Source: Sulfurovum sp. (GTDB lineage Bacteria > Campylobacterota > Campylobacteria > Campylobacterales > Sulfurovaceae). Taken from it: a stretch of DNA of 64,000 nucleotides. Below are positions 1-64,000 of the stretch, piece by piece; within the stretch, counting starts at the first letter, position 1, and every line of letters begins with the position of its first letter. The stretch spans positions 62,001 through 126,000 of the forward strand of contig JAMORY010000027.1 of assembly GCA_027063305.1 (NCBI GenBank). The letters run 5' to 3'. Under the pieces are notes generated by a model. The model worked only from the letters and a program-made list of their open reading frames with translations, had not been told where the DNA came from and did no database searches. The position numbers and the translations under genes were made by a program.

Positions 1-596
1 TTGACCACATAACTTCCATCGGGATATTTTTTTGTAACACTCTGTTTATTGGGTGTCACACATATCGTACTGACACGTTCATTGAACATCATTGCATCTG
101 GCATGGCATTATAGGGGCTATATGGGTTCTCATCAAAATGTGCACTGTTACGGTTACCCACTTTGAAGAATCGTCGATCGATGACAATATCTCCTTCAAT
201 ACGGCGGATCCCTTTTGCTTTGATACGGGATACGATCTCTTGAAGGTCCTCATAACGAAGTGTCGGGTCACCGAACCCCTTTACGATCAGGTCGCCATAG
301 AGCGTTCCTTGACGTAGTTTTCCACGTATATAGAACTGTGTCGGCCAACGATAGGAAGGACCTAGTTTCAAAAGTGCCGCATAGGTAGTAAGTACCTTGA
401 TCACAGATGCTGGCTTACGGCTTTGTGTCGCATTGAGCGATACAAGAGGAAGAGAGGGCTCTCCAGCTTCTTTAATATAGAGGCTGATATCCTTACGCGG
501 TATCTTCGAACTATCGATCAGATTCTCTAACGCTTGAGGCATCGCAAAAAGAGGAATATATCCTATCATCAACAGCAGTATCAAGTATCTTATCAT
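1..596 (-). CDS. dacB: D-alanyl-D-alanine carboxypeptidase/endopeptidase, PBP4 (S13) type, 3' part beyond window
   Basis: Periplasmic low-molecular-mass penicillin-binding protein that trims or cleaves peptidoglycan peptides. The frame is open from an ATG at 596 to the window edge, so only about 198 N-terminal residues are visible. A hydrophobic signal peptide covers about residues 1-18 (ending PLFA). The family SxxK motif is PASVIK (S64, K67), and GDLIVKGFGDPTL matches the block following the active-site lysine in S13 enzymes. The SxN and KTG motifs would lie outside the window. Its start codon overlaps the TGA of the next gene on the same strand only in the sense that the methyltransferase at 593-1276 ends in ATGA, so the two are probably co-transcribed. 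Confidence 0.85.
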   Translation of the reverse strand, partial: MIRYLILLLMIGYIPLFAMPQALENLIDSSKIPRKDISLYIKEAGEPSLPLVSLNATQSRKPASVIKVLTTYAALLKLGPSYRWPTQFYIRGKLRQGTLYGDLIVKGFGDPTLRYEDLQEIVSRIKAKGIRRIEGDIVIDRRFFKVGNRNSAHFDENPYSPYNAMPDAMMFNERVSTICVTPNKQSVTKKYPDGSYVV

Positions 597-1276
597 GCCT
601 CTTTTTCCCAAATCGTCATCTCCATTCTTGCATAATTGTAATTTCGAGATGCCGTCTGTTGCGTCATCTCTATCTCGCCACGGTAAATACATCTAAATGT
701 TTCAGAAAAAATAGATCCGAGACGCTCCGGTGAGAGTGCACTCTGTGGTGTATACGCAGAGGTCACGACCACGGCACCCTTCTGCTTCAATCGCTCTTTA
801 AGTCTGCTTTGAAGTACCCTGATATCTGGGTCGAAAAGAGAGATGAGGTCAAAATTGCCAAATGACTCCCGTAACGTAGAGAGATCTGCTTTCCAGAAGT
901 TCACCTTCTTAGATGCAAAGTTCAGACCAAAGGTGTTCAACGAGATGTTCCGTACCTTCTCTTCCCATGGCAGTTGATATCTCAACATACCACTCTCCTT
1001 AAGACGCTGTGCTCCAAGAACCGCATATGCCGACCGCTCGATAGCCACGACCTCATCACAACTACGCGCGAACTCAAAACTACTTCTTCCCACACCACAT
1101 CCGACATCAAGTAAGCGTCCATGTAACAAAGAGGGAACCACTGCGTGTAGACGTGAGACCACTGTTGTAGGGAAATTCTTTTCTCCTAGAGGAAGGGCGT
1201 TATCCTCCCAGTCGAACAAACAGCGCAATGCAAAAGCATCCGATTCCTTTTTTCTTTGATCTGACACGTGTGTCAC
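593..1276 (-). CDS. SAM-dependent methyltransferase resembling the C-terminal domain of OvoA
   Basis: A 227-residue class I methyltransferase. The SAM-binding glycine loop is LLDVGCGVGRSSFEFA at about residues 55-70, followed by an acidic residue at the end of strand 2 (VVAIERS). The spacing and later blocks (FWKADLSTL, TSAYTPQSAL, a C-terminal RMEMTIWEKEA) recall the 4-mercaptohistidine N-methyltransferase domain fused to OvoA in ovothiol synthesis. Here the domain stands alone, and no sulfoxide synthase part is present in the window. The start is a GTG at 1276 with no clear ribosome binding site, so an internal GTG nine bases downstream is possible. It overlaps dacB by ATGA. The methyltransferase call is firm; the ovothiol link is inference. 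Confidence 0.75.
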   Translation of the reverse strand: MTHVSDQRKKESDAFALRCLFDWEDNALPLGEKNFPTTVVSRLHAVVPSLLHGRLLDVGCGVGRSSFEFARSCDEVVAIERSAYAVLGAQRLKESGMLRYQLPWEEKVRNISLNTFGLNFASKKVNFWKADLSTLRESFGNFDLISLFDPDIRVLQSRLKERLKQKGAVVVTSAYTPQSALSPERLGSIFSETFRCIYRGEIEMTQQTASRNYNYARMEMTIWEKEA

Positions 1277-1287
1277 CGGACAAAAGA

Positions 1288-1629
1288 TTAAAAGTCCACT
1301 TTCTCTTTCGCACTCTCGATCATAGAGATCACGATCGTATAGATATTTGCGACAACAGCACCGATCACAAGCCCTACTGCCAATGTATGGCTCTCAGGTG
1401 AGAACTTCATAACAAAGAAAGCCGGGATCAGATGAAGGTCAGCGACCAACGAACCCGCAAGTAGCTCCGCAGAGAGCAGATTACGTACCCCGATCTTCAA
1501 AATAGTCGAAATGACATTCACAGAACCCGCAACAAAGAGTGCCACAAGTGCTTCATCATATAAAAACGCCGCTGATGTGGTCAATGACATCAACGTAAAA
1601 AAGATATAAAAAACCTTACCCCACTGCAT
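1288..1629 (-). CDS. Small multi-spanning membrane protein (DUF6394-like)
   Basis: A 113-residue protein with about four hydrophobic segments, two of them interrupted by the conserved-looking stretch LKIGVRNLLSAELLAGSLVADLHLIPAF. I recall similar short proteins in Campylobacterota annotated as DUF6394; the function is unknown. The ATG at 1629 has a strong AGGAGG six bases upstream. It lies 11 bases upstream of the methyltransferase, so the pair plus dacB form one transcription unit on the minus strand. Confidence 0.7.
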   Translation of the reverse strand: MQWGKVFYIFFTLMSLTTSAAFLYDEALVALFVAGSVNVISTILKIGVRNLLSAELLAGSLVADLHLIPAFFVMKFSPESHTLAVGLVIGAVVANIYTIVISMIESAKEKVDF

Positions 1630-1689
1630 CCACTACCTCCTTTGAAGCAAAAGCGTTTTATTAAATAATTTAGAAAAACATTATTTTAA

Positions 1690-1750
1690 TAAAAAACTTT
1701 TTTTAGAAAAGCATACCACAATTCTTAATTCTTCACTCTTAATTCTTCAT
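1690..1750. repeat. Hairpin plus heptamer array (composite repeat A)
   Basis: An A/T-rich inverted segment ends in AGAAAAGCATACCACA. It is followed by four exact heptamers at 1720-1747: AATTCTT, AATTCTT, CACTCTT, AATTCTT. The same layout (hairpin, GCATACC box, heptamers) recurs at many intergenic sites in this window. Confidence 0.75.
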
Positions 1751-1754
1751 TTTT

Positions 1755-1775
1755 GTGGGCAATTGCCCACTCTAC
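1755..1775 (-). repeat. REP-like element: GTAG plus 16-bp palindrome
   Basis: Read on the minus strand this is GTAG (1775-1772), one A, then the perfect palindrome GTGGGCAATTGCCCAC (1770-1755). The same palindrome with the same GTAG neighbour occurs at 52828-52849. Confidence 0.65.
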
Positions 1776-1961
1776 AGCTTCGCCTCTGGCTCAGAGAGAA
1801 AATGCTTAGATCGTTCCATTTTCATACATGGCGCGCATCTTTTCATTTCTCTTTCTCCTTCTGTCCGAGCAAAGCCCGGTCAGAATTCCTCTCACTAAAG
1901 CTTCGCCTCTGGCTCAGAGAGAAAATGCTTAGATCGTTCCATTTTCATACATGGCGCGCAT
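1776..1961. repeat. Tandem duplication of the secF 3' end (63-bp identical copies)
   Basis: Positions 1776-1838 and 1899-1961 are identical over 63 bases, offset by 123 bases. The right copy holds the genuine secF ending MRAMYENGTI plus stop. The left copy repeats those codons, the stop and the following CTCTG-GCT-CAGAG hairpin downstream of the gene. The bases between the copies (A/G-rich on the minus strand) are similar to, but diverged from, the EKEKEK-coding tail. No coding role is expected for the left copy. Confidence 0.85.
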
Positions 1962-2900
1962 TTTCTCTTTCTCTTTCTCTCTTTTGCGTTTTTCGGCCTC
2001 TTTTTCTCGGAACTCTTTGACCGAGAAACCAAGCCATATCAAGATCGGTGATGCAACGAAGATCGATGAGTAGGTACCAACGACCACTCCCACAAGCAGG
2101 GTAAAACTGAACCCGCGGATGATCTCTCCTCCGAAGAGGAAAAGGGTCAAGACAACGAAGAATGTTGTCAGTGACGTTAACGTGGTTCTTGAGAGTGTCT
2201 GTGTAACGGACTCGTTGATAATACGGTCAAGCGCACTCTCTTTGCTATTTTGGATCCCTTCACGAATACGGTCAAAGACGATAATGGTATCGTTCAGCGA
2301 GTACCCCAAGATGGTCAAGAGCGCTGCTAAGGTATCGAGGTTGACCTCGACATTAAAGAGTACGACCGCTCCCATGGCAATGGTCACATCATGCACCAAC
2401 GCCAGAACCGAAGCGATGGCAAAACGCCATTCAAAACGGAACGATACATAGATCAAGATACCCAAGATTGCAAGGAAGAGCGACATCATTCCCTTCTCTC
2501 TTAGCTCCGAACCGACCTTCGCACCGACCATATCGACACGGCGTATTTCGAAGTTCCCCGTACCTTTAAGCAGTTCACGCATCGTATCACCCATATCTTT
2601 ACCCAGTGATTTACTACTGGTTTTCGTACGGATAATGATCTCGTTCTCGTTCCCGAAATAGGTTACACTTGCATTCTCATAGTTCTTATCTTGGGTGATC
2701 GCTTTTCTGATCTTATCGATCGGTGCCTTCTTGTCGTAGTGTACCTGAACCAAAGTACCACCGGCAAAATCGAGCCCGTAGTTGAAGCCTTTGGTAAAGA
2801 TCAGCCCCAGCGAGAGCACCACCAATACGATCGATAGAATACCAAAGCGTCTACTCTGCTTCATCAGCTCCAGAGGTTTATTATACTTGAATACTTCCAT
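1929..2900 (-). CDS. secF: Protein translocase subunit SecF
   Basis: Inner-membrane partner of SecD that uses the proton motive force to complete preprotein export through SecYEG. The 323 residues show six membrane segments. The first periplasmic domain follows FNYGLDFAGGTLVQV, the characteristic SecF/SecD family block. The transmembrane part includes SLNDTIIVFDRIRE, the typical D-x-R motif. The start ATG shares an A with the TAA of secD (TAATG), so translation is coupled. The C-terminal tail is charged (KRKREKEKEKMRAMYENGTI), and its coding end has been duplicated downstream. Confidence 0.96.
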   Translation of the reverse strand: MEVFKYNKPLELMKQSRRFGILSIVLVVLSLGLIFTKGFNYGLDFAGGTLVQVHYDKKAPIDKIRKAITQDKNYENASVTYFGNENEIIIRTKTSSKSLGKDMGDTMRELLKGTGNFEIRRVDMVGAKVGSELREKGMMSLFLAILGILIYVSFRFEWRFAIASVLALVHDVTIAMGAVVLFNVEVNLDTLAALLTILGYSLNDTIIVFDRIREGIQNSKESALDRIINESVTQTLSRTTLTSLTTFFVVLTLFLFGGEIIRGFSFTLLVGVVVGTYSSIFVASPILIWLGFSVKEFREKEAEKRKREKEKEKMRAMYENGTI

Positions 2901-4480
2901 TATTTCTCTCCCCCTGTTTTAATACCGAACCAGAAATCCAAACGCTTCTTGTCGATCTTTGGCAATAACCACTGATAGATACCGTGTGTTCCGACAATAG
3001 CCGTAAGCATCGATGCCAAAATACCGATACCCATCGTAAGCGCGAACCCTTTAAGCGGTCCTGTACCGTAAGCCCAAAGAACCACAGCAGCAATGAGTGT
3101 TGTTACATTCGCATCCAAGATCGCAGTAAAGGCTTTGTCATACCCCTCTTCGATCGATTTGGCAATAGACTTGCCTTCATGTAGCAACTCACGAATACGC
3201 TCGTTAATAATGACGTTCGCATCGACCGCCATACCGACGGTCAGGACGATACCTGCCATACCCGGCAGTGTCAAGGTCGCACCAAAGAGCGACATAATAG
3301 CCAAGATCAGGAAAAGGTTCCCTATCAGTGCCACATCGGCAATGACTCCTGCCATACCGTAGTAGAGTATCATAAAGATGACCACCAGTACGAATCCGAG
3401 GATCAATGCCATGGAGCTTGCTTTGATATTGTCTGCTCCAAGACTTGGACCTACCGAGCGTTTCTCCATCACATAGACCGGTGCCAACAGCGCCCCTGAA
3501 CGCAGTGCGATCGCAAGGTCATGCGCCTCTTCGAGTTTGAAGTTACCCGAGATCTGCACATGTCCGCCACCGATACGCTCACGAATGACCGGTGCGGAGT
3601 AGACCTTATTATCAAGTACGACCGCCATACGCTTACCGACCGCTTTTGCCGTGAAATCACCGAATATCTTTGCACCCTGTCCGTTAAGGGTAAAGTTGAT
3701 CACAGGCTGGTTGTTCTGGTCGAACCCGACCTTCGCATCGGTCAACATCGAACCGTCAAGTACGGGGATCGCTCTAAGCAGATACTTTTGATGCGCATTA
3801 TAGACATCGGGCAAGATCACATCCCCGTAACTTTTGGCCTCATTGGGACTCATGGTCATGACACGTGCTGCTCTGTCCTCATCAACCGCCATGAGCTGAA
3901 GGTGTGCCGCACGGGCGATCAGTTCACGGATACGCTGCTCATCCGCCTGTGTCTTGATACCCGGCACCTCGACAAGGATCTTATCCTCTCCTTGTTTGGC
4001 AACCGTCGGTTCGGCAAGACCGAACTCATTAAGACGGTTACGGATCGTATCGACGGCTTGTTTGATGGCATTGGCTTTGGTGCGTGCCATCTCTTCTTGT
4101 GTCATTGTCAATGTGAACTTCAAACCGTTCTCACTCAGAGTCACACCCTCAAGCTCCTTTTTCAGCAATGCTTTGGCTTTCGCCACATCATCCTGATCGA
4201 GCAGTTCGAATGTCACTTTTGTTCCATCGGTACGAAGGTCATCAAAGATGATCTCTTCATCATCAAAGAGATACTTCACACTTGCTGCAATGGATTTGAT
4301 ACGTGACTCGATCGCCACATCGCTCTTGATCCCAAGAAGCATATGCAGCCCCCCTTGAAGATCAAGCCCGAGCGTGATCTTCTTCCCACTCTCGCTCTGT
4401 GTCAAAGAGGGGATAGAGAAAACGACCCCGAAAATGAGCGCAAAGGCGAAGAGTATCACTCTGAAATTAAGCGTTTTCAT
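2900..4480 (-). CDS. secD: Protein translocase subunit SecD
   Basis: Large subunit of the SecDF export motor. It has an N-terminal membrane segment, the family block LGLDLQGGLHMLLGI near residues 45-60, a large periplasmic domain and five further membrane segments including GMAVDANVIINERIRE. I place the start at the ATG at 4480 (MKTLNFRVILFAFALIF), about 526 residues, because a membrane segment begins immediately. Earlier in-frame ATGs up to 4519 lie deeper inside yajC. The overlap with yajC is 14 bases. Order yajC-secD-secF is the usual one. Confidence 0.95.
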   Translation of the reverse strand: MKTLNFRVILFAFALIFGVVFSIPSLTQSESGKKITLGLDLQGGLHMLLGIKSDVAIESRIKSIAASVKYLFDDEEIIFDDLRTDGTKVTFELLDQDDVAKAKALLKKELEGVTLSENGLKFTLTMTQEEMARTKANAIKQAVDTIRNRLNEFGLAEPTVAKQGEDKILVEVPGIKTQADEQRIRELIARAAHLQLMAVDEDRAARVMTMSPNEAKSYGDVILPDVYNAHQKYLLRAIPVLDGSMLTDAKVGFDQNNQPVINFTLNGQGAKIFGDFTAKAVGKRMAVVLDNKVYSAPVIRERIGGGHVQISGNFKLEEAHDLAIALRSGALLAPVYVMEKRSVGPSLGADNIKASSMALILGFVLVVIFMILYYGMAGVIADVALIGNLFLILAIMSLFGATLTLPGMAGIVLTVGMAVDANVIINERIRELLHEGKSIAKSIEEGYDKAFTAILDANVTTLIAAVVLWAYGTGPLKGFALTMGIGILASMLTAIVGTHGIYQWLLPKIDKKRLDFWFGIKTGGEK

Positions 4481-4754
4481 TGCCTGCATCAACCTTTCTG
4501 GCGACATAGTTTCTATCAAGCTTCACTACGGTTTCGTCATTTAACTTGATTTTGATAAAATCCTCTTCAGGTTTGATCACTGTTGCGACCAATCCACCGT
4601 TCGTGATGATCTTATCGCCTTTTTGAAGCCCTGCGATCATCGCTTCATGCTCTTTTCGCTGTTTGTTCTGAGGTCTGATAATTAAAAAATAGAAGATCGC
4701 AAAGAGGATCAAAAGTGGAATAAATGATCCGATTACACTGCCTTGTTGTGCCAT
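4467..4754 (-). CDS. yajC: Preprotein translocase subunit YajC
   Basis: Small single-span inner-membrane protein associated with SecDF. The start ATG at 4754 gives MAQQGSVIGSFIP, then the membrane segment LLILFAIFYFLIIRPQNKQRKEH, the hallmark IRPQxK junction, and a cytoplasmic domain with LQKGDKIITNGGLVATV. It is about 95 residues, normal for the family. An upstream in-frame start would only add residues overlapping the divergent lnt promoter area. First gene of the yajC-secD-secF unit. Confidence 0.95.
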   Translation of the reverse strand: MAQQGSVIGSFIPLLILFAIFYFLIIRPQNKQRKEHEAMIAGLQKGDKIITNGGLVATVIKPEEDFIKIKLNDETVVKLDRNYVARKVDAGNENA

Positions 4755-4818
4755 GTGGAATCCTTTTAGTGGTAAAATGAGCCAATATTTTAGCACCATT
4801 AAGTTAACAGGAGGCTTT

Positions 4819-6120
4819 TTGTCCTATCACCCGAAACTTCACCGTTACACTCCCGTTCTCAAAGGTCTCTTGATCGCACTTTCAGGATCGTTCTTTATCT
4901 ATAGTGCTTATTGGCACTACACATCTCCACTCCTAAACACTCTTGCCGGACTCTTTACGCTCTATGCCCTTTTGCGGGCAGGCAGTGCGGTCTGGTTCTG
5001 GAGCGGATCTTTTTTCGGGCTTTTTTGGTTCTGGTGGATCGGACTAAGCTTCGTACACTACCAGATGCACTGGGCGATCCTACCGGTCGAACTTGGCGTT
5101 GCACTCATTTACGGAGGGATCTTTTGGCTCATTGCCAAAATAGCGCTGAGTGCTGAGCATTTAGCATGTAGAAATAGAAGCATTGCCATGCAACACATAC
5201 CGACAATTCCCAATCTAATCATCAAAGCCCTCGGGCTCTTGGTACTTAGTTACATCCACCCTTTTGGCTTCGACTGGTTCAAGCCTGAGCTTCTTTTTGT
5301 TCAAAGCTACTTCGGGATCGAAAAGTGGCGGTTTGCCATCATTCTTACTGCATTGGTACTCTTGATATGGAAGCGTAACTCGTTGGTACTTATCGTACTG
5401 CTTCTTGCCTACGCCCCCGATACGACAAAGCTCTCTTATGCACCGCTAAAAGCACCCGTTGCATTGATCACGACCATGACACCGGTCGAGCAAAAATGGG
5501 ATGAGAAGAACCATGCGCGTCAATTTGCCGCACTCTTTACACAGATACAAGAAGCGATCGATGCAAAAAAAGAGACCGTTGTGCTTCCTGAGTCCGTCTT
5601 CCCTGTTTTTTTGAACTACAATGCCACCTACTTCGACCGTCTGCACCAACTGGCAAAAAAGATCAACATCGTTACGGGTGCGCTCTATCTTGACGAAACG
5701 AAAGTTCCCAGGAATGCTACCTATATCTTTACAAAAGAGGGTAAGGTACAAGTAGCCAACAAGGTCATCCTCGTTCCTTTCGGAGAGGCGAATCCCCTGC
5801 CCGATCTTCTTAGCGACTGGGTCAACCGCATCTTCTACGACGGTGCCATCGACTACAAAGCCGCTGCCGATATCTCCGACTATGAACTCTCAGGCAAGCG
5901 CTACCGTAACGCCATCTGCTTTGAAGCAACCTCCGAACGACTCTACGAGAAAGAGCCCGAACGGATGATCGTACTAAGCAACAACGGCTGGTTCACTCCC
6001 TCGATAGAGCCGACCCTCCAACAGCTTCTGCTACAATACTACAGTCGAAAATACGGTACGACGATCTACCATGCCGTGAATGGATCACCCTCATACCGTA
6101 TTGCCCCAAAGGAGCCTTGA
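4819..6120 (+). CDS. lnt: Apolipoprotein N-acyltransferase
   Basis: Inner-membrane enzyme that adds the third acyl chain to the N-terminal cysteine of lipoproteins. About 433 residues: an N-terminal membrane domain with several W/F-rich helices, then a C-terminal nitrilase-like domain with VVLPESVFP (catalytic Glu block), NKVILVPFGE (Lys block) and NAICFEATSE (Cys block). The start is a TTG at 4819 behind a perfect AGGAGG at 4809-4814; upstream ATGs at 4753 and 4777 lack such a site and collide with the divergent yajC start. Residues about 108-131 (SAEHLACRNRSIAMQH region) look like an in-frame insertion made of heptamer repeats. First gene of the long plus-strand run. Confidence 0.9.
   Translation: MSYHPKLHRYTPVLKGLLIALSGSFFIYSAYWHYTSPLLNTLAGLFTLYALLRAGSAVWFWSGSFFGLFWFWWIGLSFVHYQMHWAILPVELGVALIYGGIFWLIAKIALSAEHLACRNRSIAMQHIPTIPNLIIKALGLLVLSYIHPFGFDWFKPELLFVQSYFGIEKWRFAIILTALVLLIWKRNSLVLIVLLLAYAPDTTKLSYAPLKAPVALITTMTPVEQKWDEKNHARQFAALFTQIQEAIDAKKETVVLPESVFPVFLNYNATYFDRLHQLAKKINIVTGALYLDETKVPRNATYIFTKEGKVQVANKVILVPFGEANPLPDLLSDWVNRIFYDGAIDYKAAADISDYELSGKRYRNAICFEATSERLYEKEPERMIVLSNNGWFTPSIEPTLQQLLLQYYSRKYGTTIYHAVNGSPSYRIAPKEP
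5142..5201. repeat. Heptamer array and hairpin-like tail inside lnt
   Basis: Positions 5142-5169 split cleanly into AGCGCTG, AGTGCTG, AGCATTT, AGCATGT, matching the AGCGTTG unit found inside murG. The following AAGCATTGCCATGCAACACATACC resembles in its parts the GCATTGC..GCATACC hairpin-and-box seen at 56309. The reading frame stays open through it. Confidence 0.6.
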
Positions 6121-6123
6121 CCC

Positions 6124-6528
6124 ATGAGATTCAAATCTTTTTTCATCGCCCCCATCAAAGGCTACCAGTATATTTCACGGATGTTGCCCGCCAACTGCCG
6201 ATACTATCCGACCTGTTCGGAGTATGCCAAGTGGCAGTTTGAGTTCAATGCGCCCCATCGGGCACTGGCTGCGAGCACGCTGCGTATTTTACGCTGTAAC
6301 CAGCTCTTTGATGGCGGCATAGACTACCCTGTGGTTCATTTTCGACCACCAAAGCCTGCAACATCACTCAGTATTAATCAATTTTGTGGCAAAATCAACA
6401 TAGTCTATTGGCTGGTTCCAAAGGATACAGGCCGTTCACTCTATTATGTCATAAAGGATTTCGATGCCAGCAACCCAAAAGATCACACTCCACAACCCAT
6501 TGGATATGCACCTTCATCTTCGCGATGA
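6124..6528 (+). CDS. yidD: Membrane protein insertion efficiency factor YidD family
   Basis: Small YidD-family protein thought to assist YidC-mediated membrane insertion. The family core is clear: an amphipathic start ([29 protein letters not shown]) with the paired cysteines of CRYYPTCS, then [17 protein letters not shown]. At 134 residues it is longer than the usual 70-90, with a C-terminal extension ([30 protein letters not shown]). The ATG lies four bases after the lnt stop. The 3' end overlaps pyrC by 65 bases, so the last 20 or so residues share DNA with the pyrC start. Confidence 0.9.
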
Positions 6529-7492
6529 GGAGATGCTGCACAATATTGCACAAAGTTCTGCAAAGAGTTTCAGCGGTGCGATCGTCATGCCCAATCTCGT
6601 ACCTCCAGTCACGACCAAGGAAGCGGTGATCGCATACAGATCACGCATTAAAGAGGCGATAGACGATGAGGCGTTCACACCCTATATGACCCTCTTCTTC
6701 AAGCCCGACTACAGCCGTGCTTTTTTAGAAGAGGTACGTGATGAGATCACTGCGATCAAGCTCTACCCCGCAGGGATCACCACCAACTCCGAAGGGGGTG
6801 TAAGCGGTTTTGATGTCGAAGAGCTCAGAGAGACCCTTGAAGCGATGGCTGATCTGAACATTCCGCTCTGCGTACACGGAGAGACCAACGGCTTTGTAAT
6901 GGACAGAGAAGCGGAGTTCGTGCCGATCTATGAGAAGCTTGCCAAGGCATTTCCAAAACTGAAGATCATCATGGAGCACATCACCACCAAAGAGAGTGTC
7001 GCCGCGCTGGATAGATATGAGAATCTCTATGCAACCATTACCGTCCACCACCTCTTCATTACCCTTGACGATGTCGCAGGAGGCATGCTGCAACCGCACC
7101 TCTTCTGTAAACCTATTGCTAAACGTCCCGAAGACAGAGAGGCTCTCTTACGTGTTGCACTCGAAGCACACCCTAAAGTGATGTTCGGATCGGACTCCGC
7201 ACCGCACCCCAAACATGCAAAAGAGAACTGCGGATGTGCTGCGGGGGTCTTTACCGCACCTGTAGCACTTCAACTACTGACAGAACTTTTTGAAAAACAC
7301 AACGCCCCTATTGAGAACCTGCAAGCATTCGTCAGCACCAATGCACAGAAAATCTACGGTATTACACCGCTTCAAAAGAGCGTTACACTCATCAAAGAAC
7401 CTTTTGTCGTACCTGCCGAGTATAACGGAGTCGTACCGATGTTCGCAGGTGAAGAGATCGCCTACAGTATCGAGGAGGTGAACGTTGGATAG
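6464..7492 (+). CDS. pyrC: Dihydroorotase, class II
   Basis: Third step of de novo pyrimidine synthesis: cyclises N-carbamoyl-aspartate to dihydroorotate. 342 residues, normal for the E. coli-type enzyme. Metal ligands are visible in DMHLHLRD (H16, H18), the carboxylated lysine in AIKLYPAG (K99), and later VHGE, EHITT and GSDSAPH. The ATG at 6464 has AAAGGAT just upstream. It overlaps yidD by 65 bases and the next gene by eight, so the run is translationally coupled. Confidence 0.95.
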
Positions 7493-8144
7493 TAAACTCG
7501 AAGAGTTCGCCAAAGGGCATGAGGCGTTCAAGACCGTTAAGTTCAACCAGAACAAAGAGCGCTTCAAAAGCCTTGTAGAGAAGGGGCAGAACCCCAAAGC
7601 GCTCTTTATCGGCTGTAGCGACTCCCGTGTCATGCCTGCCATGATCACAGGAAGCCGGCCCGGAGACCTCTTCATTATCCGCAACATCGGGAACTTCGTC
7701 GCACCATTCAAACCCGATGCGGACTATCATGCTACCGCATCTGCCATCGAGTATGCCGTTTCAGTGCTGGAGATCTCTGACATTATCGTCTGCGGGCACT
7801 CCAACTGCGGTGCGATCGCAGCACTCTATAAGGATATCGAGCAGACACAAGAGAATATCCATACCGTCAAGTGGCTGGAGCTGGGTGCTGCGGCGAAGAA
7901 GATCGCACTCCTTTCACATAAAGACCGCCCCAAAGAGGAGCTTCTTAACTATACCGAGAAGATATCGGTCATTCACCAGCTTGACAATCTGCTTACCTAT
8001 CCGGCGGTCAAAAAGCGTGTCGATGAAGGCAAACTCTTCTTGCACGGGTGGCACTACGACCTGCAAAACGGTACAATCGAATATTATGATGATGAGGATT
8101 ACGAGTTCAAAACACTTTGTAAAAATGAGGAGACACGATCATGA
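7485..8144 (+). CDS. Beta-class carbonic anhydrase
   Basis: Zinc enzyme interconverting carbon dioxide and bicarbonate. Zinc ligands and the catalytic dyad are in CSDSR (C44, D46, R48) and HSNCGA (H105, C108). 219 residues. The start is a TTG at 7485 with GAGGAGG at 7472-7478, inside the end of pyrC, so the pyrC stop (TAG) lies in the third codon region of this gene. Bicarbonate supply next to pyrimidine synthesis is plausible but only inferred from the position. Confidence 0.92.
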
Positions 8145-9064
8145 TCGCTTCAGGGATCGAAGCACTTGTGGGCAATACACCCCTTGTACACCTTAAGAAG
8201 CTCTCGGAAAAAAGCGGCGCTACCATTTTAGGGAAGTGCGAATTCATGAACCCCACCTCTTCGGTCAAGGATCGCATCGCTGTCAATATGATAGAAGAGG
8301 CGCTCAAACGAGGAGAGATAGAAGAGGGAAGTACCATTATCGAGCCGACCAGCGGTAACACCGGTGTGGGGCTTGCCGCAGTCTGTGCATCAAAAGGGAT
8401 CTCGCTTATTTTGACCATGCCCGAATCGATGAGCATTGAGAGGCGAAAGCTCCTGACGCACTTGGGAGCGAAACTGGTACTCACCCCCGCTTCCGAAGGG
8501 ATGAACGGTGCCATTGCAAAAGCCAAGACGCTTGCCCAAGAGATAGAGGGCGGCTATCTCCTTCAGCAGTTCGACAACCCCGACAACCCCGATGCTCACC
8601 GCAAGACGACCGCACCGGAGATACTGCGTGATACGGGGGGAAAACTCGATATCTTCGTTGCTGCCGTAGGAACGGGCGGTACGCTTACGGGTACTTCACA
8701 GGCACTCAAAGCATCCCTGCCAGATCTCTACGTTGCTGCCGTCGAACCACGTGCTTCAGCCGTATTGGAGGGAGAAAAAGCCGGCACACATGCTATTCAG
8801 GGGATCGGTGCGGGGTTCATCCCCTCCATCCTTGACCGCACTATCTACAATGAAGTGATCGCTATCGAAGATGACGCCGCCTATACGATGGCAAAAGAAC
8901 TTGCCCGTACGGAGGGACTGCTTGTAGGCATCTCCTCAGGCGCGAATGTCGAAGCGGCATTCCGCCTGGCACAACGTCCTAAGAACCGAGGCAAGACCAT
9001 TGTAACGATCCTCTGCGATACCGCAGAACGTTACCTCTCCACCCCACTTTTCGATACGGTCTAA
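8141..9064 (+). CDS. cysK: Cysteine synthase (O-acetylserine sulfhydrylase)
   Basis: PLP enzyme making cysteine from O-acetylserine and sulfide. 307 residues. The PLP lysine is K43 in NPTSSVKDRIA; the phosphate-binding block is EPTSGNTGVGLA, with a second glycine loop in VGTGGTLTGT. The C-terminal GISSGANVEAA and LCDTAERYLST are typical of CysK rather than CysM, although the two are hard to separate by eye. The ATG overlaps the previous stop as ATGA, and its own TAA overlaps the next ATG. Confidence 0.93.
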   Translation: MIASGIEALVGNTPLVHLKKLSEKSGATILGKCEFMNPTSSVKDRIAVNMIEEALKRGEIEEGSTIIEPTSGNTGVGLAAVCASKGISLILTMPESMSIERRKLLTHLGAKLVLTPASEGMNGAIAKAKTLAQEIEGGYLLQQFDNPDNPDAHRKTTAPEILRDTGGKLDIFVAAVGTGGTLTGTSQALKASLPDLYVAAVEPRASAVLEGEKAGTHAIQGIGAGFIPSILDRTIYNEVIAIEDDAAYTMAKELARTEGLLVGISSGANVEAAFRLAQRPKNRGKTIVTILCDTAERYLSTPLFDTV

Positions 9065-9642
9065 TGGGACTGCTTTTAGAGACGGTCTGCATCAGATCGG
9101 GGCAGGCACAGCATCTTGCCTACCATCAAGCCAGAATGGAGAGAAGCACCCAAGCGTGCTTCGGTAGACCTGCACCAGCCATACTCAGCCAACTATTGAC
9201 CCCACCTCCACACACCGAAACACTGCGCTGCCGTATTCTCTATGGTGAAACGATCGAGAAGATCGAATATCTTCCTTACACACCCAGACCCATACAGCGA
9301 CTAAAACTGGTAGAGACCACACTGGAATATCCGTTCAAATATGTAAATAGAGATGCCATAGAGCATCTAAAAGCAACACACCCTGATGCAGACGATATCA
9401 TTATGGTCAAAGAGGGGCTCCTGACCGATACGACCATTGCCAATATCGCCTTTTTCAAAGAGGGGAGATGGTACACCCCTCATCAACCGCTTCTAGAGGG
9501 TACCACACGCGCCAGATTGATCGATGAAGGCGTATTGATACCTGCTCCCATCACAAAAGCGGACCTCCCCTCCTATTCACACGTGGCTTTAATGAATGCT
9601 ATGATAGGATTTGAACGCCTTAATTCCGTAACGATCGAATAA
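9064..9642 (+). CDS. Class IV aminotransferase family protein (possible aminodeoxychorismate lyase)
   Basis: A short (192 residues) fold-type IV PLP protein. It has the lysine block YPFKYVNRD and the block EGLLTDTTIANIAFFKEGRWYTP typical of branched-chain aminotransferases and PabC. The short length and single copy suggest a PabC-like lyase for p-aminobenzoate/folate synthesis, but the substrate cannot be read from the sequence. Coupled to cysK by a TAATG junction. Confidence 0.7.
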   Translation: MGLLLETVCIRSGQAQHLAYHQARMERSTQACFGRPAPAILSQLLTPPPHTETLRCRILYGETIEKIEYLPYTPRPIQRLKLVETTLEYPFKYVNRDAIEHLKATHPDADDIIMVKEGLLTDTTIANIAFFKEGRWYTPHQPLLEGTTRARLIDEGVLIPAPITKADLPSYSHVALMNAMIGFERLNSVTIE

Positions 9643-9659
9643 TACAAAGTGAGATAACT

Positions 9660-10106
9660 ATGACCATTAACCTTTTTCAGACACCCGAGTATCGTGCTTT
9701 AATGCAAGAGCATATCGAACGTACAATCGGATACCTTTTTGAGAAGAATCAGGAGTTCGCTATTGCATGTGATATCAAGCATATCGACTTCCAACCTCAA
9801 CTGCCTAGTGATATTCTTGAAGCATTCAAGGATACCGTTCTTTTTGTCCTTAGCGGTTACACTTTTGAAACTGCGAAGTTAGAGGACGGCTACTTCAGTT
9901 TTGAAGCGGGATTTGGAAGTGAGAACTTCGGTTCGGTCGTCACACTGCCCCTGCTTGCCATTAAACAGCTTTTTGTCGGTGAGAACCCGATCGTACTGAA
10001 TCTTGCACACCCTGCACTGAAACCCAAAGCAACCGAAATGAACTCGATGGAAGCACTCTTGAGAAATCCGGAAAATAAAAGATTGTTGAAGAAAAAGAAG
10101 CCGTGA
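9660..10106 (+). CDS. Conserved hypothetical protein
   Basis: A 148-residue soluble protein with no motif I recognise. It begins MTINLFQTPEYRALMQEH and ends in a strongly basic tail (NKRLLKKKKP). No signal peptide or membrane segment. It follows the aminotransferase gene by 17 bases with AAAGTGAGATAACT upstream, so it is probably the last gene of the plus-strand run starting at lnt. Good codon usage and an uninterrupted frame support it as a real gene. Confidence 0.75.
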   Translation: MTINLFQTPEYRALMQEHIERTIGYLFEKNQEFAIACDIKHIDFQPQLPSDILEAFKDTVLFVLSGYTFETAKLEDGYFSFEAGFGSENFGSVVTLPLLAIKQLFVGENPIVLNLAHPALKPKATEMNSMEALLRNPENKRLLKKKKP

Positions 10107-10134
10107 TCGGCCTCTTCATAAAGTATACAGGGGC

Positions 10135-11037
10135 TTAACACTGCCCTGCAAGAATGTAGTCGACCACATTGTCGACATATGCGTTGTGTTTATTCTCTTT
10201 AGAGTAGACGATGTAGAATTTACGGATCATCGTATAGCCGCGTAGTCTCGCCTCATACAGCTCACCACTTGCAACTTCATCGGCGATCGCATGTTTGGAG
10301 ATAATCGATACGACAGGGTGTGCAGGATCTTTTTTCGCACGTTTAATGGTCTGAAGTACCGCTGTGGTATTACTCACCTCAGAGAGGACATTGAAGCTCT
10401 TACACGAAACACCCAACTCTTCAAAGACTTCCGAGATCACACGGCGTGTGTGTGAACCTTCATCTCTACAGACCCACTGATACTCATAAAGCTCTTCGGT
10501 CTTTACCGTTTTAGGGATTGGTGTATTACTTACCAGTACCAACTCATCCTCCAACCACTCACGGTAGATCAGGTCATGGTCCATTACAGGAGACTCGATA
10601 AGCCCGACATCGAGCTTACGGTCTTTGAGCTTCTGAACGATATGGTCACTTACATCGATACTGAGGTTGATATCGTTGTTGATCGCTTTTCCCATCTTGT
10701 TCAGACATTCACCCGGAATGATATAGGTTCCGATGGTATAGGATGCACCCAGACGGAATGTCATCTCCTGATTGATGATCTTGAGAATATCCTTCTCCGC
10801 AGAGTGGATCTCCTTCTCAAGACGGGTAGCGATCTTATAGAGTTCATCACCCTCTGCGGTCAGCTTGATCCCGTTCTTCTTACGTTCGATCACCTTTACT
10901 CCAAGATACTTCTCAATGAACTTGATCTGCTGGGTAACTGCCGGCTGGGAGATACCCAGCTTTGCCGATGCACGTGAAAAACTCCTCTCTCTTGAAACGG
11001 TGAGGAACGTCTCTAGTTTTACAAAATCCTTTAACAT
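10135..11037 (-). CDS. LysR-family transcriptional regulator
   Basis: DNA-binding regulator of 300 residues. The N-terminal winged helix-turn-helix is textbook LysR: LETFLTVSRERSFSRASAKLGISQPAVTQQIKFIEKYLGVKVIER. The C-terminal periplasmic-binding-like co-inducer domain follows from about residue 90. It is convergent with the hypothetical gene before it and divergent from the helicase gene, with a 273-base A/T-rich interval. The ligand and targets are not deducible. Confidence 0.92.
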   Translation of the reverse strand: MLKDFVKLETFLTVSRERSFSRASAKLGISQPAVTQQIKFIEKYLGVKVIERKKNGIKLTAEGDELYKIATRLEKEIHSAEKDILKIINQEMTFRLGASYTIGTYIIPGECLNKMGKAINNDINLSIDVSDHIVQKLKDRKLDVGLIESPVMDHDLIYREWLEDELVLVSNTPIPKTVKTEELYEYQWVCRDEGSHTRRVISEVFEELGVSCKSFNVLSEVSNTTAVLQTIKRAKKDPAHPVVSIISKHAIADEVASGELYEARLRGYTMIRKFYIVYSKENKHNAYVDNVVDYILAGQC

Positions 11038-11310
11038 ACAAATCTTCCTTTCTTTTCTCTTTCTACGCTACTACTTTCGTCGGAGGGGGTCGCGCCGCCT
11101 TCCCCTATCTAGGATCTCCATCCGAAGAAATATCATAGATAATAATATTTAACTAAAGCTATTATATCAAATTATACTTAACAGAACATAACCGTACCTT
11201 ATCGATTAGAATTCATTTTGCCCCCTACTGAACACTTATTCACTCTTTTTTGCGTACGGCTTTAATTATTATCACGATATAATAATAACACTATAGGAGC
11301 ACAATGATCA
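11038..11310. promoter_or_regulatory. Divergent intergenic region between LysR gene and helicase; -10 at 11278-11283
   Basis: This 273-base stretch holds no gene. A perfect TATAAT lies at 11278-11283, 27 bases before the helicase ATG, with no good -35; Campylobacterota promoters often lack one. Nearer the LysR gene there is a GC-rich patch (GGAGGGGGTCGCGCCGCC) and an A/T-rich stretch that could carry LysR operators, but no clear T-N11-A pair was singled out. Confidence 0.45.
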
Positions 11311-13377
11311 ATGGAAGCGATACTCAATACCCTTAACTCTTCACAACGCGAAGCGGTTGAACATATCGACGGTGCCATGCTTATCTTAGCAGGTGCCGGA
11401 AGCGGAAAGACCAAAACACTAACGACACGTTTGGCATATTTGGTCGGGGAGGTGGGTATCGACCCTGCCAACACCCTGACCCTCACCTTTACCAACAAAG
11501 CAGCCGCAGAGATGCGTGAAAGAGCCCTCTCATTGATGCCTCAGCGGGTCTCTTACCCTCCTCTGCTCTGCACATTCCATAAGTTCGGACTGCTCTTTTT
11601 AAAGTTCCACATAGAAAAGCTCGGTCGGGACAACCATTTTGTCATCATTGACAGTGATGATAAGAAAAGATTGCTTCGTACCATTGCCAAAGAGAAGAAG
11701 ATCGACCTGAACCTTTCGTTCATCGCCGCAGAGATCTCCAAATACAAGAACTCCCTTCTCACACCTGAGGTTGTCATTCAAAAAGCGGAACTCCCCGACT
11801 ATAAAAAGGTCGCTTCCATCTATGAGGCATATCAGGAGAATATTGAAGAGAACAATCTCGTTGACTTTGATGATCTGTTGATGCTCACCTATCAGATACT
11901 CGAAAAAGATGATGCCCTACGCAAAGAGACCAGTAACCGATATCAGTACATTATGGTGGACGAATACCAAGATACCAACGAACTGCAGTTCCGTCTGCTC
12001 GAACTACTTGCATCGGAACATCAGAACCTCTGTGTTGTCGGGGATGACGATCAGAGTATCTACAGCTGGCGAGGTGCGAACATACGCAACATTTTAGAGT
12101 TCGCAGACAACTTCAACACCTGCAAGACCGTAAAACTAGAGACCAACTACCGCTCGACCGAACCTATCCTAAAAGCGGCGAACACACTCATCGAGCATAA
12201 CTCAACCCGACTTGGGAAAAAGCTCATCTCACACAAAGGGGATGGTCCAGAGGTTAAACTCCTTCATTCTCTCGATGAGTCGATGGAGGCAAAAGCGATC
12301 GCCCATGAGATCAAAGCACTCCTTAGCAAAGGGACAGACCCTGACGAGATCGCCGTACTTTACCGTATCAATGCACTCTCACGCTCTCTTGAAGAAGGCT
12401 TCAGTAAAGCGGGTCTTAACTTCAAGCTTATCGGCGGTATGCGATTCTACGAACGTGCCGAGATCAAAGATATCATCTCCTACTTCCGTGTCCTTGCCAA
12501 TCCGCATGACGACTTCTCTTTGATACGTATTATCAACAAGCCTAAACGCGGTATCGGGAAAGCTTCTATTGAGAAGTTACAAAAAGCGGCGTTCGAGTCA
12601 CAGCTTTCCCTTTACGGCTACATCCAAAAAAGCAGCAACGGAGAGCTACCGACGGTCATTAGTAAAAAGGTCGCCAACGCACTCAGTATGCTGGTAGAGG
12701 ATATCGCTGTTTTGCAAACGGAACTCACTTCCGATATAGATAACTTCATCAATCTCTTCGAAGAGCGGATCAAACTGAAAGACCACTACGCCGCGATGGT
12801 CGACGGGATGGAGCGTATTATGAACATCGATGAGTTCTACGGGTACTTCAGGGATGCTATTGGCAAAAACCCCGAACTCACCCTCGATGCCTTTTTAAAC
12901 GACATCTCCCTCCAAAGCGACCAAGACCAGATAGAGGAAGATGCCATTACCATCATGAGTATCCATGCGGCAAAAGGTCTGGAGTTCGAACACCTTTTTG
13001 TCATAGGGCTGGAAGAGGAGTTCTTCCCTCTGCTTGGAGAAGGATGCAATATGGAAGAGGAGAGACGGCTCGGATATGTCGCCATCACACGTGCCAAATC
13101 CGACCTGACGCTCAGTTATGTCGATAGCCGATTCTATAAAGGTCGCCGTAAGATGCTCGATAAGAGCCGATTCCTTGGTGAAGCCGGGCTCATTAACGAT
13201 ACGGCACTTAAGATCACCAAAAGTTCCGCATTTAAAAAAGGGGATCTGGTCAAGCACAAGATCTTCGGTATCGGCAGGGTGCAAGCAGCAACCAAATCCG
13301 GGAAAGAGTACAAACTTCTTATCAACTTCGGCGGGAACAAAAAAGAGATACTCAGCTCGTTCGTGCAGCCTATTTAG
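11311..13377 (+). CDS. uvrD: UvrD/Rep family ATP-dependent 3'-5' DNA helicase
   Basis: Superfamily 1A helicase, 688 residues. Q motif LNSSQREAV, Walker A AGAGSGKTKTL, motif Ia TFTNKAAAEM, motif II VDEYQDTN, motif III DDDQSIYSWRGA, motif IV NYRST, motif V/VI AAKGLEFEHLFVIGLEE and RRLGYVAITRA are all present in order. The length and the C-terminal region (KHKIFGIGRVQAATKSGKEYKLLINFGG) resemble Rep/PcrA-type enzymes of Campylobacterota; exact orthology to UvrD, Rep or PcrA is not resolved. Start ATG at 11311 follows AGGAG by 11 bases; the nearer ATG at 11304 is out of frame. Confidence 0.93.
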   Translation: MEAILNTLNSSQREAVEHIDGAMLILAGAGSGKTKTLTTRLAYLVGEVGIDPANTLTLTFTNKAAAEMRERALSLMPQRVSYPPLLCTFHKFGLLFLKFHIEKLGRDNHFVIIDSDDKKRLLRTIAKEKKIDLNLSFIAAEISKYKNSLLTPEVVIQKAELPDYKKVASIYEAYQENIEENNLVDFDDLLMLTYQILEKDDALRKETSNRYQYIMVDEYQDTNELQFRLLELLASEHQNLCVVGDDDQSIYSWRGANIRNILEFADNFNTCKTVKLETNYRSTEPILKAANTLIEHNSTRLGKKLISHKGDGPEVKLLHSLDESMEAKAIAHEIKALLSKGTDPDEIAVLYRINALSRSLEEGFSKAGLNFKLIGGMRFYERAEIKDIISYFRVLANPHDDFSLIRIINKPKRGIGKASIEKLQKAAFESQLSLYGYIQKSSNGELPTVISKKVANALSMLVEDIAVLQTELTSDIDNFINLFEERIKLKDHYAAMVDGMERIMNIDEFYGYFRDAIGKNPELTLDAFLNDISLQSDQDQIEEDAITIMSIHAAKGLEFEHLFVIGLEEEFFPLLGEGCNMEEERRLGYVAITRAKSDLTLSYVDSRFYKGRRKMLDKSRFLGEAGLINDTALKITKSSAFKKGDLVKHKIFGIGRVQAATKSGKEYKLLINFGGNKKEILSSFVQPI

Positions 13378-13380
13378 TAA

Positions 13381-13509
13381 GGAGTGAGAAATGAGAAATG
13401 AGGAGTTGTTGTATGTGTTGCTTTGCAACACTATTATTAATACAATAAAAACATTGCAGTACAATGTATACTGGCACTCCTACTTTCTACCTCCTACCTT
13501 CTCACTTAA
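13381..13509. repeat. Double composite repeat: inverted heptamer arrays around two hairpins (B)
   Basis: The left array (13381-13408) is GGAGTGA, GAAATGA, GAAATGA, GGAGTTG. Then come hairpin GTGTTGC-TTT-GCAACAC (13415-13431) and hairpin ACATTG-CAGTA-CAATGT (13451-13467). The right array (13475-13502) is CACTCCT, ACTTTCT, ACCTCCT, ACCTTCT. The two arrays are in opposite orientation. The element fills the helicase-truB gap. Confidence 0.75.
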
Positions 13510-13527
13510 ACTCCAAAGGATTTCATT

Positions 13528-14364
13528 ATGAACCGGCTTTTTGTGGTAAACAAACCGATCTTTAAAAGCTCCAACGGCTATATGGGGTATATCAAACGCA
13601 AGTACGGTACTAAAAAGGTCGGTTTCTCCGGTACGCTTGATCCTTTTGCAACAGGATGTTTGATCGTAGCGACAGGACAATACACCAAACTCTTCCAATA
13701 CCTTGAAAAAACCCCAAAAAGCTACAAAGCCACACTCTGGCTGGGAGCGAACTCACCCTCTTTGGATATTGAAAATGTTGACAGCATTCAGGAGACCAAA
13801 CCTTTTGAGCAGGAACAAATAGAAGCAGCACTCGCTTCACTCAAGGGGGAGTTGACCTACTACCCACCCAAATACTCTGCCAAAAAGATAGGTGGCAAAC
13901 GTGCATATGAACTGATGAGAGAGGGTAAAGAGGTCACACTCAAGAGTATTTCCTCAACGATCCATGATATTAAGCTCATTAGCTACAACCACCCTTTTAT
14001 CCATTTTGAAGCAACGGTAAGTGAAGGAACCTACATTCGAAGCCTTGGCGCGATGATCACCGACAAACTTGGTGTCGATGCCACTCTTAGCTCTTTGCAC
14101 CGTGTCCATGAGGGGAAGTTCCGTTTTGAAAATGAAAAAGCACTAGACCCGCTTGAGCATCTTGCAATTTCCGAGAACCTCTACCTAGGCGACCATACAT
14201 ATCTGGAACTTGGGAAAAAACTCTATATCGATTATTTTCAGACCAAAGAGGATGGTATCTATTGGGTACGTACCGACAACTTCTTCAGTATCATCGAGAT
14301 CGATGCAGGCGAGATTAAGTATAAACTCAACCGTATTTCACTATTCAAGGAGGATGCATGTTAA
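13528..14364 (+). CDS. truB: tRNA pseudouridine(55) synthase TruB
   Basis: Makes pseudouridine 55 in the T loop of tRNAs. 278 residues. The catalytic aspartate is in the hallmark KVGFSGTLDPFATGCL block near residues 30-45; the second TruB block PPKYSAKKIGGKRAYE and the third, EGTYIRSLG, follow. The start ATG at 13528 has AAAGGATTTC upstream. It overlaps ispE by seven bases. Confidence 0.95.
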   Translation: MNRLFVVNKPIFKSSNGYMGYIKRKYGTKKVGFSGTLDPFATGCLIVATGQYTKLFQYLEKTPKSYKATLWLGANSPSLDIENVDSIQETKPFEQEQIEAALASLKGELTYYPPKYSAKKIGGKRAYELMREGKEVTLKSISSTIHDIKLISYNHPFIHFEATVSEGTYIRSLGAMITDKLGVDATLSSLHRVHEGKFRFENEKALDPLEHLAISENLYLGDHTYLELGKKLYIDYFQTKEDGIYWVRTDNFFSIIEIDAGEIKYKLNRISLFKEDAC

Positions 14365-15128
14365 GCATTCATGCATATGCAAAGGTCAATATCTTCTTAA
14401 AGATCACCGGTTATGAAAATGGGTACCACACCCTGCTCTCACGCTTTATGCGTGTAGATGACCTCTATGATACCATTTTCCTTGTCGAAGGGACGTTCAA
14501 GGACTTTACCATTGAGGGGTGCGAGGGTGTACCGTTAGAGAGCAATACCATCTACAAAGCCTACCAAGCCCTCTTAAAGCCTTTCCCCAAACTAGCGGAG
14601 TTCTTTAAACACCATAAGGTCGTGGTCGAGAAACGTATTCCTTCTCAGGCAGGTCTTGGTGGTGGCAGTTCCGATGCGGGAGCCTTCTTACGTCTTATCA
14701 ATACACTTTCTAAAAATCCACTCTCTACAGATGCATTGGCAAAACTGGGAAGTGGCATCGGAGCGGACGTCCCCTTCTTTGTCTACAACTACCCCAGCGC
14801 CAATGTACGAGGTTTCGGAGAGATCGTAGAGCCGTTTCATGAAACACCCCTTAAGCTGGAAATATCGACCCCCAATATCGGATGCGATACGGCAAAGGTC
14901 TATCAAACCTACCACAAATACCTCCTACGCACCCTTGACCCCTCCTCCTTCTTCGGATGGGACAATATGGACTCAGCAAGCCTTTTGAGACTGGTCAATG
15001 ACCCCTTGGCTCTCAACGACCTCTATCCGGCAGCACTTGCCGCTTACCCGGAATTAGAAAAGTTAGATATGAAAGGGTGGTTCTTTAGTGGAAGCGGAAG
15101 TAGTTTCTTCCGTATTAAAGAGGCATAA
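14358..15128 (+). CDS. ispE: 4-diphosphocytidyl-2-C-methyl-D-erythritol kinase
   Basis: GHMP kinase of the MEP isoprenoid pathway. 256 residues. The N-terminal AYAKVNIFLKITG and the glycine-rich ATP loop PSQAGLGGGSSDAG near residue 95-110 are diagnostic, as are GADVPFF and the C-terminal FSGSGSSFF. The start ATG at 14358 has AAGGAGGAT immediately upstream inside truB. Last gene of this plus-strand pair; a shared terminator region follows. Confidence 0.94.
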   Translation: MLSIHAYAKVNIFLKITGYENGYHTLLSRFMRVDDLYDTIFLVEGTFKDFTIEGCEGVPLESNTIYKAYQALLKPFPKLAEFFKHHKVVVEKRIPSQAGLGGGSSDAGAFLRLINTLSKNPLSTDALAKLGSGIGADVPFFVYNYPSANVRGFGEIVEPFHETPLKLEISTPNIGCDTAKVYQTYHKYLLRTLDPSSFFGWDNMDSASLLRLVNDPLALNDLYPAALAAYPELEKLDMKGWFFSGSGSSFFRIKEA

Positions 15129-15164
15129 AAAAAGCCTAAGGTACACAACGGTACCTTAGGCTTT
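15125..15164 (-). terminator. Intrinsic terminator after the hsp20 genes
   Basis: A perfect 14-bp stem (15131-15144 with 15151-15164) has a six-base loop. Read on the minus strand it is followed by a run of seven T, so it terminates transcripts coming from the small heat-shock genes. On the plus strand (after ispE) there is no T run, so it may act only weakly for ispE. Confidence 0.85.
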
Positions 15165-15176
15165 AAAGGGTTCGTA

Positions 15177-15602
15177 TCAGCTTACTGCAATACTTTTTGC
15201 TTTTCTGGACTCCTCTTTCTCTAATGTGATATAGAGACGTCCGTTCTCATATTTGGCATCGATCTTGTCCCGATCGATCCCTTCTGGTAGTACAAAGCTT
15301 CTGGAGATAAGCCCGAAGTTACTCTCACACAGATAGTAATCCTCTTTTTTCACTTCGTTCTTCATCTTACGTACCGCTTTGACCGTTAGAATATTATCTT
15401 CAACTTGAAGTGCTATATCCTCTTTTTTGACACCGGGAAGATCGATCTCGATACGGAAACCGTCACTCCCTTTTTTGGCAAGGTTGGCAAAAGGAAGGTG
15501 GCTTGCTACATTAGCAAAAGTCTCCTTGGCAACCTCAAGTCCTTTTTCAACTTTTTCTTCTACGGTATTGGCTACCTCTTTGGCTGTTTTGACTACATCC
15601 AT
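15177..15602 (-). CDS. Small heat-shock protein, Hsp20/alpha-crystallin family (second copy)
   Basis: ATP-independent holdase chaperone of 141 residues. The alpha-crystallin domain starts at about residue 40 with FRIEIDLPGVKKEDIALQVEDNILTVKA and runs to GIDRDKIDAKYENGRLYITLEKEE. It lacks a clear I-x-I/V tail apart from SIAVS. The N-terminal 35 residues (VVKTAKEVANTVEEKVEKGLEVAKE) are a charged amphipathic helix. The start ATG at 15602 is chosen because AGGAGG lies just upstream; a start six codons earlier is less likely. It lies 152 bases downstream of the other hsp20 and is probably co-transcribed with it. Confidence 0.92.
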   Translation of the reverse strand: MDVVKTAKEVANTVEEKVEKGLEVAKETFANVASHLPFANLAKKGSDGFRIEIDLPGVKKEDIALQVEDNILTVKAVRKMKNEVKKEDYYLCESNFGLISRSFVLPEGIDRDKIDAKYENGRLYITLEKEESRKAKSIAVS

Positions 15603-15645
15603 TTTAGACCTCCTTCTCACTTTCTTTTATACACAAATAATTTTT

Positions 15646-15741
15646 GTGAGTGTTCGGTTGTAATATAACAAACAACGCACCTAACCCGAAGGGCGGCTTT
15701 GCCGTTTGCATTGTACCGGAGTGTTGTAAGCGAACACTCAC
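15646..15741. other. Inverted repeat region between the two hsp20 genes
   Basis: GTGAGTGTTCG (15646-15656) is repeated inverted as CGAACACTCAC (15731-15741), 11 of 11 bases. Inside lie a short hairpin GAGTGTT/AACACTC near the right arm and CGGC-TTT-GCCG. It could fold the leader of the second hsp20 mRNA or be a decayed repeat; no gene is seen here. Confidence 0.4.
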
Positions 15742-15754
15742 CTCACTCAAAAAT

Positions 15755-16201
15755 TTATTTAATTTCGATCTTTCTAGGTTTATTCTCTTCTTCTTTGAGC
15801 TTTGGAATGATCACTTCAAGCACACCGTCCTTACTCTCAGCTTGAATGTGATCTACATCAACCTTCTCAGGCAATGTAAAACTTCTGCCGAACTTCCCGT
15901 AACGGCTCTCTACTTTATAGTAATCATCCTCTTTGACCTCATCTTTATACTTTCTCTCTCCTGAGATAGTCAAGATATTATCTTCGGTCGTGATCTCAAT
16001 ATCCTCTTTTCTGATACCTGGAAGATCAACTTCAATATAGTAAGCATCTTCACTCTCTCTGGTATTGACGGATGGAACGAATGCTGTAATGTTCCCCTCT
16101 TCTTTGACCGCCGGATCGAACTGGCTCATCAAAGAGTGAAGCACTTCAAATCCCTTTCTGATATCCGGATCATTATATGGGTTGTAACGTGTAACTAACA
16201 T
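15755..16201 (-). CDS. Small heat-shock protein, Hsp20/alpha-crystallin family (first copy)
   Basis: A 148-residue holdase chaperone. N-terminal MLVTRYNPYNDPDIRKGFEVLHSLMSQFDP is the short variable arm. The alpha-crystallin domain covers about residues 45-140 (YYIEVDLPGIRKEDIEITTEDNILTISGERK ... FGRSFTLPEKVDVDHIQAESKDGVLEVIIPK). The C-terminal PRKIEIK carries an I-x-I motif that docks into neighbouring subunits. Its promoter has a palindrome at 16267-16284 and TATAAT at 16245-16240 with the same spacing as the yfdX promoter, which implies shared control. Confidence 0.94.
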   Translation of the reverse strand: MLVTRYNPYNDPDIRKGFEVLHSLMSQFDPAVKEEGNITAFVPSVNTRESEDAYYIEVDLPGIRKEDIEITTEDNILTISGERKYKDEVKEDDYYKVESRYGKFGRSFTLPEKVDVDHIQAESKDGVLEVIIPKLKEEENKPRKIEIK

Positions 16202-16239
16202 CTTTGACTCCTTTAAACGACTTTTTTATTTCTACTGTT

Positions 16240-16284
16240 ATTATAGACTATACCAGCCCGTTCGGGATGCTACCTAAGTAGCAT
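16240..16284 (-). promoter_or_regulatory. hsp20 promoter with palindromic Crp/Fnr-type operator
   Basis: On the minus strand the perfect 18-bp palindrome ATGCTACTTAGGTAGCAT (16284-16267, centre 16275.5) stands 33.0 bp from the centre of a TATAAT (16245-16240). With transcription starting about seven bases past the -10, the palindrome centre falls near -42, the class II activator position. The same arrangement precedes yfdX. The palindrome could also fold as a hairpin behind the yfdX stop codon at 16288. Confidence 0.7.
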
Positions 16285-16287
16285 CTT

Positions 16288-17178
16288 TTATTTATTTTCC
16301 GAAGAAATGATCTTGGATTTGAACTCTTTGAGTGCATTGGCAAGAGACTCAAAAAGTTTCTCCGCTTTATTCTTACCTCTGATCTCTTTTTGTACCGCTT
16401 CGATCTTTTCATGCAACATTTTATACGTTGTCTCGCTCTTACTGACGTATCCTAGCTTCTCCGCGACATCAAGCGCATCACTTGCCGCATCAAGATACTT
16501 CAATGCTCTTTCCTTATCCTCTTTGGCAATGCGTGATGCCGCTGCGATCAGGTCCGTACTCTCAAGAAGCGGGATCGGCACCACTTGTGTGACCTCTGTA
16601 AATGTACTAAGCGCAATATAGAGTACCTCTTTGGCTTTACCAAGCTTATTGTCATGTACATACTTTGCCGCCAATTTCAATGCATCAGGATACGATGCAA
16701 GCGGCAGACTGACAACGGTAATGTCTATTTCGCTCACAAGTGGCATCATCAACGCTCTTGCCTCTTGCACTTTTCCTTCATCCAATAGTTTCTGAACCGA
16801 TCTTACCGCTTTTTCTACATCATCAGCCGTACCGACGAACTCCTGAACACGTATGACATTATCGATAGGCAGTAACTTCGGCGCATCTTTTGCCGCCATG
16901 ATCACTTCAAGTTTTCCGATCGCCTTCTCAAGCGCTTCTGTCGCCTTCTTTGCATCTTTATGCTCCAATGCGAGTACGGCAACTTGTGCATACTTCAAAG
17001 ACTCGATCGCCTCTTTTGCCAACTTTGTCTGCTTGCTTTTCGCATCCTCTTTGGCATTATTGATCGCAATACGGTTCACCTGACCAACGGTCGCATCTTT
17101 TGCCGCCTGCTCTTTGGCAATACCTGCCGTGCTTAATAGTAGTGACGCTGCAATGGTCGAAAGTAGTAGTTTTTTCAT
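16288..17178 (-). CDS. YfdX family periplasmic protein
   Basis: A 296-residue secreted protein with signal peptide MKKLLLSTIAASLLLSTAGIAKE. The mature part is helical and matches the YfdX family: ALEHKDAKKATEALEKAIGKLEVIMA, the proline block PKLLPIDNVIRV, QEARALMMPLVSEIDITVVSLPLASYPDAL, and VVPIPLLESTDLIAAAS. YfdX proteins are linked to acid, heat and other stress in enterobacteria, where they are found with small heat-shock proteins in stress-tolerance loci. Here yfdX lies between a Crp/Fnr gene and two hsp20 genes on one strand. The ATG at 17178 has AAGGAGT upstream. Confidence 0.85.
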   Translation of the reverse strand: MKKLLLSTIAASLLLSTAGIAKEQAAKDATVGQVNRIAINNAKEDAKSKQTKLAKEAIESLKYAQVAVLALEHKDAKKATEALEKAIGKLEVIMAAKDAPKLLPIDNVIRVQEFVGTADDVEKAVRSVQKLLDEGKVQEARALMMPLVSEIDITVVSLPLASYPDALKLAAKYVHDNKLGKAKEVLYIALSTFTEVTQVVPIPLLESTDLIAAASRIAKEDKERALKYLDAASDALDVAEKLGYVSKSETTYKMLHEKIEAVQKEIRGKNKAEKLFESLANALKEFKSKIISSENK

Positions 17179-17221
17179 AATAAGACTCCTTATGTCTATA
17201 GGTTTTTGTTGTTCTGAAGTG

Positions 17222-17266
17222 ATTATAGGAGTCTTGATTAAACGGGGTATGCAACCTAGGTTGCAT
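17222..17266 (-). promoter_or_regulatory. yfdX promoter with palindromic Crp/Fnr-type operator
   Basis: On the minus strand the perfect 18-bp palindrome ATGCAACCTAGGTTGCAT (17266-17249, centre 17257.5) stands 33.0 bp from the centre of a TATAAT (17227-17222). Predicted start near 17215 puts the palindrome at about -42. Compared with the hsp20 operator, 15 of 18 bases agree and the symmetric changes at positions 5 and 14 preserve the palindrome. Confidence 0.75.
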
Positions 17267-17280
17267 TTTGAAGGATTGTC

Positions 17281-17955
17281 TTAAAAAAGGTTGATCTTCT
17301 CCAAAAGTCTGGTCGCATCCAGAATGCGTACCTCCTTATTCTTCGTCTCGATGCTTCCATCCTCTTTCAAGGCTTTGAGATGGCGCTCAACCACATGGCG
17401 TACCGTTCCTATGAGTTTGGCGATCTCTGTATTGGAGAGCCCTTGGATCAGCTTATATTTGAGTTTATTATTAGGGTCTAGATTTTGCAATAGAAGCTTG
17501 ATAAGACGCTCGGAGGTCGAATAGAGCGAGAGGTCTGTCGCCAGCTCCTCCACATGACGCATCTGTTTTGCCAGATAGGGGAAGAACATACGGTTGAACG
17601 CTTCGTTGGTACGCAGAAGCGTACGCACCTCTTCAATAGGCAGCTGCATCACTTCAGACTCTTCGAGTGCCTCATACATCACATCGTGCGACTCACCGTC
17701 AAGCAGTACGATCGTATCGAACATATCTCCCTCACGCAAAATAAAGATCGTCTGCTCTTTCCCGTTCTCCAGATTCATCTGATAGTTCTTGATCTTCCCA
17801 TGAAGGACAATGTAGAAGTAACGCTCTATCTCATCGGAGCTAAAAAGAGTCTCCCCTTTTTTGAAGGTCAAACGCTTCGTATAACGACTGATCTCATTTT
17901 GTACGGTAGGCTCTAGTGTCTGGAACGGATGGACGGTAACGGCTTGTTGCGACAT
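17281..17955 (-). CDS. Crp/Fnr family transcriptional regulator
   Basis: A 224-residue regulator. The cyclic-nucleotide-binding-like beta roll covers residues 15-130 (RYFYIVLHGKIKNYQMNLENGKEQTIFILREGDMFD), the dimer helix about 120-145, and the C-terminal helix-turn-helix S174-L196 (GLSNTEIAKLIG, TVRHVVERHLKAL). There is no cysteine, so no FNR-type iron-sulfur cluster. In the recognition helix R186 and R191 correspond to CRP Arg180 and Arg185, but the usually conserved Glu181 equivalent is His187. It starts 16 bases after truC and ends about 100 bases before the yfdX start; the palindromes upstream of yfdX and hsp20 are its likely targets. The effector is unknown. Confidence 0.92.
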   Translation of the reverse strand: MSQQAVTVHPFQTLEPTVQNEISRYTKRLTFKKGETLFSSDEIERYFYIVLHGKIKNYQMNLENGKEQTIFILREGDMFDTIVLLDGESHDVMYEALEESEVMQLPIEEVRTLLRTNEAFNRMFFPYLAKQMRHVEELATDLSLYSTSERLIKLLLQNLDPNNKLKYKLIQGLSNTEIAKLIGTVRHVVERHLKALKEDGSIETKNKEVRILDATRLLEKINLF

Positions 17956-17971
17956 GCTCTTTCCCCAATAT

Positions 17972-18709
17972 TTAGTTTTTCATCCCTAATTCTATCTCAT
18001 TCCACCCAAAGGTTCGGACAATATGCGAAAAAGTTTCATCCAACGGCGCTTCAATGTGTATCATCTGCTTGGAGAGGGGGTGTCTAAAATGCATCTCAGA
18101 GGCATGAAGCAGTAGCCGGTACATACCGTACTGCTCCCTGAAAAAGCGGTTATGCTCCCCTCTACCATGTTTGGTATCTCCTACGATATGGTGATGGATA
18201 TGCTTCATATGCCGTCTGAGTTGATGCTTTCTGCCGCTCTTTGGCATAAGTCGCACCAAAGAGTAGCGTGCCGTCGCATAACGCCCTACCGCATACGGAA
18301 GCTCCACCGTTGCCAAACGCTGATAGAACGTCACCGCCTCTTGCACCTCCTTGGTGATCCCTTTCTCCTTTTGCGCTTTGGTATCGAGCATCTGCTTAAG
18401 CGGATGGTCTATCCTGCCACTTTGAGAAGTATAGCCGCGAACAACGGCAAGGTAGTGTTTTTCCACTTCATGCGAACGGAACGCCTGAGTCATCCTGCGT
18501 GCGTTCTCTTCATCCAGTGCAAAGAGCAGCACTCCCGATGTAGGTTTGTCGATACGATGCACAGGATAGACATACCGTCCGAGCATATCACGTACCTCTT
18601 GCAGGGCAAAACGTGTTTCATGTCTGTCTATAGGGGATCTGTGAACAAGAAGTCCGGAGGGCTTGTTCACTGCGACAAGCACCTCGTCTTGGTAGAGGAT
18701 GGGTAACAC
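17972..18709 (-). CDS. truC: tRNA pseudouridine synthase TruC-like (RluA family)
   Basis: RluA-family pseudouridine synthase of 245 residues without an S4 domain. It starts with LPILYQDEVLVAVNKPSGLLVH and has the catalytic aspartate in VYPVHRIDKPTSGVLLFAL; RLMPKSGRKHQLRRHMKHIHHHIVGDTKHG is the second family block. This layout and length match TruC, which modifies U65 of tRNA. The start is a GTG at 18709 directly abutting the TAA of the cytochrome gene (TAAGTG), so translation is probably coupled. Confidence 0.88.
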   Translation of the reverse strand: MLPILYQDEVLVAVNKPSGLLVHRSPIDRHETRFALQEVRDMLGRYVYPVHRIDKPTSGVLLFALDEENARRMTQAFRSHEVEKHYLAVVRGYTSQSGRIDHPLKQMLDTKAQKEKGITKEVQEAVTFYQRLATVELPYAVGRYATARYSLVRLMPKSGRKHQLRRHMKHIHHHIVGDTKHGRGEHNRFFREQYGMYRLLLHASEMHFRHPLSKQMIHIEAPLDETFSHIVRTFGWNEIELGMKN

Positions 18710-19927
18710 TTAGAGGTGTATCCGCATCTGAGCGAAGGTATATTCACGCAAGAAGAACGGGTCGGTCACACCGATCTCTTTTGCCAGACCATCGGAGATA
18801 AGACGGTATGAGAGACTATACTTTGCATAGACCGCACCTTTCGGGATCGGGAACTTGTAGGCATTGGTGCTCTTTCCGTTCATACGGGTATCTTTTACAC
18901 GTTTGACCGCCAAATGAGGAATGGTCGGCGACCCCTTCTCATCGACCCATTTACTACCCAGTATATACTCATTCGTCTTAATAGGCTTATCGTTCTTATC
19001 AAGGAATACCACACGCAAGATCACCTCTCTAAGTCCATATCCTGTAGGGATCTTATGCGGAGCATGGTTGGTCAGCTTGATAATAAAGTAGTTATCATCG
19101 ACCATTCCTTTCATATCAAGATAGTCGTTCATGATATTACTGTTGTCGACACTTGCGAAACGGTGCTTTCTGACCATACGCTCTTTAGGTTTTTTACCCT
19201 TATAGGCGAAGTTAGAGGCATAGCCTTTCTTCTTTTTACTCATATGGCAATCTTTACACCCCTCTTCACGTTTCTTGAAGGTATCATACTCCTCTCCTGT
19301 CGCATAGACCTCCACCCCATGCTCGTTTTTCGCACTGTAATGACATGCAAAACAGAGTGTCGGCTTGTCTCCGACAAAATGGTCGCGCTGTGCGGTTTTA
19401 TGGTATGGAGAGACCGCATCGTCGAACGGACCGAACATCGTTCCTTGCGGACCGAAGGTAATACTGTTCATCCCCTGTGAACCAACACGCTTGTCAAGAT
19501 GGATCTTATCGACATTGTGGCAGACGATACAGTTGATCCCGTTCTTCATCGTTTTATTATTGAGCATCTGATGAAAATCTTTCTTCGCATCTTTGTCATC
19601 AAAGAGCAGTGCAACCTTCTCTTCATCGCTCACTTCCGCTTTTGCCAATCTAGGATTGTGACACTTTGCACACTCGACCTTCACTTCATCCAGTATCAGT
19701 GTGGGATTCTTTCTTACGATGAACTCCAGCGATTTCTTAAAAAGATCGTTCTTGCTGAAGTGGGAGTTCGAGTGCCTTGATGTCTCCCATTTTCGCGAGA
19801 TCTCCTGATGGCACGCCTCACAGTTCTTGTTCGACTGCCACTTCTTATCGAGCTGTTGTGCCGATACCGCTGAAACATATGGTGGCATCAGCAATATCGC
19901 TGCCGTTAAAATCCATTTCATCTCCAT
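18710..19927 (-). CDS. Periplasmic pentaheme cytochrome c
   Basis: A 405-residue secreted protein with signal peptide MEMKWILTAAILLMPPYVSAVSA. Five c-type heme motifs are visible: CEACH, CAKCH, CIVCH, CFACH and CKDCH, all in the first two thirds (about residues 36-230). The layout of the first motifs (NKNCEACHQEISRKWETSRH) resembles cytochrome c554-type multiheme domains. The C-terminal third (NYFIIKLTNHAPHKIPTGYGLREVILRV) is a beta-rich domain often seen after such hemes. It probably transfers electrons in the periplasm; the partner and substrate are unknown. First gene of a unit with truC and the Crp/Fnr gene; AGGAG precedes the ATG by seven bases. Confidence 0.85.
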   Translation of the reverse strand: MEMKWILTAAILLMPPYVSAVSAQQLDKKWQSNKNCEACHQEISRKWETSRHSNSHFSKNDLFKKSLEFIVRKNPTLILDEVKVECAKCHNPRLAKAEVSDEEKVALLFDDKDAKKDFHQMLNNKTMKNGINCIVCHNVDKIHLDKRVGSQGMNSITFGPQGTMFGPFDDAVSPYHKTAQRDHFVGDKPTLCFACHYSAKNEHGVEVYATGEEYDTFKKREEGCKDCHMSKKKKGYASNFAYKGKKPKERMVRKHRFASVDNSNIMNDYLDMKGMVDDNYFIIKLTNHAPHKIPTGYGLREVILRVVFLDKNDKPIKTNEYILGSKWVDEKGSPTIPHLAVKRVKDTRMNGKSTNAYKFPIPKGAVYAKYSLSYRLISDGLAKEIGVTDPFFLREYTFAQMRIHL

Positions 19928-20032
19928 AGACTATCTCCTTTATATCTCTAGGTTAATCTTACTACAATTCAACTTTGAGAAAATCCAAAAAAGCGGCGGA
20001 GTATGCTATAATCCATTCAAAAAAGGTTTGAC

Positions 20033-20494
20033 GTGTCCATCAATATCGTTGCACAGAATAAAAAAGCCAGACATGACTACGAAATACTCGAAAAGTTCGA
20101 AGCGGGTATCGTACTACTTGGAAGTGAGGTTAAAGCCCTTCGTGCCAAACGTGCCAACCTCAATGATGCATTTTGCCGTTTTATCAAAGGGGAACTCTTC
20201 CTGATGAACGCCCATATCGCGGAACTTGAGACAACGAACAGACACTTTAGCCGTGACAGTAGAACCCCTCGAAAACTGCTTCTGCACAAAAAAGAGCTTC
20301 TAAAACTGCACAACAAGGTACATAAGGACGGATTGACCATCGTCCCTTTGATGATCTACTTCAATGAAAAAAATCTTGCAAAGGTCTCGATTGCCATTGC
20401 AAAAGGGAAAAAACTACACGATAAACGTGCCGACCTGAAAGCCAAAACACTCGATAGAGAGGCAAAAGCGGCTATGAAGCACCGCTCCTACTAA
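20033..20494 (+). CDS. smpB: SsrA-binding protein SmpB
   Basis: Binds tmRNA and brings it to stalled ribosomes for trans-translation. 153 residues with the family blocks NKKARHDYEILEKFEAGIVLLGSEVKALR and RTPRKLLLHKKEL, plus the basic C-terminal tail KKLHDKRADLKAKTLDREAKAAMKHR. The start is a GTG at 20033 preceded by AAAAAGG. Its 3' end overlaps the convergent gene by three bases. Its RNA partner ssrA lies at 63529-63894 in the same window. Confidence 0.95.
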   Translation: MSINIVAQNKKARHDYEILEKFEAGIVLLGSEVKALRAKRANLNDAFCRFIKGELFLMNAHIAELETTNRHFSRDSRTPRKLLLHKKELLKLHNKVHKDGLTIVPLMIYFNEKNLAKVSIAIAKGKKLHDKRADLKAKTLDREAKAAMKHRSY

Positions 20495-21417
20495 GCCCTC
20501 TTCGCACGATGTGCCGCGAACTCTTCATAACGGGAGCGGCGCATCTTTGTAAACACTTCCCTACGTGCCTCTCTTCTCTTTTTCAGCCGTATGAACGCAC
20601 TAGGTTCATAACTGCGAAGCGCTCTAAGCTGTTGATATGCCGGTAGCCGTTTGTAGCCGATAATACGGTAGATCGCCATACGTGTCTGCTTGACCAGCCA
20701 ACGGAACATACGCCGAATGGGAATATGAAACAACTGCTCCATCACCCAGTCAAATATCGAGACAGCATAGGCGATCCAGCGGTAAAGACGCATGATGGTC
20801 GAACGCAGATAAGGTATACGCTCCAACCATCCAAGCAGCCACCCGAAAATGACCACATCGATAATAGGAGCAAGCCAGCTTCCCCACAGATAGTCGGTAA
20901 AAAAACGTATTACCCCGCTTCCAAACTGCAAGAAGAGTGCCAAAAAGAAGCTCCATATCTTCGCAAAGATCACTTTAAGTGCCAGCACCTTTCCCATGAA
21001 CTTCGCTACGATCGCCATTGAGGAGAGGCTCATTAGAAGTGTTACGGCTTTGTTAAAGAGCGATACCTTCATAAAGAGCCCCTTGATGTAATTCAAAAGA
21101 CGCTTGATATCGGACATGATATGGTCAAGAAAATGTACCTTGAGGTGGTATGTAAATACCTTCTCGATCAAATAGCGTTTTGTCAAACCTGTTGCAGAGA
21201 GAACGATCATTCGTTTGGCGAAGACCTTAAAGACAAACTTCCCCTTGACAAGGAAAAATCCGGTAACAAACGCTATCGTATACTCTTTGGCAAAAGCATA
21301 AAGGTGCTGCCACTTCTCTAAAAGATAGGCTTGAAAAGGATCGACAAGCCATACAACAAGCACCAAAAGCAATGTTAACGCATTGAATATCCAAAACCAC
21401 TGAGGATGCTTTCCCAT
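20491..21417 (-). CDS. Basic multi-spanning membrane protein, unknown function
   Basis: A 308-residue protein with about five hydrophobic segments (for example FWIFNALTLLLVLVVWLVDP near residue 8-28 and LAPIIDVVIFGWLLGW near 185) separated by Arg/Lys-rich stretches. The C-terminal 60 residues are strongly basic (RLKKRREARREVFTKMRRSRYEEFAAHRAKRA). No enzymatic motif is recognised. It starts one base after the stop of the similar gene at 21419-21994, and the two look related in composition and layout. Real gene by length, strand pairing and spacing. Confidence 0.75.
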   Translation of the reverse strand: MGKHPQWFWIFNALTLLLVLVVWLVDPFQAYLLEKWQHLYAFAKEYTIAFVTGFFLVKGKFVFKVFAKRMIVLSATGLTKRYLIEKVFTYHLKVHFLDHIMSDIKRLLNYIKGLFMKVSLFNKAVTLLMSLSSMAIVAKFMGKVLALKVIFAKIWSFFLALFLQFGSGVIRFFTDYLWGSWLAPIIDVVIFGWLLGWLERIPYLRSTIMRLYRWIAYAVSIFDWVMEQLFHIPIRRMFRWLVKQTRMAIYRIIGYKRLPAYQQLRALRSYEPSAFIRLKKRREARREVFTKMRRSRYEEFAAHRAKRA

Positions 21418-21418
21418 G

Positions 21419-21994
21419 CTATCTCCCCAGTGCTCTCTTTATTCTCCGGTAGAGCCGCTTTAGACGGGTAACAAAACGGCTCTCTTTTGAAAAATAACGT
21501 GCCTTGATAAGTTTGATGCGAACTTTAAGGCTCTGTTTGACCTTTGAAAGGCGTGCTATGGTCTGTGTATATATCTCAAGCGCTTTGATCCATCTAACCG
21601 CTGCCATAAGCTTCTCATAGAGCCACTTGAACCATCTAAAACGCATAAGCTTCTGCTCCGTAACACGGAACATCCAGAACGTGAATGCCGCAATAGGGAT
21701 CTTGGTCAGATAGAGCATCATCCCAAAAAGCACCTGTCCGCTGACAAAAAGCACTCCCGCATAGATACCTAAAAGCTCTACGAACACCAACATCACCACA
21801 AAGATCACCAAGATCATAGTGCCGTTCATACGCTTCAATCCACGCTCGATCTTTTTCAAGATACGCAAACGGTGGATATAGGTATATATCGGCTTGGCAA
21901 GTCCTTCCCATACTATCTCTTCGAAGAGAATAAACAGAAGTACGAAAAAGAGTTGTATAAGTGTAATAAGTCGCTGTTTGATACGTTGTAGCAT
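21419..21994 (-). CDS. Basic membrane protein, unknown function
   Basis: About 191 residues from the ATG at 21994 (MLQRIKQRLITLIQLFFVLLFILFEEIVWEGLAKPIY). Three to four membrane segments and a long Arg/Lys-rich tail (QSLKVRIKLIKARYFSKESRFVTRLKRLYRRIKRALGR). An upstream in-frame ATG at 22027 adds MTPNDDRGKGI but has no ribosome binding site, so I prefer 21994. Forms a two-gene unit with the gene at 20491-21417. No function recognised. Confidence 0.7.
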   Translation of the reverse strand: MLQRIKQRLITLIQLFFVLLFILFEEIVWEGLAKPIYTYIHRLRILKKIERGLKRMNGTMILVIFVVMLVFVELLGIYAGVLFVSGQVLFGMMLYLTKIPIAAFTFWMFRVTEQKLMRFRWFKWLYEKLMAAVRWIKALEIYTQTIARLSKVKQSLKVRIKLIKARYFSKESRFVTRLKRLYRRIKRALGR

Positions 21995-22098
21995 GATACC
22001 CTTCCCTCTGTCATCATTAGGTGTCATTATATCTAAATCTGTATGGTTTCAGTGTTATGGTTCGTTATAATGGAATATAAATGGGGGATATATTTAAA

Positions 22099-22135
22099 CA
22101 GGGAGAATCCCTGTAGGTATCCCACATGGGGATAC
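22099..22135 (+). repeat. Two adjacent hairpins, the second REP-like (GTAG plus palindrome)
   Basis: CAGGGA-GAA-TCCCTG (22099-22113) is followed by GTAG (22113-22116) and GTATCCC-ACAT-GGGGATAC (22117-22135). It lies just downstream of rplS and could end the ribosomal cluster transcript. No gene in 21995-22150 apart from this. Confidence 0.55.
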
Positions 22136-22150
22136 GGAGAGGAGAAGAGA

Positions 22151-22510
22151 TTACTTTCTTCTAAGCTCTTTAATACGTGCCGCTTTACCTTTAAGCTCTC
22201 TAAGGTAGAAGAGTTTCGCACGTCTAACACGACCACGTCTAAGTACTTCGATGCTCTCGATAGACTCAGAATAGAGAGGGAAGATTCTTTCAACACCAAC
22301 AGAGTTAGCACCGATCTTTCTTACGATGAACGTTCTACCTGTCCCTTGACCTCTAATAGCGATACAAAGACCTTCGTAGTTCTGAACTCTGGTCTTGTCA
22401 CCTTCTTTAATTCTTACTGCAACTCTGAGCGTATCACCAGCTCTGAATTCAGGAACACTTTTACCTTCCAACTGCGCTTTTTCAAAGCTTTCAATGTATT
22501 TATTTCTCAT
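22151..22510 (-). CDS. rplS: 50S ribosomal protein L19
   Basis: Large-subunit ribosomal protein at the 30S-50S interface. 119 residues, normal length, with the family blocks [33 protein letters not shown] and [40 protein letters not shown]. It overlaps trmD by 11 bases and is last of ffh-rpsP-khpA-rimM-trmD-rplS. Confidence 0.98.
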
Positions 22511-23195
22511 CTGTTATACCTTTTTTGTATAAGTCTGGCCGGAAATACTTCGTTTTGCACAAAGCCAACCCTCTTTTTAAGTCCGTGATTCTACTATGAT
22601 TACCCTTTAAAAATTCTGAAATCACTTCATTTCCCTCATAATTGTTCGGTTTTGCAAATGAAGGGGCTTCCAGCAAAGGGGATTCAAAGCTCTCAACACT
22701 TAACGAATCACTGTTCCCCAGCACTCCGTCAATGTTACGGCTTACAGCATCACAGACCACCATACTCGCCAACTCTCCGCCTGTAAGAATGTAATCACCA
22801 ATGGAAAAAAGCTCATCGGCATGCATCTCGATAATACGCTCATCGATCCCTTCGTAACGACCGCTCACAAGAACCAGATGGGACTTTGTCGCCAAACGTT
22901 TCGCATCGTTCTGCTTAAAGGGTTTTCCTACCGGTGTCATAAAGACGATATGCGCCTGAGGTGAATCGGCTTTGATAGAGCGTATCGCATCATCAAGAGG
23001 CTGTGGGGTCATCAACATACCCGCACCACCACCGATCATCGGCGCATCGACACGGTTATGTTTATCAGTCGTAAAATCTCTCGGGTTACAAAAATCGATA
23101 CTTAGACGTTTCTCTTCAATGGCACGTCCTAAGATGCTACCGTGAAAATAGCCTTCGATCAATTGGGGGAAAAGGGTCAGAAATGTAAAGCGCAA
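22500..23195 (-). CDS. trmD: tRNA (guanine(37)-N1)-methyltransferase
   Basis: SPOUT methyltransferase making m1G37, which prevents frameshifting. The core is clear: [15 protein letters not shown] at the N terminus, then [33 protein letters not shown] and [13 protein letters not shown] (the trefoil knot SAM site). I place the start at the TTG at 23195, giving [10 protein letters not shown] and about 231 residues, because it directly follows the rimM stop and matches the family N terminus. The frame stays open upstream but inside rimM. Confidence 0.95.
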
Positions 23196-23199
23196 TCTC

Positions 23200-23727
23200 T
23201 TAACTCGCTTCCAGTACATCTTTGGCATCTTTGACACGAATGATCTTCGCATCGGTATCCGCCTCGATGATATACCGGTCTATATAAGGGAGGAGAAACT
23301 GCTTTGGCATACCCTCTTCGACCAATGCCTCATCGGTACGGATAAAGAGGTAATCCACATCCGCCATCCGTTGTATCTCCTCTACTTTTCCAAGAAGCAT
23401 CTCATCTTCACGTACCTCACAGCCGATAATATCGAACCAAAAGTGCTCTCCTTCATCAAGATGACAAAGTGCTTTGGTCTGATCTTCATCCGCATAGAGT
23501 TTGACATTGGTCAGACGTTTAGCCGCATCGATACTCTCAAAGCCGCTAAAACGTACCGTTCCACGTTTTAAATTGATATCGGAGATGGTCAACTCGCCAC
23601 GGGAGCTTTGAAATGTCGCACCTTTTTTGAACTGTTCTGGAAAATCTGTATGAAGATGGAACTTCAGGTCACCCCAAAGTCCTACGGTTCGCCCGATCTG
23701 GGCAATGAAGAAACGCTCGTTAGCCAT
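23200..23727 (-). CDS. rimM: Ribosome maturation factor RimM
   Basis: 16S rRNA processing factor that binds S19. 175 residues: N-terminal RimM barrel (IAQIGRTVGLWGDLKFHLHTDFPEQFKKGATF) and C-terminal PRC-barrel (FWFDIIGCEVREDEMLLGKVEEI ... FLLPYIDRYIIEADTDAKIIRV). Lies three bases after khpA and just upstream of trmD. Confidence 0.95.
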   Translation of the reverse strand: MANERFFIAQIGRTVGLWGDLKFHLHTDFPEQFKKGATFQSSRGELTISDINLKRGTVRFSGFESIDAAKRLTNVKLYADEDQTKALCHLDEGEHFWFDIIGCEVREDEMLLGKVEEIQRMADVDYLFIRTDEALVEEGMPKQFLLPYIDRYIIEADTDAKIIRVKDAKDVLEAS

Positions 23728-23730
23728 CGA

Positions 23731-23973
23731 TCAATCCACGGCTTTTACGTTGACACGGTAGTTATTCCCGCCTTTGGCCTTACAGCCGGAGATAACGGTC
23801 TTGATCGCATTGATCATCTTTCCCTCTTTTCCGATGAGTTTACCGACATCTTCACTGTGTGCGTAGATGGTGATCTCATCGAAGCCTTCATCCATAGGCT
23901 CGATCTCGATAGAGATCATCTCAGGATGGTTTACCAACAATGTGGTATAGGCTTGAAGGAAATCCGTTACCAT
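23731..23973 (-). CDS. khpA: KH-domain RNA-binding protein KhpA
   Basis: An 80-residue single KH domain protein. The GxxG loop is seen in AHSEDVGKLIGKEGKMINAIKTVISG. Between rpsP and rimM, its usual position. KhpA partners with KhpB in other bacteria to bind RNA; no KhpB is in this window. Confidence 0.92.
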   Translation of the reverse strand: MVTDFLQAYTTLLVNHPEMISIEIEPMDEGFDEITIYAHSEDVGKLIGKEGKMINAIKTVISGCKAKGGNNYRVNVKAVD

Positions 23974-23979
23974 AAGGTC

Positions 23980-24210
23980 TTATTTCTTACCTGCAAGTCT
24001 TTTTACAGTTGGGCTCATTTGTGCACCAACAGAAAGCCAGTAGTTCAATCTCTCTTCATCAAGAGTCAACTCTTTGTTCGCAGATACTGGATTGTAGTGA
24101 CCGATAGACTCGATCCAACCACCATCTCTTCTCTTTCTGCTGTCTGTTACTACGATTCTGTAAAACGGCTTTTTCTTTCTACCCATTCTTGTCATTCTGA
24201 TCACTGTCAT
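23980..24210 (-). CDS. rpsP: 30S ribosomal protein S16
   Basis: Small-subunit assembly protein, 76 residues. [41 protein letters not shown] is the highly conserved S16 N-terminal half. Six bases upstream of khpA. Confidence 0.97.
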
Positions 24211-24377
24211 TGTTTTTCCTTAAATTTTTAGTTTCTATTCTTTCGATACTCGTGCCGGAGGATCAACACCGTATCTGCTGCACAAGTCCTGACAACTGCC
24301 TTTTAATGACTCAACGCACTCATCAAGACTTTTGGAACGCGATTATACCCAAACCTTGTTTAAGATTTTATAAAATG

Positions 24378-24407
24378 GTTTGCCTATCGTTTAAAACATA
24401 GGCAAAC
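24378..24407 (-). terminator. Long hairpin after ffh (possible terminator or attenuator)
   Basis: A perfect 10-bp stem GTTTGCCTAT/ATAGGCAAAC (24378-24387 with 24398-24407) has a loop that can pair further. It lies eight bases past the ffh stop on the minus strand. There is no long T run, so it may be a processing site or partial terminator before rpsP. The remaining interval to rpsP (24211-24377) shows nothing else I can name. Confidence 0.5.
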
Positions 24408-24414
24408 ATCTATG

Positions 24415-25773
24415 CTATCTAGGCATGCCAGGGAATCCGCCTCCGCCTTGCATCTGTTTCATCATATCCTGCATCTGCTTCATGCCGTTCTTTCCTGAGA
24501 GTTTCTTCGCCAGTTTCGCTGCTGATTTGAACTGCTTGAGCACACGGTTCACCTGTACCTGATCAAGCCCTGCTCCCGCTGCGATACGGCGCTTACGCAT
24601 ATTGTTGAGCAGATCGGGGTTCTCACGCTCTTTGGGTGTCATGGAAGCGACCATCGCTTTGATCATCTTGATCTCTTTGGAGTTCTCCAGGTCCATATCG
24701 CCGATCTGCTTTGCCATATTCCCCATACCCGGGATCATGCTCATAAGCGATTTCATGCTTCCGAGCTTCTTCATCTGCTCCATCTGATCAAGGAAGTCGT
24801 TGAAGTTGAACTGCCCCTTCTTGATCTTCTGGGTCATACGCTTTGCTTCTTTGGGGTCGATAGCGGCTGCCGCTTTCTCTGCAAGGGACTCGACATCCCC
24901 CGCACCCATCAGACGGCTCACAATTCGGTCTGAAATGAACTGCTCAAGATCAGGCATCTTCTCACCCGCACCGATAAAGCGTAGTGGCACACCGACTTGC
25001 TGAGTAAGTCCGAGCGCGACCCCACCTTTGGAGTCACCGTCGAACTTGGTCAAAATAACACCCGTAATACCGATCTTCTCTTTAAAGGTCTGTGCCGTAC
25101 GTACCGCATCCTGCCCCGTCATGGCATCAGCCACATAGAAAAGTTCATCAGGCTGTGCCACCTTCTTGATACGTGCGAGCTCATCCATAAGCTCATCATC
25201 GATCGCCAAACGTCCGGCGGTATCGATCAGCACGACATCATAAAGCTCATCTTCGGCTTTCTTCAGACCGCGTTTAACGATCTCTTCGGGAGTTGCGTTC
25301 TCATCGGCTACCAGATCGACATCGATCTGAGAAGTGATCTGTTTAAGCTGCTCGACCGCTGCCAAACGCTGAAGATCCGCGGCAATGACAAGCACCTTTT
25401 TCTTCTTCTGCTCTTTGAGGAAATAGGCCAACTTCCCTGTTGTGGTCGTCTTACCCGAACCTTGCAGACCGATCATCAATACAACGGTCGGCGGTTTGGA
25501 AGCGAAAGTAAAGCCTTTGGGTGCGCCCTCGATGGTCAGGATATCGGTCAACTTGCTCTGGAGTGCGGCAAGGAAGTTATCTTTCCCTACCCCTTTGACC
25601 TTGGTCTCTTTCTCTACGGAGGAGATCAGGTCTTTTACCACTTTATGGTGCACGTCAGCTTTAAGCAGTGACTTCTTCAGCTCGGTCGTCGCCTTTTTCA
25701 GTGCCTTCTCATCATCATGGAAACGGATCTTTCCAATGGCATTTTTAAAACTGTCGGTTAATGTATCGAACAT
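24415..25773 (-). CDS. ffh: Signal recognition particle protein Ffh
   Basis: GTPase that, with 4.5S RNA, targets nascent membrane proteins. 452 residues: N domain, GTPase G1 GLQGSGKTTTTGKLA, G3 DTAGR, G4 TKFDGDSKGG, G5 GAGEKMPDLE, and a methionine-rich M domain ending KKLSGKNGMKQMQDMMKQMQGGGGFPGMPR. All elements are at normal positions. Leads the minus-strand cluster. Confidence 0.97.
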   Translation of the reverse strand: MFDTLTDSFKNAIGKIRFHDDEKALKKATTELKKSLLKADVHHKVVKDLISSVEKETKVKGVGKDNFLAALQSKLTDILTIEGAPKGFTFASKPPTVVLMIGLQGSGKTTTTGKLAYFLKEQKKKKVLVIAADLQRLAAVEQLKQITSQIDVDLVADENATPEEIVKRGLKKAEDELYDVVLIDTAGRLAIDDELMDELARIKKVAQPDELFYVADAMTGQDAVRTAQTFKEKIGITGVILTKFDGDSKGGVALGLTQQVGVPLRFIGAGEKMPDLEQFISDRIVSRLMGAGDVESLAEKAAAAIDPKEAKRMTQKIKKGQFNFNDFLDQMEQMKKLGSMKSLMSMIPGMGNMAKQIGDMDLENSKEIKMIKAMVASMTPKERENPDLLNNMRKRRIAAGAGLDQVQVNRVLKQFKSAAKLAKKLSGKNGMKQMQDMMKQMQGGGGFPGMPR

Positions 25774-25904
25774 CTTCTACCCTGTGTGTTAAAATTTCGA
25801 TGCCGCGCTGTTATACGCTACACCCTTTATGCTTCCTTTAGAAGCCAATGAATGACGTGATTTTACCCAATTTGGGCTTACACCGCCGTTACCATCATAG
25901 CTGG

Positions 25905-26642
25905 CTATTTATAGCGCGCGATATCCTTAGGCTCTTTGGCTTCAAAGAGATAATCAAATATCTTCATCTTTGCCGAGTGGAGTAAAATGCGCTTAGACTG
26001 CGTACGACTACCGTACTGTTCATCGCCGACGATCGGATGCCCTACGTGTGCGGCATGCAGACGTATCTGATGGGTTCGTCCCGTTTTGATCTCGATGTTC
26101 ACTTTCGACTTCTTCCCCTGTACCTCTTCAGGCTTAATAAGCGTATATGCCTTTTTCCCGCGCACAGGGTCGATCATGGAGAAGGCCTTTCCCTTCTTGA
26201 TGGTATGGATCGGCTCATCGATCTCGATGGGTTCATAGACCACCCCCTCGACCCATGCGACATAGTGCTTCTCAACCCTGCGGTTCTTGAACTCCTTGAT
26301 CGCCTTTTCAATAAACTCATGGTTTTTCCCCAACAAAAGGACACCGGAAGTATCTCTGTCAAGGCGGTGCAGCAGCTCTGCCCCTTCAATAGCATCTTGA
26401 ATATCATAACTGTCGACTTGTGCGGGCTTATTGACCGCAATGATATTCTCATCCTCATAGAGGATCTCAATATCTTCAGGGTATTCGATACGAAACTTCG
26501 TATCCGTACTGATCTCCGCTCTGGCGATCTTGACCTGCTTATCTCCGACATAGACCAACCCTCGGTCGATCAACTCTTTTGCTTTTTTATTAGAGAGCCC
26601 TTTTTGCTCCGCTAACACTTTATATGCTTTTTCTCTTGCCAT
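25905..26642 (-). CDS. RluA-family rRNA pseudouridine synthase with S4 domain (RluD-like)
   Basis: A 245-residue enzyme. The N-terminal S4 RNA-binding domain covers about residues 1-55 (KAYKVLAEQKGLSNKKAKELIDRGLVYVGDKQVK). The catalytic aspartate is in ELLHRLDRDTSGVLLLGK; KSKVNIEIKTGRTHQIRLHAAHVGHPIVGDEQYG is the second family block. It is short compared with E. coli RluD and the exact uridine target cannot be read. Ten bases downstream of the DUF167 gene on the same strand. The 131 bases between it and ffh (25774-25904) hold no gene. Confidence 0.88.
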   Translation of the reverse strand: MAREKAYKVLAEQKGLSNKKAKELIDRGLVYVGDKQVKIARAEISTDTKFRIEYPEDIEILYEDENIIAVNKPAQVDSYDIQDAIEGAELLHRLDRDTSGVLLLGKNHEFIEKAIKEFKNRRVEKHYVAWVEGVVYEPIEIDEPIHTIKKGKAFSMIDPVRGKKAYTLIKPEEVQGKKSKVNIEIKTGRTHQIRLHAAHVGHPIVGDEQYGSRTQSKRILLHSAKMKIFDYLFEAKEPKDIARYK

Positions 26643-26651
26643 TGTTTCCCT

Positions 26652-26942
26652 TTATTCTACTATCTCTTCTTGCCACTTCTTAAATGCTTCCGTCCAAGGA
26701 AACACCAATAGCTTGACCTTACTGCTCTGTCCTGACTTCAAGACGATCTCACCCTTGGGTACTTTGAATGTCTTGGAGAGGAACTTTATCAACTCTTTGT
26801 TCGCAGCACCTTCGACCGCAGGCGCTTTAATACGTACTTTGATCGCATCTTCTCCGTACACTTCACACCATGCATTCTTACTCGCACCCGGTTGTGCTTT
26901 GATACGAAGATGCACCATCCCATCTTTTACCTCATAATACAT
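26652..26942 (-). CDS. DUF167 / YggU family protein
   Basis: A 96-residue protein with the family pattern LRIKAQPGASKNAW ... IKVRIKAPAVEGAANKELIKFLSKTFKVPKGEIVLKSGQSSKVK. The structure of the family is known but its function is not. It overlaps waaA by 11 bases. Confidence 0.9.
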   Translation of the reverse strand: MYYEVKDGMVHLRIKAQPGASKNAWCEVYGEDAIKVRIKAPAVEGAANKELIKFLSKTFKVPKGEIVLKSGQSSKVKLLVFPWTEAFKKWQEEIVE

Positions 26943-28107
26943 CTTCTATGCTCCTTATGATCGGTTCAAGATCGACACGGCTCTTTAGACGTGTTGGTTT
27001 TAGTATACCATACGATATCATACGTCGGGAGAGGGAGGATGCCTCTACCACACTGATCCCCTCAACTGCTTCAAAAATGTCACGCTGGTTGAAGTAGTGT
27101 GGGCCGGAGATGATACGACATCCGAACTGTGCCGCTTCTGCCGCATTGTGCCCGCCTACCTCAACGAACGATCCTCCTAGTATCACCAAGTCGCTCAAAG
27201 CATACATATCGACAAGAAGGCCCATCTTGTCAATGAGTACCATTTGACTTTCAAACGTTTCCGCATCCGAAAAGCGATGCCAACTTCTTCCCGTCTCTTT
27301 CGCTTTTTTTGCAACCATATCCGCAACCTTGTCAAAACGCTCCGGATGTCTGGGGACGATCAGAAGCTTTGCTTCAGGAAAATGTGTAACAAAGGAATCA
27401 AACGCATCGAGTATCAATGCCTCCTCCCCTTCATGGGTACTGGCAGCACAAACGACCAATCCTTCGGGTTTGGGGTAGTGCTTTAGAGGCTGAGGCAACT
27501 GTGCGAGCTTGATATTCCCCGTTACAAAGACATTTTGAGCCCCCAGTTCCTTTAAGCGCATGCTATCTAGCTTCGTTTGGGCATAGACCTCATCGATATG
27601 ACGGAATATCGCACGGTACAGCCATGCCATCCGGCGATACTTCGGAAAAGAACGGTCACTCATACGGGCATTTATCAGTACTGTTTTTGCACCTTTTTTT
27701 TGTGCAAGTGCAAAGAGCAGGTACCAAAACTCCGCCTCCATGACCACAAGTATCTTCTGTGGACGTACCCATCCGAATAATAACGTCTCGAACGGCAGAT
27801 AGCGGCTCTGTACCGTATAGCCCAAGATCACGGATCTGCCTGATTGTGTTGTCGTACTCATCCGAAGCAGATGCTGAGGCAATGCTTCAACAATAGGTCT
27901 GATCGCCCTCGCCTCCCCAAAACTACAGGAGTGGAACCAGACACCCCCGCCTTCCAAAGGCGGATTTCTCCATAGAAAAAATCGTGCAGGTATCGATTCC
28001 CGATACTTTGCTTTAAATGAGAGAAAAATAAGAAAAGGAAGTGCGATAAGATAGATCAGAATAGAGACAATAGAGTATAGATAGAAAAACAATGCAACCG
28101 CCTTCAT
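26932..28107 (-). CDS. waaA: 3-deoxy-D-manno-octulosonic acid transferase
   Basis: GT30-family enzyme adding Kdo to lipid A at the inner membrane. 391 residues: N-terminal membrane anchor, PPLEGGGVWFHSCSFGEARAIRPIV (with the family's Glu in a GE block), VVCAASTHEGEEALILDAF, IVPRHPERFDKV and LGGSFVEVGGHNAAEAAQFGCRIISGPHYFN are all present. It lies between a zinc ribbon protein gene and DUF167, the order I recall from Helicobacter (HP0957-HP0958). Confidence 0.94.
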   Translation of the reverse strand: MKAVALFFYLYSIVSILIYLIALPFLIFLSFKAKYRESIPARFFLWRNPPLEGGGVWFHSCSFGEARAIRPIVEALPQHLLRMSTTTQSGRSVILGYTVQSRYLPFETLLFGWVRPQKILVVMEAEFWYLLFALAQKKGAKTVLINARMSDRSFPKYRRMAWLYRAIFRHIDEVYAQTKLDSMRLKELGAQNVFVTGNIKLAQLPQPLKHYPKPEGLVVCAASTHEGEEALILDAFDSFVTHFPEAKLLIVPRHPERFDKVADMVAKKAKETGRSWHRFSDAETFESQMVLIDKMGLLVDMYALSDLVILGGSFVEVGGHNAAEAAQFGCRIISGPHYFNQRDIFEAVEGISVVEASSLSRRMISYGILKPTRLKSRVDLEPIIRSIEDVL

Positions 28108-28157
28108 AAATAGAGCGGCGCTTCCGCACCACTCGCTACATGCCGAAGGTGACGTAG

Positions 28158-28877
28158 TTACGCTTCAGCTGTCTCCGTCTCAATGTAGAGGATACGTCCA
28201 CAGTGAGGACAGTTAACGATCTCTTCACCTTTGATCACTTCAGCATAGGTCTTGTCGTTCAGTTTCATATAACAGCCGTAACACGCCTGTTTTTTCACCG
28301 GTGCAACAGCAGTGTTCCCCGCCCATACACGGATCTTCTCATAGAATGAAAGAACTTTTTGCTCTATCTCCTGACTAAGTGCCTGTCTCTTCATAAAGAG
28401 CTCTTCTTTGGCTTTTTCGATCTCCGCTTTCTCCGCTGCGACCTCTTCGTTCACGGCATTGAACTTCTCTTGAAGCTCTGCAAGCTTCTCTTCAACCTCT
28501 TTAAGCAATGCTCTTTTGGTCTCATTGATCGTTTGAAGTCTTTCGATCTCTTCATTGGCGAACTTCATCTTCTCTTTGGCGATATCTTCTTCCAAAGAGA
28601 GTGCTTTCATCTCCTTTTCCGTAGAGATCTCTTTGGCTTTTTTTGCATTTGCCGCCAACTGCTCGTTCAAAAGTGTCAACTGCTCTTCGAAGGCTTTTAT
28701 CTTCTCTTCGTTCTCGGCGATATCATTCTTTAGTGCATCCAGCTCAGCCTGAGCCGCATCGATCTTCTTCTGTGCCTTTGCGATCTTCTTGTCCGCCGCT
28801 TCCAGCTGTGGGATATAGCTATCGATCGCTTTGTCGATTTTAGAAAGCTCTATAAGCTCTTTTAGGTGTTTGTTCAA
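28158..28877 (-). CDS. Coiled-coil protein with C-terminal C4 zinc ribbon (HP0958/FlgZ-like)
   Basis: A 239-residue protein. Residues about 20-170 form one long charged coiled coil (KKIAKAQKKIDAAQAELDALKNDIAENEEKI and onward). The C terminus has two CxxC pairs, CYGCYMKL and CPHCGRIL, forming a zinc ribbon (zf-RING_7 family). In H. pylori the homologue HP0958 stabilises RpoN and binds flagellin mRNA; it lies between waaA and the nif3-like gene as here. No flagellar gene is in this window, so a flagellar role is inference only. Confidence 0.88.
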   Translation of the reverse strand: MNKHLKELIELSKIDKAIDSYIPQLEAADKKIAKAQKKIDAAQAELDALKNDIAENEEKIKAFEEQLTLLNEQLAANAKKAKEISTEKEMKALSLEEDIAKEKMKFANEEIERLQTINETKRALLKEVEEKLAELQEKFNAVNEEVAAEKAEIEKAKEELFMKRQALSQEIEQKVLSFYEKIRVWAGNTAVAPVKKQACYGCYMKLNDKTYAEVIKGEEIVNCPHCGRILYIETETAEA

Positions 28878-28907
28878 TCTCGATCCTTTAGGAGGTTTTG
28901 AGGAATT

Positions 28908-29636
28908 TTAAAGTGTTTCAAAATGAAACGGATTTTTAGAATTCGCAATTATAGCCAAAATAGGTAAAACTTTCAATTCTTCCAAGAGTATCTCGGCAAA
29001 AAAACGCTCACTTTCATAGTGACCTATCTCTACCATCATCAACTTCTCACTCAGTGCTTTCATTGCATCGTGGTACTTGATATCCCCGGTTAAAAAGCAG
29101 TCTGCGTTCACTTCGTCAATAAGCGAGGCCCCCGCTCCCGTGGTCATTGCAATAGAACGGATAGTCTCTTTTTTTCCGATGACTTTAAGTGTGGGAAGGT
29201 CCAGTTTCTCTTTAATGTGCATAAGCAGGTCATGGTAGTTCCATTCTCCTTCAGCTTGACAGATAAAAGGAACCTCCTCTTTCAGCGTAAATCCAAGTAC
29301 TTTTTCAAATACATAGCGGTTCAGATGGGTTTGGTCGAAGTTGGTATGCATCGCAATAAGCGACTGCTTTTTCAAAATAAGCTTCTCTATGAGATTGGCA
29401 GGGTACTTCGCAAGATCAAGCTGTGCTAATTTCCCAAAGATCAATGGATGATGCACCACGAACAGTGTCCTCTCCTCAGCCTTTTCGATCATCTCCTCAT
29501 CAATATCAAGAGAGACAACGATCTGCGAGACCTCACGGCTCATATCACCGACGATCAGACCTGAGTTGTCCCATTTTTCCTGGAGTTCAAAGGGGCTGAT
29601 GTTATCTAAATGATTATAGATCTCTTGTAAAAGCAT
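28908..29636 (-). CDS. Nif3-like dinuclear metal centre protein
   Basis: A 242-residue NIF3/YbgI family protein. Metal-site blocks are LQEKWDNSGLIVG, TLFVVHHPLIFGK, LIAMHTNFDQTH and MMVEIGHYESE. The family forms hexamers and has been tied to GTP cyclohydrolase-like folds, but the cellular role is uncertain. Start ATG at 29636 is preferred because AAGG lies seven bases upstream; an ATG seven codons earlier has none. Confidence 0.9.
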   Translation of the reverse strand: MLLQEIYNHLDNISPFELQEKWDNSGLIVGDMSREVSQIVVSLDIDEEMIEKAEERTLFVVHHPLIFGKLAQLDLAKYPANLIEKLILKKQSLIAMHTNFDQTHLNRYVFEKVLGFTLKEEVPFICQAEGEWNYHDLLMHIKEKLDLPTLKVIGKKETIRSIAMTTGAGASLIDEVNADCFLTGDIKYHDAMKALSEKLMMVEIGHYESERFFAEILLEELKVLPILAIIANSKNPFHFETL

Positions 29637-29662
29637 ATAATAACCTTCTTTCTTCAAATGTA

Positions 29663-29741
29663 GTAGGTCGTATTGCCCTCAATACGACATAAGATAATTT
29701 GCCTATTTAATAGTATGCCGTATTCAGGGAATACGACCTAC
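29663..29741. repeat. Facing pair of REP-like elements between glyQ and nif3
   Basis: Left copy, plus strand: GTAG (29663-29666) then GTCGTATTG-CCCT-CAATACGAC (29667-29688). Right copy, minus strand: GTAG (29741-29738) then GTCGTATTC-CCT-GAATACGGC (29737-29717). The two point at each other like an enterobacterial BIME. The TAG of the right GTAG is the stop codon of glyQ. Confidence 0.75.
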
Positions 29742-30631
29742 GCATTCACCCTTGCATTTCTCTCCTCTTCCTGCTCTTTATAAAGCTGTGCACATCCAAT
29801 AGCAAGCTCTCTTACCTTCAAAATATAGTTCTGTCTCTGCGCCTGGGAGATCGCTTTTCTCGCATCAAGCACGTTAAAGGCATGAGAAGCTTTCATACAC
29901 TCATCATACGCTGGAAGCGGCAATCCTTTTTCAAGACAGAGCTTGCACTCTTCGCTGGCATCATCGAAGTGTCTAAAGAGCTTCTCTACCGTAGCCACTT
30001 CAAAGTGGTACTTACTGAACTCATACTCGCTTTCTTTATGTACATCGGCATAGGTGGTCACCTCATCACCGTTACGGTTCCAGACAATATCAAAGACACT
30101 CTCAACCCCTTGCAGATACATTGCCAGACGCTCCGTACCATAGGTAATTTCAACCGCTACAGGGTCACACGCAATACCACCTACCTGCTGGAAGTACGTA
30201 AACTGTGTTACTTCCATCCCGTCAAGCCAAACCTCCCAGCCAAGTCCCCATGCACCCAAGGTCGGGGACTCCCAGTTGTCCTCTACAAAACGTATATCAT
30301 GCTCTTTAAGGTTAAGTCCCAGATACTCCAGTGACTTGAGGTAGAGCTCTTGAATGTTGTCAGGGCTTGGCTTGATGAGTGCCTGAAACTGATAATACGC
30401 ACCTAGACGGTTTGGGTTCTCCCCGTAACGTCCGTCTGTCGGACGGCGGCTTGGTGCCACATAGGCAGTTGACCACGGCTTGGAGTCAAGGCTTCTTAGA
30501 AGCGTTGCCGGGTGGAAGGTCCCTGCACCTGCGGGAATATCGTACGGCTGGACAATATTACACCCCTGCTTGGCCCAGAACTGCTGAAGTTTAAGTAGTA
30601 GTTCGCTAAAAGTAATTGCGTCTTTGTTCAT
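29738..30631 (-). CDS. glyQ: Glycyl-tRNA synthetase alpha subunit
   Basis: Catalytic subunit of the bacterial heterotetrameric class II GlyRS. About 297 residues from the ATG at 30631 ([31 protein letters not shown]). The blocks [42 protein letters not shown] and [21 protein letters not shown] are invariant in the family. An upstream in-frame ATG exists but would extend into non-coding DNA. The beta subunit gene glyS is not in the window. Confidence 0.97.
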
Positions 30632-30710
30632 GCTTTCTCTTTTTATTTGGATTTCTCGGTAGATTCGGTTTTTACCACAAATAATGGTCAAAATCCAATG
30701 TACCATATTA

Positions 30711-30759
30711 TCGGGATGCGGGCGATCAACGGAAGTGCCTGTAGGGCATCCCGACCTAC
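30711..30759 (-). repeat. REP-like element between purE and glyQ
   Basis: Read on the minus strand: GTAG (30759-30756), then a stem GTCGGGATGC ... GCATCCCGA (9 bp, 30754-30746 with 30719-30711) around a 26-base loop. It begins six bases after the purE stop codon. Confidence 0.6.
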
Positions 30760-30764
30760 AGTAT

Positions 30765-31259
30765 TTACAGGATCACTTCAATTTCAGAAGAGTCTAGCTC
30801 CACCTTTTTCGCTTTGGAGATCCTGTCTTCCTGAAGCTTCACTCTGAGTTCATCATCCTGCAGTGCCATGATCTGAATGGCAAGGTAAGCGGCGTTGACC
30901 GCTCCGGCTTTACCGATGGCAAGTGTTCCCACAGGCATACCCGCTGGCATCATTACTGTGGAAAGGAGTGCATCCTCCCCTTTGAGCGGGCCACTCTCCA
31001 TAGGCACACCAAGAACCGGTTTGGTCGTTGTAGCTGCCAAAGCACCTGCGAGGTGTGCTGCCATTCCCGCAGCAGCGATGAATACCTGTGCACCCTTCTC
31101 TTCTGCATTTTTAATGTAGTTCTTGGTTCTCTCAGGACTTCTATGCGCTGAAGAGATGATCAGCTCATACGGTACACCGAACTTCTCCAAAGTCTTTGCA
31201 CACTCTTCCATAATTGCGTAGTCACTCTTACTTCCCATTACGATCGATACGAATTTCAC
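30765..31259 (-). CDS. purE: N5-carboxyaminoimidazole ribonucleotide mutase
   Basis: Purine biosynthesis enzyme, class I PurE. 164 residues: [17 protein letters not shown] (nucleotide phosphate site), [71 protein letters not shown]. All catalytic blocks are intact. The partner purK is not nearby. Confidence 0.96.
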
Positions 31260-31345
31260 CTGTTTTTCCTTCTTAAATATCTAATTGGTCTTAAATACAT
31301 ACATCAACCCAAACTTCTGGGTTCATGTCTATATTCGAAGTCAAA

Positions 31346-31361
31346 GACGGGTTTACCCGTC
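31346..31361 (-). other. Hairpin spanning the stop codon of the U32 gene
   Basis: GACGGGTAAACCCGTC on the minus strand is a perfect palindrome with the TAA stop in its loop. No T run follows. Confidence 0.45.
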
Positions 31362-32696
31362 ACATTTAGGCTCCATGCTCATCGGCGTGGAGTCCTCTTT
31401 GAGTCCTTTTTTCTCCAACGCTTCATCGATCTTTCTTCTAAGAATGGTATAGCCCGGAAGCGTTGTAGGGAGCATGATCTCATTAAGATCACCGCTATGT
31501 ACACACTCCTTTTCTTTACCCTCTTTGGTGAGGATCTTCTTGAAGGTCAGCCAATACTGTCCTGCTACCTCATCGATCTTGCCGATCTCATTGTCGACCA
31601 GATCGACCGTTGCACCTACCGGCAGTACGATCTCGACACTGTCACCGACACAGGTTTTATCTTTACATTTCCATGTCGTTCCCGCTTCATTGACCAATCC
31701 TGCTACCTGATGGGTTCCGTACTGAATGGAGAAGCCGTGAGACTCCGTATCGTTTCTCTCGAACGGTCTTGAGACAAGGTAGGCATCGGTAAAGCCACGG
31801 TTTTGTGTTGTACCCAGTTCTCTTTGATAACGCGAAGGCTCGAAATCATCCGCATAGAAATCATCGATAGCGTGGCGATATGCTTTGGTCACGACCCCCG
31901 CATAGTACGGCGACTTGGTACGCCCTTCTATTTTAAGAGAGTCGATCACCCCGCTGTCAAGGATCTCGTTTATATGAGATGCCATATTCATATCTTTGGC
32001 ATTCATGATGTAGGTACCGATCCCCTCCTCTTCATCAAGACGGAAGGTCGTTCCCGTTTCAGGATTGTGTGCATAGACCTCATATGGGAAACGGCAGTCA
32101 TTTGCACAGCTTCCGCGGTTGGGTACACGTCCGGTCTGAAGTGCAGAGATCAAACAGCGCCCTGAGTAGGCAAAACACATCGAACCGTGTACAAAGACTT
32201 CCAGTTCCATATCCGGCAGATGGTTTTTAATGGCTTCACAGTCTTTGAGACTGATCTCACGTGCCACGATGATACGCTTGACCCCAAGGTCGTAGTAGAC
32301 CTCCGCATCCATCGCGTTCATGACATTCGCCTGAGTCGAGAGGTGTACGGGAATATCGGGCGCGATACGGTGTGCGATCTTCACCACCCCCGGGCTTGAG
32401 ACGATGAGTGCATCAGGATTGAGCTCTGCGATCTTGGCGATGTGGTTCTCATAGAGCTTGATCTGGGAGTTGAACGGAAACGAGTTGACCGTCGCATAAA
32501 CCTTCTTACCACGCGCATGGGCATACGCAATCCCCTCTGCAAAGGAGTCCATATCGAACTCTTTTCCTGAACGGATACGAAGTGAAAAGGTACTCGTACC
32601 CCCATAGACGGCATCGGCACCATAGTTGAGTGCGATCTTCATCTTTTCAAGATTACCAGCCGGTGCTAAAAGTTCTACTTGATTTTCCTGTGTCAT
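31353..32696 (-). CDS. U32 peptidase family protein, TrhP/YegQ-like
   Basis: A 447-residue U32-family protein. ELLAPAGNLEKMKIALNYGADAVYGG at the N terminus and the family signature EVFVHGSMCFAYSGRCLISA with CANDCRFPYEV give four conserved cysteines that likely bind an iron-sulfur cluster. In E. coli the YegQ/TrhP homologue acts in prephenate-dependent hydroxylation of U34 in tRNA; here this is inferred from family size and motif. It also has a C-terminal beta domain (VGDSVEIVLPVGATVDLV). Confidence 0.85.
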   Translation of the reverse strand: MTQENQVELLAPAGNLEKMKIALNYGADAVYGGTSTFSLRIRSGKEFDMDSFAEGIAYAHARGKKVYATVNSFPFNSQIKLYENHIAKIAELNPDALIVSSPGVVKIAHRIAPDIPVHLSTQANVMNAMDAEVYYDLGVKRIIVAREISLKDCEAIKNHLPDMELEVFVHGSMCFAYSGRCLISALQTGRVPNRGSCANDCRFPYEVYAHNPETGTTFRLDEEEGIGTYIMNAKDMNMASHINEILDSGVIDSLKIEGRTKSPYYAGVVTKAYRHAIDDFYADDFEPSRYQRELGTTQNRGFTDAYLVSRPFERNDTESHGFSIQYGTHQVAGLVNEAGTTWKCKDKTCVGDSVEIVLPVGATVDLVDNEIGKIDEVAGQYWLTFKKILTKEGKEKECVHSGDLNEIMLPTTLPGYTILRRKIDEALEKKGLKEDSTPMSMEPKCDG

Positions 32697-32761
32697 TGTA
32701 TTCCTGATCTCTATGATTAAATGACACTTATTTTACCCTATTAGTAGTAAAGAACAGGTTT

Positions 32762-32780
32762 TATGATAAAATTACTCTCA
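32762..32780 (+). promoter_or_regulatory. Candidate hisJ promoter -10 (TATGAT), very short leader
   Basis: TATGAT at 32762-32767 lies only 12 bases before the ATG at 32780, and no Shine-Dalgarno sequence is visible. If used, the mRNA would have a leader of about five bases or none. Confidence 0.35.
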
Positions 32781-33568
32781 TGAAAACAACACGAATTGAT
32801 CTGCACAACCACACCACCCGCTGTAATCATGCCGAGGGTACTGTAGAAGCGTATGTCCAGCGTGCTATTGAACTTGGCATCGATATCTACGGTTTCTCAG
32901 AACATGCTCCAATGAACTTTGACGAAGGGTATCGTCTCTCTTTTGATGAGATGGATGCTTATGAGAATGATATTCTGGCACTCAGAGAAAAATACAAAGA
33001 CCAGATCGATATCCGCTTGGGCTATGAAGTGGACTGGCTGCCCGGGCACATGGATGAACGGGTACTGAATGCCGATGTCGACTACCTCATCGGTTCGGTA
33101 CACTTCATCGACAAATGGAGCTTTGACAACCCTGAGTTCATCGGCAGCTGGGAAGAGCGTAATGTAGATGAGATATGGGAAGCCTATTTTGAAGCAACCG
33201 AGGCAATGGCAAAATCAGGTAAATTTGATATTGTCGGACATTTTGATCTTATCAAGGTCTTTAAGTATTTGCCTAAAAAAGATGTGCGACTGCTTGCTAA
33301 AAATGCCCTTAAAGCAATCAAACAGAGCAATATGGTACTGGAGATCAATACTGCAGGACTGCGTAAACCCATTGGTGAACTCTACCCTTCCCGTCCATTA
33401 TTGGAAGAGGCGTATGCGTTGGATATTCCTATCACATTCTCATCTGATGCCCATGCGATCAATCAGATCGGGTTTGCCTATGAAGAGGCGCTTAGAGCGG
33501 CAAAAGAAGTCGGATATACCAAGGCGGTCGCTTTTCAATGCCGGGATCAAAAATTGATTAATTTTTAA
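32780..33568 (+). CDS. Histidinol-phosphatase, PHP family (HisJ/HisK type)
   Basis: Dephosphorylates histidinol phosphate in histidine synthesis. 262 residues with PHP metal motifs: DLHNHTTRCNHAEGTVEAYVQRA, FSEHAPM, LGYEVDWLPGHMDE, SVHFIDKWSFD, GHFDLIKVF, EINTAGLRKP and TFSSDAH. Other PHP phosphatases exist, but the HisK-like length and SEHAPM/SVHFID blocks favour this call. No ribosome binding site is seen. Confidence 0.85.
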   Translation: MKTTRIDLHNHTTRCNHAEGTVEAYVQRAIELGIDIYGFSEHAPMNFDEGYRLSFDEMDAYENDILALREKYKDQIDIRLGYEVDWLPGHMDERVLNADVDYLIGSVHFIDKWSFDNPEFIGSWEERNVDEIWEAYFEATEAMAKSGKFDIVGHFDLIKVFKYLPKKDVRLLAKNALKAIKQSNMVLEINTAGLRKPIGELYPSRPLLEEAYALDIPITFSSDAHAINQIGFAYEEALRAAKEVGYTKAVAFQCRDQKLINF

Positions 33569-33575
33569 TCAATTT
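33551..33575 (+). other. A/T-rich hairpin across the hisJ stop codon
   Basis: An 11-bp stem AAATTGATTAA/TTAATCAATTT encloses TTT, with the hisJ TAA inside the right arm. No T run follows. The 12-mer AATTTTTAATCA at 33560-33571 recurs directly at 33619-33630, on the other side of the glnA promoter. Confidence 0.45.
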
Positions 33576-33603
33576 CCGTGGAGAAGATTAAAAAGATTGT
33601 GGC

Positions 33604-33609
33604 TATAAT
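33604..33609 (+). promoter_or_regulatory. glnA promoter -10 element (TATAAT)
   Basis: Perfect TATAAT, 33 bases before the glnA ATG, in TGTGGCTATAATG. No convincing -35. AGGAG at 33632-33636 is the ribosome binding site. Confidence 0.55.
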
Positions 33610-33642
33610 GTAGAGACAAATTTTTAATCAGGAGAATTACAT

Positions 33643-35073
33643 ATGGGTAAATTCGTTAACAACATCGATGAGTTTTTTAAGTTTTGCGAGGAGAATGAGG
33701 TTGAATTCGTTGACCTTAGATTTACAGATATCAAAGGGGCATGGCACCACCTGACATACAGAATGAGCGCGGTCAACAGAGAAAATCTTGAAAACGGTTT
33801 CCCTTTTGACGGTTCATCTATTGACGCATGGCAGCCGATCAATGAGTCTGACATGATCCTCAAGCCGGATGTCCCAACAGCATTCCTAGACCCATTCACG
33901 GCAGACTCTACTATTATTGTATTCTGTGATGTTTATGATATCTATAAAGGTGACCTCTACGAGAAGTGTCCGCGCTCCATTGCCAAAAAAGCACTCAAAC
34001 ACGCTGAAGAGATCGGTGTTGCCGATGCTGCATACTTTGGTCCTGAGAACGAGTTCTTTATCTTTGACCATGTTGAATTTACAGACAATATCAATGAAGC
34101 AGGATACAGAGTAGACTCGGAAGAGGGTGAGTGGAACGATCCTTCAAGATTTGACGATATCGGCAATATGGGACACAGACCAAGAACCAAAGGCGGTTAC
34201 TTCCCAGTACAGCCGACAGACTCCATGGTAGACCTTCGTGCCGAAATGATGCTTCTTCTTGAAGAGGTAGGTCTTGAAGTTGTTCTTGGACACCACGAAG
34301 TAGCGCAGGGGCAAGGTGAGATCGGTATCGTATTCTCCGACATCATCGGTGCAGCGGACAATGTACAAAAGTACAAATATGTGGTTAAAATGGTAGCGCA
34401 CCTCAACGGTAAAACAGCAACATTCATGCCTAAACCGCTCTTCGGGGACAACGGTAACGGTATGCACGTACACCAGTCCCTCTGGAAAGACGGAAAGAAC
34501 CTCTTCTACAAAGAAGGAAACTACGGTAACCTCTCTGAAATGGCTATCCACTATATAGGCGGTATCTTCAAGCATGCTCCTGCGGTCGCAGCGTTCACAA
34601 ACCCAAGTACAAACTCTTACAAAAGACTGATCCCGGGATTTGAAGCACCAAGCATTCTCACTTACTCAAGCCAGAACAGATCAGCTTCATGTCGTATCCC
34701 GTATGGTGCAGGAGAGATGGCTACTCGTATCGAGATGAGATTCCCTGACTCAACCGCATGTCCTTACCTTGCATTCGCGGTAATGATGCTTGCAGGTCTT
34801 GACGGTATCAAGAACAAAACCGTTCCTGTCGGTCCGATGGATGAAGACCTCTTTGAACTTACTCTGGATGAGATCCGTGATAAAGGTATCCCTCAAATGC
34901 CACACACACTTCGTGAAGCACTTGAAGGTCTTATTGCCGACAACGACTTCCTCAAGCCGGTATTTACCGATGAGATGATCGACACATACCAGCACTATAA
35001 GTTTGAAACTCAAGTTTGGCCGGACGAGTCCCGCCCGACAGCGTTTGAGTTCAAATCGACTTACTCTTGCTAA
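33643..35073 (+). CDS. glnA: Glutamine synthetase, type I
   Basis: Assimilates ammonium into glutamine. 476 residues. Key blocks: [91 protein letters not shown] and RSASCRIP. The regulatory loop that carries the adenylylated tyrosine (NLYDLP in E. coli) reads DLFELT here, with Phe404 in place of Tyr; the same loss is known from H. pylori. So covalent control by GlnE is not expected. Own promoter upstream and terminator downstream. Confidence 0.97.
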
Positions 35074-35080
35074 GTTCTCT

Positions 35081-35107
35081 TCCCGGGCTTTGGCTCGGGA
35101 GTTTTTT
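35081..35107 (+). terminator. Intrinsic terminator of glnA
   Basis: TCCCGGGC-TTTG-GCTCGGGA (8-bp stem with one G-T pair) followed by GTTTTTT, starting eight bases after the glnA stop. Confidence 0.9.
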
Positions 35108-35279
35108 CTCTTCTTTCATTGTTTCCTCTTTTATCTCTTTTTCATACTTTGATCCAATCTTTTTTATTAGTATAGCCTGTATATCATTTTTTAATAAGGA
35201 CATAAAATATCCATTCCAACATATCTTTATTATCAATGATTGCGAAGTTTATATGTGAAAAGAAAGAGAGATCAAAGAC

Positions 35280-35295
35280 CGGGACTTTAGTCCCG
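35280..35295 (-). other. Hairpin downstream of the antiporter gene
   Basis: CGGGACTTTAGTCCCG forms a 6-7 bp stem 22 bases past the antiporter stop on the minus strand, without a long T run. The rest of 35108-35316 is A/T-rich and shows no gene I can support. Confidence 0.4.
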
Positions 35296-35316
35296 CTGAT
35301 CCCTATGGAGTAAAAT

Positions 35317-36624
35317 TTAGTGTTTTGAAGCAGCAAACAGATCCTGTTTCTTCTCTTTTTTAAAGAAGGTAAAGTATGCCCACAGTATGGTACCGTAACC
35401 AAAGATAGAGAGGAACACCACACCGACCGTAACGGCTTCGAACATCTCCTTATAGGCAAAAGTATCGGGGATCATATGTACCAAGATAATGGAGAGTGCC
35501 CCTTTCATCCCTGAAAATGTCAAGATGAACCATCCCTCTTTGCCTACAGGTTTGATCGTATCGATCTTCTGACCGAAGAAAGCGAACTTTGCCATCATCA
35601 ATGCACGGATGATGGTCGTAACGGCAAACATCGTCAATATCTCGACACGGTACTCCCAAAGTTTATGCGGTTCAACCATCTCCGCCAATGCAAAGAAAAT
35701 AACGACCGCTGCAATATAGCCGAACTCTTTTGCCATCTCGTAGATGTACTCCATACGCTCTTGCGTGGTGGTCATAAAGCCGCTTAGGCGCAACTTGTCC
35801 AAAAAGTCCTTGCTCTTTTTTAGACGGATATGCTCCAGATCATCATCGATCCACGCTTTGGTCGCAATAACGGCAACGATAAGGGTCAAGATACCGCTGA
35901 CATGGAAATGTTCGGCTAATACATAAGCTCCGTACGCCTCTACCACGAAACTAAAGAGCTCTCCTCGCTTATCGGAGTAGAGTTTCATCACAAGATAGGT
36001 CAGGTAGCCGATCGCCAGCCCCAGCAGGGTACTGACCCCAAAGACACGCAGGGCATCCATCCCTGCACTTGCTGCATCGATATGCCCTTGTAACATCCAT
36101 GGCAAGCCGATATAGAAAAAAGCGATGACCGCCGTGGCATCATTACCTAGAGACTCCCCTTCAATGAGTACCTTGATATCGTGTCCTATACCCTGAAAAC
36201 GTGAGAGTACCGACTGTACGCTCACCGCATCGGTCGCCATATTGATCGCAAAGAGCGCTACATAGGCTCCGGTCGTAAGTCCGGTAAAGATATCGAACGT
36301 ATGCAGCAATGCACCAATGGCAATGGAGAATGCTACGGCAACTACTGCAAGGTAGAAGATGCTCCATGCATGCTTTTTGATATCTTTAAAACTTAAATGC
36401 AACGCATCTCCCATAAAGATAAGCGGGATACAAAACAGAATGACCGAAGTAAAGTGTTCGGTCAGGTCAATAGGGACTGTCGGTTTGAAGTAAGTATAGG
36501 TGATATAGGAGCCAGCAAGCAGGAGAAAGACCGAAGGGATCTTAAAGCGCGATGCGATCGCATCGGAAGCGATGACCAGTGTAAGAATGGTCATAAGCAG
36601 TATTTCGGGTGCAAAACTATGCAT
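35317..36624 (-). CDS. Sodium/proton antiporter, CPA1 (NhaP-like) family
   Basis: A 435-residue inner-membrane protein with 12-13 hydrophobic segments. The CPA transport-site pair is visible in EGESLGNDATAVIAFF (Asn-Asp), and the unwound segment in FAINMATDAVSVQSVL. The C terminus ends in a short basic cytoplasmic tail. Probably exchanges Na+ or K+ for H+; the ion preference cannot be read. It overlaps the start of the preceding DsbA-like gene's 3' end by eight bases. Confidence 0.88.
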   Translation of the reverse strand: MHSFAPEILLMTILTLVIASDAIASRFKIPSVFLLLAGSYITYTYFKPTVPIDLTEHFTSVILFCIPLIFMGDALHLSFKDIKKHAWSIFYLAVVAVAFSIAIGALLHTFDIFTGLTTGAYVALFAINMATDAVSVQSVLSRFQGIGHDIKVLIEGESLGNDATAVIAFFYIGLPWMLQGHIDAASAGMDALRVFGVSTLLGLAIGYLTYLVMKLYSDKRGELFSFVVEAYGAYVLAEHFHVSGILTLIVAVIATKAWIDDDLEHIRLKKSKDFLDKLRLSGFMTTTQERMEYIYEMAKEFGYIAAVVIFFALAEMVEPHKLWEYRVEILTMFAVTTIIRALMMAKFAFFGQKIDTIKPVGKEGWFILTFSGMKGALSIILVHMIPDTFAYKEMFEAVTVGVVFLSIFGYGTILWAYFTFFKKEKKQDLFAASKH

Positions 36625-37240
36625 GGGTATCCTTTAGTAGTTGTTTTGTCTCTTCTAGACTCTTATAGCCTTTATGGCATACCATATGTCCATCTTCATC
36701 GACAATAACGATCGAGGGGAAAACATTCGCTCCCATAGAGCGCGCCTTGGCAAAGTCGTGGTACATCAGGGCCTCAATGCGTTGGGTCCCGTACATAAAA
36801 GCGAATTTACCACTGTTGCCAAAAAGCTGTTCATAGTAGCCGTAAAGAAGTCGGCTGTTGGTTATGTCTATACCTTGGGCATAGAATGCATGCTGTAGCG
36901 TATACAGATAACGCAGTGCCGCTTCATCTCCCAATATCTCACGCACGGTCACAACCGCTTTGCATGCAGGGTAGGTATCGTACTCAAAGTGCATTTTGTT
37001 CAAAAAGTGCTCATTGAAAGGCTGTTTTGTGCGTACTGCCACCTCTTGCCACTGCTGTTTTAAGTAGGCTTTGCTCTGCACATCCCAATGCATATCACCT
37101 TTGGTTCGCAACCCACCCATTACCAATGAGATGGTGTAGTGCTCTTTGCAGCTCTCTACGACCTTTTCGACCACAGGGGCAAACCCCCAGCACCATGAGC
37201 ACATAGGATCTAAAACAAATATGATCTCTTTTTTCATCAT
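36617..37240 (-). CDS. DsbA-family thioredoxin-fold protein (FrnE-like, cytoplasmic)
   Basis: A 207-residue protein with the active-site CxxC as CSWC in FVLDPMCSWCWGFAPVVEKV right at the N terminus, helical insert in the middle, and the cis-proline region GANVFPSIVIVDEDG. No signal peptide, so a cytoplasmic oxidoreductase or isomerase rather than a periplasmic DsbA. Two adjacent ATGs (37240, 37237) could both start it. Confidence 0.85.
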   Translation of the reverse strand: MMKKEIIFVLDPMCSWCWGFAPVVEKVVESCKEHYTISLVMGGLRTKGDMHWDVQSKAYLKQQWQEVAVRTKQPFNEHFLNKMHFEYDTYPACKAVVTVREILGDEAALRYLYTLQHAFYAQGIDITNSRLLYGYYEQLFGNSGKFAFMYGTQRIEALMYHDFAKARSMGANVFPSIVIVDEDGHMVCHKGYKSLEETKQLLKDTHA

Positions 37241-37321
37241 TCCTCCCCAGTATGATCATAACATAAGCTCTCCCTTAAGGAGAACTCGCTATTGCGTAGT
37301 AGCTTTTGTAGTGTTTCTTGA

Positions 37322-39502
37322 TTAGAAAAGTGTCCCGCTGTCTTCAGAGACAGGTGTCTTGGGTGCGATACGCGGTGGATGTAACGGGTCAGTATCATCA
37401 ATCTCCTCTTGCGGATCTTCATCTATGTTGACCGTCTCCGCATAACCGATATCGTCATCTCCCTCTTGTATCTGCATCTGATCTTCCGTAGCGATATCTT
37501 CACTATCGACATCACTGATCATGTAACCGTCATCATCCACCGTATAGGTTCTCTCAGGCTGCTCCACATCGAACATATCGAGAGGCTCTTCACTCTTTTT
37601 AGGCAGTGGTGATATTTTGGTATAGAGCTCTTTACGCCCCTCATACTCACCTACATAGACCCCTTCGGGGACATCGAACTTACGCTTAAGCTCAGGATAT
37701 TGAGAGAGGAGTTTTTTATAGTAGTAGGCAAATGCCGGTGCCGCGACCGCACCCCCTGTTGCACCTCTTCCGATAGGCTTGTTGTTATCTCTTCCGAACC
37801 AAACAATGGTCTCAATACTAGGAGAGTATCCACAGAACCACGCATCGACATTCTTGTTCGTCGTACCGGTCTTTCCTGCCAACTCTATCCCTTTGACACG
37901 GGCATTACGTCCCGTTCCCCGTTTAATGACATCTTCAAGGATACTCGTCATCAAATAGGCCTGTTCGGGGGTTGTGAAATCTGCGATCTCCTTCGGACGT
38001 GTCTCATAGATTACCGCACCCTCTTTAGAGACGATCTTGCTAACGAGTCTTGGTTCGATCATATGACCTTTGTTGGAAAAAACTGTATAGATCTGGGCCA
38101 TTTTCAAAGGACTTAGCCCTAAATTCCCAAGAGCGATGGACATATCTCTAGGAATATGCGGTACATCCAAAAACGCCAAACGCTTACGAATGGTGCTCAC
38201 CCCAATATCGGAAACAAGATTGATCGTTGCCAGGTTCCGCGAGTGAACCAAGGCTTCCCGTAAAGAGATGAACCCTTTGAAGTTACGTTCATAGTTACGT
38301 GGTGACCAGATCTTCGGTTTTCCATTCTGATAGTACTGGAAGGTACGTGCCAGATCGGTCAACGGACTGGCGGGGTTATATCCCATATCGAGTGCCGTTT
38401 GGTAGATAAACGGTTTAAATGCTGAACCGGGCTGACGTTTTGCCTGTGTCACACGGTTGAATGCCGAACGCTTATAATCAACCCCTCCAACCATCGTTAG
38501 GATATCTCCCGTACTACTCTCAACAGAGACGAACGCTGCATTGAGGTTAGAGTGTTTGGGATCCTCTTTATAGCGCTTCAGGGTCTTTTCATAGGCATAA
38601 CGCACCGCCTCTTTGGCAATACGCTGCTGCTTCATATCAATAGTCGTATAGATCTTGTATCCGCCGGTTCTGACATCTCCGAGTTTGTTCTTGAAACGGC
38701 GTACCACTTCATCAACGATATAAGGTGCGATATTTTGTCGTAGTGATGTCTTATAGACCTTCGGTGACTCTTTGACCGCTTTAAGGTAGTCCGCTTCACT
38801 CAGCCACCCAAGGCTCTTCATACGATAAAGCACGTTATTCGCACGGTTAAGTGCTCTTTTGTAGTGACGTAACGGATTATAGTAACTCGGTGCATTGGGT
38901 ATACCGACAAGCATCGCCGACTCTTTCAGTGTCAATTCGTTCAACTCTTTATGAAAGTAGCCATTAGCTGCGGTTTTGATACCAAAGTAGTTATTCCCAT
39001 AGCTGATCTCGTTAAGATAGCGTTCGATAATCTGCTCTTTGGTCAAGACCTGCTCTATCTTGATCGCAAGTATCGCCTCTTTGATCTTACGTGCCAACTT
39101 CTTCTCATTGGTCAATATCTTATTCTTGATCAACTGTTGTGTAAGGGTACTTCCCCCCTCTACAAAACGCCCTGCACGGATATCTTTGACCACCGCACGT
39201 AAGATCGCATCGGGATTGACACCGTTATGCTCGAAGAATTTAGTATCTTCCATTGCGACCAGACCTTCGACAATAGCGCTGGGAAGTTCATCGTATCTGG
39301 CATAGAGTCTGTGCTGCTTCTTGAAGACATACGCCAGTTTCTCTCCGTTACGGTCATAAATGACCGAAGAGATCTCCGGCTTGTAGTTAATAAGCTTATC
39401 CGCATCCAACGATATCTCTTCGTATGCATAGATGAATGCCACCACCAATGCTACGCCGAAGATCATCGCCATGATGATGGACCCTTTAAGAAGACTAAAC
39501 AC
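37322..39502 (-). CDS. Class A penicillin-binding protein 1A
   Basis: Bifunctional peptidoglycan glycosyltransferase/transpeptidase. 726 residues. Membrane anchor about residues 8-28. Glycosyltransferase motif EDTKFFEHNGVNPDAI with the second motif EGGSTLTQQLIKN; transpeptidase SAFKP, SRN (in ALVHSRNLATI) and KTGTT. The C-terminal 100 residues are acidic and low complexity (VDDDGYMISDVDSEDIATEDQ). Located next to bioF, an order I recall from Helicobacter. Confidence 0.95.
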   Translation of the reverse strand: MFSLLKGSIIMAMIFGVALVVAFIYAYEEISLDADKLINYKPEISSVIYDRNGEKLAYVFKKQHRLYARYDELPSAIVEGLVAMEDTKFFEHNGVNPDAILRAVVKDIRAGRFVEGGSTLTQQLIKNKILTNEKKLARKIKEAILAIKIEQVLTKEQIIERYLNEISYGNNYFGIKTAANGYFHKELNELTLKESAMLVGIPNAPSYYNPLRHYKRALNRANNVLYRMKSLGWLSEADYLKAVKESPKVYKTSLRQNIAPYIVDEVVRRFKNKLGDVRTGGYKIYTTIDMKQQRIAKEAVRYAYEKTLKRYKEDPKHSNLNAAFVSVESSTGDILTMVGGVDYKRSAFNRVTQAKRQPGSAFKPFIYQTALDMGYNPASPLTDLARTFQYYQNGKPKIWSPRNYERNFKGFISLREALVHSRNLATINLVSDIGVSTIRKRLAFLDVPHIPRDMSIALGNLGLSPLKMAQIYTVFSNKGHMIEPRLVSKIVSKEGAVIYETRPKEIADFTTPEQAYLMTSILEDVIKRGTGRNARVKGIELAGKTGTTNKNVDAWFCGYSPSIETIVWFGRDNNKPIGRGATGGAVAAPAFAYYYKKLLSQYPELKRKFDVPEGVYVGEYEGRKELYTKISPLPKKSEEPLDMFDVEQPERTYTVDDDGYMISDVDSEDIATEDQMQIQEGDDDIGYAETVNIDEDPQEEIDDTDPLHPPRIAPKTPVSEDSGTLF

Positions 39503-39520
39503 TCAACCCCTTTTTTATTA

Positions 39521-40615
39521 CTATTGTACCAAGTTAACGCTAATGAGCCGAAGAAGATGGCGGAGTTTGTTCGTCGATACCTTGGTATTGAGGATCACAC
39601 GTAAAATGGGATGCGTAACCGTCGGCTGGCGTATCGCTCCTACCAGATAGTTCTGCTCCATCAAACCTTGCTGCATGAAACGTGCAAAGTCATTGTTCGG
39701 CACTTCAATAGGCAAGATAAGACTCTCGCACACCACCCCGCTCTCCTGTTCTGCGATCACCTGACGCTCCACAATTCTTTTACGTAGCTTCTTGGCATTT
39801 TTCTGGATGTAGCGCATATTGACATACGCCAATGCCGTATCAAAAACCGATGGTGCGGTGGCATAGATGACCGACTTGGCACGGTTCTCCAAAAAGCTGA
39901 TAATGGTCTTGGAGGCTAAGATATATGCACCGTAACTGCCGTATGCCTTGCCCAGTGTGCCCATCTTGATGTGTCTTTCATGCGGTACAATGCCGTAGTG
40001 TTCAAAGATACCAAGCAGATTCTCACCCAATACCCCTGAAGAGTGCGCTTCATCGACAATGAGCAATGCTTCAAGTTCATCCGCCACATCAAAAATAGCT
40101 TTGGCACAGAGGTCACCCCCCATCGAATAAACCCCCTCCACAGCCACTATACGGCGTTTTGCCGAGTGAGCGAGCAGTTTTGCTTTGAGGTCTTCGGCAT
40201 CATTATGCTTAAAGGTGACGACCTGATCCGGATGCAGTTGGGCTGCCAACTGTCCTGAAGCGTGATACTCCTCATCCAAAAAAAGCATATCACCTTTGCG
40301 TACCAACGCTTCGATGAGTGCAAGATTGGCTAAAAAACCACTTCCGACGATCATCCCCTCTTCAAAACCGTTGCGTTCTGCCATCTCCAGTTCGAACAAG
40401 CGGTGAATAGGATGATACCCATTGACAAGCTGACTGGCACGCGGTGCAAATGTATCGTACTCTTCCACCATCGCAACCGCTTTTTTGAACGACTTCTTTC
40501 GTTTGGCAAGTCCCAAATAGTCATTGGAAGCAAAATCATCCAACATATCGGAGTAGAGTGTGCGTTCTCTGAAACGCCCGGCTTTCTTGAGGGCTTCGAG
40601 TTCTTTTTCGTACAT
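39521..40615 (-). CDS. bioF: 8-amino-7-oxononanoate synthase-like aminotransferase
   Basis: Alpha-oxoamine synthase family PLP enzyme, 364 residues. DFASNDYLGLAKRKK, SQLVNGYHPIHRLFELEMAERNG, VEGVYSMGGDLCA, LLIVDEAHSSGVLG and the PLP lysine block KMGTLGKAYGSYGAYI fit BioF/Kbl. Biotin synthesis is the likely role. It ends 18 bases before the PBP1A start. No other bio genes are in the window. Confidence 0.88.
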   Translation of the reverse strand: MYEKELEALKKAGRFRERTLYSDMLDDFASNDYLGLAKRKKSFKKAVAMVEEYDTFAPRASQLVNGYHPIHRLFELEMAERNGFEEGMIVGSGFLANLALIEALVRKGDMLFLDEEYHASGQLAAQLHPDQVVTFKHNDAEDLKAKLLAHSAKRRIVAVEGVYSMGGDLCAKAIFDVADELEALLIVDEAHSSGVLGENLLGIFEHYGIVPHERHIKMGTLGKAYGSYGAYILASKTIISFLENRAKSVIYATAPSVFDTALAYVNMRYIQKNAKKLRKRIVERQVIAEQESGVVCESLILPIEVPNNDFARFMQQGLMEQNYLVGAIRQPTVTHPILRVILNTKVSTNKLRHLLRLISVNLVQ

Positions 40616-40642
40616 ATTATTAACCTTTTAATCCATCGTCCA

Positions 40643-40758
40643 TCTGTAGGGGTCGGCTTTATGTCGACCCTCTTTATTTCTATAAGAGGTCTATGTGGGT
40701 GCAGGTCTTATACCTGCCCTCAACCATTGAATGAGTCGGCACAAGACCGGCCCCTACA
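40643..40758. repeat. Long inverted repeat with REP-like ends
   Basis: CTGTAGGGGTCGG at 40643-40655 and CCGGCCCCTACAG at 40746-40758 are inverted copies with one mismatch; each carries a GTAG pointing inward. Inside are GCAGGT-CTTAT-ACCTGC (40701-40717, preceded by GTGG) and a small GGGTCG/CGACCC stem. No gene lies in 40616-40827. Confidence 0.65.
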
Positions 40759-40779
40759 GTTTTTTACCGTACTTCCAAT

Positions 40780-40836
40780 AAAAGCTTTTTAGAGAAAAGC
40801 ATACCACAACTCCTCACTCTTCACTCCTCATTCCTC
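40780..40836. repeat. Hairpin plus heptamer array (composite repeat C)
   Basis: Hairpin GCTTTT-TAGAG-AAAAGC (40784-40800), box ATACCACA, then heptamers ACTCCTC, ACTCTTC, ACTCCTC, ATTCCTC (40809-40836). The maf stop codon lies inside the array, so the last Maf residues (SEE) are encoded by it. Confidence 0.75.
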
Positions 40837-41388
40837 ACTAAAAAAGAGCCACGGCTTCAACACTTCCACCTGAAGCCCCATTGCCGTACTCTCAAAGCCA
40901 TTCACTTCAAGGATGTACTTCTTGCAAAAGCCCTCGACCATACAGCCTCCGGCTTTGCCTTGCCACTCTCCGCTTTGCAGGTAGGCTTCAAGATCTTTCT
41001 CATCAAATGGAGCAAAACGGTAGTGGGTGGCTGAAATATCGGTAAAAAGAAGTCTTTGCGTTTTGTAGTGGAGTGAGGAGACAATGGAGATACTTGAACC
41101 ACTCTGTTTAAGCAGAATACGTCTGGCATCTTCCATATCTTTGGCTTTTCGTAAAATACTGCCATCGGCTGCTGCAATGACCGTATCGGCACATAGCAGC
41201 GGCACTTCCAGCCCATACAGCCGTTCTGCTGCTTCTAGTTTGCCTTTGCTTGCGGCATAGACAAAATCTTTGGCAACAGTGGTCGTTATCTGATCTTCAT
41301 CAAAATCGGCAGGCTTTTGCTCAAAGTCAATACCTGCCTTACGTAACAGCAGTGCCCGACTCTCAGACTGGGAACAGAGGTACAACAT
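40828..41388 (-). CDS. maf: Maf family nucleotide pyrophosphatase
   Basis: A 186-residue Maf/Ham1-type hydrolase that removes non-canonical or modified nucleotides. LYLCSQSESRALLLRKAGIDFE is the N-terminal block, PLLCADTVIAAADGSILRKAKDMEDARR the catalytic Asp block, and GEWQGKAGGCMVEG the third. Located one gene away from alaS, as in Helicobacter. Its final codons lie in a heptamer array. Confidence 0.92.
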   Translation of the reverse strand: MLYLCSQSESRALLLRKAGIDFEQKPADFDEDQITTTVAKDFVYAASKGKLEAAERLYGLEVPLLCADTVIAAADGSILRKAKDMEDARRILLKQSGSSISIVSSLHYKTQRLLFTDISATHYRFAPFDEKDLEAYLQSGEWQGKAGGCMVEGFCKKYILEVNGFESTAMGLQVEVLKPWLFFSEE

Positions 41389-41400
41389 TTATTCTCCTAT

Positions 41401-41502
41401 AGGTCGGGGCGTCCCCACCCCGACATCTTCTATACAAATAATCAAACGATTATGTTTCGATTGTCAACGATCCTGTGTCGGGGTCAGGAGACCCCGACCT
41501 AC
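41401..41502. repeat. Facing pair of REP-like elements between maf and the CopD-like gene
   Basis: Left: TATAG then GTCGGGG-CGTCCCCA-CCCCGAC (41403-41424). Right, minus strand: GTAG (41502-41499) then GTCGGGGT-CTCCTG-ACCCCGAC (41498-41477). The TAG of the right GTAG is the stop codon of the CopD-like gene. Confidence 0.7.
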
Positions 41503-41957
41503 AAACCTCTCAAACTTACCCCGATGAAAAGCGCTGCAACCCCCAACATAATGTTAATAGGCAGTAACAAGTTCGGTATCTTGCTTACCTTCGCTTTGGC
41601 TTCAGGCAGTTTCCCCGCTTTAAAAAGCTTCCATGCCGCTCTTCTTTGGATATACATATAGGTAAAATTGAGTGTCATCACTGTCCAGATGATCTCTTTG
41701 GATAGAAAAAGGGATTTGAGCGATCCATAGTATCCGTTGGTAGCGATCGCCATCATCAGCCCTGTAGCCAAAAGCGTGAGAATAAAGGGAATGACCAGAT
41801 GAAAGAGCCGTCCGGTAATCTCTAACGTCTTGTCTAGTTTGATCTTGGGATCATCAATGCTCTGTAACACCGGATGTACCGCTACACGAATAGCGATCAT
41901 CCCCCCTACCCAGACAAAAGCAGAGAGTACATGTAAAAAAACAACCAAATGTGACAT
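41499..41957 (-). CDS. CopD-like/DUF2269-like four-helix membrane protein
   Basis: A 152-residue membrane protein with four hydrophobic segments. HLVVFLHVLSAFVWVGGMIAIRVAV is the typical H-x3-A-x2-W-x-G segment of CopD-type proteins; another helix holds the conserved-looking RLFHLVIPFILTLLATGLMMA. The role in copper uptake is not established for such short proteins. The ATG at 41957 is preferred over the TTG at 41963 because AGGAG lies eight bases upstream of it. Confidence 0.75.
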   Translation of the reverse strand: MSHLVVFLHVLSAFVWVGGMIAIRVAVHPVLQSIDDPKIKLDKTLEITGRLFHLVIPFILTLLATGLMMAIATNGYYGSLKSLFLSKEIIWTVMTLNFTYMYIQRRAAWKLFKAGKLPEAKAKVSKIPNLLLPINIMLGVAALFIGVSLRGL

Positions 41958-42010
41958 TAGCAAAACTCCTTCTCATAAATAAAAGCGAAGCCACCGCACC
42001 GCAAACTACC

Positions 42011-42062
42011 ACTCCTCACTCTTCTCTCCTCACTCCTCACTTAAAAGTGCATCTGCACTTTT
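42011..42062. repeat. Heptamer array plus hairpin at the alaS 3' end (composite repeat D)
   Basis: Heptamers ACTCCTC, ACTCTTC, TCTCCTC, ACTCCTC (42011-42038) are followed by the hairpin AAAAGTGC-ATCT-GCACTTTT (42043-42062). The alaS stop codon (42061-42063) overlaps the hairpin, which on the minus strand precedes the array. The leader GCAAACTAC before the array is shared with the copy near tmRNA. Confidence 0.75.
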
Positions 42063-44634
42063 AGTTCCCGCCCTCTAACACTTCAGCCAGATAGGTCTTC
42101 GCTTCTTCGATCGCTTCAGTGATCTTTTCAGGTTTTTTACCGCCTGCTTGAGCAAAGTCGGGGCGACCGCCTCCGCCTCCGCCTACGATCGGTGCGATCG
42201 ATTTGATCCAATCTCCCGCTTTGACCGGAGTGTTCTTGGAACCTGCTGCCAAAAGGACTTTCTCACCCTTTTTCTGGAAGAGCATGATAGCGACATTCTC
42301 ATACTTATTCTTCGCCTCATCGATCATCTCTTTGATGTCACCAGCCTGTACCTCATCGACAATGACATTGACACCATTGACATCGACAGGGGTCAACTCT
42401 TTTTTGGAGCTATTGAGTGCGGCTTTGAGCTCGCTTTTGAGTGTTTTGATCTCCTCTTTGAGCTTGCTGATACCTGCGATCGGATTTTGGTTCTTCACCT
42501 CATCTTTGATCTGTTCAAGTTCTGAGCGAAGTCCTTGAACCTTCTCAACTGCCGCACGACCACAGATCGCTTCGATACGTCTGACCCCCGCACTTACGCC
42601 ACTCTCTTTGGTGATCATAAAGAGTCCTATCTGTGAGGCATTATCCACATGGGTTCCTCCACAAAGCTCAACCGAAGCATCGTCAAAGCTGACCACACGC
42701 ACTTCATCACCATACTTCTCTCCAAAGAGCGCCATAGCACCGGAGTTCTTCGCCTCATCGACACTCATTAGCTCCGTTTTACGCGGGATCGCTCTGGCGA
42801 TCTTGTCATTGACCCACGCTTCAACCTTTTGCAACTCTTCTGTACTCACCGCTTTAGGGTGCGAGAAGTCAAAACGCAGACGTTTGTCATCGTTAAGGGA
42901 CCCTGCCTGAGAGATATGCTCTCCAAGTACTGCTCTGAGAGCTGCGTGCAGTAGGTGTGTAGCAGAGTGATGTTTCTCGATCTCCGCACGGGATGGATCG
43001 ACAGTTGCAACCACCTCAGCATCAACGGAAAGTTTTCCTTCGACTTCAGAGAGGTTCATATCCAAAAACTTCTTCGTATCCTTCACTGCTACCTGCTCAC
43101 TGCTACCTGCTACCTTGATCACTCCGCGATCTCCCACCTGTCCACCGGATTCTGCATAGAATGGGGTTTTCTCAAGCATCACCCAGCCTTTGCCATCAAT
43201 CGCATCGACCTGTTTGAAGTTCTCATCAAGGAGTGCCAAGACTTTGGTACTTGTCTCAGTTGTCTCATAGCCGACAAACTCATTGAGCCCGAACTGTTCT
43301 TTAAGCTGTTTGAAATCTCCGCTTGTCGCTGCGTCACCTGTGCCTTTCCAGTTGGCTTTGGACTGTGCTTTCTGTGCTTCCATCTTGGCATTGAACACAT
43401 CGATGTCAAGCTTGATGCCCTTCTCTCTAAGCATATCTTCAGTCAGGTCAAGCGGGAAACCGAAAGTGTCGTAGAGTTTGAACGCCACCTCTCCGTTAAA
43501 AGTATCGGTGGTCTTTTCAAGTTCTTGGTTAAAGAGTTTGATCCCTGCTTCAATCGTATCGAAAAAACGCTCCTCTTCAAGCTTCATAGAGGTTTTGATG
43601 GCTTCTTCTTTACTCTTGAGGTAACCATAGTGATCGCCCATCACTTCAATGAGCGCATCCACGAGCTTATACATAAACGGCTCTCTCAGCCCCAAAAGAT
43701 AGCCGTGGCGGATAGCACGACGCATGATACGGCGAAGCACATACCCTCTCCCCTCTTTGTCGAAGTTCACACCCTGCGCAAGCAGGAAACTGACTGAACG
43801 GACATGGTCGGCAATGACACGGTAGCTAGCAGAGTTTGGCGCATCATAGTCATACGGCTTGCCTACCAGTTTACCGATGGCATCAAGCAACGGCTTAAAG
43901 AGGCTGGAGTGGTAGTTGTTCAACACACCCTCTTTAATGGCGACCACACGCTCCAGTCCCATACCCGTATCGATACTTGGTTTTGGAAGCGGATGGAGTG
44001 TACCTTGCTCATCTCTTTCGTACTGCATGAAGACAAGGTTCCAGATCTCAAGGAAACGGTCACCCTCGCCGCCCATCACATCTTCAGGGGAGTTAAAGTG
44101 CTCCTCTCCCTGATCGTAGAAGATCTCGGAACACGGTCCACACGGTCCGGTATCGCCCATCTGCCAGAAGTTGTCTTTGTCGCCAAAACGCATGATGCGG
44201 TCTTCGGAGATATGTTCTTTCCACATCTCATACGCTTCATCATCGCTGTCATGCACGGTTACCCATATCTTCTCTATCGGAAGCGCCAGATACTTTTTGG
44301 ATGTTACGAACTCCCACGCATATGCGATCGCCTCTTTTTTGAAGTAGTCGCCGAAACTGAAGTTCCCTAACATCTCAAAAAAGGTGTGGTGACGTGCGGT
44401 ATACCCTACGTTATCGAGGTCATTATGCTTTCCTCCTGCACGGATACAGGTCTGCGAAGAGGTCGCACGCGGCGGGTTTGGGATAGGTGCATCCCCTGTA
44501 AAAATGTTCTTGAACTGCACCATTCCGGCATTGGTAAAGAGCAGTGTCGGATCGTCAGGTACGAGTGGAGAACTTTCCACAAGCTGATGACCGCGTTCCT
44601 GAAAAAAATCCAAATATGCTTTTCTAATATCCAT
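42061..44634 (-). CDS. alaS: Alanyl-tRNA synthetase
   Basis: 857-residue class II synthetase. Catalytic core from [72 protein letters not shown] and [12 protein letters not shown] are conserved. The editing domain has [13 protein letters not shown] and [17 protein letters not shown]; the C-Ala domain ends with [16 protein letters not shown]. About residues 505-520 ([12 protein letters not shown]) are encoded by a heptamer-like array (43085-43112). Confidence 0.97.
43085..43112. repeat. Heptamer-like array inside alaS
   Basis: ACTGCTA, CCTGCTC, ACTGCTA, CCTGCTA in register over 28 bases, in frame within the alaS coding sequence. Confidence 0.5.
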
Positions 44635-44728
44635 TGAAAATGATCCTATTTTATGATAAATTGGAGATATTTTATCGAAATTGTGGTTATTGGGAGGTAA
44701 AGTGAACTTTTTTCTCGTAAACTCAATA

Positions 44729-44763
44729 TAGTTGTAGAGGATTCCTACAACTACATTTTTTTT
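44729..44763 (+). terminator. Plus-strand intrinsic terminator without an obvious upstream gene
   Basis: TAGTTGTAG-AGGATTC-CTACAACTA (9-bp stem, 44729-44753) followed by CA and eight T. The flanking genes both run on the minus strand. A tiny frame (GGGAGG at 44692, GTG at 44702, nine codons, TAG at 44729) ends exactly at the hairpin. A small RNA or mini-ORF transcript is possible. Confidence 0.55.
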
Positions 44764-44765
44764 GA

Positions 44766-45215
44766 TTAAAAATAGAATGTACAGATATCGTCTTCAATAT
44801 ACTCAAAACTACCATCTTCATAGGTAAAACCTTCATCATAGATACACCGATAGGGGATATCGCCCTTACCATAACCTCTGCCATCCTCAATAAAGACAGG
44901 GTCATCCGGTGTACCATAGAGCCCGTCAAGATCAAAAGTACAACGTTCTCCGGGAATAAATGAGAACTCTCCGTTAGGGGCGGTCATATAGGTTGGTGTC
45001 TCGACTCCATACGGATCGATACAGCTATAATAGACCTCCGATATCGAGTACCCGTTCTTATCGATAAGAAAGAGTGATACCATATCACTTTGCGGAACTC
45101 TTGCACCGTCATAAAAACCGTCGTCATAACCATCATCATAACCATCGCTGTAACTGCCACAACCACTTAATAGAAAGGCTCCTAAAAATACAGCGATATA
45201 TCCTATTCTCTTCAT
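44766..45215 (-). CDS. Small lipoprotein rich in Tyr, Asp and Gly
   Basis: A 149-residue predicted lipoprotein: signal peptide [19 protein letters not shown] with lipobox LSGC (Cys19). The mature N terminus is repetitive ([16 protein letters not shown]), encoded by nine-base DNA repeats. Five further cysteines follow (YYSCID, ERCTFD, YRCIYD, DDICTF). I do not recognise a family. Outer or inner membrane anchoring is expected. It lies 62 bases downstream of murG with its own leader. Confidence 0.75.
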
Positions 45216-45277
45216 TCTCTTCTCCTCAATTTTGATGGTACTACTATAGAGAAAAATCGTTAGGAAATTGTGAACAA

Positions 45278-46351
45278 CTAAAGATAGTGTTGCAGTAGTG
45301 CTGCGATCTGTTCGCTACCGTCACGTTCGACAATCTCCATAAGCCCTTTGCTTTTGGCAGTAAGGTCTTCATCCAGCAGTGCCAAGATCTTCTTTGTCTC
45401 TATCTCATCTTCACGCATCAGCCATGCAAGCTCTTTCTCCACTAAAAATTTCGCATTGTGATACTGGTGGTCGCTGGCTGCATAGGGGTAAGGGATAAAG
45501 AGTGTCGGCAGTGCCGTAGCCGAAAGCTCCCAAAGCGTTGATGCTCCTGCTCTGGCAATGGCGAGGTCCGCCTCTTTCATATAGTCGGCAAGCTTTGTCG
45601 TAAACCCAAACACCTCCGCTTCGATACCCAATGCTTCATAGGCATTTTGCACCTCATCGATATTACGAGCCCCCGCTTGATGGATGATCTTGATCCCGCG
45701 TGCTTTCAGCTCCGGTGCGATGGAAAGCGCCAGTTCGTTGATCGCTTTGGCTCCTTGTGAACCGCCCAGAAATATCACCGTACGTACCTTTTCTCTGATA
45801 CGGGCATTCTCAAAAAAGACCTCTTTGACAGGATAGGCTTTAATGGGGCTCTCTTCCAAATAGGAGGAGATGAACACATCGGAATAGGGCTTAAGAAGCT
45901 TGTTCAAAGAGCCAAGTGCGGCATTTTGTTCATGAATGACCAGTGGGATACCCAGTGTCTTTGCCGCGATCGCCGTTGCCGCAGAAGAGAATCCTCCAAC
46001 GGAAAAGACTACCTTTGCCTTGTGTTGCTTAAGCAGTTTACGTGCTTTGAGTATGGCTTTGAACATCATCCAAAGCGATGCAAGCTTACCGACTCCCCTC
46101 TGATTGACCACTCCTTTGGTCTCTAAAAAATATTTGGCACCAAAATCCTCATCCGCTTCGAACCACTGCTTGTCCTGCCCTTGGGTAGAGCCAATGTAAA
46201 TCAACTGTGTTGGTAGCGTTGAGCGTTGAGCGTTGAGCGTTGAGTCCTCTCCCTGATTACTCTTGTCAGTACTGCTGACAAGTTGCTCTTTAACTGCCTT
46301 TACAATAGCAAGGTGTCCGCCTGTTCCGCCGCCAGTCATGACTATGCTCAT
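45278..46351 (-). CDS. murG: UDP-N-acetylglucosamine--undecaprenyl-PP-MurNAc-pentapeptide transferase MurG
   Basis: GT28-family enzyme making lipid II on the inner face of the membrane. About 357 residues from the ATG at 46351 (MSIVMTGGGTGGHLAIVKAVKEQL; GGAAATAAG upstream). Other blocks: VVFSVGGFSSAATAIAAKTLGIPLVIHEQNA, VIFLGGSQGAKAIN, ARAGASTLWELSA and IPYPYAASDHQYHNA. Residues about 25-48 (SSTDKSNQGEDSTLNAQRST) look like an insertion between the first helix and second strand; they are encoded by four AGCGTTG heptamers and a hairpin. Confidence 0.95.
   Translation of the reverse strand: MSIVMTGGGTGGHLAIVKAVKEQLVSSTDKSNQGEDSTLNAQRSTLPTQLIYIGSTQGQDKQWFEADEDFGAKYFLETKGVVNQRGVGKLASLWMMFKAILKARKLLKQHKAKVVFSVGGFSSAATAIAAKTLGIPLVIHEQNAALGSLNKLLKPYSDVFISSYLEESPIKAYPVKEVFFENARIREKVRTVIFLGGSQGAKAINELALSIAPELKARGIKIIHQAGARNIDEVQNAYEALGIEAEVFGFTTKLADYMKEADLAIARAGASTLWELSATALPTLFIPYPYAASDHQYHNAKFLVEKELAWLMREDEIETKKILALLDEDLTAKSKGLMEIVERDGSEQIAALLQHYL
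46215..46282. repeat. Heptamer array plus hairpin inserted in murG
   Basis: Four perfect AGCGTTG copies (46215-46242) and the hairpin CTTGTCAG-TACTG-CTGACAAG (46262-46282). Read along murG the order is hairpin then array, as in the intergenic elements. Confidence 0.8.
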
Positions 46352-46430
46352 CTTATTTCCTTCACTCTTTTGGGAATTCACGATTAACTGCAACTTTGTT
46401 AAGAATCTTTGTTCTCATTAGGTTACAGAT

Positions 46431-46488
46431 AAAAGCTTTTCAATAGAAAAGCATACCAACATTATTCATTGTTCACTATTAATTATTC
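46431..46488. repeat. Hairpin plus heptamer array (composite repeat E)
   Basis: Hairpin GCTTTT-CAATAG-AAAAGC (46435-46452), box ATACCAAC, then ATTATTC, ATTGTTC, ACTATTA, ATTATTC (46461-46488). Fills the murG-ftsW gap. Confidence 0.75.
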
Positions 46489-46493
46489 ATTAC

Positions 46494-47678
46494 TTAGAGG
46501 ATATTCCCATGCATATCACGCGGTACTTTCTTGGAGATCATCAGTACCATTCCTATGGCGATACACATTGCCATGATGTGAGACCCCCCGTAGCTCAAAA
46601 ACGGTACTGCGATCCCTTTGATCGGTGTAATTCCGGCGATCCCGTAGGCATTGAGTAAAAAGGAGTACCCAATCAGCAATCCGACTCCGATACTGAACAG
46701 ATAGTACATAGGATCTTGTACTTTCGATGCGATCTTGAAGATACGGAAGATCACGAACAGTATCAGGAAAACGACCAAAGCAATACCGATAAAGCCTAGC
46801 TCCTCGGCGATCCCTGCTAAAATAAAGTCTGTATGTACCTCAGAAAGATACCCTAGTTTGAACTGTCCGTTTCCCAATCCCTGTCCCCAGAAAGCGCCGT
46901 TATGTATGGCATTTAAAGAGTTAGATATCTGCCAAGGCTCCTTGACACTCGACTCTACCCGAAGATTTTGAACAGAATCAAAAGGCAGTACCGACAATAC
47001 CTTATCCTGTACGCTGACCCACCAACTCTTGATACGTGCCATACGGTGAGGGGCTAGGAAAATCAACGCGATCACTCCTGCAAACGCGGAGGAAAGTAGT
47101 GTCAAAAAGAATTTATATGAACTTCCGACCAGTAGAAAAAGGGTCATTAGTGTTGCTCCTAGAACGACCACTTGGCCCAAGTCCTTTTGAAAGATCGCGA
47201 TCAAAAAAACAGCAAAAAGAAAAACCCCCAAATAGGGGGCGAACATCTTTACCTCTTCCCAGAACCCCATACGCTCCTTGTCACCTAATTTCCGTTTAAA
47301 ACTCCAAGCAAGAAAGAATATGAAGCCCACTTTAAAGAATTCTACAGGTGCAAGCGAGATAGGTCCTAGATGTATCCAGCGCTTGGCACCACCTACAGCA
47401 TTGACCAGCGATGCAGGAAGGAACTGCATCAGAAGCATCAAGAAGAAAAAGAGTACAAAAAGTAAAATACCGATACGGGAGAACCACCTCTCCGGCTCCA
47501 GTCGGCTTAGTATCACCATAGCCACCAATCCCACGAACACAGCGATCCCTTGACGGATCAGGAAGTGAAAACTTCCGTAGTCAAAATGCTGTACTGTATA
47601 GACCGATAGTGAGTAGTCCATTACCAGTGATAGTGTCAATAGTGCCATTACGGCACCTAAAAGCGGTTTATCGATCAT
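46494..47678 (-). CDS. ftsW: Cell division lipid II polymerase FtsW
   Basis: SEDS-family peptidoglycan glycosyltransferase of the divisome. 394 residues, about ten membrane segments. Conserved blocks: GGAKRWIHLGPISLAPVEFFKVGFI, FQKDLGQVVVL, GQGLGNGQFKLGYLSEVHTDFILAGIAEELGFIG and GIAVPFLSYGGSHI. FtsW rather than RodA is favoured by position next to murG and by the neighbouring class B PBP. Confidence 0.93.
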   Translation of the reverse strand: MIDKPLLGAVMALLTLSLVMDYSLSVYTVQHFDYGSFHFLIRQGIAVFVGLVAMVILSRLEPERWFSRIGILLFVLFFFLMLLMQFLPASLVNAVGGAKRWIHLGPISLAPVEFFKVGFIFFLAWSFKRKLGDKERMGFWEEVKMFAPYLGVFLFAVFLIAIFQKDLGQVVVLGATLMTLFLLVGSSYKFFLTLLSSAFAGVIALIFLAPHRMARIKSWWVSVQDKVLSVLPFDSVQNLRVESSVKEPWQISNSLNAIHNGAFWGQGLGNGQFKLGYLSEVHTDFILAGIAEELGFIGIALVVFLILFVIFRIFKIASKVQDPMYYLFSIGVGLLIGYSFLLNAYGIAGITPIKGIAVPFLSYGGSHIMAMCIAIGMVLMISKKVPRDMHGNIL

Positions 47679-47771
47679 GTTGTTTTACTTTCTTTGGTAT
47701 GATGAAAAGTATTTTATCGAATTTACCAAATAAGTTTGATAAAATTCACTATTAAAATCGGGGAGAGGTAT

Positions 47772-49841
47772 ATGCACGAAGAGAAGATCAAGAACCGGGC
47801 GATCCACCAACGCACCAGTAAGATCACCGGTCTGTTCTTGCTATTGCTTCTTGCCATGGCGATCTTTCTTCTTTCTATTATCGGTACGATTACATCCGAC
47901 CGTCATATCCCCAGCCAAGAAGCGATCATCCATGACCGATCACTTCGCGGCAAGATCATCTCCGAGGATGGATATACCCTTAGCCGATCCTATAAAACGT
48001 ATCAAGCTGTCATTCGTGGCGAGAGTATCGCTCCCGGCAAGAAAGAACTTTTCATCAAACTCTTCAGTATCTACAGCGGGATCCCCCAAGATAAGGTCGA
48101 ACAGAAGTTCAAAGATAAAAAGGGTCACCCGATCAAAGGGAACATCATTCTCTCGAAACACCTTAATACAAAACAAGCAATGCAACTACGATCACTTGCC
48201 TACAAGCTCCGTCAGCTCAAGGTCTTTCGTTCGATCAAGAACAAGGCAGGGATCGAAGTACTATACGGTCTGGATATCGTAGAGATCGGTGAGAGCCGGG
48301 ACTTCCCTCTCCATGATACCCTCAGTCCCATACTCGGATATGTGGGAAAAAAGTATGACGGCCACTATACACGACCTGAAGGGAAAAAGGGACTTGAGAG
48401 GAAGTATGACAAACATATCACTTCCAAAAAAGACGGTTACTTCAAAGGCAAACGTGATGTTGGCGGCAATATCATTCATGACAGGAACAGCATCAAACAA
48501 CTTCGTGTAGATGGAATGGATCTGCACCTGAACATCCCACTTTCACTTCAGCGAAGGGTAGAGAAGATGATCGATGCGATGAAACAGCGTATCGACGCGG
48601 ATGAGATCCTTGTCGGTGTGATGGAGAGTAATACGGGAAAAGTACTCGCACTTGCAAGTAGTGAAAGATATGATCCTTCCCATATTACCCAAAAAGATAT
48701 TCCTGCACTCAATCCAAAGTTCGCAGAGTATCCCTATGAGGCCGGTTCCGTACTCAAACCGATCACACTCGCTTTGGCACTTGACCATAACTATGTAACA
48801 CCCGATACATGGTTCAACACATTTAATGGACGTATGAAAATAGGGAAAAAACGTACTATTACGGATGATGAGAAGTTCAAAGCCCTTACCGCAACAGATA
48901 TCATCGTACACTCTTCGAACGTCGGGATCTCTCAGGTCTCTTGGAAGCTAACAGGAGAAGAGTTCCGTAGCGGACTACTGGCATTCGGCCTCTCTCATCC
49001 ATCCGGTATCGACCTTAGCCGAGATCTTCCCGGTCGTGTCAAGCCATTGCGACTTCTTAACAACCAGATGCATCGTGCCAATAGTGCTTACGGATACGGT
49101 ATGCTCGTCACGTTCGCACAACTCTTTAAAGCCTACTCTGCATTCAATAATGACGGAGTCGCTGTTACACCTAGGATTGTAGACTATCTTGAAGATGCAA
49201 AAGGCAGACACTACATTCTTCCACCAACTGTAGGAGACCTACACCCCATTGGGAAAAAAGCAGCACACCAGATACATGAGATCCTCAAAGAGGTCGTCAA
49301 ACGCGGTACCGGTGTCAAAGCACAATATCCCGGACTTGAGATCGGAGGGAAAACGGGAACGGCACACATTGCCAAGAATGGGCATTATGTACGCGAATAC
49401 CATAGTAGTTTTTACGGATTTGTTAACGATAAAGAAGGGCATAAATATACTATCGGTGTATTAGTCATCCGTGCAAAGAAGTGGCACAAGTATTTTGCAT
49501 CACAATCGGCAGTACCTACATTCAAGAATGCCGTACGTATTCTGGTCGATCAAGGATATTTAAAGCCTGAACCGACCAAAACCAAAAGTGATAAGAAGCA
49601 GAAACGTAAAGAGATCCCTCTTTATGGTGAGAGATCGGAAGAAACAGAAGTCTCCGCACCGATCCTCCCACCACTTCCAAAAGAAAAAAAAGCGATCAAA
49701 GAACCAAAACCGGTAGAACAGAAGGTTGTTCCGGTTAAAGTAAAACCAAAACCAAAATGGAAAAAACCGACACCTTATAAGAAGCCTAAACCAAAACCGG
49801 CACCCAAACCTCGTTTTGATGATGCCGCAGATCTCTTCTAG
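47772..49841 (+). CDS. ftsI: Class B penicillin-binding protein (FtsI/PBP3-like)
   Basis: Septal peptidoglycan transpeptidase candidate. About 689 residues from the ATG at 47772 (GGGAGAGGT upstream); membrane anchor about residues 18-42. Active-site blocks are YEAGSVLKP (SxxK), SSN in IVHSSNVGIS and KTGTA. Beyond the transpeptidase domain there is an unusual Lys/Pro-rich tail of about 65 residues (PKPKWKKPTPYKKPKPKPAPKPRF). It is divergent from ftsW, which supports a divisome role. Confidence 0.88.
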   Translation: MHEEKIKNRAIHQRTSKITGLFLLLLLAMAIFLLSIIGTITSDRHIPSQEAIIHDRSLRGKIISEDGYTLSRSYKTYQAVIRGESIAPGKKELFIKLFSIYSGIPQDKVEQKFKDKKGHPIKGNIILSKHLNTKQAMQLRSLAYKLRQLKVFRSIKNKAGIEVLYGLDIVEIGESRDFPLHDTLSPILGYVGKKYDGHYTRPEGKKGLERKYDKHITSKKDGYFKGKRDVGGNIIHDRNSIKQLRVDGMDLHLNIPLSLQRRVEKMIDAMKQRIDADEILVGVMESNTGKVLALASSERYDPSHITQKDIPALNPKFAEYPYEAGSVLKPITLALALDHNYVTPDTWFNTFNGRMKIGKKRTITDDEKFKALTATDIIVHSSNVGISQVSWKLTGEEFRSGLLAFGLSHPSGIDLSRDLPGRVKPLRLLNNQMHRANSAYGYGMLVTFAQLFKAYSAFNNDGVAVTPRIVDYLEDAKGRHYILPPTVGDLHPIGKKAAHQIHEILKEVVKRGTGVKAQYPGLEIGGKTGTAHIAKNGHYVREYHSSFYGFVNDKEGHKYTIGVLVIRAKKWHKYFASQSAVPTFKNAVRILVDQGYLKPEPTKTKSDKKQKRKEIPLYGERSEETEVSAPILPPLPKEKKAIKEPKPVEQKVVPVKVKPKPKWKKPTPYKKPKPKPAPKPRFDDAADLF

Positions 49842-49844
49842 GCA

Positions 49845-50669
49845 CTAGATCCAAATATTGTCAATAAGCCGCGGTTTCCCGACCCACGCGGCAACAAGAA
49901 TGATAGTGTTGCCTATCTCCACCTTTTTAAGAGGGCGGAAGCTTCTGTCTACAATAGCAACATACTCTACCCTGTCGGTCTCTTCAAGCACTTTGAGCAT
50001 CTGTATTTTAATCGCTTCAACATCCAGTTCGCCCGACACCACCATCTTCGTTGCCCGTTTGAGTGAGCGTGAAAGTGCAAGGGCACGCTCTTTCTCCTCC
50101 TCGCTCATATAGACATTGCGCGAACTTAATGCCAACCCCCTCTCATCTCTGACGATCTCACACGGTACGATCTGCACATCCATAAAGTAGTTCCTGACCA
50201 TCTGTGTAATCAGTGCAAGCTGCTGTGCATCTTTCTTACCGAAATAGGCACGAGTTGCTGAAGAGAGATTAAGCAGTTTCATCACCACCTGCAACATCCC
50301 GTCAAAATGCCCAGGACGCTTCTCTCCCTCCAAGATATAACCACGAACGGCAGGTGCACCGATACAGAGTTCATCACTCTCATACATCTGGTCTATCGTC
50401 GGCATGAACAGAATATCCACACCCGCCAGCTCGCATATCTTCGCATCGGCCTCCTCTTTTCGCGGGTAGGCATCCAAATCCTCCCCCTCCAAGAACTGCG
50501 TTGGATTGACAAATACCGAAACGATCACCGCATCATTCTCTTTGCGTGCCTGTTGTATCAGGCTCAAATGCCCCTGATGCAGTGCCCCCATGGTAGGAAC
50601 GAACCCAATGGAACCGTTCAGTGTGTTTTTTGCCTCTTGCAACTGTGCGATCGTACGTGCAATGATCAT
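49845..50669 (-). CDS. panC: Pantothenate synthetase
   Basis: Joins pantoate and beta-alanine. 274 residues: [38 protein letters not shown] (HxGH motif), [43 protein letters not shown] and [13 protein letters not shown]. Convergent with the PBP gene, three bases apart. Confidence 0.96.
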
Positions 50670-50710
50670 CTCTAACCCTCTGCTTTGCTATATTTTGGTA
50701 AAATCATAAC

Positions 50711-50812
50711 TTATTAGTGAATAATTAACCATTAAATAGACAGATATATTCCCAATAAATGCATAACTTGTTATGCTTACTAACACTATTCATTATTCAC
50801 TTTTCACTATTA
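50711..50812. repeat. Composite repeat with flanking arrays (G), upstream of prfB
   Basis: Left, degenerate GTGAATA/ATTAACC/ATTAAAT units; hairpin GCATAAC-TT-GTTATGC (50761-50776); right, ACTATTC, ATTATTC, ACTTTTC, ACTATTA (50785-50812). The prfB frame stays open backward through the right array, which would give a false N-terminal extension. Confidence 0.65.
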
Positions 50813-50835
50813 ACTTGAAAAAGGAACTTTTTCAC

Positions 50836-51930
50836 ATGGATGCATATGAATACAGCGAACTGCTAAAGACCCTCTCCACCAAAATGGAGAATATTACCAA
50901 TATCGTCAAACCCGACGAACTGCAAAAACGCCTCGATGAGATCGAGCAGATGCAGCAAGACCCCAACTTCTGGAACGATGCTGCCAAAGCAGGGAAGATC
51001 TCTCAGGAAAAGACCAAGACAGAGCGTATGCTTGAGACCTACAACAACGCCAAAGATGCCCTCAATGATGCCAAAGAGTACTTCGAGATGGCAAAGGCGG
51101 AGAAAGATGAAGAGACGCTGGAGATGCTCTTTGAGGATGCCGACTCACTTCAAGAACACATTAAAGCCCTTGAGGTTCAGATGATGCTCAGTGGTGAACA
51201 TGACGGTAATAATGCCATTGTCTCCATCCACCCCGGTGCAGGCGGTACAGAGTCTCAGGACTGGGCAAGTATGCTCTACCGTATGTACCTGCGCTGGGCG
51301 GAGCGTCACGGCTTCAAGGTCGAAGTGCTCGACTACCAGCCCGGAGAAGAAGCGGGTATCAAGGATGTGAGTTTCATCATCAAAGGGGAGAATGCCTACG
51401 GTTACCTTAAAGTGGAAAACGGTATCCACCGTCTGGTGCGCATCAGCCCGTTTGATTCCAATGCCAAACGCCACACCTCCTTTACTTCGGTCATGGTATC
51501 CCCTGAGATCGACGATGATATCGATATCGTCATCGAAGATAAAGATATCCGTATCGACACCTACCGTGCCTCGGGTGCGGGAGGACAGCACGTCAACACC
51601 ACCGACTCGGCTATCCGTATCACCCACATTCCCACCAACATCATCGTACAGTGTCAGAACGACAGAAGTCAGCACAAGAACAAAGCTTCAGCACTAAAGA
51701 TGCTTAAATCCCGTCTTTTTGAATATGAGATGGCAAAGAAAAAAGCCGCCATCGACGGCATAGAGAAGTCAGACATCGGATGGGGACATCAGATACGCTC
51801 TTACGTTCTGCAACCCTACCAGCAGGTTAAAGATACCCGAAGCGGACAGGCATTCACCAATGTCGATGCCATTTTGGACGGAGACATAGACAAGCTTCTT
51901 GAAGGTGTGCTCATCGCTCAGGCGAAGTAG
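50836..51930 (+). CDS. prfB: Peptide chain release factor 2
   Basis: Class I release factor for UGA/UAA, about 364 residues from the ATG at 50836 ([17 protein letters not shown]). SPF tripeptide in [16 protein letters not shown] and catalytic GGQ in [16 protein letters not shown]. Unlike E. coli, the reading frame is continuous, with no programmed +1 frameshift site at codon 26. The TAG stop lies in the hairpin AGTAGGTT-T-AACCTACT (51926-51942). Confidence 0.96.
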
Positions 51931-51942
51931 GTTTAACCTACT
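51926..51942 (+). other. Hairpin containing the prfB stop codon
   Basis: AGTAGGTT-T-AACCTACT, eight pairs with a one-base loop as written; the in-frame TAG is inside the left arm. No T run follows. Confidence 0.4.
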
Positions 51943-52009
51943 CTATCCTTACTCCATAAATTAACCTATTTGATGTATAATTCCCTCACTTACGCAAAAG
52001 GTAGATGAT

Positions 52010-52795
52010 TTGGAACACTTTATTTGGAATGTCGATCCGGTACTGCTACACTTAGGACCTCTTCAGCTCCGCTGGTACGGACTGCTCTTTGTCGGTTCAT
52101 TCTTCCTGGGACTCTATATCCTACAATGGATCTTCAAACGTGAAAGCAGAGATCCTGTCATACTTGACAGCCTGCTCATCTATGTCATGGTCGGTGCGGT
52201 CGTGGGTGCAAGACTCATGCACTGTCTTGCTTACGAACCTGACTTCTACCTCTCCCACCCGCTTGAGATACTCAAAGTATGGAAAGGCGGACTTGCCAGC
52301 CACGGCGGGATGCTCGGTGTCCTCTTCGCCCTGTGGCTCTTTGCCAAAAAGTACAACGAGAACTACCTCTGGCTCATCAGCCGTGTGACCATCCCCGGTG
52401 CGCTGACTGCGGCATTCGTACGCTTTGGAAACCTCTTTAACTCCGAAATCTTAGGACTACCCACTGACAAACCATGGGCGATCATCTTCGAACGCGTCGA
52501 CATGCTCCCCCGCCACCCCGTCCAACTCTACGAAGCCTTCGCCTACCTGACCCTGCTTGCCATCTTGCTGGTAGTCTACAAAAGAGTCAGCTTCAGCGTC
52601 TCTACTAAAATCCTGCCTCCACTCTTTCTAACCTATATGTTCACCGTCAGGTTCTTTTTGGAGTACACCAAGACAAAACAGGCAGACTACACATGGGACT
52701 TGCCACTGACCACCGGACAGGCGTTGAGTTTGCCGTTTATTGTGATTGGCGTTATTTGGTTTATGATCGCATTAAAACAGATACGCAGAGGGTAA
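52010..52795 (+). CDS. lgt: Prolipoprotein diacylglyceryl transferase
   Basis: First enzyme of lipoprotein maturation, in the inner membrane. 261 residues with seven hydrophobic segments and the signature block VGARLMHCLAYEPDFYLSHPLEILKVWKGGLASHGGMLGVL followed by RFGNLFNSEILGLPTD and RHPVQLYEAF. The start is a TTG at 52010 preceded by AAAAGGT; the neighbouring ATG is out of frame. Pairs in pathway with lnt at 4819. Confidence 0.94.
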   Translation: MEHFIWNVDPVLLHLGPLQLRWYGLLFVGSFFLGLYILQWIFKRESRDPVILDSLLIYVMVGAVVGARLMHCLAYEPDFYLSHPLEILKVWKGGLASHGGMLGVLFALWLFAKKYNENYLWLISRVTIPGALTAAFVRFGNLFNSEILGLPTDKPWAIIFERVDMLPRHPVQLYEAFAYLTLLAILLVVYKRVSFSVSTKILPPLFLTYMFTVRFFLEYTKTKQADYTWDLPLTTGQALSLPFIVIGVIWFMIALKQIRRG

Positions 52796-52827
52796 AATGC
52801 ATTTATTCTCCCATCATATTTTTCATT

Positions 52828-52849
52828 GGTGGGCAATTGCCCACCCTAC
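52828..52849 (-). repeat. REP-like element: GTAG plus 18-bp palindrome
   Basis: On the minus strand GTAG (52849-52846) then GGTGGGCAATTGCCCACC (52845-52828), the same palindrome core as at 1755-1770. Confidence 0.65.
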
Positions 52850-52856
52850 AAGAAAC

Positions 52857-52915
52857 AAAAGCTTTTTTGAAAAAAAAGCATACAATCACTCCTCACTCCT
52901 CACTCCTCACTCCTC
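52857..52915. repeat. Hairpin plus four perfect heptamers (composite repeat H)
   Basis: GCTTTTTT/AAAAAAGC hairpin (52861-52879), ATACAATC box, then four identical ACTCCTC units (52888-52915), directly upstream of the ribosome binding site of the activase gene. Confidence 0.8.
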
Positions 52916-52939
52916 ATTTACATCAAAAGGAGACTTTTG

Positions 52940-55900
52940 ATGTACTCCCTTGGCATCGACATCGGCTCCACCACCGTCAAATATGTCCTCTGTGACAGCC
53001 ACTTCCACATCATCGCCAAAGCCTACACCCCGCACGACACCAAACAAGCCCCAACGCTTCTCAAGCTTTTAGAAGAACTCTCTCAAACCCACAAAGAGGC
53101 GTATGGAAAAATTGACAAAGTCTACATTACCGGTTCGGGTGCCAGCCGCATCGCACCTACCATTAACGCCCGTTTTGTTCAGGAGGTCAATGCCGTCGTC
53201 CTTGCCGTAGAGCATCTGCATCCTGATGTGCGTTCGGTCGTAGAGCTTGGCGGGCAGGATGCGAAGATCATCCACTTTAAAGAGGCTGAAGACGGTACCA
53301 AGAGTGTCCAGACCTCTATGAATGACAAGTGTGCCTCAGGAACGGGTGCGACCATTGAGAAGTGTACTATGAAGGTGGGTATGGAGAAGGAAGAGACTGC
53401 CAAACTCAACTTCAGCGCCGAGAAACTCCACCATGTCGCCGCCAAGTGCGGTGTCTTTGCCGAAACGGACATTGTCAACCTTGTCAAGACCTCCGTACCC
53501 AGCGATGAGATCATGAACTCCCTTGCCGATGCCATCGTCATGCAGAACCTCACCGTACTTACACGTGGTAATACCCTCATGCCAAAAGTATTGCTGCTTG
53601 GCGGCCCTAACACCTACCTGCCTTTTTTACAGCAGTGCTGGCGTATGCGCATCAGCGAGCTGTGGGATGAGCGGGGTATCGACTATGACAAAGAGAAGTT
53701 GGACGAACTCATCATCGTCCCCGACAACGCCCAATACTACGCGGCGCTTGGCGCGGTCATCTTCGGTGAGGGGGAAGCCAACCACAACAAATCGTTTACC
53801 GGGCTCATCGCACTCAAGACTCTTGTTGACACCGGAAGTGTAAACAGCAATGACAATGTTGACACACCATTGGTTAAAAGCCCCAAGGAGCTTGAAGCCT
53901 TTAAACGAAACTACACCATCAAACCCTTTGTTCCACCGGTGTTAACCCAAAAAACCACATGCTTTTTAGGCATTGACGGCGGGTCAACCTCCTCTAAAGC
54001 GGTGCTGGTGGACGAGTCGGGCGAACTGCTGCTGAAGGTCTACCAACTCTCCAAAGGAAACCCCATCGCCGATACAGTCGAGCTGTTGGAGAAGCTCAAA
54101 GCGCAAGACCCCAATGGCTACTATGACATCAAAGGACTGGGAGTAACAGGGTATGCCGCCGATGTGCTTGAAGGCGCACTCAAAGCCGATGCCAACATCA
54201 TCGAGACCATCGCCCATATGAAGTCGGCACAAAAGGCGTGCGGAGAGAGCATCAATGTCATCTGCGATATTGGCGGGCAGGATATCAAGGTTCTTTTCAT
54301 GGAGAACGGGATGATGAAGAACTTCCGCCTCTCCAACCAGTGCAGCGCGGGTAACGGAACGCTGCTGCAAAGTATGGCTAAGCAGTTCGGTGTGCCTGTC
54401 GAGGAGTTTGCCGATGTGGCATTCGCCGCCAAACAGGCACCCCGTTTCAACTACGGTTGCGCAGTCTTTCTTGACACCGACCGTGTCAACTTCCAAAAAG
54501 AGGGCTTTGCCAAAGAGGAGCTCTTTGCAGGCATCACCAAAGTACTGCCTAAAAATGTCTGGCAGTATGTGGTACAAGCGCCCAACTTGGCAATGTTCGG
54601 TAAACACTTTGTCCTGCAAGGAGGCACCCAGTACAACCAAGCCGCACTCAAAGCGCAGGTAGACTACATCAAATCCCAAGTACCCGATGCCAAGGTCGAT
54701 GTGCATCCGCATCCGGGAGAAGCAGGTGCCATCGGTGCGGCACTGGAAGCGTTGAGAGTTGTGCAAGAGAGAGGCTACGCTACCTTTGTAGGGCTTGAAG
54801 AGGCGTTGCAGATGACCTACACCTCCCGAACCGACGAGTCTACCCGCTGCCACTTCTGCTCTATCAACTGTTCGCGCACCTTCATCGACACCCAGACCCC
54901 ATCGGGCAATACCGCCCGTTACATCGCGGGGTTTGCCTGTGAGGATGGTACGGTCGAGTCGGTCGAGGCGTTGCGAAAACTCAGGGATGAGCGCGCATCG
55001 CTTCAAGAGAGCGTGCCTAACCTTGTCAAAAAGGAAGCGAATAAACTCTTTGCCCCACTCTACACCCCTGCTCCTAAACCAAGTGCCGATACCCTCGTAA
55101 CCCAACAGCAGGTAAAAGTAACACTTGGTGGCTGGGGGCCGACCCTGCGCAAAAAGATCACCCGTCCCTTTATGCTTAGTACACAATCAGATGTCGCCTA
55201 CCGAAAATCCCTTAAGATCGCTATCCCCAAAGTGCTCAATGTCTATTCACTCGCCCCTTTTCTTCGTACCTACCTTGAAGCGTTGGACATTGAAAAGCAC
55301 AACATCCTCTTCTCCACCTTCTCCAATGAAGATATGTACTTAGAGGGTGCCAAGTACGGTTCGGTTGACAGCTGCTACCCTGCCAAGGTGGCACAGTCAC
55401 ACATCTACCAGCTTCTCTTTGCCAAAAAGTACGCCAAAAAAGGCATTGACTACCTCTGGTTCCCTGCTGTTACCCATCTTCCGGGTTACGTTACACATTC
55501 GATGGGACAGACCTCCTGTCCTATTGTCTCGGGTACGCCAAAAGTAGTCTACGCCGCTTTTACCAAAGAGAAAGACCTCTTTAAAGAGCGAAACATTCGC
55601 TATGTCGATGATGCGCTCGATTTTGACAACAAAGCCCTGCTCAAAGAGCAGCTCTTTGAAGTATGGGGAGAGAAACTGCGCATCACCAAAGATGAGAGCG
55701 ACTGGGCGTGTGAAGAGGGATGGAAAGCATTGCAGTTTCAAGATGATGCCATCATGCAGGAGGGGCGTGCCATCCTCGATGAAGCCGAAGCCAAGGACGA
55801 AGTGGTCATCTTGCTGCTGGGTCGCCCCTACCACTCCGACCCCGGGCTCAACCATGAAGTGCTTGATGAGTTCCAGTCTTTAGGCTTTAAAACCCTCTCG

Positions 55901-56293
55901 ATGCGTGCCATCCCCAAAGATAGCGACTATCAGATGCGCTTTTTCGGTGACGATGTCAAAGCGGGCATCATCGCCGACCCATTCGACATCCGTGATGTCT
56001 GGAAAGAGAACTTCTCGACCAACTCCGCCCAAAAGGTCTGGGCAGCCAAGTTCGCCGCCCGCCACCCCAATGTCGCCGTACTCGATCTCAGCTCCTTCAA
56101 ATGCGGTCACGACGCCCCCACCTACGCCATCATCGACAAAATCCTCGGCGCCTCCCGCACACCACACCTGACACTGCACGACATCGATGCCAACAAACCG
56201 GGTGGGTCGATCAAGATACGGGTGAAAACCTTTGCGTATACGTTGGAGCAGTACAAGAAGCAGGTAGCAAAAATAGAGGAGACCGTTCTATGA
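52940..56293 (+). CDS. Giant twin-ASKHA CoA-dehydratase-type activase (BadF/BcrA family with DUF2229)
   Basis: A 1117-residue fused protein. Residues about 1-285 and 345-625 are two ASKHA ATPase domains of the 2-hydroxyacyl-CoA dehydratase activator type (GIDIGSTTVK and GIDGGSTSSKAVL phosphate loops). Each keeps the two cluster cysteines: C131 (NDKCASGTG) and C170 (AKCGVFAETD), C468 (NQCSAGNG) and C507 (NYGCAVF), so one chain could hold the bridging [4Fe-4S] cluster of the usual homodimer. A C637-x2-C640-x3-C644 cluster follows, then a DUF2229-like region (KIAIPKVLNVYSLAPFLRTYLEAL). ATG at 52940 is chosen with AAAAGGAG seven bases upstream. It probably drives ATP-dependent electron transfer to the protein at 56421. 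Confidence 0.85.
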   Translation: MYSLGIDIGSTTVKYVLCDSHFHIIAKAYTPHDTKQAPTLLKLLEELSQTHKEAYGKIDKVYITGSGASRIAPTINARFVQEVNAVVLAVEHLHPDVRSVVELGGQDAKIIHFKEAEDGTKSVQTSMNDKCASGTGATIEKCTMKVGMEKEETAKLNFSAEKLHHVAAKCGVFAETDIVNLVKTSVPSDEIMNSLADAIVMQNLTVLTRGNTLMPKVLLLGGPNTYLPFLQQCWRMRISELWDERGIDYDKEKLDELIIVPDNAQYYAALGAVIFGEGEANHNKSFTGLIALKTLVDTGSVNSNDNVDTPLVKSPKELEAFKRNYTIKPFVPPVLTQKTTCFLGIDGGSTSSKAVLVDESGELLLKVYQLSKGNPIADTVELLEKLKAQDPNGYYDIKGLGVTGYAADVLEGALKADANIIETIAHMKSAQKACGESINVICDIGGQDIKVLFMENGMMKNFRLSNQCSAGNGTLLQSMAKQFGVPVEEFADVAFAAKQAPRFNYGCAVFLDTDRVNFQKEGFAKEELFAGITKVLPKNVWQYVVQAPNLAMFGKHFVLQGGTQYNQAALKAQVDYIKSQVPDAKVDVHPHPGEAGAIGAALEALRVVQERGYATFVGLEEALQMTYTSRTDESTRCHFCSINCSRTFIDTQTPSGNTARYIAGFACEDGTVESVEALRKLRDERASLQESVPNLVKKEANKLFAPLYTPAPKPSADTLVTQQQVKVTLGGWGPTLRKKITRPFMLSTQSDVAYRKSLKIAIPKVLNVYSLAPFLRTYLEALDIEKHNILFSTFSNEDMYLEGAKYGSVDSCYPAKVAQSHIYQLLFAKKYAKKGIDYLWFPAVTHLPGYVTHSMGQTSCPIVSGTPKVVYAAFTKEKDLFKERNIRYVDDALDFDNKALLKEQLFEVWGEKLRITKDESDWACEEGWKALQFQDDAIMQEGRAILDEAEAKDEVVILLLGRPYHSDPGLNHEVLDEFQSLGFKTLSMRAIPKDSDYQMRFFGDDVKAGIIADPFDIRDVWKENFSTNSAQKVWAAKFAARHPNVAVLDLSSFKCGHDAPTYAIIDKILGASRTPHLTLHDIDANKPGGSIKIRVKTFAYTLEQYKKQVAKIEETVL

Positions 56294-56308
56294 AACCAAT
56301 AAATAAAA

Positions 56309-56417
56309 GCATTGCAAAGCAATGCATACCAACACTCTTTACCCCAAGGGCACTTGTCCCTTCGGTCGGGCGCACTATTCACTATTCACTATTCACTAAA
56401 ACTCCTGCCGGAGTTTT
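56309..56417. repeat. Composite repeat with three hairpins (I) upstream of the dehydratase-like gene
   Basis: Hairpin GCATTGC-AAA-GCAATGC (56309-56325), box ATACCAACA, an AAGGG/CCCTT hairpin (56346-56362), three perfect ACTATTC heptamers (56374-56394), and hairpin AAAACTCC-TGCC-GGAGTTTT (56398-56417). The last one contains the GGAG ribosome binding site, four bases from it to the gene's ATG region. Confidence 0.8.
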
Positions 56418-56420
56418 ACC

Positions 56421-57938
56421 ATGAGCCTCAACTGCAGCACAGTAAAAATAACCGAAAAAAACGGTGACCTAACCTTCCTCAACCAAGCCCCAAGCCAATG
56501 GAAAGAAGCCCCCGATACCCCCATAAACTACGCTCCCAAAGAGGAGACCGTCTTCCTCTCAGGCGGGCTGACGCTGCTTCAGGACAAGCTCATTGAAGCC
56601 GCTCTCAACTCACTGGGCATCCGCTTTATCGCCCTGCCAAACCCCGATTTCAAGTCGTTTCAGACAGGCAAGGCGTTCGGGAACCGTGGGCAGTGCAACC
56701 CCACCTACTTTACAGTGGGCAACCTGGTCAAGTACCTACAACATCTACGTGACGAACAAGGGCTAAGTAGCGAAGAGATCGTACGAAAGTATGCCTACAT
56801 CACCGCCGGCGGATGCGGGCCTTGTCGTTTTGGGATGTACATTACCGAGTATAAAAAAGCGCTACGCGACGCAGGATTTGAGGGCTTCAGGCTTACCTCA
56901 TTCGACCATGAAAAGGGCATCTTTCAAGGAGAGGAACTGGAAGAACAACTACTTGACTACACACCCAAGTTCTTTGTCACCCTCATCAAAGCGGTCATCA
57001 TCGGTGACATCATCAATATGCTCGGCTACAAGATGCGCCCATACGAAGTGGAAGCAGGCAGTACTGACGTAGCGTTGGCAGTGTGTAAAGAGATCGTAGC
57101 TGAGGCGTTCTTGAACCGTAGCTCACTCATCAAAGCGCTTTGGAAGTGCCGTGGTGAACTTGGCAAAGTCAAACTCAACCGCCTGCAACCCAAACCCAAA
57201 GTGATGGTCATGGGGGAGTTCTGGGCGGCGATGACCGAGGGTGACGGCAACTACAACCTCTACCGATTTTTGGAAGCCGAGGGTGCCGAGTGCATTCCCC
57301 AACCCATCCTCAACCGTCTGATGCTAAGCATCTGGGAAGCGGAACAGGCGCTTAAGAACAAAGAGCGAACTGCCCATGAAGGTGAAAAGGCCGTCGACTT
57401 CTCCCATGCCAAGAGCCGTCTGCTCATTCGTACCGCCAAAGCGGCGGTCAAGACCCACTTTGCGCTTTATGCCAAAGCCATCGGACTCCATGACTATGAG
57501 GTGCCTAATATGGAAAAACTTGCCGACCTTGCCAAGGACTACTACACCCTTGAGTGCAGCGGCGGAGAGGGGCACTTGGAGGTCGCACACCTCATCGAAG
57601 CGGTCAAACACAACCTTGCGCATCTGATCATCTCGGTCAAGCCGTTTGGGTGTATGCCAAGTTCGGCAGTCAGTGACGGGGTACAGTCACTAGTGACGGC
57701 ACACTACCCCCAAGCAAACTTTCTGAGCATCGAAACCTCGGGTGAAGGGGCGGCAAACTTCTACTCCCGTGTGCAAATGGCGCTTTTTAAGGCAAAACAG
57801 GCAGCCAAAGAGGAGTGGGAGGCATTGGAGAAACCGGAATACATTCCGGAAAAAGTACACAATTACCTCTTTCAACCCAAAAATGAGAAGATAGGAAGCG
57901 CGGCACGTCTTCTTGCGGCAATTGAGCAAAGAATATAG
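56421..57938 (+). CDS. 2-hydroxyacyl-CoA dehydratase-like iron-sulfur protein (partner of the activase)
   Basis: A 505-residue cytoplasmic protein of the HgdB/DUF2229-related class. Cysteines likely to bind clusters are C92 (GQCNP), C132 and C135 (GGCGPCRFG), C379 (ECSGGEGH) and C411 (FGCMPSS). The pairing with a twin-ASKHA activase suggests an ATP-driven reductase or dehydratase; the substrate is unknown and need not be a CoA ester. It follows the activase by 127 bases filled with a repeat element. ATG at 56421 with GGAG at 56410-56413. Confidence 0.8.
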   Translation: MSLNCSTVKITEKNGDLTFLNQAPSQWKEAPDTPINYAPKEETVFLSGGLTLLQDKLIEAALNSLGIRFIALPNPDFKSFQTGKAFGNRGQCNPTYFTVGNLVKYLQHLRDEQGLSSEEIVRKYAYITAGGCGPCRFGMYITEYKKALRDAGFEGFRLTSFDHEKGIFQGEELEEQLLDYTPKFFVTLIKAVIIGDIINMLGYKMRPYEVEAGSTDVALAVCKEIVAEAFLNRSSLIKALWKCRGELGKVKLNRLQPKPKVMVMGEFWAAMTEGDGNYNLYRFLEAEGAECIPQPILNRLMLSIWEAEQALKNKERTAHEGEKAVDFSHAKSRLLIRTAKAAVKTHFALYAKAIGLHDYEVPNMEKLADLAKDYYTLECSGGEGHLEVAHLIEAVKHNLAHLIISVKPFGCMPSSAVSDGVQSLVTAHYPQANFLSIETSGEGAANFYSRVQMALFKAKQAAKEEWEALEKPEYIPEKVHNYLFQPKNEKIGSAARLLAAIEQRI

Positions 57939-57960
57939 TTTCTCTTAAATAAAACTACTC

Positions 57961-57966
57961 TATAAT
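57961..57966 (+). promoter_or_regulatory. Candidate promoter -10 of the diguanylate cyclase gene
   Basis: Perfect TATAAT 33 bases before the ATG at 57999; no good -35. GGAGGAG at 57984-57990 is the ribosome binding site. Confidence 0.45.
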
Positions 57967-57998
57967 AGACTCCTAACAGGGTCGGAGGAGCAAGGTCA

Positions 57999-58949
57999 AT
58001 GGTATCGGAAACATCTTTATGCGCAGTGGTGATCGTACTCTTATGTCTGGTCATCATCTTCTTGCTAAAACGTAACAATTTCGACAGCTATCTTCGAAAA
58101 TTCATCGAGTATAACAGTAATATCACCGTTGTCACCGATACAACCGATATTCTGATGGTCAACAGTGCCGGGCTACACTATTTTGGCTTTCCTACAGTAG
58201 AAGCACTCAAAAAAAAGACCAAGTTCCTAAGCAAGCTCTTTACCGAAGTTACCAACGATGATATCAAACATGTACAGAGCATCAACTGGGTAACAAAAGT
58301 TCCCAAACGCCAGCACATCACTGTGCAGATGCAAAGCGGTACATTTAAGCAAACCTTCTCCATGCAAGTGAGCAAGATCAATGACAAGCGATATATGGTC
58401 ACGTTCCACAACATCTCCAAGGTCATTGCCGAGAAAAAGGCCATCACACAAGTAGCGGAAAAAGATGAGCTTACACAGATCTATAATCGTGCCAAGTTCA
58501 ATACCGTTCTAAATGATGCTATCCGCACCACACAGGTTTACGACAAGACCTTCTCCGTGATCCTTTTTGATATTGACCACTTCAAGCGGGTCAACGATAC
58601 CTACGGACATGATGTGGGAGACAAGGTTCTCATTCAGGTCTCTGCACTGGTGAAGAACATGCTACACGGCTATGATACTTTTGCACGTTGGGGTGGAGAG
58701 GAGTTTGTGATCTTGGCAGAATCTACCAACGAGAATGAGGCACATATGCTTGCCAACCGTATTAGAGAGGCTATAGAGCACTTCCCTTTTGAGATCGTCA
58801 AGCAGATCACCTGTAGCTTCGGGGTTTCACAGTACACCAAAGAGAAAAATGCGGAAACCCTTCTCAAGGCGGCAGATGATGCGCTCTACCGCGCCAAAGA
58901 GAGCGGTAGGAACACCGTCTGCATCTCATCAGATAAAACTTCATTATAA
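57999..58949 (+). CDS. Diguanylate cyclase with PAS domain
   Basis: A 316-residue membrane-anchored signalling protein. One membrane segment at about residues 8-24, a PAS-like sensor domain at about 30-140 (FIEYNSNITVVTDTTDILMVNSAGLHYFGF), and a GGDEF domain at about 155-312 with active motif RWGGEEFVIL and IDHFKRVNDTYGHDVGD. It should make c-di-GMP. The inhibitory RxxD site is not conserved (HGYD in its place). Convergent with cmoM, overlapping by six bases. Confidence 0.9.
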   Translation: MVSETSLCAVVIVLLCLVIIFLLKRNNFDSYLRKFIEYNSNITVVTDTTDILMVNSAGLHYFGFPTVEALKKKTKFLSKLFTEVTNDDIKHVQSINWVTKVPKRQHITVQMQSGTFKQTFSMQVSKINDKRYMVTFHNISKVIAEKKAITQVAEKDELTQIYNRAKFNTVLNDAIRTTQVYDKTFSVILFDIDHFKRVNDTYGHDVGDKVLIQVSALVKNMLHGYDTFARWGGEEFVILAESTNENEAHMLANRIREAIEHFPFEIVKQITCSFGVSQYTKEKNAETLLKAADDALYRAKESGRNTVCISSDKTSL

Positions 58950-59741
58950 ACCTTCTACCCCTATACGCTTCTGAGCCAAAATATGAATATAGCGCGCCAT
59001 ATTACGGAAGGTCGGTTGTCGGCAGTAGCGATACTCCATCGCAAGCAGCGCTTCGGTATCGGTATGTGCCAAAGCCTCTTTATTCATATAGTCATGAAAT
59101 ACCCGAATACCCGTCTGTACCTCCACACGATAACCGTGCGACTCCAGCCACGCTATGATGGTCTCGGGCTTTTGCGGATGGGGAGGGGTCAACTTGCTGC
59201 CCCGCCCGTACCATTTGTCATCAAGGATCGTACGCAAACGCCAATCTCCCTGAATGGCACTTCGAAAGACAAAAGAGTGCTGGTTGAAAAAGAGTAAAGA
59301 GAGGTATCCCTCAGGTTTGACCCTCTCAGAGATGATCTCCAGCGTCCCCAGCGGATCGGCAAGCCATTCGATCACCGCATGAAAAAGTACCAGATCTTGA
59401 GCTAAAAGCCCCTGCGCCACCTCTTGTGCAGATGCTTTGTGAAAAACAGCATCGCAACCTGCTTCTTCAAATGCTGCTTTTGCCTTTTGCAGCATCCTAT
59501 AGGAGATATCGTTACATGTTACTTTATGCCCCTTTTGAGCAAACCAGAGTGCCATCTGTCCCAACCCGCACCCGGCATCCCATACCGCCAACGGTGGTTG
59601 CTCATAAAGTTTCTGCAGATCCTCTTTTAGCAGCTTCAAACGCCACTCCCCTTTAAGCGTCCCATAAATAGAACGCTCGAACTTCTCCGCCATCACATCA
59701 AAATTATAGTCATACTTTCCACGCTCTTTTACTTTTGCCAT
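58944..59741 (-). CDS. cmoM: tRNA 5-carboxymethoxyuridine methyltransferase CmoM
   Basis: SAM methyltransferase that methylates cmo5U34 of tRNAs. 265 residues: YDYNFDVMAEKFERSIYGTLKGEWRL at the N terminus, SAM loop VWDAGCGLGQMALWFAQKGH, LVLFHAVIEWLADP, and the CmoM-specific C-terminal blocks TGIRVFHDYM, MEYRYCRQPTF and ARYIHI. It overlaps modC by 13 bases, so it is probably the last gene of the porin-mod unit. Confidence 0.9.
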   Translation of the reverse strand: MAKVKERGKYDYNFDVMAEKFERSIYGTLKGEWRLKLLKEDLQKLYEQPPLAVWDAGCGLGQMALWFAQKGHKVTCNDISYRMLQKAKAAFEEAGCDAVFHKASAQEVAQGLLAQDLVLFHAVIEWLADPLGTLEIISERVKPEGYLSLLFFNQHSFVFRSAIQGDWRLRTILDDKWYGRGSKLTPPHPQKPETIIAWLESHGYRVEVQTGIRVFHDYMNKEALAHTDTEALLAMEYRYCRQPTFRNMARYIHILAQKRIGVEGL

Positions 59742-60403
59742 ATACCATGCTCCACACTATCAAGTATCTTTAGCGGATACTCTTTCATCGTTGCATCTTC
59801 TACGAACCAAAGCCTGTTGGCAAGACGCTTCGCTTCGGCAATATCATGGCTGACCATGAGGGTCGTCATCCCGAAATGTTGGTGAAGCATCATGATCTGC
59901 TCACCGAGTTTATGGCGCATACGCGGATCGAGACTGCTAAAGGGCTCATCCATCAAAAGGAGTTTGGGACGGCGCATCAGTGCCCGTGCCAATGCCACAC
60001 GCTGTTTCTGCCCACCGCTAAGAAGCGTCACGTTACGCTCGGCAAGTCCCGAGATCTCCATCATCTCCATTAGACTCTGAGCAAGACTGTTGTCACTATT
60101 GACAAAAAGCAGATTCTCTTTAACGCTCATATTGTCAAAAAGTGCATAGTCTTGAAAGACAAATCCGACATTCCGCTTTTGCGGAGGAAGTTGGAAGCGC
60201 CCATCCTGCCACACCTCACCATCGACATCAATAGACCCTATAGAGGGTTCAAGTCCGGCTAGCATACGTAGAAAAGTACTCTTTCCTGCACCACTCTCTC
60301 CCATAATGACAACAAAATCACCCTTATTGACAGTAACATTGACACAAAGTGTCACCTCCCCTTCACTGCCAAAGAGTTTTTTCTTAAGGTCTACATCTAC
60401 CAT
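59729..60403 (-). CDS. modC: Molybdate ABC transporter ATP-binding protein, short form
   Basis: ABC ATPase of 224 residues: Walker A GESGAGKSTF, Q-loop VFQDYALF, signature LLSGGQKQRVALARAL, Walker B LLLMDEPFSSLD and switch His in VSHDIAEAKR. The C-terminal Mop (TOBE) domain of standard ModC (about 350 residues) is absent. The assignment to molybdate relies on modB and modA next to it. Confidence 0.88.
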   Translation of the reverse strand: MVDVDLKKKLFGSEGEVTLCVNVTVNKGDFVVIMGESGAGKSTFLRMLAGLEPSIGSIDVDGEVWQDGRFQLPPQKRNVGFVFQDYALFDNMSVKENLLFVNSDNSLAQSLMEMMEISGLAERNVTLLSGGQKQRVALARALMRRPKLLLMDEPFSSLDPRMRHKLGEQIMMLHQHFGMTTLMVSHDIAEAKRLANRLWFVEDATMKEYPLKILDSVEHGIWQK

Positions 60404-60404
60404 C

Positions 60405-61082
60405 CTACCATCCTCTCATACGGTTTCTCACGCGGTGGTTGAAAAAGTAGACACCCAAAAGCACCACAAAGCTCAAGCCCAGCATGATCGCGGCATAGAT
60501 ATGCGCTTTACCATACTCCATCACTTCGACCATCTCATAGATCGCCACCGATGCCACCTTCGTCTCTCCGGGGATATTCCCTCCCACCATTAAGACCACA
60601 CCGAACTCTCCGACCGTATGGGCGAACGTAATGATCAGTGCAGTGATCAACGAGGGCTTGATATTGGGCAGTGCCACATGAAGCAGTGTCTGCATAGGGC
60701 TCTTGCCTGCAAGGTAAGAGGCTTCGATCATATGCCGGTTGAGCGACTCGAACCCGTTCTGCAAAGGCTGTACCATAAAAGGTAGCGAGTAGAAACAACT
60801 CGCTACCACCAAACCGCTGAAGGTAAAGACAAGTTTTATACCAAAGAGTGTCTCTATCCAGTTCCCAAGCCATGAATCGGGCGCTAATGCAACAAGTAGG
60901 TAGAACCCCAACACCGAGGGGGGCAGAACAATAGGCAGTGCGGTCAATGCCTCCAGTAGCGGTTTGAGCTTAGCGCGTGTCTGAGAGAGCCACCATGCCA
61001 AAGGGAGTGCGATACAAAAGAGGATCACGGTGGTCAAGCCTGCAAGCTTGAACGAAAGCCAGAACGGAGTTAGGTCTATCAT
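60405..61082 (-). CDS. modB: Molybdate ABC transporter permease
   Basis: 225-residue inner-membrane permease with five to six segments. LPIVLPPSVLGFYLLVAL and the ATPase-contact EAA loop EASYLAGKSPMQTLLHVALPNIKPSLITA are typical of ModB, as is HTVGEFGVVLMVGGNIPGET. It overlaps modA by four bases (ATGA-type) and lies one base before modC. Confidence 0.93.
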   Translation of the reverse strand: MIDLTPFWLSFKLAGLTTVILFCIALPLAWWLSQTRAKLKPLLEALTALPIVLPPSVLGFYLLVALAPDSWLGNWIETLFGIKLVFTFSGLVVASCFYSLPFMVQPLQNGFESLNRHMIEASYLAGKSPMQTLLHVALPNIKPSLITALIITFAHTVGEFGVVLMVGGNIPGETKVASVAIYEMVEVMEYGKAHIYAAIMLGLSFVVLLGVYFFNHRVRNRMRGW

Positions 61083-61822
61083 GGGATACGATATCCATAC
61101 GCTTGAAGTATCTTACGCGCTTGTGCAGTTTGCAAAAAGTCGTAGAGTGCCGTAGCATCAGGGTTCTCTTTAGGAGTGTGCAATAGCAACATCCCCTGCG
61201 CAATAGGCTCATAGGTATCTGCATCGACCGGTTGATATGTCGCATGTTTCATATAGGGCTTGAGTTTTCCCGAAAAGAGTGCCGAACGGGCAATGATCCC
61301 CACATCGACCATACGCATGGTATAGATGACCGTCTGGGAGATAGATTCACCATAAACGATCTTTGAGGCGACATGTTCCCAAAGCCCACTCTTTTGCAAC
61401 GCTTCTTTCGCCGCCTTACCATAAGGCGCTGTTTTGGGATTGGCGATAGCGATACGTTCGATCTTCTCTCCTACTAAAACGCTCAAACCCTCATCAAGGT
61501 TCAATCCATCCTTGGAGAAGAGTACCAGCTCTCCGAGTGCATAGACCACCGGAGGCTTGACACCGATCCCTTTTTGAAAAAGTGCCTCAGGGTAAGCCGT
61601 GTTGGCGGAGAGAAAAAGATCGAACGGTGCACCGTTCTCTATTTGCGTACGGAGCTTACCGCTTCCGCCAATAGCTACATCGATACTGCTATCGGGGTGC
61701 ATAACCTTGAACGCTTCAATGATCTTGGGAAGCGCATACCCCATATTGGCCGCAGCAGCGATCCGTACGTTCTGCGCAAAGAGCAGGCCGACCAGCCATG
61801 TCAATATCAGTAAGATCCGCAT
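61079..61822 (-). CDS. modA: Molybdate ABC transporter substrate-binding protein
   Basis: Periplasmic binding protein, 247 residues, signal peptide MRILLILTWLVGLLFA. VRIAAAANMGYALPKIIEAFKVMHPDS and GSGKLRTQIENGAPFDLFLSANTAYPEAL are the oxyanion-binding blocks of ModA. Nine bases downstream of the porin gene. Confidence 0.94.
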   Translation of the reverse strand: MRILLILTWLVGLLFAQNVRIAAAANMGYALPKIIEAFKVMHPDSSIDVAIGGSGKLRTQIENGAPFDLFLSANTAYPEALFQKGIGVKPPVVYALGELVLFSKDGLNLDEGLSVLVGEKIERIAIANPKTAPYGKAAKEALQKSGLWEHVASKIVYGESISQTVIYTMRMVDVGIIARSALFSGKLKPYMKHATYQPVDADTYEPIAQGMLLLHTPKENPDATALYDFLQTAQARKILQAYGYRIP

Positions 61823-61831
61823 ACAAACCTC

Positions 61832-63331
61832 CTAAAAGAGATAGTTCAACTCAAACCGCACCTCATCGTATGAGGGGTCGAGCTTACGCACACCATCGGG
61901 AGTGACTGTATCGTCATCTCCGCTCACATGCCCCAGACGCACCCTGCCATAGAGCCCTTGGTAGGACTCGAAGCGATGAGAGAGATCAAGCGTCAACACT
62001 CGGCTGTCCGCTTGCACTCCGGGTTTATCATCATCAAAATCCTGCACGACAAAACGCATTTTAGCATGCAGGTTCCCCAGTTTCGGCATTCCTTTCCAAT
62101 CATGATCATACCGCACCATATAGCTTTTGGTCGCAGCATACCAGTTATGCTGTCCCATTGCACGGGTGAATCCTGCAGTGGGATAGCCTCTCCACGGAGC
62201 GACGATATCCCCTTTATCTGCGATCTGCGTATAGCCAAAGCGTACCCGCCATGCATCTTTTCCAACGTCAACTCGTGCACCAAAGAGCCAACTCTCCAAA
62301 CTATCAGGGTCAGCATAGCCCGCAGTGATAGTTCTAAGGTTCGCACCTCCGATCTCTCCGGCACCATTGTCGAACTGATACATATAACGTACAGCAGGCG
62401 CGATACGTACCCCCTCGTAGTGCATACTGTAGTCCAACTCTACCATCACATCACTTAAAAGCTCCGGAAGTGCCGTATAGTTACTCCATACCTTCAACCC
62501 CTCTATCGAGCGGTTCTTCACTTCCGCCACGAACATCCTGTCTTCAATACCGCGTGCTTGCAGTTTCTCAAGTGTCAGACCACGATGCATAGCAGAGTCG
62601 TCATTCTCACTATACACACCGTATGGATCGGACTCCGTAGAGACCCCTCTTGCCAAAAGATGATGGAATGTATTGTGGTCACGCAGCTTCTGACGCAACA
62701 GGTACGCTACAGCTATATGGGTATTGGCAATATCATCACTGGTGTAGGTATACCCTTCAAAGGTGTTGGGTACCATTTTGCTATCTCCACTTCCTGTAAG
62801 AAAGCTCTCGAATATCTGCCGACCTGCACGAAATATCCCCTGCTTATAGCGGTACGCTACATATGCCTGTGCGATATTGAGTAGAGCACCACTGTCACCA
62901 TTGAGCATATCGTACCGGCTGATCGTATCTTTCCCTCCTTTATAGAGGTAGGCTTCATCATCGGACAATGAGCCCCATCCGAACGAACCGTAGACCCCCG
63001 CGGTCACACCCAGACCGTGCCAATAAGCACTCTTATAGATAAAACTCCCCCCAAGACCGGCAATGGCATGATCCTTTCGAAGGTAGCGACCGTCATCAGC
63101 CTCTAGCTCCTCACCCCACTTGAAACCAAAGCTGTCCATACGCAAACGCCCATAAAATATCCCCTCTTGCCACATCTGCGAAAAGGTACTCGCTTCGGAA
63201 GGTAAAATGTTATAGTGCAGCCGCATTCCACTATCTAAAGTTTGCTTAGGGGTAGCAAGGGAGCTCTCTTGAGCCCAAAGTCCTCCCAGTACCCCTGCTG
63301 TCATTAATACCGTACGATACCACATACTCAT
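61832..63331 (-). CDS. Outer-membrane porin, Opr/OprD-like family
   Basis: About 499 residues from the ATG at 63331 (MSMWYRTVLMTAGVLGGLWAQES, a signal peptide). The mature chain is a series of amphipathic beta strands with many aromatic residues and ends in a terminal Phe (DEVRFELNYLF), the outer-membrane insertion signal. FYGRLRMDSFGFKW, GLGGSFIYKSAYWHGLGVTAGVYGSFGWG and FRAGRQIFESFLTGSGDSKMVPNTFEGYTY recall Campylobacterota Opr-family porins. It heads the modABC-cmoM unit, which suggests, but does not prove, a role in molybdate or other anion entry. Confidence 0.85.
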   Translation of the reverse strand: MSMWYRTVLMTAGVLGGLWAQESSLATPKQTLDSGMRLHYNILPSEASTFSQMWQEGIFYGRLRMDSFGFKWGEELEADDGRYLRKDHAIAGLGGSFIYKSAYWHGLGVTAGVYGSFGWGSLSDDEAYLYKGGKDTISRYDMLNGDSGALLNIAQAYVAYRYKQGIFRAGRQIFESFLTGSGDSKMVPNTFEGYTYTSDDIANTHIAVAYLLRQKLRDHNTFHHLLARGVSTESDPYGVYSENDDSAMHRGLTLEKLQARGIEDRMFVAEVKNRSIEGLKVWSNYTALPELLSDVMVELDYSMHYEGVRIAPAVRYMYQFDNGAGEIGGANLRTITAGYADPDSLESWLFGARVDVGKDAWRVRFGYTQIADKGDIVAPWRGYPTAGFTRAMGQHNWYAATKSYMVRYDHDWKGMPKLGNLHAKMRFVVQDFDDDKPGVQADSRVLTLDLSHRFESYQGLYGRVRLGHVSGDDDTVTPDGVRKLDPSYDEVRFELNYLF

Positions 63332-63401
63332 TTTACCACTACTCCCTAAACGATCTAAGGTCCATATAGTACCACTACCTCCCTTACAACTCATGGGGTG
63401 C

Positions 63402-63430
63402 TTGACAAACTAACACAAAAGTGTTATTAT
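63402..63430 (+). promoter_or_regulatory. Sigma-70-type promoter of ssrA
   Basis: TTGACA at 63402-63407 and TATTAT at 63425-63430, spaced 17 bases: the best consensus promoter in the window. Start expected near 63437, leaving a leader of about 90 bases to be removed from the tmRNA precursor. Confidence 0.85.
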
Positions 63431-63478
63431 CCGCCTACTTTAGTCAAGAGTGGCGAATGCAGAAGTCAGGGGCAAACT

Positions 63479-63526
63479 ACTCCTCACTCCTCACTCCTCA
63501 CTCCTCACTAAAATGCTACGCATTTT
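63479..63526. repeat. Four perfect heptamers plus hairpin (composite repeat J) in the tmRNA leader
   Basis: Four ACTCCTC units (63479-63506) and hairpin AAAATGC-TAC-GCATTTT (63510-63526), ending two bases before mature tmRNA. Preceded by GCAAACTAC as in the copy at alaS. Confidence 0.8.
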
Positions 63527-63528
63527 AC

Positions 63529-63894
63529 GGGGGTGACTTGGTTTCGACTGGAGCAGTCGGGGCTATGTGCATGTCGGACTGGGCAATTCCGTTACGCGGC
63601 CCAACGCGAATAAACGCAAACAATACAGATTATCGTCCAGCTTACGCAGTAGCGTAAGTTAAACAAACTTTTGGACTGCCCTGCCGGCGAGTGTCATCTT
63701 AACCGGATCTTTGGGTATCATATCTGATGACTATATCTGTAAGAAGCCATGCTTACAGACGAACCTTCTGGCTGGTCGTACGTAGTTTTGGGTGTTGTAC
63801 GAAGTACGACGAGATCTATCAACACCGACTAAGCATGTAGAGTCATAGTCCTAGCTGTTTCAGGACAGGGGTTCAATTCCCCTCACCTCCACCA
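63529..63894 (+). ncRNA. ssrA: tmRNA (ssrA)
   Basis: Transfer-messenger RNA of about 366 bases. The 5' end GGGGGTGACTTGGTTTCGAC and the 3' end GGTTCAATTCCCCTCACC plus TCCACCA are the tRNA-like half (T arm and acceptor with encoded CCA). The resume codon GCA is at 63616 and the tag reads ANNTDYRPAYAVA, then TAA (63655-63657), 13 residues, similar to other Campylobacterota tags. Works with SmpB (20033-20494) to rescue stalled ribosomes. Its promoter lies about 100 bases upstream. Confidence 0.97.
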
Positions 63895-64000
63895 TTAGCT
63901 ACTTTCAGTAACACTTCATAAAAAATCATTGAAGCACAATTTAAGTGGTATATCGAGTGGTACATCTTCGCTATACTTTTTAATACCATAAGCCCAAAAA
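63895..64000. other. Sequence downstream of tmRNA, possible integration hotspot edge
   Basis: A/T-rich, no gene. Contains two close direct repeats GTGGTATAT and GTGGTACAT (about 63945-63965). The tmRNA 3' end is a common attachment site for integrative elements; whether one starts here lies outside the window. Confidence 0.25.

Follow-up and report, generated by a model that had tools for sequence, protein, structure and literature searches.

A deep-branching relative of PlsA and Ger encoded next to lgt in Sulfurovum, a candidate for ether lipid synthesis

Two adjacent genes of a Sulfurovum sp. genome, hereafter P1 and P2, are placed here on a deep branch within the PlsA/Ger-type family of four-domain enzymes, and we consider it probable, by analogy with the characterised members of this family, that their products use ATP to reduce phospholipid esters, yielding vinyl or alkyl ethers. 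Both genes lie in the window, a stretch of 64,000 nucleotides (GenBank assembly GCA_027063305.1, contig JAMORY010000027.1, positions 62,001 to 126,000), in which the architecture, the cysteines, the fold class of the products, their homology to PlsA-type proteins and the linkage lgt-P1-P2 were all observed. The ether-lipid reading is held because of the domain-by-domain homology to PlsA-type proteins, the 14 cysteines, the folds, a panel of control genomes for DUF2229, the linkage with lgt and the E. coli data on PlsA/PlsR and Ger, whereas the low identity to PlsA-type proteins, a separate clade and changed Red2 motifs speak against it. If true, ether membrane lipids would be predicted in the abundant sulfur oxidisers of the Sulfurovum group from vents and sediments, which would bear on the use of lipid biomarkers and on the spread of PlsA-like enzymes. 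A literature search returned no study in which ether lipids were reported from Sulfurovum.

Gene and domain organization

P1 (52940..56293, forward strand; 1117 aa) starts at the ATG at 52940, with a TTG at 52937, and shows a PlsA/Ger-like succession Act1-Act2-linker-Red1, followed on the same strand by P2 (56421..57938; 505 aa), both where an earlier note on this DNA had placed them. As also proposed there, two ASKHA domains occur in a single chain of P1, seen as two BcrAD_BadFG stretches (Pfam PF01869, 1.3e-72) and as a score of 220.8 bits, above the cut-off of 125.4, with TIGR00241, the HgdC-type acyl-CoA dehydratase activase model. The first activation domain, Act1 (52940..53929, forward; aa 1-330; PF01869), holds the cluster cysteines C131 and C170, and the second one, Act2 (53954..54775, forward; aa 339-612), holds C468 and C507. 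Next comes a linker (54848..54940, forward) with C637-x2-C640-x3-C644 and C667, a probable extra [4Fe-4S] site, in which the CxxCx3C motif had been spotted before and the fourth partner, C667, had been missed. The remaining part of P1 is the reductase half Red1 (55172..56290, forward; aa 745-1117; C812, C860 and C1055), where PF09989 matches residues 759-989 (6.5e-45), in agreement with the DUF2229-like half that had been suggested. P2, a PlsR-like Red2 reductase half with C92, C132, C135 and C411, had no match by sequence to Pfam, NCBIfam or the PDB, and since the PDB sequence and profile searches gave only chance matches, a comparison of folds was needed for this protein. The HGD-D family PF06050 was matched neither in P1 (E up to 0.001) nor in P2 (E up to 5).

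Close relatives are encoded at 59 loci and the P1-P2 pairing is conserved, so that the association is not due to chance; a search of viral contigs with P2 returned no relatives. Because Red1 and Red2 are two halves and several homologues are single chains of about 1430-1490 aa with all the domains fused, P1 and P2 are better read as one enzyme. The former description as a redox pair thus stands for an ATP-driven activase joined to an iron-sulfur partner, but not for a separate partner.

Cluster cysteines and structure models

Among the relatives (41 for P1 and 45 for P2, counts that include the window's own protein), the four activase cysteines C131, C170, C468 and C507, which the earlier note had rightly taken as kept, are invariant (41/41), and so are C637, C640, C644 and C667 of the linker (41/41, and 94% in the PlsA-type set), C812, C860 and C1055 of Red1 (41/41) and C92, C132, C135 and C411 of P2 (45/45). 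The layout is that of the PlsA/Ger type, with two cysteines per Act domain, four in the linker and three per Red domain: in the alignment with PlsA-type proteins all 14 cluster cysteines are kept in P1-P2, and C132 of P2 is the sole one that is not shared.

The ten PDB chains closest to the model of P2 (pLDDT 81, pTM 0.85) were all of the BCR/HAD/DCCP kind (Z 6.6-10.8), the best unrelated chain reaching 5.4. The highest score was for 2-hydroxyisocaproyl-CoA dehydratase (Z 10.8 over 284 residues, 4.5 Å), followed by DCCP (9.9), BzdNO (9.9) and MbdNO (9.3), and this fold, together with the invariant cysteines, bears out the earlier idea of a dehydratase-like partner equipped for iron-sulfur clusters. 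The loop with C132 and C135 was poorly modelled (pLDDT < 50), which is not surprising for a loop modelled without its cluster. Red1 would have the BCR/HAD fold by homology, as judged from its alignment with PlsA-type Red1 and from cross-matches of HGD-D and DUF2229 on Monoglobus. On the side of the activase, the model of P1 (pLDDT 82, pTM 0.70) matched MbdQ, HadI and HgdC through Act2 at Z 25-27.5, MbdQ of 3-methylbenzoyl-CoA reductase being the best PDB match of this domain (Z 27.5), then HadI and HgdC. The activases HgdC, HadI, MbdPQ and DCCP-R share the ASKHA fold (Z 22.8-27.5) and, in each domain, two cluster cysteines, but their dimers, homo- or heteromeric, are built from separate chains, whereas P1 carries both domains on a single polypeptide together with a reductase half. 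Similarly, the BzdNO, HadBC and DCCP subunits share with P2 its fold and a set of three cysteines to hold an open-site [4Fe-4S], yet they show no match to P2 at the sequence level and their substrates are CoA or small-molecule compounds.

Since the fold of P2 is common to HadBC and BzdNO, and its motif is altered relative to PlsA, one could think of an enzyme of the same class acting on a different ester or thioester, such as an acyl-CoA or other hydroxyacyl compound, in the manner of HgdAB or benzoyl-CoA reductase. We regard this as unlikely, given that the scanned neighbours include no gene of CoA-ester or aromatic pathways (the absence of adjoining CoA or aromatic degradation genes had already been pointed out from the sequence), that CoA-dependent members have, by annotation, separate single-ASKHA activases, and that the linkage with lgt points to a lipid. 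To our knowledge, CoA-dependent members have no fused four-domain form. A reductase of the double-cubane-cluster type (DCCP-like) working on a small molecule looks less plausible still. DCCP chains do match P2 at Z 9.3-9.9, and P2 adds to its four invariant cysteines two nearly invariant ones of uncertain place (C222 and C243, 43-44/45), but Red1 keeps only three conserved cysteines, whereas the double cubane of BzdN takes six in one subunit (PMC11971306). Moreover, in the C-terminal part of P2, C291 is kept in 36/45 and C379 in 26/45 relatives only, and a pair that is near-core in its genus and accompanied by lgt suggests a role at the membrane.

Relation to PlsA/PlsR and Ger

PlsA/PlsR and Ger have been characterised as ether-lipid enzymes (PMC12838417, PMC9702350, PMC11150832). 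The former converts diacyl phospholipids into plasmalogens, an activity confirmed in E. coli as expression host (PMC12838417), and is encoded by two genes in C. perfringens (CPE1195/CPE1194) and by one in E. faecalis, L. cremoris and B. longum, all of which gave plasmalogens in E. coli. Ger is a PlsA-like enzyme producing saturated (alkyl) ethers, also verified in E. coli (PMC11150832, PMC13274423). The earlier note had considered the Sulfurovum pair as uncharacterised and its substrate as open, naming a characterised homologue of the same architecture with a known substrate as what would refute it; PlsA/PlsR and Ger largely are such homologues, and neither description is supported.

The comparison was made with PlsA-type references from Listeria, a reported plasmalogen producer (PMC9702350), Fusobacterium, Haliovirga and others from a plasmid collection. 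Each domain of the pair aligned by hhalign with its PlsA-type counterpart: Act1 (100%, 1.2e-59), Act2 (100%, 3.7e-56), the linker (97%, 1.1e-10), Red1 (100%, 3.6e-48) and Red2 (99.9%, 7.4e-31). The order Act1-Act2-Red1-Red2, in one gene or two adjacent ones, is the same in both, and tblastn with P1 against the PlsA-type proteins covered 98-100% of its length (E 1e-93 to 1e-115), P2 being matched as well. P1 is, on the other hand, only 28% identical to them and P2 19-25% (19-34% across domains), both proteins falling below the 30% used as a threshold in such screens. In a quick, unrooted tree with long branches, a branch with full support sets the Sulfurovum form apart, as a clade of its own, from the PlsA-type proteins. 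Two motifs of Red2, invariant or nearly so in this clade, have also changed: GGCGPCRFGMY instead of GGGCRxxNYI, and KPFGCMPSS instead of QPFxCLPNH. P1-P2 was rejected as an orthologue of PlsA proper because of this low identity, the separate branch and the changed motifs, and hence its placing as a deep-branching member of the family. The pair thus resembles PlsA/PlsR in its domain order with the four-cysteine linker, its adjacent or fused genes, its 14 cluster cysteines and its BCR/HAD fold, and differs by the extra C132, the Red2 motifs, its longer chains and the linkage with lgt.

The likeness to Ger (Tmari_0479 of T. maritima and SHJ90043 of D. alkenivorans) is one of published description, according to which Ger is PlsA-like and has two activation domains of PF01869; that of D. 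alkenivorans is one chain of 159 kDa, versus two genes in Sulfurovum. Two activation domains have been proposed as a mark of Ger (PMC13274423). However, two PF01869 stretches are also present in the PlsA-type proteins of Listeria, Haliovirga and one of our loci (L027), so that the number of these domains is not diagnostic and does not separate Ger from PlsA.

In the panel of 14 control genomes, the DUF2229 profile matched in four, those of Thermotoga maritima, Lactococcus lactis, Thermus composti and Deinobacterium chartae only. A verified Ger comes from T. maritima, and L. lactis is close to L. cremoris, which gave a verified PlsA. Other Campylobacterota have PlsA-type proteins too, either split or fused, and the Listeria protein shares 53% identity with one of the fused forms. 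A Paraclostridium relative of 1282 aa, with the same domain types but lacking the linker CxxCx3-4C and placed on an extreme branch, was treated as another paralogue, and selenium-linked activases were discarded as separate single activases with no DUF2229 link shown.

A proposed mechanism

The types of cluster, the electron path, the substrate and the product proposed here follow those of PlsA and Ger. P1-P2 would be one oxygen-sensitive enzyme of this kind, where Act1 and Act2 might form an internal dimer with a single [4Fe-4S] held by C131, C170, C468 and C507. An electron from ferredoxin or flavodoxin would be brought by this dimer to a very low potential upon ATP binding or hydrolysis, and would then travel, possibly through the cluster of the four-cysteine linker, to the Red1-Red2 heterodimer. 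There, with three-cysteine clusters having an open iron site, an acyl ester of a glycerophospholipid could be reduced by means of a ketyl-type radical, the likely target being the sn-1 position of phosphatidylglycerol or phosphatidylethanolamine. Loss of water would give a vinyl ether (plasmalogen), and a further reduction an alkyl ether.

Linkage with lgt

Directly upstream of P1 the window encodes lgt, the prolipoprotein diacylglyceryl transferase (52010..52795, forward; PF01790 3e-63, TIGR00544 above cut-off). This conserved lgt-P1-P2 linkage, and the joint travel of lgt described below, are new in this analysis. Checks of phylogeny and gene neighbours had been suggested in the earlier note, and besides the separate clade they yielded lgt at this position in 42 of the 44 evaluable loci, i.e., relatives with enough upstream DNA, 41 of them by ORF calling and one (L042) by tblastn. 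The gaps between lgt and P1 are mostly of -49 to +22 bp, with the genes overlapping in the majority of loci, and most of them also show a one-base overlap of P1 with P2; in the window both gaps are longer (about 140 bp and 127 bp, respectively) and contain short tandem repeats. The outer neighbours are less constant: the called gene before lgt belongs to one cluster in at most 20/39 loci, and the gene after P2 is shared in 8/36. At one locus (L036) the ORF called before lgt is antisense to panB and an adjoining ORF, and the gene truly shared at this place is probably panB.

Lgt uses phosphatidylglycerol, and the linkage suggests this lipid as a substrate of P1-P2, as well as lipoprotein anchors able to carry an ether chain. 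In D. alkenivorans, which bears Ger, ether bonds are more frequent in phosphatidylglycerol than in phosphatidylethanolamine (PMC11150832). The conserved link makes a vague redox finding directly testable in phosphatidylglycerol and in lipoprotein anchors. A stronger version, a synthase dedicated to lipoproteins or phosphatidylglycerol that with the linked Lgt gives ether-linked anchors or makes ether-phosphatidylglycerol for Lgt, with a new ligand pattern in Red2 and C132 as an added cluster ligand, seems to us rather improbable.

With somewhat less than an even chance, the position of lgt might just be inherited by chance or serve as an anchor for recombination, a reading that concerns only the lgt part and overlaps with our preferred one, since P1-P2 would still be an ether-lipid enzyme, though unrelated to lipoproteins or phosphatidylglycerol. 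Many bacteria cannot live without this gene, which often keeps its position; P1-P2 is missing from some relatives that have lgt (G204, genus g5), and two loci (L061 and L071) carry P1-P2 with no lgt upstream. Against an accident, the genes mostly overlap in relatives down to 55-60% identity with their outer neighbours exchanged, and Nitratifractor-like genomes show an additional lgt travelling along with the pair. In these genomes two copies of lgt occur near the pair; that preceding P1 groups with the P1-linked lgts of Sulfurovum and the other falls outside, the label of second copy in this comparison being valid for L023, L077 and L078 only, as loci with a minus-strand lgt had been given it wrongly. 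The extra lgt came there with P1-P2, beside the native one. P1-P2 itself seems to have been lost in some of the lineages that retain lgt. No lgt was seen near the PlsA-type loci of other Campylobacterota, so that the linkage does not define the family.

Distribution of the pair

A pattern scan with two peptides detected the P2 type in 35 of the 42 genomes of the genus and in 12 of 52 others in the family, so this type is nearly a core feature of the genus, whereas its occurrence in the rest of the family is patchy. A match on a Sulfurovum mangrovi plasmid was set aside as a different, single-ASKHA system. The nearest named relatives of P2 come from Sulfurovum, Nitratifractor and Hydrogenimonas records, the P2 type being present as well in a record of the last of these.

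Genomic context of lgt, P1 and P2

In three Nitratifractor-like loci (L077, L078 and L023), the pair formed by P1, the protein joining two activase (ASKHA) domains to the Red1 reductase half (DUF2229), and P2, the Red2 half, is flanked by two copies of lgt, the prolipoprotein diacylglyceryl transferase gene, of which the one linked to P1 is of the Sulfurovum type and the other of the native type. Locus L080 has a P2-like gene (4273-5709) without P1 upstream; a subtilase gene stands before it and a native-type lgt directly after it.

The spacers separating lgt, P1 and P2 in the window are occupied by tandem heptamers with the units CACTCCT and CACTATT (52889-52925 and 56375-56398). Counting overlapping matches, the 18-mers CTCACTCCTCACTCCTCA and CACTATTCACTATTCACT occur in 52 and 23 copies, respectively, in the 2.03-Mb genome, where CACTATTCACTATTCACT read backwards, used as a control, gave no matches. 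The lgt-P1 spacer also contains the palindrome TGGGCAATTGCCCA (52830-52843), present in two copies in the window versus 0.03 expected, the other at 1756-1769.

Related activase systems

A plasmid of Paraclostridium bifermentans encodes a further paralogue, a 1282-aa protein (L128:5004-8852) with two ASKHA domains and DUF2229, in which the linker CxxCx3-4C motif is absent; Crp/Fnr, cupin, hemerythrin, ferredoxin and hcp genes lie in its vicinity. The single-ASKHA activase and 2-hydroxyacyl-CoA dehydratase family protein encoded on a Sulfurovum mangrovi plasmid (L095:7759-9852), adjoining two 4Fe-4S proteins, TonB receptors and an RND transporter, represent a different system from P1-P2. DUF2229 matches above the cut-off were also observed in the Deinococcota control genomes of Thermus composti and Deinobacterium chartae, an unexpected setting for this oxygen-sensitive family.
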